Shown piece by piece: positions 1 to 54,589 of a stretch of DNA of 54,589 nt; position 1 is the stretch's first letter; the number at the start of each line of letters is the position of its first letter. The notes beneath the pieces were generated by a model. The model did no database searches. It had not been told where the DNA came from and saw nothing but the letters and a program-made list of their open reading frames with translations. Location of the stretch: positions 1-54,589 of the forward strand of contig JAHBWT010000017.1 in assembly GCA_019636815.1 (NCBI GenBank). The letters are read 5' to 3'. The translations under genes and the position numbers were made by a program. Source of the DNA: Nitrospira sp. GTDB taxonomy: Bacteria > Nitrospirota > Nitrospiria > Nitrospirales > Nitrospiraceae.

Positions 1-1
1 G

Positions 2-1138
2 CTATCGGTAGAACGTGGCGAACGCCTCAACGACCTCAGTCTGCTGCCCTGTGGTCAGCTCCGGATAGATCGGAATCGCGAGGGTCTCATTGGCCGCGCG
101 TTCCGATTCAGGAAAGTCGCCTTCCTGATGCCCCAAATATCGAAAACATTCCTGCAGGTGAAACGGAACCGGATAATAGATCTCCACACCGATCCCGTTC
201 TGTTTGAGGTGAGCCAGTAAATCGTTTCGCCTCTCGACCCGGAGCACAAATTGATTGTAGATGTGGTAATGCTTCACACCAGAGGCTCGATAGACAGCCT
301 CCGGCAACTGCATTCTTCCCTTCCGAACTAAACCACTCTGTTGAAACAACCTCTCGTAACGATCGGCATTTTCCTGTCGGCGCGTAGTCCATTGGTCTAA
401 ATATTTGAGCTTCACGTTGAGCACCGCCGCCTGAATCGTATCGAGCCGGAAGTTCCCGCCGATCAATTTGTGGTAATACTTCGGCTTGCTGCCGTGGGCG
501 CGCAGGACTCGCATCCGTTCCGCGAGATCGGGATCGTTGGTCACCGCCATCCCGCCATCACCCAAACATCCGAGGTTCTTACTGGGAAAGAACGAGAAGC
601 AGCCGATGGTTCCGATACTGCCGACGCGCCTGCCATCGGCATACTCGGTCCCGATCGCCTGAGCGGCATCTTCGATCACAGCCACCTTCCGGCGGTGTGC
701 GATGTCCATGATCGGCTCCATGTCGGCCGACTGTCCGTAGAGGTGGACAGGGATGATGGCTTTGGTTCTCTGCGTGACGGCCTTTTCAACCTTGTTAGGA
801 TCCAGATTGAACGTGCGTGGATCGATGTCGGCAAGGACCGGCTTGGCGCCTAGCCGAACCACGGCTCCGGCAGTGGCAAAGAAGGAGTAGGGTGTGGTAA
901 TCACCTCGTCTCCCGGTCCCACGCCCAATGCCATCAACGCAATTAGTAGCGCGTCAGTCCCCGACGTAACTCCAATCCCATGCTTTGCCTGGCAGTACGC
1001 AGCCACCTGTTCTTCCAACTTTCCCACTTCCGGCCCCAAAATGAAGGCCTGGCTCCGGAAGGTCTGCTCCATCGCTGCCATAATTTCACGATGAAGCGGC
1101 TCGTGATGTGCTTTCAAATCAAGTAATGGAACGCCCAT
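2..1138 (-). CDS. DegT/DnrJ/EryC1/StrS-family sugar aminotransferase (WbpE-like)
   Basis: PLP-dependent aminotransferase of 378 aa, normal length for the family. It would transaminate a 3-keto (or 4-keto) nucleotide sugar in the cytoplasm using glutamate. Seen: SGTDAL at residues 59-64, the EDAAQ cofactor-binding segment at 156-160, and the Schiff-base lysine in SFFPSKNLG at K187. It lies 14 bases downstream of the WbpB–WbpD fusion gene. In the Pseudomonas/Bordetella Wbp pathway WbpB (oxidation), WbpE (transamination) and WbpD (N-acetylation) act in succession on UDP-GlcNAcA, so the 3-amino-transferring WbpE role is the best guess. That is inferred from context, because sequence alone does not fix substrate within this family. 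The stop codon lies at the left edge of the window, so any downstream partner is not visible. Confidence 0.9.
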   Translation of the reverse strand: MGVPLLDLKAHHEPLHREIMAAMEQTFRSQAFILGPEVGKLEEQVAAYCQAKHGIGVTSGTDALLIALMALGVGPGDEVITTPYSFFATAGAVVRLGAKPVLADIDPRTFNLDPNKVEKAVTQRTKAIIPVHLYGQSADMEPIMDIAHRRKVAVIEDAAQAIGTEYADGRRVGSIGTIGCFSFFPSKNLGCLGDGGMAVTNDPDLAERMRVLRAHGSKPKYYHKLIGGNFRLDTIQAAVLNVKLKYLDQWTTRRQENADRYERLFQQSGLVRKGRMQLPEAVYRASGVKHYHIYNQFVLRVERRNDLLAHLKQNGIGVEIYYPVPFHLQECFRYLGHQEGDFPESERAANETLAIPIYPELTTGQQTEVVEAFATFYR

Positions 1139-1152
1139 GAACCTCTCCTTTC

Positions 1153-2748
1153 CTAGACAACCACCATCCCGGTATCTTCGGTTCGATATTGCTGCCCACA
1201 GGCGGGACAGCAGGCGGCTTTCTCACCTTCGATACGAAGCTTAACCCCGCACAGACACATCCATCCCGTGATCCGGCCTGGGTTGCCCACCACAAGCGCA
1301 TGATTCGGGACGTCCTTGGTCACGACCGTTCCTGCACCGATTACCGCATATCTCCCGATCGTAATCCCGCACAGAATGGTCGAATTGGCTCCTAATGTGG
1401 CTCCTCGCTTGACAAGCGTCAGCCTCAGCTCATTCATCCGTGGAATCTCGCTTCGGGGATTAAAGACGTTCGTAAAGACCATTGATGGCCCGCAGAAGAC
1501 ATGATCTTCAAGGGTGACACCTTCATACACTGACACATTATTCTGGATTTTGACTCCATTCCCCACGGTGACATGGGGACCGACAACGACATTCTGGCCG
1601 ATTTTGCAGTTCTTCCCAATACGCGATCCTTTAAGGATATGAGATGTGTGCCATATACTCGTCCCCTCACCAATTTCCACCCCTTCGTCGACGAAGGCCG
1701 ATTCATGAGCAAAGTACAGTTTGGCCTGTTTTAATACGGGTTTCTGCCGCAGTATGGCCTGCTCCAATGCCTCTTGGCACCGCTGCAGCACGGAGAGCAC
1801 GCGCAACCCCTCCTCTCCGTCCGTTCTCGGTTTCGTTCTCGTCTCGACACAATCAATAAAGTGCCGGCATTCGGCTCGTAGCGGCTCTCCCTGATCGAGT
1901 TCGATCGTCTGGGCATCCGCTTTATTCGCGATGGGAATATTGTCTTTCCAGTCGATGGAATGGGGATACAAGAGCAGTTTGTCCTTCTTTTCCAGATCGT
2001 CAAACACCGCCATCTTACGATCGCCCACCACAATCAGCTTCTGCTCCTTGAATGGGTGCAGCCAGGAGACGAAGATATGGGCCTTCACGCCGCTTGGAAA
2101 CGATAAAAGACTGATGGTAACGTCGGCGATGTGTTGATGGAGGTAATTCCCCCCTTGCGCCAGGACTCCCTCGGGAGTTTCGTTGACCAGGCCCAAAATG
2201 ACGGAAATATCGTGAGGCGCAAAGCTCCAGAGGATATTCTCTTCTCGACGAATCTTACCCAGGTTCAACCGATTTGAATAGATGTACTGAATTCGACCCA
2301 GTTCGCCAGACCGAATCAATTCTTTGAGTTTGAGCACGGCAGGATGATACCAAAGGAGATGTCCCACCATGAGAATGCGGTCGTGCTTCTTTGCCAGAGC
2401 AACCAGCGCTTCACCTTCTTTGACTGATAGACAAAGTGGTTTCTCTACAAACACGTCTTTACCAGCCAGCAAAGCCTCCCGTACTGCATCGGCATGTCCC
2501 TCAGCCGGGGTGGCAATCGCCACCGCTTGAATCGTCTCATCTCGCAAAATCTCTGAATACGCTCGAACCAGCTTTATGTCCTGATTCAATTCACCAAACG
2601 ACGCTAATCGTTCGGCATCATTGTCACAGATGGCAGCGAGCGCCCCCAAACCGGCAAAGTTACGCACCAAATTCTTTCCCCAATAGCCGGCCCCGACGAC
2701 GGCCACCTTAACGCCGACCCGTTCGCATCTATCAGACGTTTCCCCCAT
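1153..2748 (-). CDS. WbpB–WbpD fusion: Gfo/Idh/MocA dehydrogenase + hexapeptide acetyltransferase + zinc-ribbon tail
   Basis: A 531-aa two-enzyme fusion. Residues 14-335 are a Gfo/Idh/MocA oxidoreductase: NAD-binding GAGYWG at 19-24 and the family EKP motif at 102-104. Residues 345-495 are a left-handed beta-helix N-acetyltransferase with repeated [IV]G-x4 hexapeptides and the usual end [12 protein letters not shown]. The last 35 residues hold CLC (498-500) and CCPAC (513-517), which look like a small zinc ribbon. Known family roles: WbpB oxidises UDP-GlcNAcA at C3 and WbpD acetylates the resulting 3-amine, so one polypeptide would flank the aminotransferase step coded by the next gene. The start is the ATG preceded by GAGGAGG, 8 bases upstream. 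The same frame stays open to 3192 but overlaps the next gene and has no family homology, so I rejected that extension. Confidence 0.9.
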
Positions 2749-2834
2749 TTCACCGTCCTCCTCACAGCAAACAAATCGTTTCAGACCTATCCACGTATCA
2801 ACTATCCAAGACTTCAAAGACACTGGGATTTCGT

Positions 2835-3866
2835 TCAACGAGATTTCGCATCCGTCACCACGTCTTTGGTCGACACCTGCTCCACCCTGGATGCCTGCGC
2901 ACCGTGCAGGAACCCCCACATGAAACCAATGCCGTAGGCAAGGTGCATCGTGGCTGCCGCCACGGGAAACAGACAACCAACTCTCCAGCCCACACGGCGA
3001 GACAGGTGAAACCCGACGCCACAGAGGATGAGTCCATAAAGGCATGGACCCGTGAGCAGCACAAGACGCCACCCTGACGGCAAAAACGGGGCAAGTGTGA
3101 GCGCGCCAACCAGCCCGATTACAAAAGTGGGTGGCACAAGATGTCGAAAGGAGGCGGGCATGCGATGCTTTCTGATAACGGCGACTCGCCAATATCCATA
3201 CTCGAAATACTGACGAAAAAGCGAACTGATCGTTTCCCTGACGAAATACGTCGACCGTGCACGTGGAGAGAGAAAAACCTTTCCCCCGTGTTTTGTAAGA
3301 CGATAATTGAGCTCATCATCCTGGTTGCGCACCAACATTTCATCATAGAGCCCGATCTCTTCAAAGATTTCTTTGCGAAACACCGGATAACAAGCCCCCT
3401 CGGCATAGCCTTCAAAGTCAGGATGCCTATGTGTCGCATTGCCTATCCCAACAGGATGAGCCATCGCGGCAGCAACGGCTTGACCGAATACGCTCTTGCC
3501 CGCGCTAACAATCGGTCCACCGGCACAAGAGACCTCAGGATGTTCATCCAGCAGTTCAACACAGGTCTTCAAGTAGTCGACGGCATAATCGCAATGTGCC
3601 CCCAAGATGGCGATGTATTGTCCGCGCGCCTCCCGAATACCGACATTCATCGCACAAGGAGTGACGCGACGTGGGTTTTCGACGACACGCAGTTCAGAAT
3701 GTTTTTGGGTGAGCGTCTCCAGGATCTCTCTCGTGCCATCGTCAGACATTCCATCAACGACAATAACCTCAATTCCCCCTGGAGGGCGCTCCTGACCCAG
3801 AATTGATCGTACGCAAGTCTCGATATGTCGGTTCTCATTACGACAAGGCATGACCACGGAAAGCAT
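2835..3866 (-). CDS. Family 2 glycosyltransferase with C-terminal membrane segments (ExoA-like)
   Basis: Inverting GT-A glycosyltransferase of 343 aa. The N-terminus ([11 protein letters not shown], then [12 protein letters not shown]) is the GT2 nucleotide-binding fold, and [12 protein letters not shown] around residue 180 carries the acidic/ED-type catalytic region. The last ~100 residues contain about three hydrophobic segments with short loops, as in ExoA-type succinoglycan transferases, so it probably works at the cytoplasmic face of the inner membrane on a lipid-linked acceptor. It is 86 bases upstream of the WbpB–WbpD gene and may be co-transcribed with it. Upstream is the large divergent gap before the beta-helix genes, so this could be the first gene of a short leftward unit. 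The sugar transferred cannot be read from the sequence. Confidence 0.85.
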
Positions 3867-4542
3867 ACTAGTCCTTTAGCAGACAAGCGCCGACCTTGAC
3901 GCGACACCACAACACTCGGAACTAACGGCATCGGGAACCGTCATGACCCGGCTGCTTTTTGCCATAGAACAACCGGCCGCTCACTTCCCACAGAAACCGC
4001 CGCCGTTTTCACGAGTCATGGTGAGCATTGAACACGTTTTGACGTTCGGGGAATAACCCGGCAGCCAGGAATACGGCGCTCTTGCACGCAACGACCGGCG
4101 ATGACAACACGACTGATGAAGCAAATCCTAACACTCTTGAATACCAGAACCTATCTCAAAATCGATTTTCGAAGTAGGTGCTCCTTGGATTTCTGACGGC
4201 AGAATCATATCAGACAATAAAGCCATCTTCACAATAAAGCGACCTTCTCATTTTGTTAAGAATGTGCAATATCTCGAAGTTATCCATCCCCTCATACTTG
4301 ATATCGAGAAGGGACCCACTGGCTTCAGGACACCTTCTCGGTGAGTTGTGCGGCAGGTCGTTCGCCCATTTCTGTCTCACAACAACCACTGTCCGTCAGT
4401 CCAATCAGCCAGGGCTTAATCCCACTCAGTAGACTGACCTTGAGCGTCTACTTAAGCCTACAGTACCTACAGTTTCTGAATTGCCATCAATCGGCTTATA
4501 TGAAATATTATCATGTTTACAATTGCTTACACATTTTCTATC
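3867..4542. other. Long divergent intergenic region without a convincing gene
   Basis: About 780 bases separate the leftward GT2 gene from the rightward beta-helix gene at 4649; this entry covers the part up to the sigma-54 motif at 4543. The longest open frame here (4341-4649, plus) runs through the promoter motif and has no family resemblance, so I do not call it. The part from about 4140 is visibly AT-rich. The region must hold the leftward promoter for the gene at 3866 and any enhancer sites for the rightward sigma-54 promoter, but I found no clear palindrome or -35/-10 pair. Confidence 0.6.
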
Positions 4543-4558
4543 TGGCATCCACTTTGCT
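4543..4558 (+). promoter_or_regulatory. Sigma-54 (RpoN) -24/-12 promoter of first beta-helix gene
   Basis: The sequence is TGGCATCCACTTTGCT. It has the GG and GC dinucleotides at the exact sigma-54 spacing and matches TGGCAc-N5-TTGCw at all core positions except C→T in the -24 box. It lies in an AT-rich intergenic stretch, 91 bases (promoter end to ATG) before the gene at 4649. The paralogue at 6345 has an equivalent element at almost the same distance, which strongly supports function. A cognate NtrC-type activator is not in this window. Confidence 0.75.
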
Positions 4559-4648
4559 CATGGAGCGCACTAGACATCTTCCAGCAAACGCTCAACAAGC
4601 CATTGCCGCAGTCTCAGCGTGTTGCGGACTAAATAAGGAGATTCCATA

Positions 4649-5860
4649 ATGACTCGACTCAAGCAAGCAGTCGGTGCCTGCATTCTAGCCAGTGCCATTT
4701 TGCCGGCTATTGCGGCCCAGGCGGCGACGTACTATGTGGCCACCACCGGGAACAACAGCAATGCTGGCACAAGCTCTAAGCCGTGGCGAACCGTGGCTTA
4801 TGCCGTATCTAAAATGACCGCAGGCGATACGACCTATGTGAAGGGCGGGGTGTACAAGGAGACATTCGTTCTATTCCGGCAGTCCGGCACTCAGTCAGCT
4901 CCCATCAGGCTCCTTAATGCTCCTGGAGAGTTCCCGATTATTGAGTGCATTGATCAAGCTGCAGGCCATCGAGTTAACATGCAGAGCGCGAGTGGAACTA
5001 GATATCCAATAGGATGGATCACGATTGAAGGATTCGAGATACGACGTTGCAACAATGGGATCAAGTTCTACAACCTTCACAATGGCACGATACGACGCAA
5101 CTGGATTCACCACAACACTGGAGGAAGCGGAATTTTTGGGTGGGGCACCAAGGTTGTGATTGATCGAAATATAATTAACAGCAACGGTAGTTCATCAGCC
5201 GGTGGTCATGGGATCTATTCCAACGGATCGTATTTCACCATCACGAACAATCTCATTTATGACAACGAGAAATACGGAATTCAGCTCAATGGGTCCACTA
5301 GCTCACGTTATAATTCTACCGTACATGCGGGACCAGAGTACGCGGATTCTAAGAACTGGACTATTGCCAACAATACCTTTGCATACCAAAAAGGCCAGGC
5401 CGGTCTGGTCGTATGGGGTTCGACATGTCATAATGCTCGGGTTGAAAATAACATTTTCTACGAGAACGCCGTCAAGAAAGGCACTGGCAGTGAGCAGGGA
5501 ATTACTTTCTTATCAACGACGTGTACAGGGACAACGGTTAGAAACAACCTTGCCTACGCGAGTGGGTCAGGCGGCACGAAGTTTACTGCAGGTGCGGCTC
5601 CAGGGCTCACGCAATCCGGCAATGTTGTAAACACGATCAATCCCAAATTCGCCAATGCCCCTGCCACATTTCCGTCATCGCCGAATTTCTCTCTGACCTC
5701 AGGAAGCCCAGCCATCGATAGAGGCTTATCGCTCTCTGCGACCAAAACATCGTTCCCCGGCATATCTCGACCAAAACAATCTGGCTATGATATCGGCGCC
5801 TATGAATATTCCGGCAGTACAATACTCACTGCGCCAACATCACTCCGAGTTGTTAACTAA
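4649..5860 (+). CDS. Secreted right-handed parallel beta-helix protein (paralogue 1)
   Basis: A 403-aa exported protein. Residues 1-25 are a Sec signal peptide with an ILPAIAAQA-type SPase I site. The mature start ATYYVATTGNNSNAGT and the following segment are typical of Pel9A-like or disaggregatase-like parallel beta-helix proteins. Short coils rich in N-N-x-I/F (IDRNIIN, ITNNLIY, IANNTF, VENNIF) fill residues 150-320. The end GSPAIDRG...YDIGAYEY is the usual C-terminal cap. Such folds bind or cleave uronate-rich polysaccharides, so a role in trimming or organising the exported polymer is plausible but unproven; I cannot identify a catalytic residue. TAAGGAGA lies upstream of the ATG. Expression is probably sigma-54 dependent. 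The protein ends on APTSLRVVN, a tail shared with paralogue 2. Confidence 0.88.
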   Translation: MTRLKQAVGACILASAILPAIAAQAATYYVATTGNNSNAGTSSKPWRTVAYAVSKMTAGDTTYVKGGVYKETFVLFRQSGTQSAPIRLLNAPGEFPIIECIDQAAGHRVNMQSASGTRYPIGWITIEGFEIRRCNNGIKFYNLHNGTIRRNWIHHNTGGSGIFGWGTKVVIDRNIINSNGSSSAGGHGIYSNGSYFTITNNLIYDNEKYGIQLNGSTSSRYNSTVHAGPEYADSKNWTIANNTFAYQKGQAGLVVWGSTCHNARVENNIFYENAVKKGTGSEQGITFLSTTCTGTTVRNNLAYASGSGGTKFTAGAAPGLTQSGNVVNTINPKFANAPATFPSSPNFSLTSGSPAIDRGLSLSATKTSFPGISRPKQSGYDIGAYEYSGSTILTAPTSLRVVN

Positions 5861-5911
5861 AGTGCGTGGTCCGCTGTGGGCCGATTAGCCTGGTAGCTGC
5901 CCAACATTCCC

Positions 5912-5937
5912 TACCGCGCTGCTGACGCAGCGCGGTA
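5912..5937 (+). terminator. Strong perfect hairpin after beta-helix gene 1
   Basis: An 11-base perfect inverted repeat (TACCGCGCTGC / GCAGCGCGGTA) closes on a 4-base loop, TGAC. It begins 52 bases after the stop codon of the gene ending at 5860. No T-run follows, so it is not a classical intrinsic terminator. It could stabilise the 3' end of the mRNA, act with Rho, or be a REP-like palindrome. Confidence 0.6.
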
Positions 5938-6237
5938 ACCTTGGCTCGCAACCGCCCTTCCTCCGCCATTATCTCTATAGCTCACGCCATACGTGCCACA
6001 CCATTACCAGATGTTCTGGAGTAAGTTGCCGAGGGTCTGGATGTTCGACTACCTTGAAACCTCCTCTTTGGTACGTCTAGCATAAACCGTGGTGACAGTT
6101 GGCATAGGAATCAGGTCAACAAGGTTCTGAAGTCCTTTTCAACGCACACTATTTACGGCCCATGAACGGTTTTGAACCAGCTTAAACGAATTCTTGCAGT
6201 TTCTTCTTTGTTTTTGGCCGCTCGTGAACAGCCAACT
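5938..6237. other. Intergenic spacer between the beta-helix paralogues
   Basis: No gene is supported here. The segment lies between the hairpin after paralogue 1 and the sigma-54 motif of paralogue 2, so any activator site for the second promoter should be within it. I saw no perfect palindrome of 12 bases or more. Confidence 0.55.
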
Positions 6238-6253
6238 TGGCATGATTGTTGCG
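6238..6253 (+). promoter_or_regulatory. Sigma-54 (RpoN) -24/-12 promoter of second beta-helix gene
   Basis: The sequence is TGGCATGATTGTTGCG, with GG/GC spacing identical to the consensus and TGGCA plus TTGC intact. It lies 92 bases (promoter end to ATG) before the gene at 6345, against 91 for the paralogue. That implies near-identical 5' leaders of about 80 bases. Confidence 0.75.
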
Positions 6254-6344
6254 ATCCTCCACATGATGCGGAACTTCATTTGGTGGAACCGGGAATGACA
6301 TCGCCACAAACTCATCCTATTGTAGACTATTGAAAAGGCTACCT

Positions 6345-7601
6345 ATGATCATTCGACTCAAGCGAGCCATCGGTACCTGCATTTTGGCTAGTGCCCTCTT
6401 GACAACCGTTGCGGGTTGTCAGCACTATTCTGGCGCGGCCCATGCGGCGACGTATTACGTCGCTACGACCGGGAGCAACAGCAATCCTGGGACAGAAAAC
6501 AGACCATTCCTGACGATTGCTTATGCCGTCGATGCTATGGTCGCAGGAGATACGACCTATGTAAAAGGTGGGGTGTACAACGAGAAAATCATCCGATTCA
6601 GGCGATCCGGCACCAAGCCGGCTCCTATCAAGCTCCTCAATGCCCCTGGAGAGTCTCCGGTCATTCACTGTATTGACCCCAAACAATTCCATAGGATTAT
6701 TCTTCATCATGCATCAGGGTCTCGATTCCCTATCGGATGGATCACGATCGAGGGGTTTGAGATACGGAATTGCTGGGAGGGCATCAAGTTTTACAACGCC
6801 CATGATTCAACATTTCGGCGCAATTGGATTCATGGCGACCACGATCTCGCCAGGCCCGGGATTCTCGGAAACGGCACAAGGATACTGATTGATCGAAACA
6901 TCATTAATAATAACGGATTCGAGGGGCATGGCCACGGCCTATACATGAATGGAACAGCGCTGACCATCACAAACAATATCATTTACAACAATGCGGGCTA
7001 CGGCATTCAGCTGAACGGATCGAGCAGTTCCTTTTACGATCCTAGCAAGCACGCTGGTCCGGAATTTGCTGTTTCAGCGAATTGGATCATTGCCAATAAT
7101 ACCATCGCTTACAATCAAGCAAAAGCTGGCATTGTCGTGTGGGGCTCGACATGTCATAATGTTCAGATCGTAAATAACATTCTCTATGAGAATGCCGCCA
7201 CGCGACCCACATCTGCGTCTCAAGGAATTGATTTTGTCTCAACGACCTGCAAGGGCATCCAAATCCGAAATAACCTGGCGTTCGCAAGTGGCTCTGGCGG
7301 CATGAATTTTCTCAGCGCTGGGGCAACGGAAGGTACCCATTACACACAATCCGGCAACATCGTAAATACGGATAATCCACAATTCGTCAATGCCCCAGCG
7401 ACACTTCCTGCGTCACCAAATTTCGCTCTGACCGAACGAAGCCCAGTCATCGACAAGGGCTTAACTCTTACCGCAACCAAAATAGCCTTCGACGGCACGA
7501 ACCGACCCCAAGGGCGTGCCTACGATATTGGCGCCTGTGAATACAATCTTAATGGCGACGCCCAATCACCGAAAGCACCAGCGGCACTCCGAGTTCAGTG
7601 A
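6345..7601 (+). CDS. Right-handed parallel beta-helix protein with lipobox (paralogue 2)
   Basis: A 418-aa paralogue of the protein at 4649, collinear over its whole length; by eye more than half the residues are identical. Same architecture: signal sequence, ATYYVATTGSNSNPGT start, N-N-rich beta-helix coils, then GACEYN cap. It differs in the signal region: LLTTVAGC is a good lipobox, so this copy may be a lipoprotein, while paralogue 1 has an SPase I site. The ATG at 6345 is chosen because AAAAGG lies 6 bases upstream and the N-terminus then aligns with paralogue 1. A TTG at 6330 in frame is less likely. The C-terminal tail ends APAALRVQ, mirroring paralogue 1, as if a linker to a lost domain remains in both. 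Function as a polysaccharide-binding or -modifying protein is inferred. Confidence 0.87.
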   Translation: MIIRLKRAIGTCILASALLTTVAGCQHYSGAAHAATYYVATTGSNSNPGTENRPFLTIAYAVDAMVAGDTTYVKGGVYNEKIIRFRRSGTKPAPIKLLNAPGESPVIHCIDPKQFHRIILHHASGSRFPIGWITIEGFEIRNCWEGIKFYNAHDSTFRRNWIHGDHDLARPGILGNGTRILIDRNIINNNGFEGHGHGLYMNGTALTITNNIIYNNAGYGIQLNGSSSSFYDPSKHAGPEFAVSANWIIANNTIAYNQAKAGIVVWGSTCHNVQIVNNILYENAATRPTSASQGIDFVSTTCKGIQIRNNLAFASGSGGMNFLSAGATEGTHYTQSGNIVNTDNPQFVNAPATLPASPNFALTERSPVIDKGLTLTATKIAFDGTNRPQGRAYDIGACEYNLNGDAQSPKAPAALRVQ

Positions 7602-7658
7602 AGATCCTTCAACCGAGCCAGCTGCTTCAGTCAGCATTCTCCTCTTCCGATTCTCTAT

Positions 7659-9095
7659 CTACTTCCGCTCATGGTCGACGGGCCCATCACAAACCGACTT
7701 CTGAGACACAGCACCAGGAATTTTACAAATTACAACGCGAAACTTCCCATTTGGCTCACGAGGAATCTCAGTCAACGGTTCCATTATTACCTCGACATTC
7801 CCTATTCTCGCTTTTAGTCTTTGCACAATCATGTTTTCATGATGTGCGGTAAAGTTTGGAGTCGGCACAAAATTCACCCTCACGCAATCGAGTGATTCCT
7901 GGACAATCTGGGCTTCGCGTATGGCAAGGTCACCATTGAATACTTGCCCAAACCTACTGATGCGTCTCCCATCCTTTGTGTAGATCACATCGCCTATCCG
8001 TCCGTCTACCGACCCCATAACCGGTAATGTGCGTCCACATTGGCATGCTTCAGAACTATCCATTAAAACGCCCCGATCGCCAGTACGGTACCGGATCAGC
8101 GGCATATCTGCATTCAACAGGCCCGTGCATACGAGATCACCCGAGCTTCCACAGGGCACAGAGCGATCGTCTTCCATCACTTCCACCCACCCAACCTCGG
8201 GCCACAGATGCAATCGGCCGGCCGTACACTCAGTGGCAGTCACTACAATTTCCGCCATTCCATATGTTTCACGAACTGGACAGTGAAACGCTTGAGCAAT
8301 GGTCGCACGTTGATAGGGATAGACCGGTTCCGCATTTGTAATGGCAACGGTCATATCGATACCTCGTCTTCCTGATTCCAGAACAGCTTGAGCCAACGCA
8401 TGGAGAGAGGACGTATATCCCAAGAGGTACGTCACGCGATAGCGCGACATCGCTTCCAGATAGAAGCTAACCAGATCAGGGGCAAGGTGGTAGGAAGACA
8501 TGTACAATTGACTCAGCCCCTTATTCCAGACCCAAAAAGGCGGCTGTCGTTGGTTTACAGGGGTCACTAATTGGCCGCCGATGATCGCCCATCTATCGTG
8601 ACGAGAAACGCCATTCCAATAGCGAATCCGAGCTTCACACAAAGCATACCATTTCCGCACCGTCTCCCTGCTCAAGTACAAACTCAGCGGCTTGCCAGTC
8701 GATCCGCTCGTATGGTCGTGGAACATTCGACGTCGATCACAGTCGTCAGCCACAAAGGCGCTTGCATTTTGTCTGACAGACTCTTTCTCAAGTATTGGCC
8801 AATTTTCCAAGTATTCCCAGGAAGCCCGGTCTCCCCCACGACGACGCGTGGCCCACTGTTCGCGATAATACGGGACCTGCGTGGCGGCACGATTCAACAC
8901 ATACGCGAGACGTTCCTCTTGCCAGGCCTTCCACTGCGTCGGACTCCATTTTTCGCGACCTATGGCTTCTTCAGCGAGGCGCTCGGTCTCGGTACCGTAT
9001 CGCCAGGATCGAAGGTAAAACCCACGAAGACTCGCCGCCATCGAACGCAGAGGTGCCGGGAGAGAATGATATGTTTTAAGGAGCCTGTCAGCCAT
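7659..9095 (-). CDS. CapK/PaaK-like AMP-forming ligase (phenylacetate–CoA ligase family)
   Basis: A 478-aa adenylate-forming enzyme. The ATP-binding motif TSGSTGKPLSLY sits near residue 130, an A5-like YGMAE motif near residue 290, and YRTGDRG around residue 350, followed by the small C-terminal domain. This is the PaaK/CoF390-synthetase branch, whose members occur in capsule clusters as CapK. The acyl or amino-acid substrate it would activate for attachment to the polymer is unknown. It converges with the beta-helix gene ending at 7601 (57-base gap) and lies 7 bases downstream of the glycosyltransferase at 9103-10176, so it is probably co-transcribed with that gene. Confidence 0.85.
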   Translation of the reverse strand: MADRLLKTYHSLPAPLRSMAASLRGFYLRSWRYGTETERLAEEAIGREKWSPTQWKAWQEERLAYVLNRAATQVPYYREQWATRRRGGDRASWEYLENWPILEKESVRQNASAFVADDCDRRRMFHDHTSGSTGKPLSLYLSRETVRKWYALCEARIRYWNGVSRHDRWAIIGGQLVTPVNQRQPPFWVWNKGLSQLYMSSYHLAPDLVSFYLEAMSRYRVTYLLGYTSSLHALAQAVLESGRRGIDMTVAITNAEPVYPYQRATIAQAFHCPVRETYGMAEIVVTATECTAGRLHLWPEVGWVEVMEDDRSVPCGSSGDLVCTGLLNADMPLIRYRTGDRGVLMDSSEACQCGRTLPVMGSVDGRIGDVIYTKDGRRISRFGQVFNGDLAIREAQIVQESLDCVRVNFVPTPNFTAHHENMIVQRLKARIGNVEVIMEPLTEIPREPNGKFRVVICKIPGAVSQKSVCDGPVDHERK

Positions 9096-9102
9096 TTATC
9101 TT

Positions 9103-10176
9103 TTATACGTGAGATTCACGAAAAAGTTTCTCCCACTTTGGAAGAATGTTCGACCAATCGAATGATTCTATTTTCTTGCGTGCGTTTTTAGACAGCCGTT
9201 CCGCCAATCCATCCTCGGTTACAAGACGCTGAACTGCCTTGGCCATTGCTATGTGATCATCGTCGGCAACAAAAAGCGCATCGCACTCGTTTTCGATCAA
9301 ATAAGGGATACCTCCCACATTTGTACTCACAACGCATAAACCGCAAGCCATAGCTTCCAAGACGCTTACCGGTGTATTATCCACACGCGTCGTATTCAGG
9401 AAGATATCGCCCTGATTGAGCCAATGGGCAATTGAGTCCTTAGGAACAGGACCAGTAAATGTTGTTCTATCTGAAACACCAAGCTGCACGGCCAAATCCC
9501 TTGCTGATTCTAGACTTCCATCACCTTTATCGGGGCCGATCATGGACAGCCGAACATCGGGAAAGTCTTCGCTCAACAGAGCGACTACGCGGACAGCCAG
9601 CGACGGATTATAGATGTTGTGCAAAGCTCTGAGCCAGACCAAGCTTGGAGCGGGATGCCGTCGAAGGCTGAATGAATATTTGCTTAGATCCAGTGGATTG
9701 GGAAGAAGAATTATGTCCTTGCGATACGGCTGCATCTGTTCAAGGAGATACCTCGAAGGTGCTGTCACGGCTGAAGCACTTTGAAACAGATTTCGGACTC
9801 GGCGATCAGCTCCTTTACTAAAAGTGGGAAGACTCCCCCCACGAAGTGTCAATATGTATGGTTTTCGTACCACTCGTAATGCCCAACAGACTAATTCGGC
9901 CCAAACGAACGCCGGCCCACTGTATACATCGACCAGTGCCACCCCATACCGATTTCGACATCGCCACACAGTAAGCAGAAAGTCAAGCAGCCGTGTGCCG
10001 CGACCGACGCGAGAGGACGTCGTGATGACCGACCAACCTTCAGCCTTGAACCACTGCGCAAGATCCTCACACAGACTCCGAGTTCCTTTGGTAGGTGATA
10101 GAAAATTTCCAACCAAAAGCACCCCTCCTCGGGAAGCATTCGAGATTTTAGTTCGCCTTTGCTCCTGGTGCATCAC
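9103..10176 (-). CDS. Family 4 glycosyltransferase
   Basis: Retaining GT-B glycosyltransferase of 357 aa. The N-terminal Rossmann half opens with GVLLVGNFLSPTKGTRS; the C-terminal half carries the GT4 signature TPVSVLEAMACGLCVVSTNVGG followed by LIENECDALFV, where the E-x7-E-type motif binds the nucleotide-sugar phosphates. It would extend the repeat unit at the cytoplasmic face of the membrane. The start is a GTG with AAGGA 8 bases upstream; an ATG follows directly at 10173. It lies 7 bases upstream of the CapK-like gene. Donor and acceptor are not predictable. Confidence 0.85.
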   Translation of the reverse strand: MMHQEQRRTKISNASRGGVLLVGNFLSPTKGTRSLCEDLAQWFKAEGWSVITTSSRVGRGTRLLDFLLTVWRCRNRYGVALVDVYSGPAFVWAELVCWALRVVRKPYILTLRGGSLPTFSKGADRRVRNLFQSASAVTAPSRYLLEQMQPYRKDIILLPNPLDLSKYSFSLRRHPAPSLVWLRALHNIYNPSLAVRVVALLSEDFPDVRLSMIGPDKGDGSLESARDLAVQLGVSDRTTFTGPVPKDSIAHWLNQGDIFLNTTRVDNTPVSVLEAMACGLCVVSTNVGGIPYLIENECDALFVADDDHIAMAKAVQRLVTEDGLAERLSKNARKKIESFDWSNILPKWEKLFRESHV

Positions 10177-10284
10177 GCAATCGATCCTTTTGAAAATCGT
10201 TTAAGTTTTGTAGCTACCGTTGCACGATCATTCCTACACTCTCAACAGGTTTGTTTTCTGATCTCGCCATTAAATACCCACATT

Positions 10285-10306
10285 TAATATTCATGTAATA
10301 TTCATG
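10285..10306. repeat. Tandem 11-base repeat at the end of a glycosyltransferase gene
   Basis: TAATATTCATG occurs twice head to tail. The second copy overlaps the stop codon of the gene at 10302-11471. This may be replication slippage or a duplicated site; no known function. Confidence 0.6.
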
Positions 10307-11471
10307 CTACCCCATTCCACACATGGCTTTGATCCTTCCAGCCAGCTGACCTATATGCATCCAATGTTCTTGCGACAAACGTAGATAGTTCAAATTCTTG
10401 TTCTGCTTTTGCACGGGCATTCTTCCCCATCTGCTGCACAAGATCAGAATTAGTCAATAATGTCACAATACAACTTGCGAGCGCCTCCTCGTCTGTTCGT
10501 CGGACCACAAAACCAGTCTTACCGTCCACGACAAGATCCGGGACATCTCCGGCATCAGTTGCTACAATTGCCTTTCCAGCCGCCATGGCTTCCATCACGA
10601 CATTCGGGCATCCTTCGCTCTCAGAAGTGTGAACCAGAAATTTCGCTCCTCGCAGAAATGCAGGAACATCATGAGTCGTGCCAAGAAACTCCACGGCTTG
10701 AGAAACGCCGAGGTCTGCTGCCAATTTTTCAAGAGTCTGGCGAAGTGGACCATCACCTGCAAGGCGAAAACGTACCTCCTTGAGACCAACGCTCATTACT
10801 TTCTGAACCACCCTTAACAACCGATCCCAACGCTTAACAGGCAACAAGGACCCTACACTGGCAACATAAGTACCCTCGGCGAGAGTATCTTCCGAAGCTC
10901 GAAAACTATTCAGGTCTAAACCATTGCGCACAACAACATACTGTTTTGGAACAAAGAAAGAGGAATACTGATGTGCGGCTTTTACGCATACGACACTGTT
11001 TGATATGTGGCAGTGTGGCAACCGGCTGTTCAGTGCTCCACGTATTACCCCTCCTGACTTTATGCTCCTGGCTAGGTCGCTACGCAAAGACCCAATCGCT
11101 AGCGCTCCTGTCCCGCGTGCCGCATAATAGGCCGCGAAATTGGTATAAAAGCCATACGAATGAATAACCTCTGGAGCAAGGGTTCGCGCCAGCTTTCGAA
11201 ACTCTCGCAGTTTAGCAATCGGAGACCATTGGGCAGGCAATCCATAAATTGGAATCTTGAGAGCCTCAATATCTCGATAGTATTTTTCGTCAGGATTGAA
11301 GTTCCAAGCGACCAGAGCAGGCTGATATAGGTACCGATCAAGACTCGCAAGAAGATAGAAGAGCTGACGTTCTGCTCCACCAAGCCCGAGTTGTCCTACC
11401 ACATACAGAAGGCGACATCTAGCTGCCTTGTTCTTAACCACGATGCCGTGTCTGTTGATCACAGCGATCAC
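10302..11471 (-). CDS. Family 4 glycosyltransferase
   Basis: A 389-aa GT-B enzyme. The N-terminus (LLYVVGQLGLGGAERQLFYLL) is the typical acceptor-side start of GT4 proteins. The second half has SVGSLLPVKRWDRLL, RLAGDGPLR, HTSESEGCPNVVMEAMAAGKAIVATD and VVDGKTGFVV. These same blocks recur in the broken gene at 13554-13945, so the two were probably paralogues. The start is a GTG; the Shine-Dalgarno match is weak and a start a few codons downstream is possible. It lies 159 bases beyond the amidotransferase gene and 125 bases before the next glycosyltransferase. Confidence 0.85.
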   Translation of the reverse strand: MIAVINRHGIVVKNKAARCRLLYVVGQLGLGGAERQLFYLLASLDRYLYQPALVAWNFNPDEKYYRDIEALKIPIYGLPAQWSPIAKLREFRKLARTLAPEVIHSYGFYTNFAAYYAARGTGALAIGSLRSDLARSIKSGGVIRGALNSRLPHCHISNSVVCVKAAHQYSSFFVPKQYVVVRNGLDLNSFRASEDTLAEGTYVASVGSLLPVKRWDRLLRVVQKVMSVGLKEVRFRLAGDGPLRQTLEKLAADLGVSQAVEFLGTTHDVPAFLRGAKFLVHTSESEGCPNVVMEAMAAGKAIVATDAGDVPDLVVDGKTGFVVRRTDEEALASCIVTLLTNSDLVQQMGKNARAKAEQEFELSTFVARTLDAYRSAGWKDQSHVWNGVA

Positions 11472-11629
11472 CTATTCCGAAAGGACTTGAGCAGCTTAGT
11501 ACCTACTTCCGAGTTGATCTTCAAAGAGACTAAAGTCTTGCGACTCAAAGTCCTGATGAGCAGTATCGATCCTCTTGAGAAGGATAGGTTCCGTTTGCGG
11601 AATGACCCCATAAGTCTTCACTCTCCCAA

Positions 11630-13552
11630 TTAGGAGACCGATCTGGCACCCTCTAAATGCAAGTGGATGGAAAGCAAGAAAACTGTCCGTTGAAATATGG
11701 CTGACCGTGAGAAGCCACCGTCGGAGCGACCGCTACAAAATGCTTCTACGATCGGCTCATACACCTCTGGCCTAAAATACTCTGGCAGGCGACTCGATGG
11801 GCCAATCAGTGCTTCTCTGACTCGAGATTTAAACTCAGCATTTACCCATCGATCCACTGGAACACCAAAACCATGTTTGGGCTTCTTGGCAACCATAAGA
11901 GGAAGTTGCCGCGCGGCAACTTCTCGCAACACCTGCTTGCACTCACGCCCTTTTACCTTGAGTCTGTGCGGCAAGGTGAGACCAAACGAAAACAATTTTT
12001 CATCCAGCATAGGAACACGGACCTCTAGACTTTCTTTCATACTGGCTAGGTCAACCTTAAATAGAAAGTCGTTCGCCAACGTCATGCGCACGTTGGCTTC
12101 CGTCGCCAATGCAGATAACCGCTCTATCCGAGTGGCATTCTTAGGTAAACAGTGATCCCATTGTTGTTCAAAGAACCGTCGAACAGGTAGCATTTTCTGA
12201 TAGTCCAAGCATAAACCACGCAATTCCTCATCTTGCAAGGAGGTGAATAGGCTTTGAACGATTTGCACATCATCGCCCTGCGCAAGTTCCCTGAGGCGAG
12301 CCGGGAGATAGGCTGGCACAACCGTTAGACTCGCCAGTGGACCGAGTGTCCAAGCACTTGTTTTCCACATAACAGCTGGGAAACATTGCATTTGCGCAAT
12401 TCGTGCCAGCCGCCAATAGATATCATACCCTCCAAATCCCTCATCCCCTCCATCCCCCGAGAGAGCCACGGTCACATGAGTACGCATCAATCGGCACACC
12501 GCATTTACGCCGAACAGTGATGTGTCGGCAAAAGGCTGCCCCGCATGCGCCAACAAGTCTATGACACGTTCCCATGTTCCTTGGCCCTCATCCATATCAA
12601 GAGTCACATGATGACTTCCAATATGCTGGGCTACGGTTAATGCAGCCGACGTCTCATCATATTTCTGGTCAGAGAAACGAACATTATAGGTTTGCAGTGT
12701 TCCCTGAAGCGCTCGTTGAGCTGCCGCGCTGACGAGCGAAGAATCAATCCCGCCACTCAGTAGAGCAGCTAGAGGCACATCGCTCTCTAATTGGCGTTGG
12801 ACCGCTGCAGTGATCAACCCCTCCGCTTGATCAACAGCTTCCGACAAGGACAGGCTTTGGTCCGGTGCGATGACTCCTTTCCAATATCGGCGCGTTTTCC
12901 AGGAAATCGCACCATCTTGCAGTAAACTCGCTTCAAGAATTTCTCCGGCTTGCAATGCACGGATACCCTGGTAGAAAGTTTCAGAAGCTGGAATGTAAAA
13001 CAGTGCTGCGGAGTCATAGATTGCCTGTCGGTTTGGTCTCGTATCGATACCCTTTACATAGAGCAGGGCTCTGAGTTCACTTGCAAAAGCCAGCCTCGTC
13101 TTCATGGGAGCGTAAAAGAGCGGTTTGATTCCGAAGCGATCACGAGCAAGGAGAAGTGTTTGAACACGAGCATCGTAAATTGCGATTGCAAACATCCCCC
13201 TCAACCGCTCTACAAAACCTGAGCCTAGTTCTTCATAGAGATGAGGTATGACCTCAGAATCTGAGTAGCCGCGAAAGCGATGTCCTTTTCGTTCCAGATC
13301 GTTCCGCAGTTCCCGATGGTTATAAATCTCCCCGTTAAAGACACTCCAGATTGTTCCGGTTTCATTTGCCATCGGTTGAACACCAGATTCCGACAGATCA
13401 ATGATGGACAGTCGCGTATGGACAAGAGTGGCCGAGGGGAAAGACCTGACTCCGTAACTGTCCGGTCCTCTGTGATGCAGTGCCTGCCGCATACGGTCGG
13501 CAACTTCGCCGCCATCATCTTGAGGGCCAATCCACCCGCCGATTCCGCACAT
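11630..13552 (-). CDS. Asparagine synthase (glutamine-hydrolysing) family amidotransferase
   Basis: A 640-aa class II amidotransferase. Starting at the ATG at 13552 puts Cys2 (MCGIGGWIG) at the N-terminus, where it must be exposed as the glutaminase nucleophile; GGAAGGA lies 9 bases upstream. The glutaminase domain fills the first ~210 residues (HHRGPD, NGEIYNH). The synthetase domain has the PP-loop LLSGGIDSSLV near 260. In polysaccharide loci such enzymes often amidate uronic-acid carboxyls instead of making free asparagine. Since this locus also encodes WbpB/D/E-like enzymes for a diacetamido-uronic acid, amidation of that sugar is my inference. Related amidotransferases also occur in exosortase-linked EPS loci, but no exosortase is visible here. 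Confidence 0.87.
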   Translation of the reverse strand: MCGIGGWIGPQDDGGEVADRMRQALHHRGPDSYGVRSFPSATLVHTRLSIIDLSESGVQPMANETGTIWSVFNGEIYNHRELRNDLERKGHRFRGYSDSEVIPHLYEELGSGFVERLRGMFAIAIYDARVQTLLLARDRFGIKPLFYAPMKTRLAFASELRALLYVKGIDTRPNRQAIYDSAALFYIPASETFYQGIRALQAGEILEASLLQDGAISWKTRRYWKGVIAPDQSLSLSEAVDQAEGLITAAVQRQLESDVPLAALLSGGIDSSLVSAAAQRALQGTLQTYNVRFSDQKYDETSAALTVAQHIGSHHVTLDMDEGQGTWERVIDLLAHAGQPFADTSLFGVNAVCRLMRTHVTVALSGDGGDEGFGGYDIYWRLARIAQMQCFPAVMWKTSAWTLGPLASLTVVPAYLPARLRELAQGDDVQIVQSLFTSLQDEELRGLCLDYQKMLPVRRFFEQQWDHCLPKNATRIERLSALATEANVRMTLANDFLFKVDLASMKESLEVRVPMLDEKLFSFGLTLPHRLKVKGRECKQVLREVAARQLPLMVAKKPKHGFGVPVDRWVNAEFKSRVREALIGPSSRLPEYFRPEVYEPIVEAFCSGRSDGGFSRSAIFQRTVFLLSIHLHLEGARSVS

Positions 13553-13553
13553 A

Positions 13554-13945
13554 CTATCTGTCCTTCCACCTTCCTGCTCGATAGACCGCAAATGTCTCCG
13601 AAATCAATCGCTCAAGGCTGAACTTTCGCTCGGCTTTGTCTCGACCCACATCTCCCATCCGGCAGAATAGCTCGCAGCCTGCCGATAGAGTGGCCATGCG
13701 ATTCGCTAGCACGGTTTCATCTTGTCTTGATACAACGAACCCCGTCTTCCCGTCATCTATCAAAAAGGAACATCACCTGCATCGGTGGCAACAACGGCAC
13801 AGCCACAGGCCATAGCCTCCGATACGACATTGGGCAGGCCTTCAACGTGGGAGGTATGCACGAGAAAGGCGGCACCGGCAAGTAAGCTCGGGATATCATG
13901 CAGACTACCTAAGAACCGAAATGCGTGCTCGGCATTGCCCAACAA
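13554..13945 (-). pseudogene. C-terminal remnant of a frameshifted family 4 glycosyltransferase
   Basis: Two overlapping frames together encode the C-terminal half of a GT4 enzyme. The upstream one gives FLGSLHDIPSLLAGAAFLVHTS...VVATDAGDVPF; the downstream one gives DDGKTGFVVSRQDE through ...FAVYRAGRWKDR. They align end to end with residues about 265-380 of the intact gene at 10302-11471. The break falls in a short T-run at about 13761-13770, where one missing base shifts the frame. Just upstream an in-frame TGA blocks the reading frame, and scattered similarity to about 14111 suggests more eroded sequence. The remnant ends 2 bases before the amidotransferase gene starts. Confidence 0.8.
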
Positions 13946-14175
13946 GATAAAGAAGGCAGCAGTTCACCGGGACGGATCCTATGCGGGAAGCTTCTATAAC
14001 AAAAAATCTTCCTATCTGGGTCGGAGGCAAATACAGTTTAGCACGTGATAATGATGGGGAATCCGATTTTCTCCATGTGTAAGAATGTTTCCCAGGACTG
14101 CTCAAGGTCACTGAGCTGTATGACCGTCCCTTGCCTTAAATAGTTCCAGTCTAGCCGGTCAACCTTTCGAATGGC

Positions 14176-15549
14176 CTATGAGTAGCGGTCTTGGCTACGA
14201 TTAATATCGTCGCCCAATGGCCGTTTACTCACCTCAACTTCTGACACGATGCCTCGAGGCCAGATCCATTGTCGAGCACCAACTACCATACCTATACCCA
14301 AGGCATACAATTTGTCGTGGAAATTGTGCGTTTGCATCAGCAATGCGCCGAGCGAGACAATAATTCCCAGCAGCGCAAGTGAGAATTCGTCACGACCACA
14401 TCGTAATGGAATTGAACGATAGACACACCATATGATCATCAGAAACATCAAAAGACCGAAAACTCCCCAGAAAACTGTGATCTGTAGAAATGAGTTGTGG
14501 AGAGGGAACGGAACTACAACGCCAGCTATCGTCTTGGAAAATCCCTTCTCGAATGCCCACTTGTTATAGAAATTTCCCGCGCCGACACCGGCCACAATGT
14601 ATTCCGGCAAGCGGTTGAATGCTTTAGCGTATAACTTTGCGCGACTTTCCATCTTACCATCTTCTTGTACCGAGGTCGAGAACGCCATCCGGGACCAGAC
14701 AGCGTCAGGAACCACCGCATAAATGCCCATCCCTATGATGGAAGCGAGGATCAACGCTTTCCCCTGTCTAACTCCGTGGGCATAGAGAATAACCGCAAAG
14801 GACATGAGGCTGGCCGCAGCGGCTCCTCTAGACATGGGTAAGAAGGAAGCGACAAAACAGAAACTGGCTATCCCTACCAATAACACACGGAAATGCTTCA
14901 ACCTATCCGACAAACACAACGCGAATGCGACGATCGCTCCCAGAGCGCACCACATAGCCAGTGCATTTATATTAGCCGCCATGGGCTTGTCCTCGAATGC
15001 TTCAGCGCGAAGCTTGCTGGCTTCCGAGAAATCCCCTGCTCCCATTTCTTGTAAAGTTCCATATGAGGTCGAGAAGAGAATAATCCCAACCCATAAACCT
15101 GTAGCGATGAATCCGTAGAGGCCAGCACCCAACGCTAACCGATCCCTACATAGTGCCGCCACACATATCGCGCCTATGGTCATTTGCGCAAATTGTATAA
15201 TCTGTCCATACCTGGATAATGGGCTCGAAAATTCCAGGAGGGTGTTGACGACGATGAAGGCATAGGCTGCAATGAAAACCGGGTGATACCAAACCGCACC
15301 TAAGCTGCGAAGACGATTCACAATGACGTATGCGGCGAGCGTAGCGAAGAAAAGAAAAGAGATGCTCATCCCGGCCACTGGGGGAAAATAATCTTGCAGC
15401 GGTAACGCGACTATGGTGGTAAAAATCAAGAGTCGCTCAACGAGGGTAGAGCGAGAATAGGGCTGTAAGATGTGTCGTGCCACGGCTGGTTTCTCGCCTG
15501 CAGGCGGGCTTTGGTCCAATCTGGTTGGTCGGTTGATCAGGGAATCCAC
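14176..15549 (-). CDS. O-antigen ligase / polymerase-like membrane protein (WaaL/Wzy type)
   Basis: A polytopic inner-membrane protein of 457 aa with about 10-12 hydrophobic segments. The Wzy_C/WaaL-type landmarks are visible: LPMSRGAAAASLMSF near 240, then a large periplasmic loop (ESRAKLYAKAFNRLPEY...GVGAGNFYNKWAFEKG) and PLHNSFLQITVFWGVFGLL near 355. It would ligate or polymerise undecaprenyl-linked glycans on the periplasmic side. With a Wzm/Wzt exporter in the same locus the ligase role is attractive, but the family cannot be split by sequence alone. The soluble tail carries many charged residues. A weak sigma-54-like motif lies upstream. Confidence 0.82.
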   Translation of the reverse strand: MDSLINRPTRLDQSPPAGEKPAVARHILQPYSRSTLVERLLIFTTIVALPLQDYFPPVAGMSISFLFFATLAAYVIVNRLRSLGAVWYHPVFIAAYAFIVVNTLLEFSSPLSRYGQIIQFAQMTIGAICVAALCRDRLALGAGLYGFIATGLWVGIILFSTSYGTLQEMGAGDFSEASKLRAEAFEDKPMAANINALAMWCALGAIVAFALCLSDRLKHFRVLLVGIASFCFVASFLPMSRGAAAASLMSFAVILYAHGVRQGKALILASIIGMGIYAVVPDAVWSRMAFSTSVQEDGKMESRAKLYAKAFNRLPEYIVAGVGAGNFYNKWAFEKGFSKTIAGVVVPFPLHNSFLQITVFWGVFGLLMFLMIIWCVYRSIPLRCGRDEFSLALLGIIVSLGALLMQTHNFHDKLYALGIGMVVGARQWIWPRGIVSEVEVSKRPLGDDINRSQDRYS

Positions 15550-15594
15550 CTAGGTTTTAATCTGCCAATGCATTGAATGACCACAGCTCACGTG

Positions 15595-15610
15595 GGCAAA
15601 TCCTTTACCA
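15595..15610 (-). promoter_or_regulatory. Possible sigma-54 motif before the ligase-like gene
   Basis: On the minus strand the sequence reads TGGTAAAGGATTTGCC. The GG and GC cores have sigma-54 spacing, but the -24 box lacks CA and the base after GC is C. It ends 46 bases before the start at 15549. A match of this quality is expected several times by chance in the window. Confidence 0.3.
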
Positions 15611-15672
15611 TGTACATAGTCACATAGACCGGAGCTACTTACCACCATGCATTGCCGTGGAGTATGCCTGAC

Positions 15673-17067
15673 CTAACTTGCTGGCTTTGGCTCATTTGAA
15701 CCATCCCAAGCTCCATTTCCGTCTCGCATATCCTGGTGGTACGATTGAGAAGTCATGCTTCTTCGTAGGAGGGCATCGAGGTTTTTAGAGATAGTCGCCC
15801 ACGAACAGATCTCGATATTTCTGAGTTGGAGTACCTGCCCACAAACCACATCCTTGAGAAACGATGCCATACCCTGAGTCTCAGCACCAGTAAAACTTTT
15901 CACTAATCCGGTGCGAGCGAGTAGGGCTGTTGCATCACTGCCCAGAGGGGCAATGAGAAGAACAGGTGTCCCAAGTCCGATGGCTTCAAATATCTTGGCC
16001 GGGACCATCCCTAACATTTCAGATGAGGCTTGTTCCTCAACAGAAACAACGACTACTGCAAGGCTGGCGCCTTTAACTGCCGATAGGGCCTCATGTCTCG
16101 GAACTTTTCCGTGTAGCACAATCCGATCGCTCAGACCAAATCGAACTGCCTCTTCGTGAACGTGGTCTCCCTGTGCTCCATAGTAGTGGAAATACCATTC
16201 ATTGCTTGTTTCATTCAGAGATTCCTTCAGATGCTTGAGCGCGGCCAGAAACGGCGAGATGACGCGCCTTGGCGGATAGAAGATTCCTGTATAGACAATG
16301 GCACAATGGCCAAAATCATGTGGTTTCACGGCTGCCATCTCACCAGAGTCATAGCCATTCGGCACGACATGAAGTTTGGCCCCAACACCGAACCGACGGT
16401 CCAAGTCCGCACCCCAGGAAGGTGACACAACGGTGACGGCTGCACAACCTTGAAGCAAACTCGCTTCTTCTCGGATTATTGCTGGCCGTGGAGGGCGACC
16501 GGCATGAGGATTTGCAGTCCATGGGTCACGGTAGTCCAACATATAGGGCCGGCCGAGCCGATTTGAGAGGCTTCTTGCGAGTCTAAACGCCACAAATGGC
16601 TTACCGGATGCCAGGATAACATCCACGTCCTTCGGACTCAGATTCGAACAAGCTCGTTCCGCATCCTTGATCCAACCTATATTCTTATCAAGCCCTAGTC
16701 GTCGTGCAATCGTTCGGCAGATTCCTCCAGCAATCCACCCCACGTTCTGATCCCAGCATTTCAGATGAACAGGCTCCAAACACCGCCACCGATGATCAGT
16801 CAGGATACGATGGATGCCTTCCTCCTCAAGCTCTCTTGAGATCCTCTCGCTATCTTCTACGGTGCGCCAGACATACGAATGGGGGGTTACCACGGTAACT
16901 TCCCACCCTAACCTGGCCAAATACCTTGCTATGTTCCCCGTACGAACAGCGCCAATCGCCCGCACCGGTGGAAAGTAGCACGCGAGGAAGAGCAGCTTGG
17001 GTTTATAGGCAAGCCGCCCTATGCTTCCCTCTGAATCGGCCTGCTTATGCATGTGACCAGCGATCAT
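15673..17067 (-). CDS. Family 4 glycosyltransferase (WbuB-like architecture)
   Basis: A 464-aa GT-B protein. The start LFLACYFPPVRAIGAVRTGNIARYL followed by WEVTVVTPHS is typical of the long N-terminal form of GT4 seen in amino-sugar transferases. The C-terminal half contains VYTGIFYPPRRVISPFL, VVVSVEEQASSEMLGMVPAKIFEAIGLGTPVLLIAP with the expected K-x-FE nucleotide-sugar contact. It is flanked on the upstream side by the wrecked glycosyltransferase at 17205-18203 and downstream by the ligase-like gene after 123 bases. An internal ATG at 17052 is an alternative start. Donor sugar unknown. Confidence 0.82.
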   Translation of the reverse strand: MIAGHMHKQADSEGSIGRLAYKPKLLFLACYFPPVRAIGAVRTGNIARYLARLGWEVTVVTPHSYVWRTVEDSERISRELEEEGIHRILTDHRWRCLEPVHLKCWDQNVGWIAGGICRTIARRLGLDKNIGWIKDAERACSNLSPKDVDVILASGKPFVAFRLARSLSNRLGRPYMLDYRDPWTANPHAGRPPRPAIIREEASLLQGCAAVTVVSPSWGADLDRRFGVGAKLHVVPNGYDSGEMAAVKPHDFGHCAIVYTGIFYPPRRVISPFLAALKHLKESLNETSNEWYFHYYGAQGDHVHEEAVRFGLSDRIVLHGKVPRHEALSAVKGASLAVVVVSVEEQASSEMLGMVPAKIFEAIGLGTPVLLIAPLGSDATALLARTGLVKSFTGAETQGMASFLKDVVCGQVLQLRNIEICSWATISKNLDALLRRSMTSQSYHQDMRDGNGAWDGSNEPKPAS

Positions 17068-17204
17068 CGCAGAGATTTCTTGTTATGATACCGAGCTTGA
17101 AACGCGAGGCTTCATCTTACACCATGAGCGCAAACCCAAAGCGATATCGGAGATCACAAATAGATGCGTACTGGGTACGTATAGGGAGATTTTGAAACCA
17201 AGAA

Positions 17205-18203
17205 TTACGTTTCTTGCATAAGTCCCAGGTATAACTCTTCCAGCTTCTTATTTTTAAGGAGTTTGTATCGAACTTTTGCTCCACCTGCCTTCTTCCCGCC
17301 CGACCCATCTCATCACAAATTTCAGGATGGTGCATTAGGTAGGCAAGAGCATCCGCAAGGGAAGCCGGATCCCTCTCCGGCACCAACAAGCTCGATACGC
17401 CATCGGTCACTAATTCCGGTATCCCACTGTGAAACGTACCGATCACGGGTAACCCGGAAGCCATTGCCTCTTTGATGGCATTTGGGATTCCCTCCTCATC
17501 ACCACCTGCAGAGGTCAAACTCGGCGCAACCAGCACGTGCGAATCCTCTAGCAATATTTTCACTTCCTCGTGAGTTTTCCAACCGAGTAATTTGACCTGT
17601 CGCTCAAGACTCATGCCTTCTATCAACGCTGTAAACTCTCACGAAGCACTCCGTCGCCGACAACCGTATATTCTATCTGTTCCCCTTTGGAAACCAGGTT
17701 CGACACGGGCCTTAATGGCAAAGGCCACCCCCTTTTATCAATCAACCGCGCAATCGTCAGGACCTTTATGGTCTCACCAGTGACTCGCTGTCTTTGAAGA
17801 TATTCAACTTTAGAACAATCAATACCGGAATAGTGAACCACGATCTTCTTTGCTTCACAACCCTCCTGGATCAACCGCACTTTAAGAAACGCAAAAACAG
17901 ATCTCCCTTATCGAATAATGCGCGATAGGCTTCCGGGTGTTTCTTCATAAACACAGCGACATCGTAACCTCAGATGGAAGTCACTACCTTGCAATTACTG
18001 GGACAGATTTGCGTCAACCATACTGCAAACGGCCCGAGTGTACCGAACGGATAATGTATGATGTCGAACGGTCTCTCTTCCAATAATGGAATGCTCATGA
18101 ACAGGAGAGTCAGCGACCACGCCTGCTTCCCATATGTAAAGACATTTAATGATCTGATTATCGCGCCATAGTTATGCGGTGCATACTTCATGATCAAGGA
18201 CAC
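17205..18203 (-). pseudogene. Decayed family 4 glycosyltransferase with several frameshifts and a stop
   Basis: One ancestral GT4 gene can be read through three frames. From the right: SLNVFTYGKQAWSLTLLF...FDIIHYPFGTLGPFAV; a TGA in place of the usual Arg codon at about 17973 (SI*GYDVAVFMKKHPEAY); a frame change near 17880 into LIQEGCEAKKIVVHYSGIDC; another near 17625 inside ESLQRLIEGMSLE; then HVLVAPSLTSAGGDEEGIPNAIKEAMASGLPVIGTF; a last slip in an A-run near 17250, after which the native end (LEELYLGLMQET) stops at 17205. About 80-100 N-terminal residues are missing at the right end. With at least one nonsense and three frameshifts this gene is dead. Relatives resemble WcaL-like colanic-acid transferases. 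Confidence 0.88.
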
Positions 18204-18315
18204 AGCTTTTACTATTCTAACTACTTTGTTTTTTTGGATTTGTGATAGTAGTGAGTCCTGTTTAACACGTCATACTTTTTATAGTTATCATGAGTTTTGA
18301 CACTCCTAACTGCTT

Positions 18316-19470
18316 TTATACCTGGGTTAACAGTTTCCGGAAAAGCTCTTCATAGGCCAAACCCAAATGAGTGGAGAGAAATTTTTCCTGAACCATAAGA
18401 TGGCCGTTCTCGCCGAGGAACAGCTGCAGATCCCGTCTATTCAGTATATTAATCATGGCTTTGGCCAGCATATCAGGATTATCCGCCTCTACTAAAATGC
18501 CGGTTATTCCATCTTCTATGATCTCCATTGGCCCAGCCACTTTTGTAGCAATGACAGGTTTTTTACAGGCCATCGCTTCCAGAATGACAATCCCAAATGG
18601 CTCGGACCTCGATGGCAGGACAAAAACCTCACATCCTATTAAGATGTTGGTCACTTCCGGTCTCCCCTGCTTTCCACAAAACACCACTTGTTCTTGGAGA
18701 CCCAGTGAATCAGCCAACTCTTCTAATGAATTCCGTAGGGGCCCATCACCAACCAGTACCAATTTAAACGTAGGAAAGGAATTTCTAACTTGCTTAAATG
18801 CACGGAGAAGTACATCTAACCCCTTTTTTTCATTGTGCATGGCAATACAAAGAATATAGGGATCCTCAAGTATCCGTCCGCCATGATTACTTTCTGCTGC
18901 CAGTTCACCAATGTTAATTCCGTTGTAAATGACCTTTCCCTTTGATCGAAGTTCTGGAAAGATCTGTAAAAATTCACTTTGAAACCCCCGCGATGGAGCC
19001 ACGAGAACATCCGATGAATCCAAAAGAAACCTGAAAGGCAATGTATATTCCCTCTTGGGTTTACCACGGGGAAAAACATCTGCTCCATGAATTGAGGTGA
19101 CTAGGGAAAAATGACAGATACGGCGACAAAGCCCAAAATAGAAAAAGGAATCAGCCGGATAATGGATATTGACTATTTCAATGTCATGCTTTTTGATCAG
19201 TCGGATCAGCTGAAGGAGCGTAAAAGGGAACAAGGCAAAAAATGCCAACGTACTGAGAAATGGATGCACGCCAAACGGCAAACCAACTCTGAGTTGAAAT
19301 CCAGGAAATCCCCATTTTGTTGTTCGTTTCTTCTGAATGATGGCTTTGCCATTTGGATGGAAAAACAAAACCTTATGCCCCCTATCTTTCAAGCATATCG
19401 CAAGATTTCCGACGACAGAAGCCACACCACCATACTCATGATCCCACGGTACCACGATAAGAATTTTCAT
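18316..19470 (-). CDS. Family 4 glycosyltransferase
   Basis: A 384-aa GT-B glycosyltransferase. It begins MKILIVVPWDHEYGGVASVVGNLA, the classic GT4 start. The C-terminal half shows ILCIAMHNEKKGLDVLLRAF, LVGDGPLRNSLEELA and PSRSEPFGIVILEAMACKKPVIATKVAGP, with E-x7-E spacing. I chose the ATG at 19470 because the protein then starts exactly at the conserved strand; the frame is open to a TTG at 19557, but that overlaps the neighbouring gene and adds no homology. Shine-Dalgarno is weak. The nearby sequence is clearly AT-rich (18241-18300 has 19 G+C of 60), unlike the housekeeping part of the window. Confidence 0.83.
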   Translation of the reverse strand: MKILIVVPWDHEYGGVASVVGNLAICLKDRGHKVLFFHPNGKAIIQKKRTTKWGFPGFQLRVGLPFGVHPFLSTLAFFALFPFTLLQLIRLIKKHDIEIVNIHYPADSFFYFGLCRRICHFSLVTSIHGADVFPRGKPKREYTLPFRFLLDSSDVLVAPSRGFQSEFLQIFPELRSKGKVIYNGINIGELAAESNHGGRILEDPYILCIAMHNEKKGLDVLLRAFKQVRNSFPTFKLVLVGDGPLRNSLEELADSLGLQEQVVFCGKQGRPEVTNILIGCEVFVLPSRSEPFGIVILEAMACKKPVIATKVAGPMEIIEDGITGILVEADNPDMLAKAMINILNRRDLQLFLGENGHLMVQEKFLSTHLGLAYEELFRKLLTQV

Positions 19471-19547
19471 GGTATTGTCATTTACGTAAAGATTTGGGTT
19501 TACTTTAAGTAAAGAGAGGTTGGGTAATTCACGAAAATCAAAGGTAC

Positions 19548-20531
19548 TCACCAACAATCGAACGAAATTTTCTCTTTGATTTTCCTAATTTGCCGCACGA
19601 ATGAAACCGGCAATCCTATTCTGGCCAACCGCCCTGAAGCTTTCCATGCGTGCTCCTGGTATTCAATCCAATACACCTCCAATTCCTGCAGAATCTGTTC
19701 CCTCGTGTACGCAGGCAACTGTGGAGCGCGAGCAACCAAATCGGAAGCCACATCCAGGAGGGTACGTGTTGTCCGTAAACCATTTGCGGTTTTTTGCAAG
19801 GCATGTAGCCTTAACATTCCAAAAGGAATACCCGTATACTGAATTTTGGCCCCCGCCAGAAGCAGCTTGCCCCACAATTCATAGTCCATGCCATCATGCA
19901 AATTTTTATTAATGCCCCCGACTTCCAGCGCAAGCTCGAGAGGGAAAATCGTCTCTGGCTGGACCAGATGTCCGCCGGCACGCCAAACGGTTTTAATCCT
20001 GAGCAATTCCTCTAACGAATGAATTCGGCCTTGGTGCGTTTTGACCAGACGACTCTCCTTGTCAATATAAATACAAATTCCTGCATAGAGTACGTTCCCT
20101 TCAACACAATTCCTCGTTACATGGGTAATCAAAGCATCTTTACAGAGCAGATCATCGCTGTTGATCCAAGTAGCCAGTTGGCCAGAACCCCGCCGTAACC
20201 CCTTGGTAATGGCATCACTTTGTCCTGAATCTGGTTCACTCCCCCAATAGCTGAGCCAAGGAGCATATTTTTTTATGACTTCAACCGAATTATCCTTGCT
20301 TGCCCCATCGAAAATAAAATACTCCAAGTCAGGATAGCCCTGAAGTAAAATCGACCGAATCGTTTCCTCAAGAAATTGGCCCTGATTAAACGAAGGGGTC
20401 ACAATGGTGATCCGAGGCCAGGGCTGACCATTCGGCCTTTTGGCCGGCAGCGGTCCGCTTTCTTCCGTCCAAGGCCATCCACACTTGTTTTGGGGAGGAG
20501 GTGGAAGTTCCTGGAGTGTGGGGCAACGCAT
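19548..20531 (-). CDS. Family 2 glycosyltransferase
   Basis: A 327-aa GT-A enzyme. The proline-rich leader (LQELPPPPQNKCGWPWTEES) is a hallmark of a specific GT2 subgroup in EPS clusters. ITIVTPSFNQGQFLEETIRSIL, FIFDGASKDNSVEVIKKY and the DxD-like NSDDLL (around residue 125) form the nucleotide-binding core. Usually soluble or peripheral, adding one sugar to the lipid-linked repeat unit. It ends 77 bases before the GT4 gene at 18316-19470. Confidence 0.85.
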   Translation of the reverse strand: MRCPTLQELPPPPQNKCGWPWTEESGPLPAKRPNGQPWPRITIVTPSFNQGQFLEETIRSILLQGYPDLEYFIFDGASKDNSVEVIKKYAPWLSYWGSEPDSGQSDAITKGLRRGSGQLATWINSDDLLCKDALITHVTRNCVEGNVLYAGICIYIDKESRLVKTHQGRIHSLEELLRIKTVWRAGGHLVQPETIFPLELALEVGGINKNLHDGMDYELWGKLLLAGAKIQYTGIPFGMLRLHALQKTANGLRTTRTLLDVASDLVARAPQLPAYTREQILQELEVYWIEYQEHAWKASGRLARIGLPVSFVRQIRKIKEKISFDCW

Positions 20532-20602
20532 ATTTACCCTGTCGTAAAGACGAAAAGAACCCTTCTACCTACCAACGAAAAAATCAACTCGGCTCCTTAC
20601 CT

Positions 20603-20665
20603 GGCTGGCAGGTTAACTCCAGCCAATTTATTGGAGTGTGGTTTTTCATGTTTCACCCAATAAAT
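20603..20665. repeat. Two adjacent short inverted repeats in an intergenic gap
   Basis: GGCTGG (20603-20608) pairs with CCAGCC (20619-20624), and ATTTATTGG (20626-20634) pairs with CCAATAAAT (20657-20665). They fill the 188-base gap between the DUF5672 gene and the GT2 gene. They could be a processing or attenuation structure or the scar of a lost element; no T-run follows on the minus strand. Confidence 0.45.
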
Positions 20666-20719
20666 GAATTGCGAGATTGGCACATGACAGAGTTTTCCAT
20701 CCAGCAATGAGAGGTCCAC

Positions 20720-21547
20720 CTACTTCAAGAGGAAGGGCTCCCAGAATTCCCTGTCATATCTCTGCCAAGCGTGGCACCCAAATGGAAGGGTGTGATTGGT
20801 TAATTCGAAACAGTATCTTGGCACACATTCAAAACCGAACTTTAACGCCACATCGAGGGGTGCAACTGAAAAATCAGGATAATAGTGCTGGGCTCGACTC
20901 GCCCAGAACCAGTCCCCTGGCTCCTCGAACCCTGCCACTTCCCATTGAACATTGTTAAACCTTTTCAAGCGTTTCACCAAGCTCTTGGCTTTTAAGACAA
21001 AACGGTTGAGTCCGAGTTCAATCTTTAAGGCTTCTCTGTCATAAAATTCCGGATCAATCGCATAACGGTTTGACGTTAAGACCTTCAGAAAACTCCTCAC
21101 TTTAAAGAGGGCAAAACCCGTATTCCCAACTTTTCCCGCCCATCTGGAATTAGTCCCATATGGGGCATCCTTATGGGAGATCCACGGAGAGGCAATAAAA
21201 TCATACCCGGAATCACACCATTCAAGTAATTGGTCCGAAAACACCAGCGCATCAAGGTGATAGTGGAGAATATACTCATAGTCCAAAAAGGAAGTATAAA
21301 ATTCTTGAGACATCAGCATTTGAGAATGCGCCTTGGTACTTCCAAAGAATCCTTTATTCAAGTATTTCACCTTAAATTCCGGGTAATCCACATGAAGACC
21401 ATGAGGCGCAAGCATATATTTATCATAGCTACCAAGAAAATGAGTCAAATGTCGTAACGACAACTCCTCATCCGCCGTGGGGTTAAAACTCAGAGACAAG
21501 GGGACCACCACAGCAACGGTTTTTGTTGGAGATTGTGAAATCATCAT
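20720..21547 (-). CDS. DUF5672 family protein, putative glycosyltransferase
   Basis: A 275-aa soluble protein. Features expected of DUF5672 are visible: VAVVVPLSLSFNP at the N-terminus, FLDYEYILHYHLDALVFSD near 90-105 with an H-x-D-type acidic centre, GYDFIASPWI, KVGNTGFALFKVRSFL, an EEPGDWFW motif near 215, and the closing LPFGCHAWQRYDREFW. The family lies in polysaccharide clusters and has a GT-A-like layout, so it probably transfers a sugar, but no reaction has been tied to it to my knowledge. Two ATG codons (21547 and 21544) follow GGAG; the second has the better spacing. Its 5' end overlaps the tail of an acyltransferase remnant. Confidence 0.75.
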   Translation of the reverse strand: MMISQSPTKTVAVVVPLSLSFNPTADEELSLRHLTHFLGSYDKYMLAPHGLHVDYPEFKVKYLNKGFFGSTKAHSQMLMSQEFYTSFLDYEYILHYHLDALVFSDQLLEWCDSGYDFIASPWISHKDAPYGTNSRWAGKVGNTGFALFKVRSFLKVLTSNRYAIDPEFYDREALKIELGLNRFVLKAKSLVKRLKRFNNVQWEVAGFEEPGDWFWASRAQHYYPDFSVAPLDVALKFGFECVPRYCFELTNHTLPFGCHAWQRYDREFWEPFLLK

Positions 21548-21795
21548 ACACTCCGATATAGAGGCAACTCACCCTTTACCGCTAGGCATCGTTTTTCACC
21601 GACACCCATTATTCCCATGGCATCATTCCAGCCCTTGACTACCCGAGCAAAAGAACCGACGGCAATCAATCGTTCCGGTAGACTTTTGGTAACCACGCGA
21701 TTGGCCCCCACAATCGTCATTCGGCCGATAGTCACACCAGGACAAGTCACCACATTGATTCTGTATGATCCGAGGAGAGGATCAAAACCATCCCG
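21544..21795 (-). pseudogene. Truncated hexapeptide acyltransferase (C-terminal coils only)
   Basis: Only the last coils of a left-handed beta-helix acyltransferase remain: GSYRINVVTCPGVTIGRM, then IVGANRVVTKSLPERLIAVGSFARVVKGW and a tail. There is no room for the N-terminal part, because the sequence immediately upstream encodes a different protein fragment (a GT2 N-terminus). A normal family member has at least 150-200 residues. It ends overlapping the start of the DUF5672 gene. Confidence 0.7.
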
Positions 21796-21804
21796 GCTCT
21801 TTCT

Positions 21805-21924
21805 ATATTTGGCAATACCAATTCGGTGTCGTCGGATGAACAGTCATCGGAAACAATGATCTCTATATTCTTATAGGTTTGATTGACCGCACTTTGCAGC
21901 GCATGCTTGAGATAACTGTTCGCC
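21805..21924 (-). pseudogene. N-terminal fragment of a family 2 glycosyltransferase
   Basis: Minus-strand translation gives ANSYLKHALQSAVNQTYKN followed by IEIIVSDDCSSDDTE. This is the first ~40 residues of a GT2 enzyme without start codon, catalytic part or C-terminus. It lies between the acyltransferase remnant and the ABC ATPase gene and is too short to be functional. Confidence 0.65.
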
Positions 21925-21951
21925 CATTCCTTTCGTTCCGCCGCTCAACAA

Positions 21952-23286
21952 TCACCCGCGCTCGACCTGAATGCTCTCCGTATGTAACACCGTGCTCCAA
22001 TCCAAGAGCGGTCTGACCACACCTTTGAGCGCTCCGGCGAAGTCGCCACGCGCCGAGTCGCCTTCACAGGTATCTACGACGGAGAAGGCCACGATCTGAA
22101 GTTCACGGATTTGCGTCACATGTGGGTCGAGGGTTTCGATGAATGCACTCAGAAAGAACGTCCCTTCAGCGAGGTAGTTACCGGGAATCCATGCCGTGCT
22201 TCGGTAGCGACCAACCGGACGAACACGCCCTCGCCAAACAGGGTCGAAGTCAATCGAATCGAAAATACAGATGCTTTCCTCATTGTGTAACTCAAAAGAG
22301 GACATCAGCTTATAACCGGATTTGAGCACCTCGTATTCCATCTCAAGTCCGACCGGCTTTCGGATGTCAAACTTATCGGTCACCTGCTCGTCCTTGGTAC
22401 GGACTCGCACGGCTCGCAACCGAACCACCTCGCCCCTCGGGGCCTTGAGCGGATCCCGCCATTCGCGCGAGGACATGGTGCCGAGTTCCGAGTGCAGATA
22501 GGCATTGACCACCGTATGAGAGGCTCCATCATGACAGAGCTTCCCCTCATCCAATAAGATGGCTCGCCCACACAGACGCGTGACGGCCGGCAGGTTATGG
22601 CTCACAAAGAAGATGGTGCGTCCCTGATTGGCCACGCTTTCCATTTTACCCAAGCACTTCTTCTGGAAGGAGGCATCCCCGACCGCCAGCACCTCATCGA
22701 TGATCAGGATTTCAGGGTTCAAATGGGCGGCGACCGCAAACGCCAATCGCAAGGTCATGCCGCTGGAGTACCGTTTCACCGGCGTGTCGAGGAACTGTTC
22801 CACTTCGGCAAACGCGACGATCTTATCCAATTCGCGAGTGATATCGGCCCGTTTCATCCCCAAAATGGTTCCATTCAGGTAAATGTTCTCGCGCCCGGTC
22901 AGCTCGCTATGAAAACCCGTCCCTACCTCCAGAAGCGCGGCCACGCGCCCGTCAAGCTCTATCCGGCCACGGGTCGGTTCCGTGATACGCGAGAGCAATT
23001 TGAGCAAGGTGCTTTTCCCGGCGCCGTTGCGGCCGATGATGCCCACCGTTTCACCCTGTTTCACTTCGAACGACACATCCTGCAAGGCCCAGAATGTATC
23101 CGATGCCGCCATTCGCTCGGATTCACCAGAGCCGGCTTTTCTCGGCAGTGCTATATGGCCGTTTCGGCTCCAAAGAGATTTCAGGCTCGACACCAGATGA
23201 TCGCGCAAGGTGCGATGATCTTTCCGTCGAGCGCCGATTCTGTATTGTTTTGAGAGTCCCTCGATGCGGACGGCGATGTCACTCAT
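21952..23286 (-). CDS. wzt: Wzt-like ABC transporter ATPase with C-terminal carbohydrate-binding domain
   Basis: A 444-aa ATP-binding subunit of a polysaccharide exporter. Walker A is GRNGAGKST near residue 87, the signature is YSSGMTLRLAF near 168, Walker B is EILIIDEVLAVGD near 190, and SHNL is the switch histidine. After the ~260-residue ATPase comes an extra beta-rich domain of ~180 residues, the Wzt C-terminal type that recognises the end cap of the glycan chain in O9a-like systems. It is paired with the permease gene 68 bases upstream. The extra domain implies that finished chains, probably terminally modified, are exported across the inner membrane. Confidence 0.9.
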   Translation of the reverse strand: MSDIAVRIEGLSKQYRIGARRKDHRTLRDHLVSSLKSLWSRNGHIALPRKAGSGESERMAASDTFWALQDVSFEVKQGETVGIIGRNGAGKSTLLKLLSRITEPTRGRIELDGRVAALLEVGTGFHSELTGRENIYLNGTILGMKRADITRELDKIVAFAEVEQFLDTPVKRYSSGMTLRLAFAVAAHLNPEILIIDEVLAVGDASFQKKCLGKMESVANQGRTIFFVSHNLPAVTRLCGRAILLDEGKLCHDGASHTVVNAYLHSELGTMSSREWRDPLKAPRGEVVRLRAVRVRTKDEQVTDKFDIRKPVGLEMEYEVLKSGYKLMSSFELHNEESICIFDSIDFDPVWRGRVRPVGRYRSTAWIPGNYLAEGTFFLSAFIETLDPHVTQIRELQIVAFSVVDTCEGDSARGDFAGALKGVVRPLLDWSTVLHTESIQVERG

Positions 23287-23354
23287 GTTGATTTCTTAGG
23301 GTGATTGTTCATTCTATTGCCTCAGGAGAGCGACCGTACGTTCCACCTTCCCAT

Positions 23355-24242
23355 TTACACGATATCGGCAAACTGTCGTTCCATCTGCCTGAAATACACC
23401 AGACCTGCCGTTATCACGGCGAATAGCACGACGATGCTCTCCACCATCACCACCGGGTCCGGAGCGGCCCGTCCCAGCAACGCCCATCGAAACCCCTCAA
23501 TCACGCCGACCATTGGATTGAGGCCATAGAGCCATCTCCACTGCTCCGGCACGAGGCTAACCGGATACACAATCGGCGTCAGATACATCCATATTTGAAT
23601 GACAAACGGGATGGTATGGCCGACGTCCCGATACTTGGCATGCAACGCCGACGTAAAGAGGCATAATCCCAGTGCCGTGAGCATCGCGAGAAGAATAAAT
23701 GCCGGTAATGTGACCACCTTCCAGGTGAGCGGAATCCCCGCGTAGATGAGCAGGCCGAACAACAGGATCATAGCCAAGGCAAAGTCGACCAGCGGCGATA
23801 AGACCGTCGCGAGGGGAAGCCACAATCGCGGGAAATAAATCTTTCTGACCATGTTGGCATTCGCCACCACGCTTTCTCCCGCGCGACTCACGGCTTGGGA
23901 GAAATAGATCCAAGGGAGGAGGCCCGTCATGGAAAATGCAGGATACCAAATCCCATCCGAAGGCATTTTGGCCATTTTCCCGAATACCACGGTAAAGATC
24001 AGCATCATCATCAACGGTTGCAGCAGCACCCATGCCACGCCGATCGCGGTTTGTTTGTATCGTACGGTGATATCCCGCCAGACCAGAATATACCCTAACT
24101 CTCGATACTCCCAGAGGGCAGACCAGCCGATATCGAACAGATTCCTTCGTCTTTCGATGATCAATTTCCGTCTCGGTGGATTTATAGACTCTTTTGCTTG
24201 AGCGTGTGCCCCAATGGCTTGACGCATATCCCCTAGTCCCAT
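23355..24242 (-). CDS. wzm: Wzm-like ABC transporter permease for polysaccharide export
   Basis: A 295-aa inner-membrane permease (ABC2 type) with six predicted membrane segments. ELGYILVWRDITVRYKQTAIGVAWVLLQPL is the typical amphipathic N-terminus plus first segment, and LNPMVGVIEGFRWALLG the conserved C-terminal block of the KpsM/Wzm family. Start: the ATG at 24242 is preceded by GGAG 7 bases upstream and overlaps the stop of the barrel gene by 10 bases, so the two are translationally coupled. It works with the ATPase coded next. Confidence 0.92.
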   Translation of the reverse strand: MGLGDMRQAIGAHAQAKESINPPRRKLIIERRRNLFDIGWSALWEYRELGYILVWRDITVRYKQTAIGVAWVLLQPLMMMLIFTVVFGKMAKMPSDGIWYPAFSMTGLLPWIYFSQAVSRAGESVVANANMVRKIYFPRLWLPLATVLSPLVDFALAMILLFGLLIYAGIPLTWKVVTLPAFILLAMLTALGLCLFTSALHAKYRDVGHTIPFVIQIWMYLTPIVYPVSLVPEQWRWLYGLNPMVGVIEGFRWALLGRAAPDPVVMVESIVVLFAVITAGLVYFRQMERQFADIV

Positions 24243-25651
24243 AATTCCACTCCCAATGGGTCCAATGCTATCGAGAGCATAAGCCCCACTTGATGACGCG
24301 ATACCTGGTATTGAAGTTCCGGACGATCCACATCGACGTTCATGAAGAGATACGTGATATCGGCGGTCATGATTCTCGTCACCTTATAACTCAGCCTCGA
24401 GGACGCGACAAACGTCTTAATCGTGGCATCCGCGGTGCTGGGGAACAGTTCGTTATAGGCATATGCGACAGTCCCATTAGCCGTGAGTCGCTCATAGACT
24501 CGGTGGCTGATTCCCACCCGCGCAACGTGGCTGATCATCGCTCCCCCCTGCAAAAAGCTGAGAGGTCTGCCTTCCCGTGAAAGAGTCAGCATGACGACCG
24601 TGTCTCGTTCAGGTTTAGTGCTCACCTGAACAGAACCCGAGGGAAATGTCCGTCCGACAGGTTCGGCAAATGTGAGCCCTCCCTGGACTTTGAGGTGCCA
24701 CTCCTGGAACTCCTTGGTATAGTCCCCTGCCAACGATATCAGGCTGGTACTGAACGTCCTGCCACCGGTAGACCGCGACTGGGTTAAGAATGTCTGCCGA
24801 TATAGGGCCGCGACACTGTCGGTTCGCGTCAGTTGATATCGAGGTCCTCCGAACCAGGTGTGAGTCAACGTGTTGAACAATGCCGTCGTCGTTGCGAGAC
24901 CTTCTTCTCTCTGAATTCTACCGTAGTGCCGAAGGCCGAACCAATAGCCTCCTTCAAGAGCAAGGTCTCGGGACAGGGGATATTTGCCTTCAATCTTCGT
25001 TGTGTTGATGATTTGGTTCGACCGAAATACCTGGACACCACCTTGCAGAAAGGTATCGTCCCCTTGGAGGATATTCCTTACCCCCCCCATAAATGCAGGA
25101 GGATCGGGGGAATATCGCAACGACTCGACGACGCGCAAACTTGCTCCCCTGACATATTGATCAACCCATCGATCCAAGCCAATGGAGCCATTGAGCCTCA
25201 TCTGGAAAAAATTCGCATTTGTATTGTGCACATAGGCACTAAAGTTTCCTCCCGCATCAACGGACGCTTCGACGTTTCGAGTGTCGTATAACACCCTTGC
25301 GCCTCCGCCTATGCTCGTCTCAAAATCATCGAGCTGCGTACCTGGCGCTAGAAGTTGTGCCGGTATATTAAATATGTTGGAATCGTATCGTCCCATCATG
25401 GCAGCAAAGGGGACAATTTTCGTTTCCGCGCAGACCGACGCGGGCTGCATGGCCCCGTACACAAGCCCGGCCAGGGCTGCGACCCAAACCACTGTTCTGA
25501 TCTCAGCATACTTATCAATCCACAATGGAATCACCAAACTCCCTGTTCTGAAAATAGGCCTGAGGCTAGAGGCCATGGGCCAGAGGTCGGAGCCTTCTTC
25601 CCCCCTTGCCAAATCGTCATGTTCATGCTGCATGGTGGGCCGAAGGCCCAT
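24233..25651 (-). CDS. Outer-membrane beta-barrel protein of the polysaccharide export block
   Basis: A 472-aa exported protein. A hydrophobic signal segment (TVVWVAALAGLVYGAMQPASVCA) ends near residue 75 and the mature part is all alternating polar/aromatic strands such as YVRGASLRVVESLRYSP, LALEGGYWFGLRHYG and RLSYKVTRIMTADITYLF, as in transmembrane barrels of about 400 residues. It ends on a buried-type strand. It resembles the uncharacterised barrel proteins that accompany EPS loci and could provide the outer-membrane pore next to the Wza-like proteins. The exact start is uncertain: the first ATG lies inside a small GC-rich hairpin, and an in-frame GTG about 40 codons downstream has AGGGAG in front and would give a more usual signal peptide. 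Confidence 0.75.
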   Translation of the reverse strand: MGLRPTMQHEHDDLARGEEGSDLWPMASSLRPIFRTGSLVIPLWIDKYAEIRTVVWVAALAGLVYGAMQPASVCAETKIVPFAAMMGRYDSNIFNIPAQLLAPGTQLDDFETSIGGGARVLYDTRNVEASVDAGGNFSAYVHNTNANFFQMRLNGSIGLDRWVDQYVRGASLRVVESLRYSPDPPAFMGGVRNILQGDDTFLQGGVQVFRSNQIINTTKIEGKYPLSRDLALEGGYWFGLRHYGRIQREEGLATTTALFNTLTHTWFGGPRYQLTRTDSVAALYRQTFLTQSRSTGGRTFSTSLISLAGDYTKEFQEWHLKVQGGLTFAEPVGRTFPSGSVQVSTKPERDTVVMLTLSREGRPLSFLQGGAMISHVARVGISHRVYERLTANGTVAYAYNELFPSTADATIKTFVASSRLSYKVTRIMTADITYLFMNVDVDRPELQYQVSRHQVGLMLSIALDPLGVELWD

Positions 25652-25779
25652 GGGGACTTTTCCGGAAATCGCAGCACACGGCTAACGACGGCCTCAAACC
25701 GATCCGAACACCTCCCGCATGCATGAATATGTGAGAAACCAGATCCAGCGGTGTATCAGACTTTTTATATGACTCTTTG

Positions 25780-26442
25780 TCACGGTACGACGAGCGTGTC
25801 ACCGGAGTTCAACACGATGTTACCCGGCTCGCCGCGACCGCGGACAAGGTCATCATACCGCAGAGGAATGTGGATCTCCTGGCGTTTATGGCCGGGGCTT
25901 TCGATCACTCGCACGACCTGCAACCTATTCTTACTCGCATAGTTTGTGAAACCTCCGGCCATGGAAATAGCTTGGAGCACCGTCACGTAAGACTTGAGCT
26001 GGTACTTACCCGGCTTCACGACTTCTCCTAGGACGAATACGGAATAACTGTTGAGCTCTTTGACGTTTACCGAAACCGAAGGATTCTGGATGTACCCCTT
26101 CAGTCGCTCCGTGATCTGAGCAGCAAGTGCCTCGGCCGTGAGTCCCGCCGCCTGAACGTCTCCGATGATCGGCATTGAAACGTATCCGTCCGGCCGGATC
26201 AAGGTGATTCGTGACAGATCCGGGTTCTTCCACACATTGATCTCGATCTGATCCTCGGAGCCAAGCAGAAATTCGGTAGGAATATCGGACGCCTTATACT
26301 CTCTCGACGTCACTGGTCCAAGGCATCCGGCTTGGGCAACAGCCATGCACAGGAAGAGCCCGACAAACAGAGCCCTCAACCACGATAGACGAGGCATTCT
26401 TACACAGAGCGCGTCGTTGTCCACCGCCATCCTTTCCGGCAT
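25780..26442 (-). CDS. Polysaccharide export lipoprotein (Wza/OPX family, copy 2)
   Basis: A 220-aa outer-membrane polysaccharide export protein. The signal region (LRALFVGLFLCMAVAQAGC) ends in a lipobox Cys. The Poly_export domain starts at FLLGSEDQIEINVWKNPDLS and contains RPDGYVSMPIIGDVQAAG; the SLBB-type domain is VFVLGEVVKPGKYQL...TVLQAISMAGGFTNYASKNRL. It lacks the extra C-terminal helix of E. coli Wza, which may be why a separate barrel gene follows. Its ATG is 4 bases after the stop of copy 1, so the two are translationally coupled tandem paralogues. Confidence 0.9.
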   Translation of the reverse strand: MPERMAVDNDALCVRMPRLSWLRALFVGLFLCMAVAQAGCLGPVTSREYKASDIPTEFLLGSEDQIEINVWKNPDLSRITLIRPDGYVSMPIIGDVQAAGLTAEALAAQITERLKGYIQNPSVSVNVKELNSYSVFVLGEVVKPGKYQLKSYVTVLQAISMAGGFTNYASKNRLQVVRVIESPGHKRQEIHIPLRYDDLVRGRGEPGNIVLNSGDTLVVP

Positions 26443-26445
26443 TCC

Positions 26446-27192
26446 CTATCGACCTGGGAAAACCACCATTGACTCACTCGGCACAACAAGTGTATCACCG
26501 GGCTTAAGCTCGAAATTATCGCTGATTCCGCTGCGGAGCACGATATCATCATAGCTGGCCGTGAATCGTTTCATCCCAGGAGCCGTTTCAATAAAGCGAA
26601 AAATAACGATCTGGTTTCTTGCCGCAGTCTCCTTGAATCCACCGGCCATGGTAATCCCCTGCAAGAGCGTCGTTTTGCTTTTCAACGGATACTTCCCAGG
26701 ATTGGCGACCTCGCCGAGCAAAAAGATATTTGAGCTGTTGACCTGATTCAAACTGATGGCGACGACAGGGTTTTGAACGTACTCTTTGAATTTTACGGTC
26801 ATCTCATCGGCTAATTGTGTGGGTGTCTTCCCTACCGCCACAATGTCTCGAATGATCGGCATCGAAATCCGGCCATCCGGCCGAACCTGCACTTGCTTGG
26901 ACAGGTCTGGATTCCTCCACACGGTAATGTCCAATACGTCCTCAGCGCCAATTACGTACTCGCTGCTGACCGCGTTTGAGGGCTTCTCGAGCAGTGGCAC
27001 GGCCCCGGTCGGCTCCTTGCTCACCTGTGCCGCCACTTTGTCCCCTTGGTTTGCAGCAAGAAAGGAGGACGTTGTGTCAGTCCCTGGCTTTCCCTGCACT
27101 CCTAGCGGAACAGCGCGAGTTTCGCACCATCCTGACTCTGCACTGACCCCCATCCAGAATAAGACCGCAAAGAGATAGAGGGTGTATTTCAT
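26446..27192 (-). CDS. Polysaccharide export protein (Wza/OPX family, copy 1)
   Basis: A 248-aa exported paralogue of the gene at 25780-26442. The signal peptide is MKYTLYLFAVLFWMGVSAESGWC, with a Cys near the cleavage point but no clean lipobox. After a ~50-residue low-complexity linker come YVIGAEDVLDITVWRNPDLS, RPDGRISMPIIRDIVAVG and the SLBB block IFLLGEVANPGKYPLKSKTT. The ATG at 27192 has AAGGAG 9 bases upstream; the open frame to 27276 adds 28 implausible residues. No polysaccharide co-polymerase (Wzc or KpsE type) is found near it, which is unusual for an OPX protein. Confidence 0.9.
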   Translation of the reverse strand: MKYTLYLFAVLFWMGVSAESGWCETRAVPLGVQGKPGTDTTSSFLAANQGDKVAAQVSKEPTGAVPLLEKPSNAVSSEYVIGAEDVLDITVWRNPDLSKQVQVRPDGRISMPIIRDIVAVGKTPTQLADEMTVKFKEYVQNPVVAISLNQVNSSNIFLLGEVANPGKYPLKSKTTLLQGITMAGGFKETAARNQIVIFRFIETAPGMKRFTASYDDIVLRSGISDNFELKPGDTLVVPSESMVVFPGR

Positions 27193-27344
27193 AACTCTTG
27201 GCTCCTTCTCTCGTTGAGACACCCCCAACGTCAGCACTGTGACCCTACTTACATTTTCCATTTCCATCTGAATCAATATTGCTCCAAACCTAACGCTCCC
27301 GGATTCACGACTCCAGAGACACGTCTTGCTGTTCTATCCAGATG

Positions 27345-28268
27345 CTACCGTCCACCTTTCGCCGAAGGGAGCAGCGTAAACTCTACCACAGAATGTGGGT
27401 TGATGCCTCGAACAGCCTCGATGTAGCGTTTCTGGATCGCGCTGAGGATCGGCGATTTCTCAGGCAGTGTGTATTCATCAATCGAGGTTATCAATGTCAC
27501 CTCATGAAGTGTGCCGCACACACCAAGTTCGTCGGCAACCAACAATTCAGTCCGGTCTATGGGACGACGGCTGAATTTTATACCCAGCGAATGGGCAAGC
27601 GATTCCGCAATATCGAGCGTAATGCTTTCCAGAGCACCTTCGGTAGCAGGCGGAGTCACAATGGTACCGTCTCTCACCATGAGGATGCACGATGCGGTTG
27701 CCTCAGCGACACGCCCCGACTGATTAAGTAACACCATATCTTCATAATTCCTCGATTTACCTTCAAGACGTGCCAAGAGAGACACTTGGTAGTTGCTCCC
27801 GGTCTTGATTCGTGCCGGCAAAGCAATGTCACTGCTTCGTCGCCAGGTGCTCACTCCGACTTGGATCGACCGCGGGGTACTCTTGTCCTGATGATAGGCT
27901 GTGAGGACGAGGTCTGCGACGGTATCCTCGCCCCAATGGCCCTCCGTTACAAACAGGGTCGTCCGTACCCACATATCGCGGTCCGAAGTAGCCAAAGCCC
28001 CGATCAGGTGATCGACCGCATCACGATATTCTTCGAAGCTGTACTCGCAGGGGATATGGAGCAGGCGGGCGGATCGTTTGAGTCGTTCATAATGCCGCCG
28101 CATCATGATGATTTTGAACTGTCCGTCTGGTTGCCAATACCCCTTAAGCCCTTCGAATACATTTCGCCCACGGGTGACTGCCTCGCATCCGATGTGAAGC
28201 GTTGCTTGATCCCAAGGAACAAGCTTCCCGTTCATATAGGCAAATGCGGGCCTCTGCAGTTGTGTCAC
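27345..28268 (-). CDS. Class IV (IlvE/DAAT fold) PLP aminotransferase
   Basis: A 307-aa fold-type IV aminotransferase. FEGLKGYWQPDGQF and RRHYERLKRSARLL are the IlvE-type N-terminal landmarks; ARIKTGSNYQVSLLAR holds the catalytic lysine, and EATASCILMV the cofactor-binding segment. Known family members act on branched-chain or D-amino acids, or deaminate aminodeoxychorismate. In a polysaccharide locus it may make an amino-acid or keto-acid substituent for the glycan, but that is inference. The start is a GTG at 28268 with GGAGG 5 bases upstream; an in-frame TTG at 28283 would put the Shine-Dalgarno inside the gene. Confidence 0.85.
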   Translation of the reverse strand: MTQLQRPAFAYMNGKLVPWDQATLHIGCEAVTRGRNVFEGLKGYWQPDGQFKIIMMRRHYERLKRSARLLHIPCEYSFEEYRDAVDHLIGALATSDRDMWVRTTLFVTEGHWGEDTVADLVLTAYHQDKSTPRSIQVGVSTWRRSSDIALPARIKTGSNYQVSLLARLEGKSRNYEDMVLLNQSGRVAEATASCILMVRDGTIVTPPATEGALESITLDIAESLAHSLGIKFSRRPIDRTELLVADELGVCGTLHEVTLITSIDEYTLPEKSPILSAIQKRYIEAVRGINPHSVVEFTLLPSAKGGR

Positions 28269-28358
28269 GTGATCCTCCGTCAAGTTTATCTTAGGTTCGG
28301 CATGCGTGAATAGGAGATGAACTTCTGCCCTATTGAAAGCGCTTGATGGGCAACGGCG

Positions 28359-29291
28359 TCAGTGGTCGCGTTTCTCCTCCATCGAATACACGAGCTTCCC
28401 CTCACCGACTGTTTCGTCATCATAGAGCGCGATCAGCTCATCGGGAATGTGCGCCAGATCGGTGGCACGAAGATAATCCCTCATCGTCGTTCCGGTACAG
28501 GCTTCATCGATCCGGGGAGCACCGATCCTTCTCGTCACATCATCAAGATTCACCACGCGAAAATCGATGCTAAACCGCGTCTTCCCTGACGTATTGGGCA
28601 CACTGGAGTGCATCTGAGCGGCCGAAAACAGAATAATTCCTCCCGCCGGCACGATGAGGCGAATCTGAGGGGCGAGCACAAGCGGTTCGGTCGCCTTCGG
28701 CAGCGGCCTGGGATCTTCCTTCAGAAATTTTGCGACATGCGATCCCCGGCTTTGCTGATTCCACAGATAATAATTGTACCCCTCAGAACTATTTTTTACC
28801 GGAACATTCCAATACTGTGGGTGAAACGCCATGGCATTGTTCGACTCGATATCATAGATGGGAATCCACCAATTTATCTGACAGGGGGGGGCCGAATACC
28901 ATGTGTCACGATGAGGGTGCCAGGCATAGGCAATTCCGGTAGTTAGATAATTATCACTTGTTGAGCTTCGCATCTTTGGAACATCAAAAAAAGTCTTTTC
29001 TAGATCGCAACCCATCTCCGCAAAAATGTCGTGCATGAGCGCTTTAGACTCGAAATGGTGGATGAAATTCGGCTTCAGCTTCCCGAGAATGTCGGCATAT
29101 TGCTCGACGGAAAGATGAAGCTGAGCGGTCTCCGGGTCATAAGGCTTGAACGCCTCTTTGATCAACTCTCTGGCAAAGTCGACAAACGCAATGGAGCTTT
29201 TTCTGGGAGAATATACAATGAGCTGACCTTGATATAACTCTTCACGACGTCGTTCATCCGAGAATGGAGGGTCATAATAAACTGTGTTCAT
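28359..29291 (-). CDS. PhyH-like Fe(II)/2-oxoglutarate-dependent oxygenase
   Basis: A 310-aa protein with the facial triad of non-haem iron oxygenases: H127 and D129 in HPHRDTW, H228 in SAAQMHSS, and R239 in TRFSIDFRVV for binding 2-oxoglutarate. The aromatic stretch INWWIPIYDIESNNAMAFHP builds the jelly-roll core. Likely a hydroxylase acting on a nucleotide sugar or on a glycan substituent; the substrate is unknown. The start is the ATG at 29291 with GGAG 8 bases upstream. It lies between the aminotransferase (90-base gap) and DUF4910 (35-base gap) genes, so it belongs to the same transcription unit. Confidence 0.8.
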   Translation of the reverse strand: MNTVYYDPPFSDERRREELYQGQLIVYSPRKSSIAFVDFARELIKEAFKPYDPETAQLHLSVEQYADILGKLKPNFIHHFESKALMHDIFAEMGCDLEKTFFDVPKMRSSTSDNYLTTGIAYAWHPHRDTWYSAPPCQINWWIPIYDIESNNAMAFHPQYWNVPVKNSSEGYNYYLWNQQSRGSHVAKFLKEDPRPLPKATEPLVLAPQIRLIVPAGGIILFSAAQMHSSVPNTSGKTRFSIDFRVVNLDDVTRRIGAPRIDEACTGTTMRDYLRATDLAHIPDELIALYDDETVGEGKLVYSMEEKRDH

Positions 29292-29326
29292 GATAGCTTC
29301 TCCATCAAGCAAGTATTTCCCGGTCT

Positions 29327-30640
29327 CTAAGATTCCTCCAATAACCCGACTTCCACGAGGGCGTCAGCTGCAGATCGAATGTCGCCGAACGGGAGGTCGG
29401 CACGCTCTGCAATATCAAGCAGTGTATGGCAGCCGTCGGACCCGTTCAACACCCACAGAAGCGCTAATTCCTTTGATTGCTTTTCTTGCTGACCGGCCAC
29501 AGAACGATAAAGTCCCCGTCGACCCAATTGGGGCTCGCATTTCGGGCTCTGATTCAGATAGATCCGATTCCCTTCCAGTAACCCTAGTACCTCCAGGCAT
29601 TGGCCGTACGAGTCAACCAGGGACTCTGTCTTCACAAAGTCCAGATTGTCCGCGGACGAGTGATATTCAGGATATTCGCCGTGCGGGGTTCGCATGAAGC
29701 ACCCAACGGGCAGATCAAAACCCGGAGAACAATACTGTCGCTCATCATACCCGTACGGAAAGAAGTCAATAATGTCATACGGCCTCCCGGAATGCTTCAG
29801 AACATGTGTCACGGCGCGATCGATATCGGCATTGCTCCGACGACTCTTCTTATAAGTAACATTTCCCGCATCACCCACTCCTGTCAACACCAGGCCATGC
29901 TTAATACGAGACACATGCTGTTCATTCTGCGCCAGCCATGTAATCGACCCAATGGTCCCTGGAATGAAGAGAAACCGGTAAGAATATCGTCTTGAGCGAG
30001 CAGCCATCGTCTGAGCCAGGCTCACTGCCACTGCAATGCCGGAAAGATTGTCGTTACATAGTGACGGGTGACACACATGACAGGACAGGAGAATTTCTTC
30101 ATCCTTCTCTCCTGGTAAACAGACTTCCCCGTATGTTAGTGAACCAGCCCTAAGGCTGGAGTCAATGACCACGTCAAACTCCTCTTCTTCCCGCATTTCC
30201 AGCAATTGCTTCTCACTCAAGCAGAAACCCCAATTCTCCTTGTAATACGAGGTCCGGTAAGGAATCCACTCGGGATGGTCCGGAAGAGTGAACAGGTGAG
30301 GCCTGAGTTCGGCCAACGTCATCTTTTTTCTAACAGGCAAGCTGTAACTCATCAGGTGCAGGTTGTGAGCCTTGAAGTCGACGATCCGTTTCCCTGCGCC
30401 GTTCATTATATAGGCATCGGCAACACTCCATTCCAGAGGCACTGTCCAATCGAATACCTTGGTTCCGCTAGGAACTTCGTGCATTTCCAATGGGAGAACT
30501 TTTTGGAGTGATCGCAGAGTTTCTCGTACCCCATCTCCGGTAATACTCCGACAGATCGGATAGAGCTCAGCCATCAAATCATGCATCGCTCGTCCCAATC
30601 CTTCACGTTCTAAAGCGGCCTGTGGATTCATGAAAGCCAT
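29327..30640 (-). CDS. DUF4910 aminopeptidase-like protein with winged-helix tail
   Basis: A 437-aa cytoplasmic protein of the DUF4910 type. It starts with MHDLMAELYPICRSITGDG, has an M28 peptidase-like centre with LLSCHVCHPSLCNDNLSG (a likely metal site) near 195 and GYDERQYCSPGFDLPVGCF near 300, and ends with a ~70-residue winged-helix-like part (ELALLWVLNGSDGCHTLLDIA). The family is a regular partner of RfbF, SDR, C-methyltransferase and RmlC-like genes in polysaccharide loci, but its reaction is not established to my knowledge. The chosen ATG is 2 bases after the stop of the RmlC-like gene, suggesting coupling; an ATG at 30631 is an alternative. Confidence 0.82.
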   Translation of the reverse strand: MAFMNPQAALEREGLGRAMHDLMAELYPICRSITGDGVRETLRSLQKVLPLEMHEVPSGTKVFDWTVPLEWSVADAYIMNGAGKRIVDFKAHNLHLMSYSLPVRKKMTLAELRPHLFTLPDHPEWIPYRTSYYKENWGFCLSEKQLLEMREEEEFDVVIDSSLRAGSLTYGEVCLPGEKDEEILLSCHVCHPSLCNDNLSGIAVAVSLAQTMAARSRRYSYRFLFIPGTIGSITWLAQNEQHVSRIKHGLVLTGVGDAGNVTYKKSRRSNADIDRAVTHVLKHSGRPYDIIDFFPYGYDERQYCSPGFDLPVGCFMRTPHGEYPEYHSSADNLDFVKTESLVDSYGQCLEVLGLLEGNRIYLNQSPKCEPQLGRRGLYRSVAGQQEKQSKELALLWVLNGSDGCHTLLDIAERADLPFGDIRSAADALVEVGLLEES

Positions 30641-30642
30641 GT

Positions 30643-31185
30643 CTATGATGGAACGTTCATGGTAAATGCTGGCCATGTTCGATCCTTCCTCGACATGACC
30701 AGAATGGGTTCGGGCCAGGCAATCTTGAACGTGGGATCATCCCACCGAAATCCTCGAGCACTGGCAGGCACATAGAATTCCGACATCTGGTATGACACTT
30801 CGCTTTTGTCTTCAAGGGTAAGAAACCCGTGAGCAAACTGTTTTGGGATGTAGATCGCCCTACGATTTTCAGCTGACAGCATTATGCCTACGTGCCGCCC
30901 AAATGTCGGCGAGGCCGGTCGTAAGTCAACGACGACGTCATAGATAGCCCCCGCCGTACAGCGGACCAATTTCACTTCCTCATGCGGGGCGACCTGATAG
31001 TGCATCCCCCGCATGGTGCCCCTGTGGTCGTTCACCGAAACGCTTGATTGCACCCATACGACAGCGAGCCCATGCGCTTCGAACTCTTTTTGGCACCAAG
31101 TCCTTGCAAACATTCCCCGCTCATCTTGCACCGGCTCAGGGTCGATTACAAATGCGCTCTTAAGTGCGGTTTCTGTGAAAATCAT
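30643..31185 (-). CDS. RmlC-like nucleotide-sugar 3,5-epimerase
   Basis: A 180-aa cupin of the dTDP-4-dehydrorhamnose 3,5-epimerase family, the usual length. The catalytic dyad is in place: H62 in RGMHYQ and Y132 in VSYQMSEFY; D87 lies in VVVDLRP and the IPKQFAHGFLTLED block is intact. With RfbF, an SDR and a C-methyltransferase as neighbours it most likely epimerises a CDP-4-keto sugar after C-methylation, not dTDP-rhamnose. That is inference, because no RmlA, RmlB or RmlD is present. The start is fixed by an ATGA overlap with the upstream methyltransferase gene; the frame is open 240 bases further but only inside that gene. Confidence 0.9.
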   Translation of the reverse strand: MIFTETALKSAFVIDPEPVQDERGMFARTWCQKEFEAHGLAVVWVQSSVSVNDHRGTMRGMHYQVAPHEEVKLVRCTAGAIYDVVVDLRPASPTFGRHVGIMLSAENRRAIYIPKQFAHGFLTLEDKSEVSYQMSEFYVPASARGFRWDDPTFKIAWPEPILVMSRKDRTWPAFTMNVPS

Positions 31186-32417
31186 GAATGCACTTGAACC
31201 TCGGGAATCGGGACGACGAACTTTCCGCCCCACTCTCGAATATGGCTCATCTGCTGCATAATCTCCTCCCGGATATTCCACGGCAAAATCAACAGGTAGT
31301 CCGGCCGGGTTTCTCGAATCCGCTCCGGGCCATAGATTGGAATGCGCACACCAGGGAGAAAGTGTCCTTGCTTGTGAGGGCTTCGATCGACTGTGTAATC
31401 TATGAAATCCGTCCGCACACCACAATAGTTAAGTAACGTATTCCCCTTCGCCGGAGCCCCGTAGCCGACGACCTGTTTGCCCTCTTGCTTTGCAGAGATC
31501 AGGAACGACAGGAGTTTTCGCTTTGTTGCCTCAACCTGAGGACCAAACGAGAGATAATGGTCATGCCGGCCAAACCCTAAAGTCTCTTCCCGTGACCTCA
31601 ACTCCTTTGCGCGCGATCCGATCGGCTTCGAGGCATCGTCCTGATGCGCCGCATAGATGCGGAGGGACCCGCCGTGCGTCGACAACTCCTCCGCATCAAA
31701 CAATTTCATCCCATGTCGCGCAAAAACCTGCTCAACCGCCAGGAACGAAAAATAGGAGAAATGTTCGTGATAGATCGTATCGAATTGATTCTGCTCCATC
31801 AATTGAAGCAGATGGGGGAATTCCATCGTGATCAATCCCGCAGGTCTCAACAGAAGCTTGAGCCCACTGACGAAATCATTGAGATCAGGGACATGAGCCA
31901 ATACATTATTCCCGATGATCAGGTCCGCGGCCCATCCTTCAGCGACGATGTCACGCGCAGTCTTCTCACCGAAGAACGCCACCTTGGTATTGATTCCCCT
32001 CTTTTTCGCCGCCTCGGCCACATTCGCCGCGGGCTCGACCCCAAGAGCTGGGATACCGCGAATCACGAAGTTCTGCAACAGATATCCGTCGTTGCTGGCG
32101 ATCTCGACCACTCGAGAGTCTCGGCTCAACGAAAAGCGTTCGGCGATCATGTCAACGTACACCTTCGCATGAGCCAGCCATGAATCCGAAAAAGACGAGA
32201 AGTACGCGTAGTCTGAAAAGATATCATGTGGAGTCGTAAACTCCTCCAACTGCACGAGAAGGCATTGCCCACAGACGTACACGTGGAGGGGATAGAACGG
32301 CTCCATGCGATTGCGCTGCTCCGGCTTAATATAGGAGTTAGCCAATGGAGACATGCCGAGATCAACGAAGGTTTGCTCAAGAGTTGAACCACATGACCGA
32401 CAGTGCGACCGTCCCAT
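31182..32417 (-). CDS. Sugar C-methyltransferase (zinc-binding, SAM-dependent)
   Basis: A 411-aa enzyme of the TylCIII/NovU type. The N-terminal zinc-binding domain has C6 and C9 (HCRSCG) and VYVCGQC near 50. The Rossmann SAM domain shows VVEIASNDGYLLQNF near 110, NNVLAHVPDLNDF and the family-typical EHFSYFSFLAVEQVF. The C-terminal domain (KQVVGYGAPAKGNTLLNY) completes the three-domain layout. Family members add a methyl group to C3 of a 4-keto deoxy nucleotide sugar, giving a branched sugar. The ATG at 32417 has GGAGG 8 bases upstream; the stop overlaps the RmlC-like start by 4 bases. Confidence 0.9.
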   Translation of the reverse strand: MGRSHCRSCGSTLEQTFVDLGMSPLANSYIKPEQRNRMEPFYPLHVYVCGQCLLVQLEEFTTPHDIFSDYAYFSSFSDSWLAHAKVYVDMIAERFSLSRDSRVVEIASNDGYLLQNFVIRGIPALGVEPAANVAEAAKKRGINTKVAFFGEKTARDIVAEGWAADLIIGNNVLAHVPDLNDFVSGLKLLLRPAGLITMEFPHLLQLMEQNQFDTIYHEHFSYFSFLAVEQVFARHGMKLFDAEELSTHGGSLRIYAAHQDDASKPIGSRAKELRSREETLGFGRHDHYLSFGPQVEATKRKLLSFLISAKQEGKQVVGYGAPAKGNTLLNYCGVRTDFIDYTVDRSPHKQGHFLPGVRIPIYGPERIRETRPDYLLILPWNIREEIMQQMSHIREWGGKFVVPIPEVQVHS

Positions 32418-32490
32418 GTGTATGCCCTCCTTTCTCATGATTGACTCCCGACGTCCCGATTCCTTTCCGACATGACCACCGGCACCTCTC

Positions 32491-33549
32491 TCACGAATCC
32501 ATCCGGTCTTTCCACTCCAGATTACTTGTCAGTTGTCCGCTTTCCCGCAACCTTTTCAGGGTGACAAGCCGTATGTACTCACCGGTCCGGAACTCGGGAT
32601 CATCAAATTTCATGGCCATGAGGGCATCGCGAAGATCCTGTACGGCAGTCTGCAGATCTACCTCGGGTAGGAAACCTTGGGCCAACTTCGAGAACTTGTC
32701 GAAATTCACCCGATAGGACCGCTTGTCCGGCTGCGCATCCTTATTGATCGATACCTCAACATTAGGCACCAGCTTGGCTACTGCTGCCGCTAAATCCTTC
32801 ACTTGATAGTTCCAGGTATCGCTCCCCACATTCAATGTCAGGCAGGTTCCCCCATCCCGATGATCTCGCTGCACAGCCCAATCGATCGCTCTTGCCATGT
32901 CTTTTACGTGAATGAGCGGGCGCCATGGGGTACCGTCACTCAGGATGTTGATGCGCTTGGATGTGATCGCGCCGGCAATAAAATCATTCAGTACAAGATC
33001 TAGTCTCAAACGATCACTCATTCCGCAGGCCGTTGCAAACCTGAGGCATGTTACCGTGAAGGTCTCCGAAGCCAGCAATGCGAGGTCCCGTTCTGTATTC
33101 ACCTTCGATTTGGCATACGCCGTAAGGGGATTAAGCGCATCCTCTTCTCGACGGGGACCGCCTTCTGCAAATCCATACACACTGCAACTTGACGCAAACA
33201 CAAATTTCTTAACCCCAGCCTGTTTTACCTTACCGGCGAGATCGATACTGGCTCGGTGATTGATGTCCAAAGTCACATCTTCAAAAAGAGCTCCCATTGG
33301 ATCGTTTGAAATTGCGCAGAGGTGAACCACGGCATCCACTCCCCTGAAGATCTCTGGGGGTACCCTTCTGATATCTCCGAAGTATTGAATATCGGCTCGA
33401 CTTTCCGGGAAACGAGATGGACCTGTGAGGCAGTGCGCAAAATAGCCAGCATCGTAGCCGATAAGTTCCGCGCCTGGCTGAACCTCTCTTAAACGACTCA
33501 AAACCAATGGTCCGACATAGCCCATGTTCCCTGTGATAACGATCCTCAT
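32491..33549 (-). CDS. NAD-dependent sugar epimerase/dehydratase (extended SDR)
   Basis: A 352-aa extended SDR. The Rossmann motif GNMGYVG is at residues 7-13 and the catalytic Y145-x3-K149 (YAKSK) follows SSCSVYG at 121-126. Next to RfbF, CDP-glucose 4,6-dehydratase or a later epimerisation/reduction would fit. The sequence differs from canonical RfbG (the Gly motif reads GNMGYVG and the typical E. coli-like length is similar), so I leave the reaction open. It lies 73 bases upstream of the methyltransferase gene and 10 bases after the oxidase gene. Confidence 0.85.
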   Translation of the reverse strand: MRIVITGNMGYVGPLVLSRLREVQPGAELIGYDAGYFAHCLTGPSRFPESRADIQYFGDIRRVPPEIFRGVDAVVHLCAISNDPMGALFEDVTLDINHRASIDLAGKVKQAGVKKFVFASSCSVYGFAEGGPRREEDALNPLTAYAKSKVNTERDLALLASETFTVTCLRFATACGMSDRLRLDLVLNDFIAGAITSKRINILSDGTPWRPLIHVKDMARAIDWAVQRDHRDGGTCLTLNVGSDTWNYQVKDLAAAVAKLVPNVEVSINKDAQPDKRSYRVNFDKFSKLAQGFLPEVDLQTAVQDLRDALMAMKFDDPEFRTGEYIRLVTLKRLRESGQLTSNLEWKDRMDS

Positions 33550-33559
33550 GTTTGCTCCT

Positions 33560-34756
33560 TCAGTTCAATACCGCTTTAATGCGTTCGCACACATGTTCTG
33601 AAAACGGAAGCCCACAAGTAAACGCTGGAGATACAGCATTCAGCACATGCATCGAATGCTGGTCGCCCTCCAGGACAAAATCCATTTCGAGTTTACGCTT
33701 CTTGATATCGACCAGTTGAGCCCGGATCCCCGACTTTCCCCAATGCTGATAATGCTCGGGCTTAACTCCTTCCGCCAACTCACTGGCCAGTGAAACCATC
33801 TTCGACTTTGAATATTTCGCCAGCTCACGGACCGCGAGAGTCCTGAAAGCGAAATTTGAATTCGTCATCAACCAAACCCCTCGCAGAGCCACTTCGAGAA
33901 ATTCGCCCCAGTGAAAATTCGCTATTCCACCATACTGCTCGCGCCAGAGCCCTGGAATCGCAGTGGGACCGATTTTCGCTTTGCCATTGGCCGCCACTGT
34001 GAAGTGGACACCCAGGAATGGATTCTTGAGATCTGGGACCGGATAGATGTTTGTGCGAATCGACCCAGCCGGCTCACTTGAATAGAGATACAGTCCCTTG
34101 AAGGGAAGAATGCGATAATGTTCGGAGAATCCATAATCTCGAGCGATGCGGTCTGCATAAAGCCCGGCTGCGTTCACAACGTACCCGACCTCGTGCATAC
34201 CATGAGTGGTCCTCACCTGCCCTTTGGATGATCCGAGGTACCGAACACCGCAATGGAGCTGCACACCCTCATCGACCGCATCCTTCTTCATGGCCTGCAT
34301 TACCAGAGAAGGATCAACCGTCGAGGTCGCCGGGGAAAGCAATGCCCGCTCGCAAGTCTTGACCCGTGGCTCAATCGCTTTGGCATCTTTCTCCGAGATC
34401 TCTTCGAGAGGTATCCTATTCGCACGTCCCCTTTTCAACAGTTCATCTAGTCCTGCATGATCGGCATGATCTTTGGCTACCACCAGCTTCCCACATTTGT
34501 TAAGGGGGATCTTTTTCTCCTCACAGTATTCGGTCAGTAAACGGTTGCCCCTCCACGTGAATTTTGCTTTGAGACTGTCGGGAGAATAATAGAATCCGGC
34601 ATGCACGACACCGCTGTTGCGGCCGCTCGCATGCAGGCCACAATCGGCCTCTTTTTCAAGAAGATGCACCGACGCGCTGGGAAACGTACGCCGAAGTCCG
34701 CGCGCAATGCTCAGCCCAACTACACCACCGCCAATGACGAGAAAATCAGAACGCAC
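33560..34756 (-). CDS. LhgO-like FAD-dependent oxidoreductase (L-2-hydroxyglutarate oxidase family)
   Basis: A 398-aa DAO-fold flavoprotein. The FAD-binding Rossmann motif GGGVVGLSIARGL is at residues 8-20, and HASGRNSGVVHAGFYY near 42-57 is the diagnostic block of L-2-hydroxyglutarate oxidases. The C-terminal half carries the substrate domain with VLNAVSPAFTCGLPFSEHV. The known reaction converts L-2-hydroxyglutarate to 2-oxoglutarate. In this locus it sits 6 bases after rfbF and 10 bases before the SDR gene, so it is in the sugar operon. It might supply 2-oxoglutarate for the nearby oxygenase or oxidise a sugar-linked acid; both are guesses. Confidence 0.85.
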   Translation of the reverse strand: MRSDFLVIGGGVVGLSIARGLRRTFPSASVHLLEKEADCGLHASGRNSGVVHAGFYYSPDSLKAKFTWRGNRLLTEYCEEKKIPLNKCGKLVVAKDHADHAGLDELLKRGRANRIPLEEISEKDAKAIEPRVKTCERALLSPATSTVDPSLVMQAMKKDAVDEGVQLHCGVRYLGSSKGQVRTTHGMHEVGYVVNAAGLYADRIARDYGFSEHYRILPFKGLYLYSSEPAGSIRTNIYPVPDLKNPFLGVHFTVAANGKAKIGPTAIPGLWREQYGGIANFHWGEFLEVALRGVWLMTNSNFAFRTLAVRELAKYSKSKMVSLASELAEGVKPEHYQHWGKSGIRAQLVDIKKRKLEMDFVLEGDQHSMHVLNAVSPAFTCGLPFSEHVCERIKAVLN

Positions 34757-34762
34757 CTCTCG

Positions 34763-35536
34763 TTACCAGACCTTCCAAGGCGCCTTGGATGATTGCCACA
34801 ACTCTTCCAAAAAGTTCTTTTCCCGCAAGGTATCCATGCATGACCAAAACCGCTCGTGCCGATAGCCCGTCAGTTGATTTTCTTTTGTGAGGCGCTCGAG
34901 TGGCTCTTTCTCCCACACCATCTCATCACCTTTGATGTAGTCAAGGACCTTGCGATCGAGGACATAGAACCCACCGTTGATCCAGCCTTCATCACCATGA
35001 GGCTTTTCCCGAAAAGCGACAATGCGATCATGATCGAACTCCAGCCGTCCGAACCTCGCGGGAGGGAGAACCGTCGTCACCGTAGCCAATCTTCCGTGTG
35101 ACTCATGAAACTTGATCGTGTCCTGAATATCAACATCCGAGACACCGTCTCCGTATGTAAATAGAAAGGTTTCGTCTTTCTCGAGCCATTTCTTGAGCTG
35201 CCTGAGCCGGCCTCCCGTCTGAGTATGTAGACCTGTATCAACGAGGTGAACCTTCCAATCCTCATGCTGCTTCCCGTCATGAATCGTCGTCTGCCCGCTT
35301 CCAAGATCGACTGAGATATCTTTATTGAAGGCATAGAAGTTAAGAAAGTATTCTTTGATCATTTCTCCTTTGTACCCGAGGGCGATGATGAATTCCTTTA
35401 TACCGTGTTCCGCATAGATCTTCATAATGTGCCACAGAATCGGCTTCCCTCCGATTTCGACCATGGGTTTCGGCCGTAGGGTGGTCTCTTCGGATAGCCG
35501 GGTTCCCATTCCTCCTGCAAGAATGACAGCCTTCAT
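34763..35536 (-). CDS. rfbF: Glucose-1-phosphate cytidylyltransferase
   Basis: A 257-aa nucleotidyltransferase, exactly the length of known RfbF. It begins MKAVILAGGMGTRLSEET with LRPKPMVEIGGKPILWHIM, and has YGDGVSDVDI near 130 and GWINGGFYVLDRKVLDYI near 170. It makes CDP-glucose from CTP and glucose-1-phosphate, the entry step to CDP-linked deoxy and branched sugars. The ATG at 35536 is chosen because GGAGGAG lies just upstream and the protein starts at the conserved strand; a second ATG at 35542 is 2 codons earlier. It is the first enzyme gene downstream of the antiterminator gene (100-base gap). Confidence 0.93.
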   Translation of the reverse strand: MKAVILAGGMGTRLSEETTLRPKPMVEIGGKPILWHIMKIYAEHGIKEFIIALGYKGEMIKEYFLNFYAFNKDISVDLGSGQTTIHDGKQHEDWKVHLVDTGLHTQTGGRLRQLKKWLEKDETFLFTYGDGVSDVDIQDTIKFHESHGRLATVTTVLPPARFGRLEFDHDRIVAFREKPHGDEGWINGGFYVLDRKVLDYIKGDEMVWEKEPLERLTKENQLTGYRHERFWSCMDTLREKNFLEELWQSSKAPWKVW

Positions 35537-35636
35537 ACTCATCTCCTCCTCACACCATAATATCTTCAATATCTAGGACATGTTCTACGGGATTTCCTAC
35601 TCCAGATCGCACTGACAATTGGAGATTATGCGAACC

Positions 35637-36143
35637 TTAAGCTGCCATATAGGGGGATAGTTTGTCGATATCCACTTCAGCTCTCGCATGAAGAGCCAGT
35701 GTATGGAGAAGTACCATTGCTCTTTGTCGCCCTGGCATTTCTCGAACAAATACGGCATCGAGTCCGACCAATGGACCGTCCTTGATTTGGACAAGTTGGC
35801 CATTCCTCAGCTGTTTCAGACCTTGCAGTAAATGCATTTTAGAATCCGTCATTCTGCTCTTGATTGCGTCAATCACCGTAACATCTACCTGCACCGGCTT
35901 TGAACCGAACTCCACAAGCTTTCGAACCCCTCTGGCATACATCACACCGCGACAGTGCTCGGACAGATTAACCCGAACAAACAGATATCCGGGAAAGAGA
36001 GGAGCACTTACCGTTTTTCTTTGACGACGGATAGTCTTCTCTTCTTGCAATCGTGGCAGAAAACACTCAAATCCCATGAGTTCAATATTCCGCTCAGCTT
36101 GTTTTTCGTGGTTTGGCTTCGTACTCACTACATACCAACCCAT
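35637..36143 (-). CDS. NusG-like specialised antiterminator (RfaH/UpxY/LoaP-type)
   Basis: A 168-aa NusG paralogue. The NGN domain (residues 1-105) starts MGWYVVSTKPNHEKQAERNI and contains FECFLPRLQEE and SAPLFPGYLFVRV; the KOW domain is GQLVQIKDGPLVGLDAVF. Proteins of this size at the head of long polysaccharide units (RfaH, UpxY, LoaP) bind RNA polymerase and suppress termination over the whole operon. Here it heads a ~36-kb leftward locus, and its leader holds an ops-like element. It is a specialised paralogue, since general nusG normally lies beside secE and ribosomal-protein genes. I chose the ATG at 36143 by homology; upstream in-frame codons start from a TTG without support. Confidence 0.9.
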   Translation of the reverse strand: MGWYVVSTKPNHEKQAERNIELMGFECFLPRLQEEKTIRRQRKTVSAPLFPGYLFVRVNLSEHCRGVMYARGVRKLVEFGSKPVQVDVTVIDAIKSRMTDSKMHLLQGLKQLRNGQLVQIKDGPLVGLDAVFVREMPGRQRAMVLLHTLALHARAEVDIDKLSPYMAA

Positions 36144-36219
36144 CGCACAAGATCCCGATCTGTCTATAAAAGAATTGCTCACAGGTTGCGTTTCCCAAAT
36201 GCACAAAGTAAGTCTTCAG

Positions 36220-36231
36220 CAGGCTACCGCC
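36220..36231 (-). promoter_or_regulatory. ops-like RfaH-recruitment element in the antiterminator leader
   Basis: On the minus strand the sequence reads GGCGGTAGCCTG, 11 of 12 identical to the enterobacterial ops element (GGCGGTAGCGTG) and exact over the 8-base core. It lies 77-88 bases before the antiterminator start codon, in the same orientation as the gene. In E. coli ops pauses RNA polymerase and loads RfaH through the non-template strand. Finding it in front of an RfaH-like gene suggests autoregulated loading, though it is established only in proteobacteria. Confidence 0.6.
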
Positions 36232-36255
36232 CTCCCGGTGCATACCGGATTTCCC

Positions 36256-36271
36256 TGCAAATTATGTGCTC
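36256..36271 (-). promoter_or_regulatory. Weak sigma-54-like motif before the antiterminator gene
   Basis: On the minus strand it reads GAGCACATAATTTGCA. The -12 half (TTTGCA) and GCAC of the -24 half are good, but the first two bases of TGGCAC are changed, including one of the two conserved Gs. Its position would start a transcript about 15 bases before the ops-like element. A different promoter (TTGACA lies just upstream at 36274-36279 in minus orientation) is equally possible. Confidence 0.3.
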
Positions 36272-36276
36272 ACTTG

Positions 36277-36492
36277 TCAAGCTATCGTGTGGAACTGTCG
36301 TCCTAGATCTGACAACGATGTCCCTGTGGTCAAACCGATGATTACTAACAAGTCAGGGAGGAACTTTTGCAACTCCTCTGACAGCTTACGCTCAGGACGA
36401 GCATCAGCATCTGTTCGTTGTTTACTCACCTTAATCGTAGAAGTTTCATGATCCCTGAGCGCTACTTGCTTGTCAGGTTTACAAGCGCCCAT
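36277..36492 (-). CDS. Possible small protein of unknown function (71 aa)
   Basis: I do not recognise this frame. It encodes a 71-aa charged protein (MGACKPDKQVALRDHETS...) whose second half, LSEELQKFLPDLLVIIGL, could form an amphipathic helix. An AAGGAG lies upstream but 15 bases from the ATG, too far to be convincing. It ends just before the sigma-54-like motif of the antiterminator gene. It may be a leader peptide gene or a chance frame. Confidence 0.25.
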   Translation of the reverse strand: MGACKPDKQVALRDHETSTIKVSKQRTDADARPERKLSEELQKFLPDLLVIIGLTTGTSLSDLGRQFHTIA

Positions 36493-36678
36493 TTAACTTC
36501 ACGTTCTCTCCTTGATGCTAACTCGATGCTCAATAAATAAGCCTCAAGGAGGTCTTCAGGACCAGCTGAGGACATATTATGCATTAAATCACAGCTTTCA
36601 TGCTCCCGCCCCTAGTCAAGCTCGTACTAGCGATAGGCTTGTCAGCTATAGCACTGTTTTAAAGATCAAATTTAAAGA

Positions 36679-37026
36679 TCAAAATAAGAACTTTAGGCCG
36701 ACGAAGTGCATTCCATTGCCATTTGATTTTCCGAATGGCAGTCTTCGCGTCCAGCGAACCTCTGCCAGCGTCGGCGTCTCCGCAATTGCTATCGGCGTCG
36801 GAACGCAGACTCTCAACACCAGCTCGATAGCTGGGGCTCGATCCATGAGAATCAACATACCCCCACTGCTAATATTCAGCGATAATGCTCTCCCATTTTT
36901 TGCTTCAACATGATTGCCCTGCCCGGAAGATGTCATTTCATACAGGATCGGCCTCAGAAGGGCCGCCCGTTCAGTGTGATTCCCATTGCTATCCCCTATC
37001 GGCCATTCCCATTCCGTTGGCACCAC
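36679..37026 (-). CDS. PilZ-domain protein
   Basis: A 115-aa stand-alone PilZ-type protein. The second c-di-GMP motif (D/N-x-S-x-x-G) is visible as NISSGG near residue 52, followed by the beta-barrel strands MLILMDRAPAIELVLRVCVP and TLAEVRWTRRLPFG ending GMHFVGLKFLF. The first motif is off-pattern: it reads RAALLR (R-x4-R) instead of R-x3-R, so nucleotide binding is uncertain. The GTG start has AGGAGG 7 bases upstream. It diverges from the LuxR-type gene and lies beside the polysaccharide locus, so it may link c-di-GMP level to polymer production; that is inference. Confidence 0.8.
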   Translation of the reverse strand: MVPTEWEWPIGDSNGNHTERAALLRPILYEMTSSGQGNHVEAKNGRALSLNISSGGMLILMDRAPAIELVLRVCVPTPIAIAETPTLAEVRWTRRLPFGKSNGNGMHFVGLKFLF

Positions 37027-37212
37027 GTCGATTCCTCCTAGGCAAGATGGCTTCTTTCTTTTACCCTCTCAGCAGTTCGGTTATCGTAGTTACAACCACG
37101 ACCTGCAGTTTGTCGGCTTGATCAACAAATCCAGATTGCGTGATGAATAGTATGTGCCACTGCCGCAATCAACAATACCGATGATGTAGGACGCTTTCTC
37201 AAAGGTATTATA

Positions 37213-37241
37213 TTGACTCCCTCGAAAGGGTTAGGTACTAT
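37213..37241 (+). promoter_or_regulatory. Sigma-70-type promoter for the LuxR-type gene
   Basis: TTGACT (37213-37218), a 17-base spacer and TACTAT (37236-37241) form a good -35/-10 pair about 100 bases before the start codon at 37342. The spacer contains CCCTCGAAAGGG, a short imperfect inverted repeat that could bind a regulator. Confidence 0.6.
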
Positions 37242-37341
37242 TCCTGTATCAGTCTGAGAAAGCCATGTCGACCCGATTCAAATTGTTGGATCGAAATTCA
37301 CCCTGATCGTTACGGAAAAAATGGAGTAGGCTCATAACATT

Positions 37342-37950
37342 ATGGCCGACTTATCGAAAAGTATCGACCAAACGGACGCCCTTGCCGATCAACGAGCGGG
37401 GTCTGGTATTGTCGTGCTCTCGGCATCCATGCAGCTTCTCCATATGAATCGGCAAGCCGCAGAGCTTGCCAAGAAGATCAACGCTGCTGAGCATGGAGGT
37501 AATAGCGCTGTTTCAGCACGCGGGGTTTTACCAACGGCCCTGACTGAGCTCTGCGCAGAAATCATAAAAGCGCTTCATATACGAACAGAAGCCAAAGATT
37601 GGGAACAATTCGAACTCAAACGTGTGACGGGCGACCCCAATCAGCCAATCCTCCTAAGAGGGTTCGGCTTGCCTGATCGAGGAGGCGTTCAATACGCCAG
37701 GTTGGTCGTTACCATGGAAGAGCTGGGGCGGAAACAAAACCTGAACACGGAGCATGCGCGAGAACGGTTCCAGCTAACAAACCGTGAACAGTCTGTCGTT
37801 GAGCATCTAGCAAAAGGGTGGACTAATAAAGAAATTGCCAATGCCCTCCAGATCACAGAACAGACTGTAAAAGAGCACATCAAACATATCATGAGAAAAA
37901 CAAACGCAACCACCCGAACAGGCATTCTTGTCCAAATCTTTAACTCATAG
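37342..37950 (+). CDS. LuxR-family transcriptional regulator
   Basis: A 202-aa regulator. The C-terminal ~60 residues are a LuxR/GerE helix-turn-helix: FQLTNREQSVVEHLAKGWT, NKEIANALQITEQTVKEHIKHIMRKTNA. The N-terminal ~130 residues resemble a PAS-like sensor (GSGIVVLSASMQLLHMNRQAAELAKKI, then ...LLRGFGLPDRGGVQYARLVVTMEE). No receiver Asp or membrane segment is seen, so it probably senses a cytoplasmic cue. It is one of only four plus-strand genes in the window. It neighbours the PilZ gene and a sigma-54-driven lipoprotein gene, but since LuxR proteins do not activate sigma-54 directly, the activator for those promoters must lie elsewhere. Confidence 0.9.
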   Translation: MADLSKSIDQTDALADQRAGSGIVVLSASMQLLHMNRQAAELAKKINAAEHGGNSAVSARGVLPTALTELCAEIIKALHIRTEAKDWEQFELKRVTGDPNQPILLRGFGLPDRGGVQYARLVVTMEELGRKQNLNTEHARERFQLTNREQSVVEHLAKGWTNKEIANALQITEQTVKEHIKHIMRKTNATTRTGILVQIFNS

Positions 37951-38002
37951 TCCCTACATAATCTCAAGTCACACTCCGCGTTTACCACTGCTTACCCTGA
38001 CT

Positions 38003-38015
38003 GTGTCAATGACAC
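38003..38015. promoter_or_regulatory. Perfect palindrome, candidate enhancer site for the sigma-54 promoter
   Basis: GTGTCAATGACAC is a perfect 6+1+6 palindrome whose centre lies about 95 bases upstream of the -24 box at 38103. This is the normal distance for an NtrC-type activator site. I did not find the same sequence upstream of the two beta-helix promoters. Confidence 0.45.
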
Positions 38016-38102
38016 GACAGTGAGTCGCGATTAACACATCCTTTTCCCCACAATCCAAATCAATATTTCAAATTTTCCTATTAATTTCTATCGGTACACG
38101 TT

Positions 38103-38118
38103 TGGCTTAACATTTGCA
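38103..38118 (+). promoter_or_regulatory. Sigma-54 (RpoN) -24/-12 promoter of the lipoprotein gene
   Basis: TGGCTTAACATTTGCA has the GG/GC cores at exact spacing and a full TTGCA -12 box. It ends 30 bases before the start codon at 38148, so transcription would start just ahead of the GAGGAG ribosome-binding site. Confidence 0.7.
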
Positions 38119-38147
38119 TGTGGCAATTGTGTAGCGAGGAGATCGTG

Positions 38148-38666
38148 ATGATGAAGTATGGTGCTGGCATCAGGAAGTATCTCGTACAAGGGCTGTTTGT
38201 TGGTGTGGGAGTAATGGCTTTTGTCACAGGTTGCACAAGCGGCTCTTCAACCAAAATATCAGAAGCACGCAATAGCGGGTTTATGTCGTTGTGGAACACC
38301 TATGCTGATTGCAGGTCAACCTCAGATTTGGGTCAAGCGGTGTCAGACTTGAAGCAGCTTCGTTCGGCCAGCGAAGACGGACCCGTGGCATATGAAGGGT
38401 TTGTCCTTCCTTTACCCACCCGCCTTGAACGCTTAGTGTCCGATCCAGCTAGTCGAGTCGCTGTTGATGTCGAGGCCATGGTTTCTGCCTGTGCTCTACA
38501 CGCTGGAGAACTAGCCCTGGATCAAGGAAATATCGATATCGCTCGTGACTTTTTTGTTTCGGTCATCACTTTGCATAAAGAAGAAAATTCTTATTACGTA
38601 CTAAAAGCCAAAACCTTACTTGGAAGAATCGGACAAGGCATTAACGTCTCGTTTAACACTCGCTAG
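38148..38666 (+). CDS. Small lipoprotein of unknown function
   Basis: A 172-aa predicted lipoprotein: MMKYGAGIRKYLVQGLFVGV, then a hydrophobic stretch ending in the lipobox FVTGC near residue 29. The mature part is helical, with repeats of the type LDQGNIDIARDFFVSV and YYVLKAKTLLGRI that suggest a TPR-like pair; I recognise no family. GAGGAG lies 6 bases before the ATG. An upstream in-frame ATG at 38118 falls inside the -12 box and cannot be used. The last 14 bases overlap the end of the convergent glgA gene. Confidence 0.75.
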   Translation: MMKYGAGIRKYLVQGLFVGVGVMAFVTGCTSGSSTKISEARNSGFMSLWNTYADCRSTSDLGQAVSDLKQLRSASEDGPVAYEGFVLPLPTRLERLVSDPASRVAVDVEAMVSACALHAGELALDQGNIDIARDFFVSVITLHKEENSYYVLKAKTLLGRIGQGINVSFNTR

Positions 38667-40176
38667 GCCGGTCTCTCGTCTCTTTACTAATGGCTCGATA
38701 GAGTTTCGTGTATTGCATGGCGGATCGCTCCCAAGATAAGTCTGCGCTCATCCCAGATTTGATCATCGAGTTCCACATTCCATGCTCTTCATATACGTAA
38801 AGAGCAAGGATGATCGTAGAGAGCAACGCGTCAGAAGAAGCATCGATGAAATGAAAGCCTGTTGCGGATTTCGATTTGACCGTAGACGGACGAAACGAGA
38901 CGACCGTATCGGCCAATCCTCCGGTGCGGCGTACAATAGGCACCGTGCCATACCGAAGGCTGTACAGTTGACTTAAGCCGCAAGGCTCATAGCGAGACGG
39001 CATGATTAACATGTCTGCGCCCGCTTCAACACGGTGGGCCAACCCCTCGTCAAATCCAATGTACAATCCAATCTTACCTGAGTACTCCGCCTGTGCTTCC
39101 CTAAGTCGTTGTTCTAGGTTGTAATCGCCGGTACCTAGAAAAACAATTTGAAGCTCCAGTGACATGAGCTCCGGAATAATCTCGATCAAGAGATCAAAGC
39201 CTTTTTGGAACGTCAGCCGACCGATCACACCCAAGACAGGCACATCAAGGTTCGGCAGCCCAAATTCCTCTTGTAACGCCCGTTTGCATACTTGCTTCCC
39301 GGCCAAATTAGCGGCCGTATAACGAGCCGGAAGATGGGAATCATGCTCGGGACTCCAGACAGTTGTGTCAATCCCGTTCGTAATGCCTCGTACCCCATCT
39401 ATGCGGCCTGACAGTACACCCTCAAGCCCGCACCCATATTCTGCGGTGATGATTTCCTTTGCGTAGGTCGGACTCACGGTGGAGACAGCATCCGAATGGA
39501 TGATGCCACCTTTCAGGCAATTGATTGATCCGAAAAATTCGAGGTCACTCGGGGAAAATAGGGATGGAGGAAGCCCAGTCTTAACAAACTCCTCTGCGGG
39601 AAATATGCCTTGATAGCCGAGATTATGCACGGTCAGCAGCGTCTTGATCTTTTGAAGTCCGTTATACTCATCAGGCAACGCTTTCAGATAAACCGAGCAT
39701 AAGGCGGTCTGCCAGTCATGAAGATGGAGCACATCGACTTCCTCTCCCTGCACTTCCGTCAGAATGCGCAGGACATGGAGAACTGCGCGGCAGAACAATA
39801 GAAAGCGCTCGAGGTTGTCCGGATAGTCCTGATGATCCTCCTGGTACAGTCCCGGACGATCAAAATACGGATCATGCCGTACGAGAAATACCCTTAGCGG
39901 ATGCGAGGCGTCCATAACCGGAACGAACTCCTCTTCGACCGTCACATCCGCTTTCTTCCCCGCCACTAAAGCTGAGAACCGCATGACGACTCGACGAGTA
40001 TTTTGGGTTGCTTGGCCCCGGTACCCAGGCAATAGCAATGTCACATGATGCCCAAACTTTGACAGCTCCATTGCCAATGCGGTGACGACATCGGCCAATC
40101 CGCCGGTTTTTGCGTAGGGAACAGCCTCAGAGGCCGCCATAACGATGTGCAACCTATGTCGTGATGTTGATGCCAT
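38653..40176 (-). CDS. glgA: Glycogen synthase (ADP-glucose), GT5
   Basis: A 507-aa bacterial glycogen synthase. KTGGLADVV at residues 23-31 is the ADP-glucose-binding signature; LHLHDWQTAL, VSPTYAKEIITAEYGCGLEG and ITNGIDTTVWSPEHD are conserved in GT5, and PSRYEPCGLSQLYSLRYGTVPIVRRTGGLADTV is the C-terminal donor site. It elongates alpha-1,4-glucan for storage. It converges with the lipoprotein gene and is 21 bases from the next upstream gene, so it may be at the end of a leftward operon. Confidence 0.95.
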   Translation of the reverse strand: MASTSRHRLHIVMAASEAVPYAKTGGLADVVTALAMELSKFGHHVTLLLPGYRGQATQNTRRVVMRFSALVAGKKADVTVEEEFVPVMDASHPLRVFLVRHDPYFDRPGLYQEDHQDYPDNLERFLLFCRAVLHVLRILTEVQGEEVDVLHLHDWQTALCSVYLKALPDEYNGLQKIKTLLTVHNLGYQGIFPAEEFVKTGLPPSLFSPSDLEFFGSINCLKGGIIHSDAVSTVSPTYAKEIITAEYGCGLEGVLSGRIDGVRGITNGIDTTVWSPEHDSHLPARYTAANLAGKQVCKRALQEEFGLPNLDVPVLGVIGRLTFQKGFDLLIEIIPELMSLELQIVFLGTGDYNLEQRLREAQAEYSGKIGLYIGFDEGLAHRVEAGADMLIMPSRYEPCGLSQLYSLRYGTVPIVRRTGGLADTVVSFRPSTVKSKSATGFHFIDASSDALLSTIILALYVYEEHGMWNSMIKSGMSADLSWERSAMQYTKLYRAISKETRDRPSEC

Positions 40177-40197
40177 GTAGGATCTTGATCGGAATAA

Positions 40198-40671
40198 CTA
40201 GGGATTGAACGTTTCATCAAGCCGAGTCTTGAACCGGTCTTCATAGGACCAGGCTTTAGCAAGAACGTGTATGTCCTCAGACGTGAGTTTTTCCTTATAG
40301 ACGAGACGCTCATCGAGAAATACCAGCAACCATCCACGATCGGGATAGGCAAAATAGACGCCTTCACCGGCATGGACACCGGCTTTCCACCCCTTTGGCG
40401 CCTCCCCGGTGGCTACGCGCGATTGAGGAATCACCGTGAAATCAGGCATCACAAAAAAGTAGGTGAATTCACTATGATATAGAGGAGGAGTGCCCCATGC
40501 GCTTACAACCGCTTTGGTCGTGATCTGATCCAGCACAAGGTTATCCGCATGGACTAAACGTTCTTGCTCCTCCAGAGTCGGCATACCTTTGCATCCAACG
40601 AAGACGAAGAATGTCAAGAAACCACAGAACCCTAACATTTTCGTCATCCGGCTGATGTCAATAGTTACCAC
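40198..40671 (-). CDS. Hypothetical lipoprotein
   Basis: A 157-aa predicted lipoprotein. After a short positive region, MLGFCGFLTFFVFVGC gives a clear lipobox. The mature part has no family I recognise; it contains ISTKAVVSAWG-like spacing (ITTKAVVSAWGTPPLYHSEF), a pattern seen in SmpA/OmlA-like small lipoproteins (a folded beta domain with SAWG). I prefer the GTG at 40671 with GAGGG 8 bases upstream, just after the stop of the DUF971 gene; longer starts up to 40731 overlap that gene. Confidence 0.65.
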   Translation of the reverse strand: MVTIDISRMTKMLGFCGFLTFFVFVGCKGMPTLEEQERLVHADNLVLDQITTKAVVSAWGTPPLYHSEFTYFFVMPDFTVIPQSRVATGEAPKGWKAGVHAGEGVYFAYPDRGWLLVFLDERLVYKEKLTSEDIHVLAKAWSYEDRFKTRLDETFNP

Positions 40672-40682
40672 GCCGTGTACCC

Positions 40683-41057
40683 TCACATGAGCCGTTTGGA
40701 TTTCGCTTCGACCGGCTTGACCGGTTGACAAATATCACATTGGCACAGAGTCCTCAGCAAAGCATAAGAATAAATACCCGTATCATGGCCGTCGCTCCAC
40801 TTGAATTGGAACGCATAACGACCGACCGGCTGAATGTCCTGAAGCATGATCAAGAGCGGTATATCTTCGGGTTTGAGGCGGCGCGCCCCTGTCCATTCAT
40901 CGATGCAAGCGGCGCAGGGGCAGTGCTGTCGTAAATAGCGAACCGGGTAAATCCCCTGGTGACCGTCACTCCACTGGATCCCCAGCACTCCTTTGTCGCG
41001 CCATTCCATATCACGGGGTTCTAATGGGTGAACAGTCATACTTCCCTCTTCCATCAT
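40683..41057 (-). CDS. DUF971-domain protein
   Basis: A 124-aa protein of the DUF971 / gamma-butyrobetaine-hydroxylase N-terminal-like type. It has two Cys pairs, CPCAAC near 50 and CQCDIC near 110, plus the repeated LGIQWSDGHQGIYPVRYLR / FQFKWSDGHDTGIYSYALLR motif, which suggests a metal-binding small domain. Role in bacteria is unclear; such genes often lie near Fe–S or housekeeping genes. It ends 12 bases before the lipoprotein start and begins 11 bases after recO. An internal ATG at 41039 with GAGGG upstream is an alternative start. Confidence 0.8.
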   Translation of the reverse strand: MMEEGSMTVHPLEPRDMEWRDKGVLGIQWSDGHQGIYPVRYLRQHCPCAACIDEWTGARRLKPEDIPLLIMLQDIQPVGRYAFQFKWSDGHDTGIYSYALLRTLCQCDICQPVKPVEAKSKRLM

Positions 41058-41067
41058 CCTATCCAGC

Positions 41068-41826
41068 TCATCCCGGCAAAGCGACAGACAGAAAATTCAC
41101 AGCTGGTAGCCGTCTACCAGCTACGACCGTCATATACCCCTCGATCGCCTCTTCTACCTCGCGCCGAACCTGCCCCGTAGCCCGTAATCTCGTGAGGATA
41201 GCAGGCGTAAGCCGAATGGCTTGTTGAAGAAACGACAGGCCCCCTCGAGAAAGCGCGACACATCGCACCCGTTGGCGTGCCGCACAGATCTGACAAACAA
41301 GCCCCCCGGCAGTCGGTGAAAATTGAGGCTCACCGACGAAAGAGGTTTTCCCGCAGGAAGCGCAATGATCGGTCTGAGGACGGAACCCAGTTAATCCCAA
41401 CAATCGGATTTGAAAGAGTAATGCCGTAAAGGGAGGGTCTTCGCTTTCCTGAAGCGATACTAATCCCCGCTCCAGCGTATCAAACAAGGGAGGATCCGGA
41501 TCTCCATCTGGAGTAATGGCCCCCACGACATTAACCATCCGCGCCGCTGAATCCATTAAGCTGAGGTCTTCTCGCAACCCCTGAGAGGACCTGATAAGGT
41601 CGACATGTGAGATTCTGAACAGCGAGTCGCCGTTCTTTACAAACAGATTCAAACGACACACGCTGAATGGTTCAAGAGCAGCGCCAAAGCGGCTCTTCTG
41701 ACGTCGGGCGCCGCGAGCGATCCCTCGTATCTTCCCCATGTCCTTCGAGTACAATGTGACGATTCGGTCGGCATCGCCCCACTTGCGACTCCTCAGGATG
41801 ATCGCCGTCGTTTTTACGAGAGACAC
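41068..41826 (-). CDS. recO: DNA repair protein RecO
   Basis: A 252-aa RecO. The N-terminal OB fold begins LVKTTAIILRSRKWGDADRIVTLYSKDMGKIRGIARGARR, the family signature; a helical region follows, then a four-cysteine zinc site (DHCASCGKTSF...LVCQICAARQ) near residue 160-185. It loads RecA on SSB-covered single-stranded DNA with RecR and anneals complementary strands. It precedes the DUF971 gene by 10 bases. Confidence 0.93.
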   Translation of the reverse strand: MSLVKTTAIILRSRKWGDADRIVTLYSKDMGKIRGIARGARRQKSRFGAALEPFSVCRLNLFVKNGDSLFRISHVDLIRSSQGLREDLSLMDSAARMVNVVGAITPDGDPDPPLFDTLERGLVSLQESEDPPFTALLFQIRLLGLTGFRPQTDHCASCGKTSFVGEPQFSPTAGGLVCQICAARQRVRCVALSRGGLSFLQQAIRLTPAILTRLRATGQVRREVEEAIEGYMTVVAGRRLPAVNFLSVALPG

Positions 41827-41880
41827 AATCTTTTCTCTGAGATCAGATACGGGAACAGTCTGACCGCGAACATGCCGCGT

Positions 41881-43341
41881 TTACCGGAGATACTCCAAGA
41901 AAATCGTGGCTAAGGTCAGATAGATCGTAATACCGGTAATATCATTGGCCGTCGTGACAAAGGGGCCTGCCGCAACTGCGGGATCAACCCCCATCCGCTT
42001 GAGAAGAATCGGCATAATCGTCGCCATGCTGGTCGACACCAAAAATGCAATAATCAGCGAAGCTCCGACAACCATCCCCAAAAACCCCTGATGCAAAACC
42101 CACGCAACCAATGTCAATGTCACACCGCAAGCCAATCCCATGAGCAAACCGATTTTTGCCTCGCGGAAGAAGATCGGCCAAACATGGCTCAGCTCTACCG
42201 CGCCGGTGGCCAATCCTCGAATAATCAGTGTTGAGGACTGCAACCCCACGTTGCCACCCATCGCCGCGATTACGGGGATAAAACTTACTATCGCGACCAC
42301 TTCTTGAACTGTATAACGGAAGTACCAAAGAATCGCGCCGGACAACAGGCTCCCAATGAGGTTGGTAAAAAGCCACGGCAGGCGCAGCCTCGCCGACCCG
42401 ATACTTGATGACTTCGGAGCCGTATCCTCTTCAATTGCTCCGGCCATTTTCAACATGTCTTCGGTCGCTTCTTCACGGATCACGTCGACCACATCATCAA
42501 CCGTGATGATCCCTACAAGCTTGCCGTCTCGTTCCACGACTGGAATCGCTAATAAGTTATAGCTGGCTACTTGGCGCGCAACCTCTTCCTGGTCCATATC
42601 AATGCTGACGCTCATGACCTCCCGAGCCATGATGTTTTTGAGAGGGGTGATGGGAGGGACCGTTAGGAGCTGCCGAAGCGACAGAACGCCAACCAGATGA
42701 TCATCCTTGTCGGTTACATAGATATAGAACACCATCTCGGCATCGGTCGCCTGCTGCAACCGGCGAATAGCTTCCTGTGCCGTCGCATCCTCCGGCAAGG
42801 AAAAGAATTCCGTGGTCATGATTGCGCCGGCTGTATCTTTCGGGTATCTGAGGATATCCGCGACCTCGGTCGAATCCTCGGTCTTCATCAAGGCGAGAAT
42901 TTCTTTACTGCGATCTTCCGGAAGGAACCCAAGGATATAGGCCACATCGTCAGGGCCAAGATCCTTCAAAAGCCACGCAATGTCGGAATGGAGGAGATCG
43001 GCAACCACCTGCTGAATGCTTTCGCCGTCGAGCTCGCTGAGGACCTGTCCCCGTTTGCCTTCGCCGCGAACCAGCTCGAAGATTTCTCGCTTTTCCTTGG
43101 GCGATGAGAGATGAGTGACGGCCTTCGCAATATCGGCGGGGTGCATGCGCCCCAACATCCTGGAAAGGTTGGTGATCGCTCCACGGCGCAACAACTTCTG
43201 GACCGATTGAATCACAATGTCGGACTTCGTCTGACCACGATCAGACTGATCACGCAAAATTTCTCGCAACACATCGCGCTCGGACAAGCGAGGACGTTGC
43301 TCCGGCATGCGTGGCTCTATCGGTCGTTCCGTCGGCTGCAT
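41881..43341 (-). CDS. mgtE: Magnesium transporter MgtE
   Basis: A 486-aa homodimeric Mg2+ channel. The N-terminal helical bundle (LGRMHPADIAKAVTHL, DLGPDDVAYILGFLPED) is followed by two CBS domains (TTEFFSLPEDATAQEAIRRL and AREVMSVSIDMDQEEVA...VVERDGKLVGIITVDDVVDVIREEATED) and five membrane segments at the end, which carry the conserved AMGGNVGLQSSTLIIRGLA. The CBS cytosolic part closes the channel when Mg2+ is high. The start is 6 bases after the era stop, so the pair is in one operon. The N-terminal ~35 residues are longer than usual and charged. Confidence 0.95.
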   Translation of the reverse strand: MQPTERPIEPRMPEQRPRLSERDVLREILRDQSDRGQTKSDIVIQSVQKLLRRGAITNLSRMLGRMHPADIAKAVTHLSSPKEKREIFELVRGEGKRGQVLSELDGESIQQVVADLLHSDIAWLLKDLGPDDVAYILGFLPEDRSKEILALMKTEDSTEVADILRYPKDTAGAIMTTEFFSLPEDATAQEAIRRLQQATDAEMVFYIYVTDKDDHLVGVLSLRQLLTVPPITPLKNIMAREVMSVSIDMDQEEVARQVASYNLLAIPVVERDGKLVGIITVDDVVDVIREEATEDMLKMAGAIEEDTAPKSSSIGSARLRLPWLFTNLIGSLLSGAILWYFRYTVQEVVAIVSFIPVIAAMGGNVGLQSSTLIIRGLATGAVELSHVWPIFFREAKIGLLMGLACGVTLTLVAWVLHQGFLGMVVGASLIIAFLVSTSMATIMPILLKRMGVDPAVAAGPFVTTANDITGITIYLTLATIFLEYLR

Positions 43342-43347
43342 ACTCCG

Positions 43348-44232
43348 TTAATACCCCAATTGCGTCAACGTCTGTTCATTCTCGCGCCAGGACTTCCTGA
43401 CCTTCACCCATAGTTCAAGAAATACTTTCATACCGAATAATCGTTCCATATCCACTCTTGCCTGAGTACCGATGGCTTTCAATCGCTCTCCCTGTTTTCC
43501 AATTAAGATCCCCTTTTGTGTGTCGCGTTCCACCAGGATCGACGCCTTTATTTTAGCCAGCTTCCCCTGCTCAACGAACGCATCGATCTCGACGGCTACG
43601 GCATGTGGAACCTCTTCCTCGGTTTCTTGCAACACCTTCTCCCGAATCATTTCAGCCGCCAGCGTCCTCATGGTCTGGTCGGTGACAACATCGTCGTCGT
43701 AAGCACCGTCTCCCGAAGGAAGGTACGGCACGGTGACAGCCAGTAACCGGTCGACATTGTCATCTTTCAGTGCCGAAACCGGCACAATCTCAGTCCAGGC
43801 GAAGAGCTTGCCGTAACGATCAAGGACCGGGAGCAGCTTATGTCTATTCACGAGATCAATTTTTGTCACGACAAGGATCACCGGTCTGGTCCGTTTCACC
43901 AGAGCCTCCTTCACATGCTTGATGGCCGCCATATCTCCTGGCCCCGGCATGCTTGTCGCCTCCACGAGCATATAGAGGAGATCGGCTTCTTCCAACGTCT
44001 CGACGGCAGTTCGCACCATCCGCCGGTTCAGTAAGTGCTCAGCTTTATGCAGACCTGGTGTATCGAGAAACGCGATTTGCGCCCCCTCGACATGCACGAG
44101 GCCCATGATTCTGGTCCTCGTGGTCTGCGGCTTATTCGACACGATCGAAATCTTCTCGCCCAACAAATGATTGAGCAGCGTCGACTTTCCCACATTGGAC
44201 CGTCCGATGATGGCAACTGTTCCGAACTTCAT
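43348..44232 (-). CDS. era: GTPase Era
   Basis: A 294-aa ribosome-assembly GTPase. G1 is GRSNVGKSTLLNHLLG near residue 10, G3 is DTPGLH near 57, G4 is TKID near 123, and the C-terminal KH domain has GILIGKQGERLKAIGTQAR. It binds the 3' end of 16S rRNA during 30S maturation. The ATG overlaps the stop of the ftsB-like gene by 4 bases (ATGA), so the two are translationally coupled. Confidence 0.95.
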   Translation of the reverse strand: MKFGTVAIIGRSNVGKSTLLNHLLGEKISIVSNKPQTTRTRIMGLVHVEGAQIAFLDTPGLHKAEHLLNRRMVRTAVETLEEADLLYMLVEATSMPGPGDMAAIKHVKEALVKRTRPVILVVTKIDLVNRHKLLPVLDRYGKLFAWTEIVPVSALKDDNVDRLLAVTVPYLPSGDGAYDDDVVTDQTMRTLAAEMIREKVLQETEEEVPHAVAVEIDAFVEQGKLAKIKASILVERDTQKGILIGKQGERLKAIGTQARVDMERLFGMKVFLELWVKVRKSWRENEQTLTQLGY

Positions 44233-44588
44233 GGTCTCGAGAAAGACTCCCGTTTCTTCTCCGAACCTGGGACCAGCTGATACACCGTCTCTCCCTTCCG
44301 CACATAGCCCAATTGCTCCCGAGCCAGCTGTTCAATCTTGGTTGGGTCGTGCTGCAAGCGGTTGATATCCTGCTGCAGCTCGACGTTTTCCCTACGCAAG
44401 GTCGACAGTTCTTGCTCCAAACTCCTGGCCTGCTCACGCATGGATAAGTACCGCGTGAGACCCATTTCTCCTGAAAACAACGCCACCAATAGCCAGACAC
44501 AACCGGCGACACCGCCCACTTGCGCGACGGTGACAACACGACGCTGCCATTCCAGCCACTGACGGCCGCGATTCCGCTTGATGATCAT
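44229..44588 (-). CDS. FtsB/DivIC-like septum formation initiator
   Basis: A 119-aa bitopic inner-membrane protein. Residues 19-41 form one membrane segment (VVTVAQVGGVAGCVWLLVALFSG), followed by a coiled coil (REQARSLEQELSTLRRENVELQQDINRL) and the typical end EQLAREQLGYVRKGETVYQLV. The family joins FtsL and FtsQ in the divisome. It lies 27 bases downstream of eno, the usual eno–ftsB neighbourhood, which supports the call. Confidence 0.88.
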   Translation of the reverse strand: MIIKRNRGRQWLEWQRRVVTVAQVGGVAGCVWLLVALFSGEMGLTRYLSMREQARSLEQELSTLRRENVELQQDINRLQHDPTKIEQLAREQLGYVRKGETVYQLVPGSEKKRESFSRP

Positions 44589-44615
44589 CCGTCAATCCAT
44601 CGATTTCGAAAGCAA

Positions 44616-45908
<1,293 letters not shown>

Positions 45909-45972
45909 TCACCTTCCTATTTCAAATTTCAAAGCGATTGAACAGCTCAACCTAAAGCCTCTTCGATGTCAC

Positions 45973-46096
45973 GATAGGGAATGACCAGGTGGATTCCCAT
46001 TGCGCGCATGCAACGAGCACAGCCCATTGCAATATCATTCGATAGATCTTCGTGCGCGTTGCGCGAGCACAGGAGTCTACCTGGTCGTTCCCGATC
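45973..46096. repeat. Long imperfect inverted repeat between gatB and eno
   Basis: Two 25-base arms (45973-45997 and 46072-46096) flank a 74-base interior. As plus-strand RNA they pair at 24 of 25 positions: 21 Watson–Crick, three G·U and one A·G mismatch. As minus-strand RNA the same sites give 21 pairs and four mismatches. The G·U bias suggests selection for a plus-strand RNA structure, or a small palindromic mobile element. The right arm starts 5 bases after the gatB stop, so a gatB terminator role is also possible. The interior contains further GC-rich half-palindromes and a direct CGAGCACAG repeat. Confidence 0.6.
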
Positions 46097-46101
46097 CCTC
46101 G

Positions 46102-47529
46102 TTATCCCAACCTCTTCCTCAACAACTCATTCACCTTTCCTGGATTGGCCTTGCCTCCGCTCGCCTTCATAACCTGCCCCACGAGAAAACCCAGGACTTG
46201 TTGTTTGCCTTCCTTGAACTGCGCGACCTGTGCCGGACTCTTCGCCAACACCTCGTCGATAACTTTTCCCAGCGCCCCTTCATCAGAGACCTGCGTCAGG
46301 CCCTTCTCCTGCACGATATGTTCTGGCGCCTTTCCACTCCTGTACAGTTCCGGGAATATCTCACGGGCGACTTTTAAACTGATCGTACCCGTGTCTACCA
46401 TCTGCATGAGACTGACAAGTCGCTCAGGGCTCACAGGCGAAACCGCGATATCTGTACCGGAGTTGTTCAACTCTCTCGTCAACTCCCCCATCACCCAGTT
46501 GCTCACTGTCTTTGGATGGTTGAACTGCGTGACGCATGATTCAAAATACTCCGCCATCGCCCTCGATGCCGTCAGAACCCCTGCATCGTACTCCGGCAGT
46601 CCATATGCCTCGACGAATCGACGCATGCGCACAGCCGGCAATTCGGGCAACGACGATCTCCACGCTTCAATCCATGCCTGTTCCAACTTCAATGGCACGA
46701 GATCGGGGTCCGGGAAATACCGATAGTCATGGGCTTCCTCTTTGGACCGCATGACCGCCGTTTCACCCCGCTCGATGCTCCACAACCTCGTTTCCTGGCG
46801 AATTGTGCCTCCCTCATTCAGAACTTGAGTCTGCCGCTTGATCTCATAGTCGATCGCATCTTTCACATACTTGAAAGAGTTAATGTTCTTCAGCTCGACT
46901 TTTGTTCCGAACTCCGTTTGCCCAATCGGACGGAGTGACAGGTTGGGCTCGCACCGAAAACTTCCCTCTTCCATATTGCCGTCACAGACCTCAAGGTACA
47001 TCAAGATGTCCCGCAGACCCTTGAGATACGACACGACCTCATCGGCCGACCTCATGTCGGGTTCCGTGACAATCTCCAATAGCGGGGTGCCTGCACGATT
47101 CAAATCCACTCTGCTCCCACCGGTGCCGGTCTCATGAACGTTCTTCCCCGCATCCTCCTCGAGATGGGCTCGGCGTATGCGAACTCGCCTTGTCCCTTCA
47201 GCAACAACAACTTCAATCCACCCATGTTGGCAGATTGGAGACTCGTACTGGGAGATTTGGTAACCCTTCGGCAAATCAGGATAGAAGTAGTTCTTTCTGG
47301 CGAACTGGTTGCTCGCAGTAATGGCACAGTTCAACGCCAGCCCTGCTCGAACTGCCATTTCCACTGCCATCCGGTTGATGACAGGCAGGCTCCCAGGTAA
47401 ACCGAGACAAACCGGGCACGTCTGACTGTTGGCCGACAAACCGAACGTCGCGCCGCACCCGCAGAACATTTTGGACTTGGTCCGCAGCTGTGCGTGCACT
47501 TCGACCCCGATGACCGTTTCGTAGGTCAC
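46102..47529 (-). CDS. gatB: Aspartyl/glutamyl-tRNA amidotransferase subunit B
   Basis: A 475-aa GatB. The N-terminal cradle has the zinc-type [10 protein letters not shown] and [13 protein letters not shown] near 25-45; [38 protein letters not shown] and [14 protein letters not shown] are family signatures, and the C-terminal YqeY-like tail ends [16 protein letters not shown]. With GatA and GatC it amidates Glu-tRNA(Gln) or Asp-tRNA(Asn). The start is GTG and its GTGA overlaps the stop of the YtxH gene, which is an unusual partner in front of gatB. Confidence 0.95.
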
Positions 47530-47849
47530 CCTCGTTCTCCCCCTTCGTCCTGGACACGGCCCCGCTCGCGTCTCATCGCTTCTCGCCCGGCATCGAATGC
47601 CTCCCGAAGGACCGATCGCTTCGCCTCAACAAAGTCTTTACCCTGATCGACAACGTCTTCAAAAGCCTCACCGGCTCGCCCGGCGAGGTCACGAAGATCG
47701 TTCTCCGCACGGCGCGCGTACCTCCGAAGCTGATCACGCGATTCATCGCCGGATTGTGGCGCCAGCAACAATGCGGCGACCGCGCCCATCGCCGCCCCGC
47801 TTAAGAATGCCAATAAGACCGCCGCTGATGTTCCTCGATCATCCGCCAT
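47526..47849 (-). CDS. YtxH-like membrane-anchored protein
   Basis: A 107-aa small protein. One N-terminal hydrophobic segment ([26 protein letters not shown]) is followed by a charged helical tail ([20 protein letters not shown]). This matches the YtxH family (general-stress-like, unknown role). The ATG at 47849 has GGAGG 8 bases upstream; it overlaps the end of the DUF948 gene by 11 bases. Confidence 0.8.
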
Positions 47850-48255
47850 TGTGTGTCCCTCCTTCATGTTTCATGCGTTCCCGCACGACGTGAGTTGCCG
47901 CTTTAAAACCTGCCACCATACTCGCGACATTGTTTAAGAGCGTCCCGCCCGACCCACGAACGACATTATGGACCTGTTGGACCGATTCACCGACCTCACC
48001 CACCGCATGTAGCAAGACCGCCGCATGCCCGATGCCATCGCGAGCCTGATTCGTCACATCGTTCAAATTCTGGCTCATCGATCGAAGTTCCGCCACGAGC
48101 CCCGGCACTTCGGCATTCAACTTCGAGAGCAGTTGCTCAGACTCGGCGACGGTTTTTTGGACCTGCATCAACACCGGTACCAAACACCCGACCAGCACGA
48201 CGAACGCGACAGCCACGAGCAACACGGCGATTTCAACGATTGTCATAGTCGGCAA
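47839..48255 (-). CDS. DUF948-family membrane protein
   Basis: A 138-aa protein with one N-terminal membrane segment (IVEIAVLLVAVAFVVLVGCLVPVLMQVQ) and then a long helical, coiled-coil-like part (SEQLLSKLNAEVPGLVAELRSMSQNLNDV). This is the DUF948 layout, often next to YtxH. The pair is thought to be cell-envelope related but has no established function. It lies 58 bases downstream of gatA. Confidence 0.82.
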   Translation of the reverse strand: MPTMTIVEIAVLLVAVAFVVLVGCLVPVLMQVQKTVAESEQLLSKLNAEVPGLVAELRSMSQNLNDVTNQARDGIGHAAVLLHAVGEVGESVQQVHNVVRGSGGTLLNNVASMVAGFKAATHVVRERMKHEGGTHNGG

Positions 48256-48313
48256 TCCTCCTGCTCTCCCATCCCCTTGCTCCCATTCTTTCCCGTATCA
48301 CGCACTCCGCCTC

Positions 48314-49780
48314 CTACCGTATCATGGGCTTTTTCTGATGCCATTGCGTTGACTGCTCATAGGCATGCGCAGCCCGCAGCACGGTTTCTTCCTCGAACGC
48401 CCGCCCGATCAACTGCAATCCGATCGGTAGGCCTGCTTTACTGAACCCGCAGGGCAGCGAGATCGCCGGCAGTCCCGCCAGATTGACTGAAATCGTAAAA
48501 ATATCGGACAAATACATCTGCAATGGATCTTCGCTCTTTTCTCCGAGCTTGAACGCCGGCGTCGGTGTCGTCGGAGTGACGATGACATCGACTTCTTTGA
48601 AAGCGGCTTCAAAATCCTGACAGACTAACGTTCGTACGGCTTGGGCCTTCCCATAGTACGCATCGTAATACCCGGCGCTGAGCACGTATGTCCCCAGCAT
48701 GATCCGACGCTTCACCTCCGGTCCAAACCCCTCCTGCCTCGTCTTGATATACAAATCGAGCAGGTCTTTGGTTTCCTTCGCGCGAAACCCGAATTTCACC
48801 CCGTCGAAACGGGCAAGATTCGAGCTGGCTTCAGCCGTCGCAATCACGTAGTAGACCGCCACGGCAGCGTCAGTCCTCGGTAACCGAATCTCCTTCACTT
48901 CAGCACCAAGGTGCCTCAACTCCTCAATCGCAGACCGGATCGCATGGTCTACCTCCGGATCAAGCCCTTCGGTGAAAAACTCCACCGGCACGCCGACTCT
49001 CAAGCGTTTGAGGTCCTTCTTCTGCAGCGCCTTCATATAATCCGGCACAGGCCGATCGATCGACGTAGAATCCAGTGGATCATGCCCCGCGATGGCCCCG
49101 AGCAGAAATGCCGCATCGGATACGTTCCTCGTGATCGGCCCGATTTGATCCAACGAGGAGGCAAACGCCACCAGACCATATCGAGACACCCGCCCATAGG
49201 TTGGTTTCAATCCCACGACCCCGCAGAAAGCCGCGGGCTGCCTGATGGACCCCCCTGTATCTGAACCAAGGGCGGCAACGCATTCCTCCGCCGCAACCGC
49301 GGCCGCTGATCCTCCGCTTGATCCGCCCGGCACGCACCGCAGATTCCACGGATTCCGGCTGGGACCGAACGCGGAGTTTTCCGTCGAGGATCCCATCGCG
49401 AACTCGTCTAAGTTCGTCTTGCCCAACAAAATGTAGTCCTGCGCTCGTAACTTGCCGATGACCGAGGCATCGTAGGGCGGCACAAAATTCTGCAACATAC
49501 GAGAGCTGCACGTCGTGGGCACTCCGTCCGTGCAAATGTTGTCCTTGACGGCCAGAGGCATCCCGCTGAGCGGCATGGTCCTTCTCCAGCGCTTGAGTTT
49601 TCGATCCAAGACCTCAGCTTGTTCACACGCTGCTTCCCTTGCTTGAGTGACGAAGGCCCTCACCTTCGGCTCCACCTGGCCGATGCGAAGAGAATACGCC
49701 CGCACGATCTCCATCGCCGTGGCTTCTCCCGCCGTAAATTTTTGCTGAAGCCCGATGAGGGTTAGATTATGAAGGGACAT
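48314..49780 (-). CDS. gatA: Aspartyl/glutamyl-tRNA amidotransferase subunit A
   Basis: A 488-aa amidase-signature enzyme. The catalytic Ser–cis-Ser–Lys triad is visible: the lysine in [12 protein letters not shown] near 80, [12 protein letters not shown] near 155 and [21 protein letters not shown] near 178 with the second serine. It hydrolyses glutamine and channels ammonia to GatB. I chose the ATG at 49780, which matches family length; 13 further in-frame residues reach 49819 without homology. The panD gene lies 74 bases upstream, between gatC and gatA. Confidence 0.95.
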
Positions 49781-49854
49781 GGATGGCTCGCTCTCGACAC
49801 ATGCGGTGAGCGTGGGCAAAATGAACGATCAACCGCCTTGCTCGGTCCGGTCTG

Positions 49855-50211
49855 TCAATTCACTGTCACGATCCGGTTTTTTCCATCTACTCGGACGATC
49901 CTCGGTGCGTGCTTCTTGATCTCTTCTTCTCCGTAATACTCGTAACAGAAGATGATGATTTGGTCTCCAACCGCTGCTTTCCGCGCCGTCGGTCCGTTCA
50001 GAATGATCTCTCCCTTCCCTCGAGAGCCGTTGATCGCATAGGTCATAAAGCGTTCTCCGTTATTCAAATTTGAACAGATAATGGCTTCGTATGGAAGAAT
50101 GCCGGCCGCCTCCATCAGGTCTTGATCGATCGTCAAGCTTCCCTCGTACTCCAGATGGGCGCCCGTAACAGTTGCGCGGTGAATTTTCGAACGTAGCATT
50201 TGTCGGAACAT
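49855..50211 (-). CDS. panD: Aspartate 1-decarboxylase (pyruvoyl enzyme)
   Basis: A 118-aa proenzyme. The self-cleavage site G24-S25 in EGSLTID creates the pyruvoyl group; the surroundings (MLRSKIHRATVTGAHLEYEG and SNLNNGERFMTYAI) are conserved. It makes beta-alanine for pantothenate and CoA. Its place between gatC and gatA is not metabolic in any obvious way. Shine-Dalgarno is weak. No other pantothenate gene is in the window. Confidence 0.95.
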   Translation of the reverse strand: MFRQMLRSKIHRATVTGAHLEYEGSLTIDQDLMEAAGILPYEAIICSNLNNGERFMTYAINGSRGKGEIILNGPTARKAAVGDQIIIFCYEYYGEEEIKKHAPRIVRVDGKNRIVTVN

Positions 50212-50284
50212 CGATACTTTTCGTCATTCGCCAAACTTCGCTCAGCTTTCGCAGGCTTCCATTCAGAAGACAATCGTTTGACGG

Positions 50285-50578
50285 TTAACGCTCCTCTAAA
50301 ATTTTAGGTACAACGAACCCGTCTGCTTCGCGCTCCGGCGCGTTCGCCAGAGCCTTATCCGAAGGCAGTGACGGGCGTATAACATCGTCGCGAAAGACAT
50401 TCACTTGACCCATGACGGTCGTGGTCGGCTCGACCTCCGTCGTATCATACTGATTCAACCTGTCGACGTGCGTAAGAATCTGACTCAATTGTTTGGCAAA
50501 CGCGCCCTTCTCAGACGTCGTCACGGCCAATCGTGCCAACTGCGCCACCTTCTCAACATCTTGTTGTGTGATTTCCAT
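50285..50578 (-). CDS. gatC: Aspartyl/glutamyl-tRNA amidotransferase subunit C
   Basis: A 97-aa GatC. It begins MEITQQDVEKVAQLARLAVT, the family signature, and its C-terminal stretch LNQYDTTEVEPTTTVMGQVNVFRDDVIRPS fits between GatA and GatB in the complex. The ATG at 50578 follows AGGGG by 5 bases; a GTG two codons earlier would overlap that site. It heads the gatC–panD–gatA–DUF948–ytxH–gatB series, all in one direction with short gaps. Confidence 0.92.
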   Translation of the reverse strand: MEITQQDVEKVAQLARLAVTTSEKGAFAKQLSQILTHVDRLNQYDTTEVEPTTTVMGQVNVFRDDVIRPSLPSDKALANAPEREADGFVVPKILEER

Positions 50579-50606
50579 CGCCACCCCTTCGCAAGCCCGC
50601 TGGCTC

Positions 50607-52436
50607 CTATTCGACAGTGACGCTTTTCGCGAGGTTCCGCGGTTGATCCACGTCCGCTCCTCGAAGCACCGCGATATGATAGGCCAAGAGCTGAAGCGGA
50701 ATCGTAAACAGAATCGGAGAAATCAATGCATGGGTGTCTGGAACGGTGAACACCGCATCCGCGATCTTGCCGAGTTCTCGCTCGCCTTCGGCCACAAGCG
50801 CGATCACCGGAGCACGGCGCGCTTTCACTTCCATCAGATTACTGACCGTTTTGTCGTAGAGCCGATCCCGAGGCGCCAACACCACCACCGGCATGTCTCT
50901 GTCGATCAGCGCGATTGGCCCATGCTTCATTTCGCCCGCCGCATAGCCTTCCGCATGAATATAGGAGATTTCCTTCAGCTTCAGCGACCCTTCCAGCGCA
51001 ATGGGATAATTGATACCGCGCCCCAAGAACAGAAAGTTCCGCTTCTTGTAATAACGCTTGGCAATCGCCACGATTTCAGCCTCTCGCTGCAGCACACTCT
51101 CCACCAATACCGGGAGACGGACCAACCGGTCCAGCCAGGCCTTGCCGTCAGCCTCTTTCATCACATTACGAACTCGCGCAAAATGCAAGACCAATAAATA
51201 GAGTGCGGTCAGTTGCGCCGTGAAGGCTTTGGTCGAGGCAACGCCGATTTCAGGGCCACAATGAGTGTACAGCACTCCGTCCGATTCACGCGCCAATGTG
51301 CTCCCCACGACGTTGACAATGGAGACGACGCGCGCACCCTTCCCCTTCGCCTCCCGCGCGGCGGCCAACGTGTCGGCGGTCTCACCGGATTGAGAGATCG
51401 TGATGAACAAATCGTTCTTCCCGACAAGCGGATCGCGATACCGAAACTCGCTGCCGATGTCCACCTGCACGGGAGTGCGGACCATTTCTTCGAACAAATA
51501 CTTGCCCACCTGCCCCGCATGCCAGGACGTCCCGCAGGCGACGATCCAGATCCGTTCCATCGTCGCGAACTCAGCTGGAGTCAGGCCGATATCGGGCAGA
51601 TCAGCTTCACCGGTCTCATAGGAATACCGGCCGCGCATCGTATCGAGGATCGTCTGAGGTTGTTCGTGTATTTCTTTCAGCATGAAGTGGGGATAGCCGC
51701 TCTTCTCCACTGCCGACGCATCCCACGTGATGGTGGACGACTTGCGCGAAACTGCATACCCCTCGGCGTCGGTGAGGTCCACCCCATGCTGGGTCACAAC
51801 CGCAACGTCTCCCTCTTCAAGATAGGTCACTTCTCTTGTGTGCGTGAGCATCGCCATGACATCCGACGCAACATATGAGGCGTCTTGAGTTCGACCGACC
51901 ACTAAGGGACAACCCGATCGTGCAGCGATCAATGTGCCGGGTTCCCGTTCCGAAATGACGGCCAGCGCGTAACTCCCTCGTACATCTTTCGTGGCCAATC
52001 GAACAGCCTCGGCCAGTGGGCTTCCTCGCTGAAGATACTTATCGATCAGATGCGCCACGACTTCGGTATCCGTTTCCGACTCGAACTTGTATCCGTCTTT
52101 TCCCAGCTGTTGTTTCAGCTGCTGATAGTTTTCAATAATTCCATTGTGAACCAACACGCAACCTTTGGACCGATGGGGATGGGCATTCTGTTCCGAAGGC
52201 TTTCCATGCGTCGCCCAACGCGTGTGACCGATACCGACCGTTCCTTTCAGCTCGTTGGCCTTGAGCGAGTTTTGAAGATTAATCAGCTTCCCCACACTCC
52301 GCCTGACGGCAATCTTCTCGCCCTGCAGAACGGCGACGCCCGATGAATCGTACCCGCGGTATTCCAACTTCGCCAGACCTCCGATAAGGATCGGCACAGC
52401 CTCCTGATTACCGACATATCCGATAATTCCACACAT
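50607..52436 (-). CDS. glmS: Glucosamine-6-phosphate synthase (isomerising)
   Basis: A 609-aa glutamine-dependent enzyme that makes glucosamine-6-phosphate from fructose-6-phosphate, the first step to UDP-GlcNAc. C2 (MCGIIGYVG) is the glutaminase nucleophile; GHTRWATHGKPSEQNAHPH is in the first domain. Two SIS domains follow (WIVACGTSWHAGQVGKYLFEE and ISQSGETADTLAAAREAKGKG; then FLGRGINYPIALEGSLKLKEISYIHAEGYAAGEMKHGPIALI), ending with the active-site tail DQPRNLAKSVTVE. I saw no ribozyme in the 63-base gap to glmU. The pairing with glmU is common. Confidence 0.97.
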   Translation of the reverse strand: MCGIIGYVGNQEAVPILIGGLAKLEYRGYDSSGVAVLQGEKIAVRRSVGKLINLQNSLKANELKGTVGIGHTRWATHGKPSEQNAHPHRSKGCVLVHNGIIENYQQLKQQLGKDGYKFESETDTEVVAHLIDKYLQRGSPLAEAVRLATKDVRGSYALAVISEREPGTLIAARSGCPLVVGRTQDASYVASDVMAMLTHTREVTYLEEGDVAVVTQHGVDLTDAEGYAVSRKSSTITWDASAVEKSGYPHFMLKEIHEQPQTILDTMRGRYSYETGEADLPDIGLTPAEFATMERIWIVACGTSWHAGQVGKYLFEEMVRTPVQVDIGSEFRYRDPLVGKNDLFITISQSGETADTLAAAREAKGKGARVVSIVNVVGSTLARESDGVLYTHCGPEIGVASTKAFTAQLTALYLLVLHFARVRNVMKEADGKAWLDRLVRLPVLVESVLQREAEIVAIAKRYYKKRNFLFLGRGINYPIALEGSLKLKEISYIHAEGYAAGEMKHGPIALIDRDMPVVVLAPRDRLYDKTVSNLMEVKARRAPVIALVAEGERELGKIADAVFTVPDTHALISPILFTIPLQLLAYHIAVLRGADVDQPRNLAKSVTVE

Positions 52437-52499
52437 GGCTTTTATCTCCGAGAGCAGATTGAACGGATAGGCGAACGGACGGACACCCAGCCGTCGTGC

Positions 52500-54092
52500 T
52501 CACCTTTTCGCTGACTTCGCGCGTCCCTTCTTCGTCCGGTGTAACGCTCTCTTGGCTGTCGTCTTCGAACTCTCGTCGACCCGTGCAGGCTTTTCATTGG
52601 GTGTACCGATAGCCAGCACGGCGCGCCGTTTGGCCACCCATCCGACTCGATTCATCTGCGCAACACGGGCGATCGCCAAGGAATCAGGCGGTACGTCCTG
52701 GGTGACCGTCGTTCCCGCCGCCACCACTGATCCATCTCCAACCATGACGGGTGCGATCAGCTGGGTGTCACTACCCAGAAATACGTTCTTGCCGATCACC
52801 GTTTGATGCTTGCGGACACCATCATAATTGCAGGTAATGGTGCCGGCCCCGATATTAACACCCTCTCCGATCGTGGCATCACCCAAATAGCTCAGGTGGT
52901 TGGCCTTTGCTCCTTCCCCTAATTCAGTTTTTTTCATCTCGACGAAATTGCCGACCTTCGCTTTCCGCCTTACCACGACACCCGGGCGAAGATGCACGAA
53001 TGGCCCGAGATGGGCGTCATCGTCGACTTGGGACTCACACAGAACAGACGAATCCAGAATTTCGACCCGATTGCCGATGACACAATCCGAAATGCGGACG
53101 CCGGAACGAATGGTGGTTCCCGCCCCAATCGCCGTTCTTCCTTCAAGGATCACGTTCGGATAGAGCACTGTGTCTTTCCCAATCGTCACTCCGGCATCAA
53201 GCCACACTGAGTCGGGATCTCGCATCGTGACTCCGGCATCAAGCCAGCGTTCTCTGATCTGCTGCCGGACAACCCGTTCGGCAGCCGCCAATTGGCGTCG
53301 CGTGTTGACCCCCAATCCTTCATCCGGGTCTTGAAGGGTCACCGCGTCGACACGCCGGCCTTGCGCCACGGCCATCCGCACGATATCGGTCAAGTAGAAT
53401 TCACCCTGCGCATTATCGGGCTTCAGCTTATCCAAGGCAGCGAAGAGAAAGTCTCCGGATACGACGTACGTACCCACGTTAATTTCCTTCGTCGCTCGTT
53501 CCGCTGGTGTCGCATCCCGATCTTCGACGATCTTGAGCACATCGGAGGAAGCGACATCACCGCAAACGCCGCTGGCCTCCGGACGAATAACGCGACCGTA
53601 CCCACGGGGATCGTCAAGTTTCGCGGTCAGGATGGTGACCGTCGCACTCTGTGACTGATGAACCCACAAGAGCTCGCGCACGGTCTGCTCCCTCAACAAC
53701 GGAGTATCGCCGTTAAGGATGAGATACTGTGTCGGCCTTGCCGCTTCCTCGGCGACAAATACGGAACGGCTTTGCATCACGGCATGGCCGGTCCCGAGCT
53801 GCTCCGCCTGTTCGACAATACTCAAAGACTCAGCTCCCGGTCTCCCTGCGACACCCGCTTCGATGACCTGCCGGACCCGGTCCGCCTGATGCCCAACCAC
53901 TACGGCAATGCGATGACCCGCCAGTCGCAAAGCCACATCGACCGCGTAGAGTACCATCGCCTGCCCCGCGACGTGATGCAGAACCTTCGTTTGGTTGGAG
54001 TTCATCCGCTTGCCCAGGCCGGCAGCCATCACAATGACCCCGAGGCCGGGAATAGGTGAGGAAGGCTTCTGGTGATTTGTTGCTTGCTTCAT
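52500..54092 (-). CDS. glmU: Bifunctional GlcN-1-P acetyltransferase / UDP-GlcNAc pyrophosphorylase
   Basis: A 530-aa two-domain enzyme. The uridyltransferase half starts VIVMAAGLGKRMNSNQTKVLHHVAGQ and has YLILNGDTPLL near 125. The C-terminal half is a left-handed beta-helix acetyltransferase (GDATIGEGVNIGAGTITCNYDGVRKHQTVIGKNVFLGSD). It makes UDP-GlcNAc, the precursor for peptidoglycan and for the WbpB/D/E sugar. It is about 70 residues longer than E. coli GlmU, mostly a Lys/Arg-rich tail (KRALHRTKKGRAKSAKR). The linker holds a 14-residue repeat, WLDAGVTMRDPDSV/WLDAGVTIGKDTVL, coded by nearly identical DNA. Confidence 0.96.
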   Translation of the reverse strand: MKQATNHQKPSSPIPGLGVIVMAAGLGKRMNSNQTKVLHHVAGQAMVLYAVDVALRLAGHRIAVVVGHQADRVRQVIEAGVAGRPGAESLSIVEQAEQLGTGHAVMQSRSVFVAEEAARPTQYLILNGDTPLLREQTVRELLWVHQSQSATVTILTAKLDDPRGYGRVIRPEASGVCGDVASSDVLKIVEDRDATPAERATKEINVGTYVVSGDFLFAALDKLKPDNAQGEFYLTDIVRMAVAQGRRVDAVTLQDPDEGLGVNTRRQLAAAERVVRQQIRERWLDAGVTMRDPDSVWLDAGVTIGKDTVLYPNVILEGRTAIGAGTTIRSGVRISDCVIGNRVEILDSSVLCESQVDDDAHLGPFVHLRPGVVVRRKAKVGNFVEMKKTELGEGAKANHLSYLGDATIGEGVNIGAGTITCNYDGVRKHQTVIGKNVFLGSDTQLIAPVMVGDGSVVAAGTTVTQDVPPDSLAIARVAQMNRVGWVAKRRAVLAIGTPNEKPARVDESSKTTAKRALHRTKKGRAKSAKR

Positions 54093-54142
54093 GTCAAACT
54101 CCGGAAATGAGACTGTCTTGGCGAAAGCGTTACGACACTCAA

Positions 54143-54589
54143 TTATCCGATCGGCACGCCGGCATCCGGCTGTTTAATTTGACCCCACTTCGTGTCGGAA
54201 TTTAAAGCCGATGTTAGTGTACCGGAGGGCGTATACAGACCACCCGAGACGATCAGTTTCATCGCTTCCTCGATACTGATATCAACGGACGTCACGTCCT
54301 GTTCCGGCACGAGCAAGAAATAACCTGACGTCGGATTAGGCGAAGTCGGTACATAAACATGGATCAACGCATCTTGACCCAATGCCGTGGTCTCGCCCTT
54401 CGTCATCCCAGTCACGAATGCGAAGCAATAATGACCGTTCTTTGGAAATTGGATCAAGACAACACGGCGATACGACCCTCGCTCCGAAAAAGAAAGAATA
54501 TCCATCATGGACTTCAGGGTGGAATAAATTCCGCGAACGAGAGGCAGCCGGGTGAGCCAATCCTCCCAATGACTGACGATCTGGCGACC
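54143..54589 (-). CDS. DUF502-family membrane protein (5' end outside window)
   Basis: C-terminal 148 residues of a DUF502 protein; the coding frame runs open to the window edge (RQIVSHWEDWLTRLPLVR then GIYSTLKSMMDIL), so its start and N-terminal membrane segments lie beyond 54589. Family-typical pieces seen: RRVVLIQFPKNGHYCFAFVTG, HVYVPTSPNPTSGYFLLVPE and SIEEAMKLIVSGGLYTP. A shorter start at 54508 would cut through the conserved IYS–K segment and is rejected. DUF502 proteins are predicted small envelope proteins of unknown role. Confidence 0.85.
   Translation of the reverse strand, partial: GRQIVSHWEDWLTRLPLVRGIYSTLKSMMDILSFSERGSYRRVVLIQFPKNGHYCFAFVTGMTKGETTALGQDALIHVYVPTSPNPTSGYFLLVPEQDVTSVDISIEEAMKLIVSGGLYTPSGTLTSALNSDTKWGQIKQPDAGVPIG

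Follow-up and report, generated by a model that had tools for sequence, protein, structure and literature searches.

The window analyzed here, the whole 54,589-nt stretch of Nitrospira sp. DNA, corresponds to contig C53 in a genome of 4.01 Mb and carries two genes for secreted right-handed β-helix proteins, BH1 and BH2, which lie on the plus strand, antisense within a polysaccharide cluster encoded on the minus strand. Among the named entries of the reference collection, BH1 has its closest relatives in Nitrospira MAGs.

2–3866, minus strand: flanking polysaccharide genes (DegT aminotransferase, GFO/IDH-hexapeptide protein, family 2 glycosyltransferase), with the same neighbours in relatives
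4649–5860, plus strand: BH1, secreted right-handed β-helix protein, 403 aa, with a choice-of-anchor Q domain near the C-terminus
6345–7601, plus strand: BH2, secreted right-handed β-helix protein, 418 aa, paralog of BH1
7659–36206, minus strand: rest of the polysaccharide cluster (AMP-binding-like protein, GT4s, AsnB, Wzy_C, ABC exporter, β-barrel, two Wza-like proteins, sugar-nucleotide enzymes, NusG-like protein)

The β-helix genes keep this one slot, antisense to biosynthesis genes, even in homologs only 28–31% identical. Rfam gave no match in 3860–6400, and a terminator scan of 3860–7700 returned one match, below the shuffle mean, so that it is the long gaps only that argue for single-gene transcription of the β-helix genes. 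At the head of the cluster lies the NusG-like gene (35637–36206), and a LuxR-type HTH gene (37342–37950; 92% identical in genome G025) is on the other strand from the cluster; the pair suggests processive antitermination and a separate control of the biosynthetic operon.

BH1 and BH2 are 63% identical. BH1 matches Pfam PF13229 (5.7e-15) and, above the cut-off, NCBIfam NF041518, and its fold model (pLDDT 82, low over the C-terminal 48 residues) has the right-handed β-helix of polysaccharide lyase family 9/6 (Z 29–30). The nearest solved folds include Pel9A (Z 29.8) and a rhamnogalacturonan lyase (29.5); further matches are the alginate epimerase AlgE4 (25.8) and the Vibrio biofilm lyase RbmB (24.7), a matrix polysaccharide lyase encoded with the Vibrio biofilm genes. 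The two PL9 lyases (PDB 1ru4 and 5olq, in the same order) align over ~290 residues at 18–20% identity, a likeness of fold only, and RbmB, a Vibrio cholerae lyase binding Vibrio polysaccharide (PDB 9ozd/9ozl), has the β-helix fold in common at 12% identity. By this model the proteins fold like PL9/PL6 lyases and alginate epimerases, a shared fold that is not proof of activity. Because the slot is conserved at such low identity and the proteins are secreted, a polysaccharide-modifying or -releasing role is the best guess, and we lean towards the view that BH1 and BH2 are putative enzymes that trim, modify or release the polysaccharide of the surrounding cluster.

Most of the β-helix proteins end, within ~15 residues after the choice-of-anchor Q domain, in a tail of the form P-x-A-P-x-x-L-x-V-x-stop (5815–5857 in BH1 and 7560–7598 in BH2; examples are APTSLRVVN and APAALRVQ), which looks like either a truncated first Fn3-domain strand or a short C-terminal sorting tail. 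Two records labelled Opitutae/Verrucomicrobia (L053, L054) hold β-helix proteins that are 51–54% identical with a much longer C-terminus, possibly through horizontal transfer; the upstream scan of these two records found no strong sigma-54 element.

Each of the two genes in the window is preceded by a sigma-54 −24/−12 element.

4542–4558, plus strand: element of BH1, CTGGCATCCACTTTGCT, with a predicted transcription start at about 4568–4570
6237–6253, plus strand: element of BH2, TTGGCATGATTGTTGCG, with a predicted transcription start at about 6263–6265

The core motifs, TGGCATCCACTTTGC at 4543–4557 and TGGCATGATTGTTGC at 6238–6252, both have the spacing TGG-N8-TTGC (GG-N10-GC), and the C of the −12 element lies 91 nt (BH1) or 92 nt (BH2) from the ATG; motifs, exact sigma-54 spacing and distances are all as the initial annotation had given them. 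Both agree with the consensus YTGGCACG-N4-TTGC, in which GG and GC are 10 bases apart, except for T in place of C at position 6 of TGGCAC, beside which the BH1 element has a second deviation, C for G. On its own the bare core TGG-N8-TTGC is common, with 11 occurrences on the two strands of the window versus the ~6.7 that a rate of 1 per 16 kb per strand would give. Scored in full, the two elements are the best plus-strand matches of the window (16.0 and 15.9 bits), followed by one of 14.2 that abuts an ORF start, and the reversed-sequence controls of the window reach a maximum of 12.9; the weight matrix follows the published sigma-54 consensus, reportedly that of Barrios et al. (1999), only approximately, so absolute bit scores are approximate, which hardly affects the spacing tests.

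The initial annotation had also reasoned that two equally placed matches before paralogous genes were unlikely to be random. Its conclusion holds, on the evidence of the comparative tests in homologs (spacing, a later gene set and exclusivity), but its argument from equal distances was wrong and that from paralogy is weaker than supposed. The element-to-ATG distance in relatives runs from about 46 to 143 nt (a few values may be off, as homolog start codons were picked automatically), so the near-equality of 91 and 92 nt in the window is a coincidence that carries no evidential weight, and since BH1 and BH2 share ancestry their two sites are not by themselves independent draws.

We scanned the DNA upstream of β-helix homologs drawn from the family and the genus for −24/−12 elements, a check that the earlier reading of the locus had proposed; most homologs had an exactly spaced element, and wrongly spaced ones were nearly absent. 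The best upstream site scores 8–19 bits in most homologs, and many exceed the 99% null of 10.9. In a test of 42 family genes (160 nt upstream, cut-off 10 bits), 26 of the 42 had an exactly spaced element of at least 10 bits; shifting the spacing by 1–3 bases left 0–2 in the same genes, the shuffle mean was 0.47, and the reversed and reverse-complement sequences of these homologs held no element of at least 10 bits. A later set of 16 previously unused genes yielded six at 12 bits or more with the correct spacing, none at five of the wrong spacings and one at +3. Across the genome, TGGCAYN5TTGC occurs 29 times, some of them before flagellar-type genes, versus 17 times for a control pattern with one base too many. 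The element is common in the family and not universal: several homologs, mostly distant or partial, are without it, and none was found upstream of the close homolog L135:8463. Two paralogs keep upstream-site-like sequence with a ruined −24 element, through a deletion in one (L132:8489–9751) and a change of GG to AG in the other (L052:3998–5326); these are decayed promoters beside intact ones.

Within the clusters, strong elements are confined to the β-helix genes. Nine sites of at least 15 bits occur in 549 kb around β-helix genes and their clusters, every one of them upstream of a β-helix gene, and in 17 further cluster segments sites of at least 14.5 bits occur only before such genes. The biosynthetic genes therefore show no strong element, and in the window the element scan found none upstream of the 7659–36206 cluster, which supports the earlier proposal that the β-helix genes are regulated separately from the biosynthetic genes on the opposite strand. 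A single rpoN gene (PF04552 match at C65:18918–19400, E 1.5e-58) and about 29 genes for sigma-54 activators are present in the genome.

The DNA between the genes holds further candidate elements upstream of the −24 box and in the leader.

4457–4480, plus strand: candidate activator (bEBP) site of BH1, CCTACAGTACCTACAGTTTCTGAA, about 62–85 nt before −24, proposed from position and conservation
4517–4529, plus strand: IHF-like site of BH1, TTACAATTGCTTA, weak, with 2 mismatches to WATCAANNNNTTR, 25 nt before −24
4622–4628, plus strand: 5'-leader element TTGCGGA(C) of BH1, 27 nt before the ATG
6164–6177, plus strand: candidate activator site of BH2, GAAC-N6-GAAC, with TTTTGAAC at 6170–6177, 67 nt before −24
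6200–6216, plus strand: conserved T-rich tract of BH2, TTTCTTCTTTGTTTTTG, between activator site and promoter, from an alignment of 8 promoters
6320–6326, plus strand: 5'-leader element TTGTAGA(C) of BH2, 25 nt before the ATG

A conserved motif resembling an activator site, TACAnTTTTGAAC, lies 65–75 nt upstream of the sigma-54 element; de novo motif discovery returned the consensus tatnTACAnTTttGAAC at about this distance before the −24 box (log-likelihood 135, shuffles 44–61). CCTACA repeats like those in the candidate site of BH1 recur in three homologous loci (L129, L133, L134). The core TTTTGAAC stands 66–69 nt before the box in BH2, five close homologs and two distant ones, and several of these promoters have GAAC repeats 10 nt apart. 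Paired with the sigma-54 element, TTTTGAAC has 19 matches in 79 genomes (the reversed pattern has 3), of which 10 are directly before β-helix genes and BH2 is the sole one in this genome. In more distant homologs, the interval from activator site to promoter contains an IHF consensus, usually at −25; anywhere in that interval it is exact in 11 of 33 (shuffles 0.2) and within one mismatch in 19 of 33 (shuffles 3.6). In the close group, to which the window belongs, such sites are weak or missing, BH1 having a weak one at the −25 position as well. Taken as a set, the candidate activator site, the IHF site and the −24/−12 element have the classic layout of an enhancer-dependent promoter. Of 15 close homologs, 10 have TTGYRGA(C) in the leader, 24–33 nt ahead of the start codon, the remaining leader having diverged.

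An alternative places the β-helix genes in the PEP-CTERM/exosortase regulon, in which PrsK-activated PrsR would bind the upstream site and drive them. They share features with the known PEP-CTERM/PrsK/PrsR genes (PMC1569441; pepA of Aquincola, PMC9850573): both are single secreted-protein genes near polysaccharide clusters, and PEP-CTERM promoters consist of an activator motif, a spacer of ~63 nt, the sigma-54 element and ~71 nt to the ATG (PMC1569441), a layout with a similar distance from element to ATG and an activator-like site ~60–70 nt upstream of the element. PrsR is above the cut-off in this genome (C56:88542), as is one PEP-CTERM gene, exosortases occur in the genus, and TTTACA is found near the right place in some β-helix homologs. 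However, the commonest upstream core is TTTTGAAC, not TTTACA, and BH1 and BH2 have no PEP-CTERM match in Pfam or NCBIfam. Orthologs of PrsR (62–77%) occur in G099, G146, G167 and G062 but are missing from G025, G096, G134, G105, G130 and G137, which have the same promoters and whose best full-length matches, at 43–46%, are level with other activators. Both of the PEP-CTERM places in this genome are away from BH1 and BH2, and the locus of the PEP-CTERM gene next to prsR contains no strong sigma-54 element. As a universal activator PrsR is ruled out, being present in 5 of 11 promoter-bearing genomes and absent from 6 of 11; it is thus at most a lineage-specific solution, and we regard PrsR control of the β-helix genes as unlikely. 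In six genomes, no activator gene was found in the clusters or within tens of kilobases of them.

It is far less plausible that the motifs are non-functional relics inherited through gene duplication. The paralogy of BH1 and BH2 and the damaged elements in some paralogs would fit such an origin, but the letters and spacing of the −24/−12 element persist to 28–31% protein identity although the flanking DNA has diverged, as do the paired upstream motif and the IHF-like site. Least credible of all are chance matches to a loose consensus with the genes driven by a sigma-70-type promoter: bare cores are frequent in the window and sigma-70-like sites are present (e.g., 4481–4509), but the latter fit only 9 of 12 consensus bases in this region, and spacing-specific conservation and exclusivity to β-helix genes contradict chance.

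We conclude that each β-helix gene very probably has its own sigma-54 (RpoN) promoter, which would be driven by a bEBP, and that its product may modify the matrix. By this mechanism, sigma-54 RNA polymerase would bind the −24/−12 element as a closed complex, and an ATP-driven bEBP would bind TACAnTTTTGAAC-like sites 60–90 nt further upstream; bending of the DNA, by IHF in distant homologs and possibly by the T-rich bend in close ones, would bring the bEBP over, and it would open the complex in response to a signal. The secreted products, with their fold of polysaccharide lyases and uronate epimerases, would most likely trim, modify or release the polysaccharide of the cluster. Synthesis, encoded by the surrounding opposite-strand cluster with no strong sigma-54 element, would stay outside the switch, so that the cell could probably switch on its matrix-modifying proteins apart from the synthesis of the matrix. 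More specifically, the promoters may form a dedicated, lineage-specific bEBP/sigma-54 regulon in Nitrospiraceae, limited within the matrix cluster to the antisense β-helix genes and controlled by an activator other than PrsR, a proposal to which we give an even chance. If it is true, remodelling of the matrix would respond to a signal of its own, separate from synthesis.

Nitrospira grow in flocs and biofilms, and genetic manipulation of them is difficult; the conserved sigma-54 switch of these putative matrix-modifying proteins offers a testable entry to attachment and dispersal in nitrifiers. The system would also extend to a different phylum and a different protein class both the link of sigma-54 with the cell exterior drawn by Francke et al. 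2011 (PMC3162934) and the promoter layout of PEP-CTERM genes, whose shared DNA motif was described only for Proteobacteria by Haft et al. 2006 (PMC1569441). Other bacteria are already known to place polysaccharide-associated secreted proteins under sigma-54 control, so the wider interest is moderate. RpoN-dependence of a PEP-CTERM gene has been demonstrated in Aquincola (PMC9850573). In Burkholderia cenocepacia, RpoN and the activator BerB are reported to control genes of the Bep exopolysaccharide cluster (PMC5552954, PMC9684580); the target there is the polysaccharide gene cluster itself, whereas in the clusters studied here the element is confined to the β-helix genes. A Nitrospira transcriptome paper (PMC6606698) discusses sigma-54-dependent regulators for nxrAB, not for the matrix, and our literature search (Nitrospira with RpoN or PEP-CTERM; β-helix lyases with sigma-54) turned up no account of this system.

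Near prsR and an exosortase, small secreted Fn3-type genes with sigma-54 elements occur in this genome (L266, G000:C56) and in two others (L267, G099:C1; L268, G146:C70), and their proteins have the same kind of C-terminal tail as the β-helix proteins. In G099 and G146 these genes share a conserved upstream stretch like GGTTGAACCCTTCACA..CTACACTTTC, and they probably represent another sigma-54 surface regulon.
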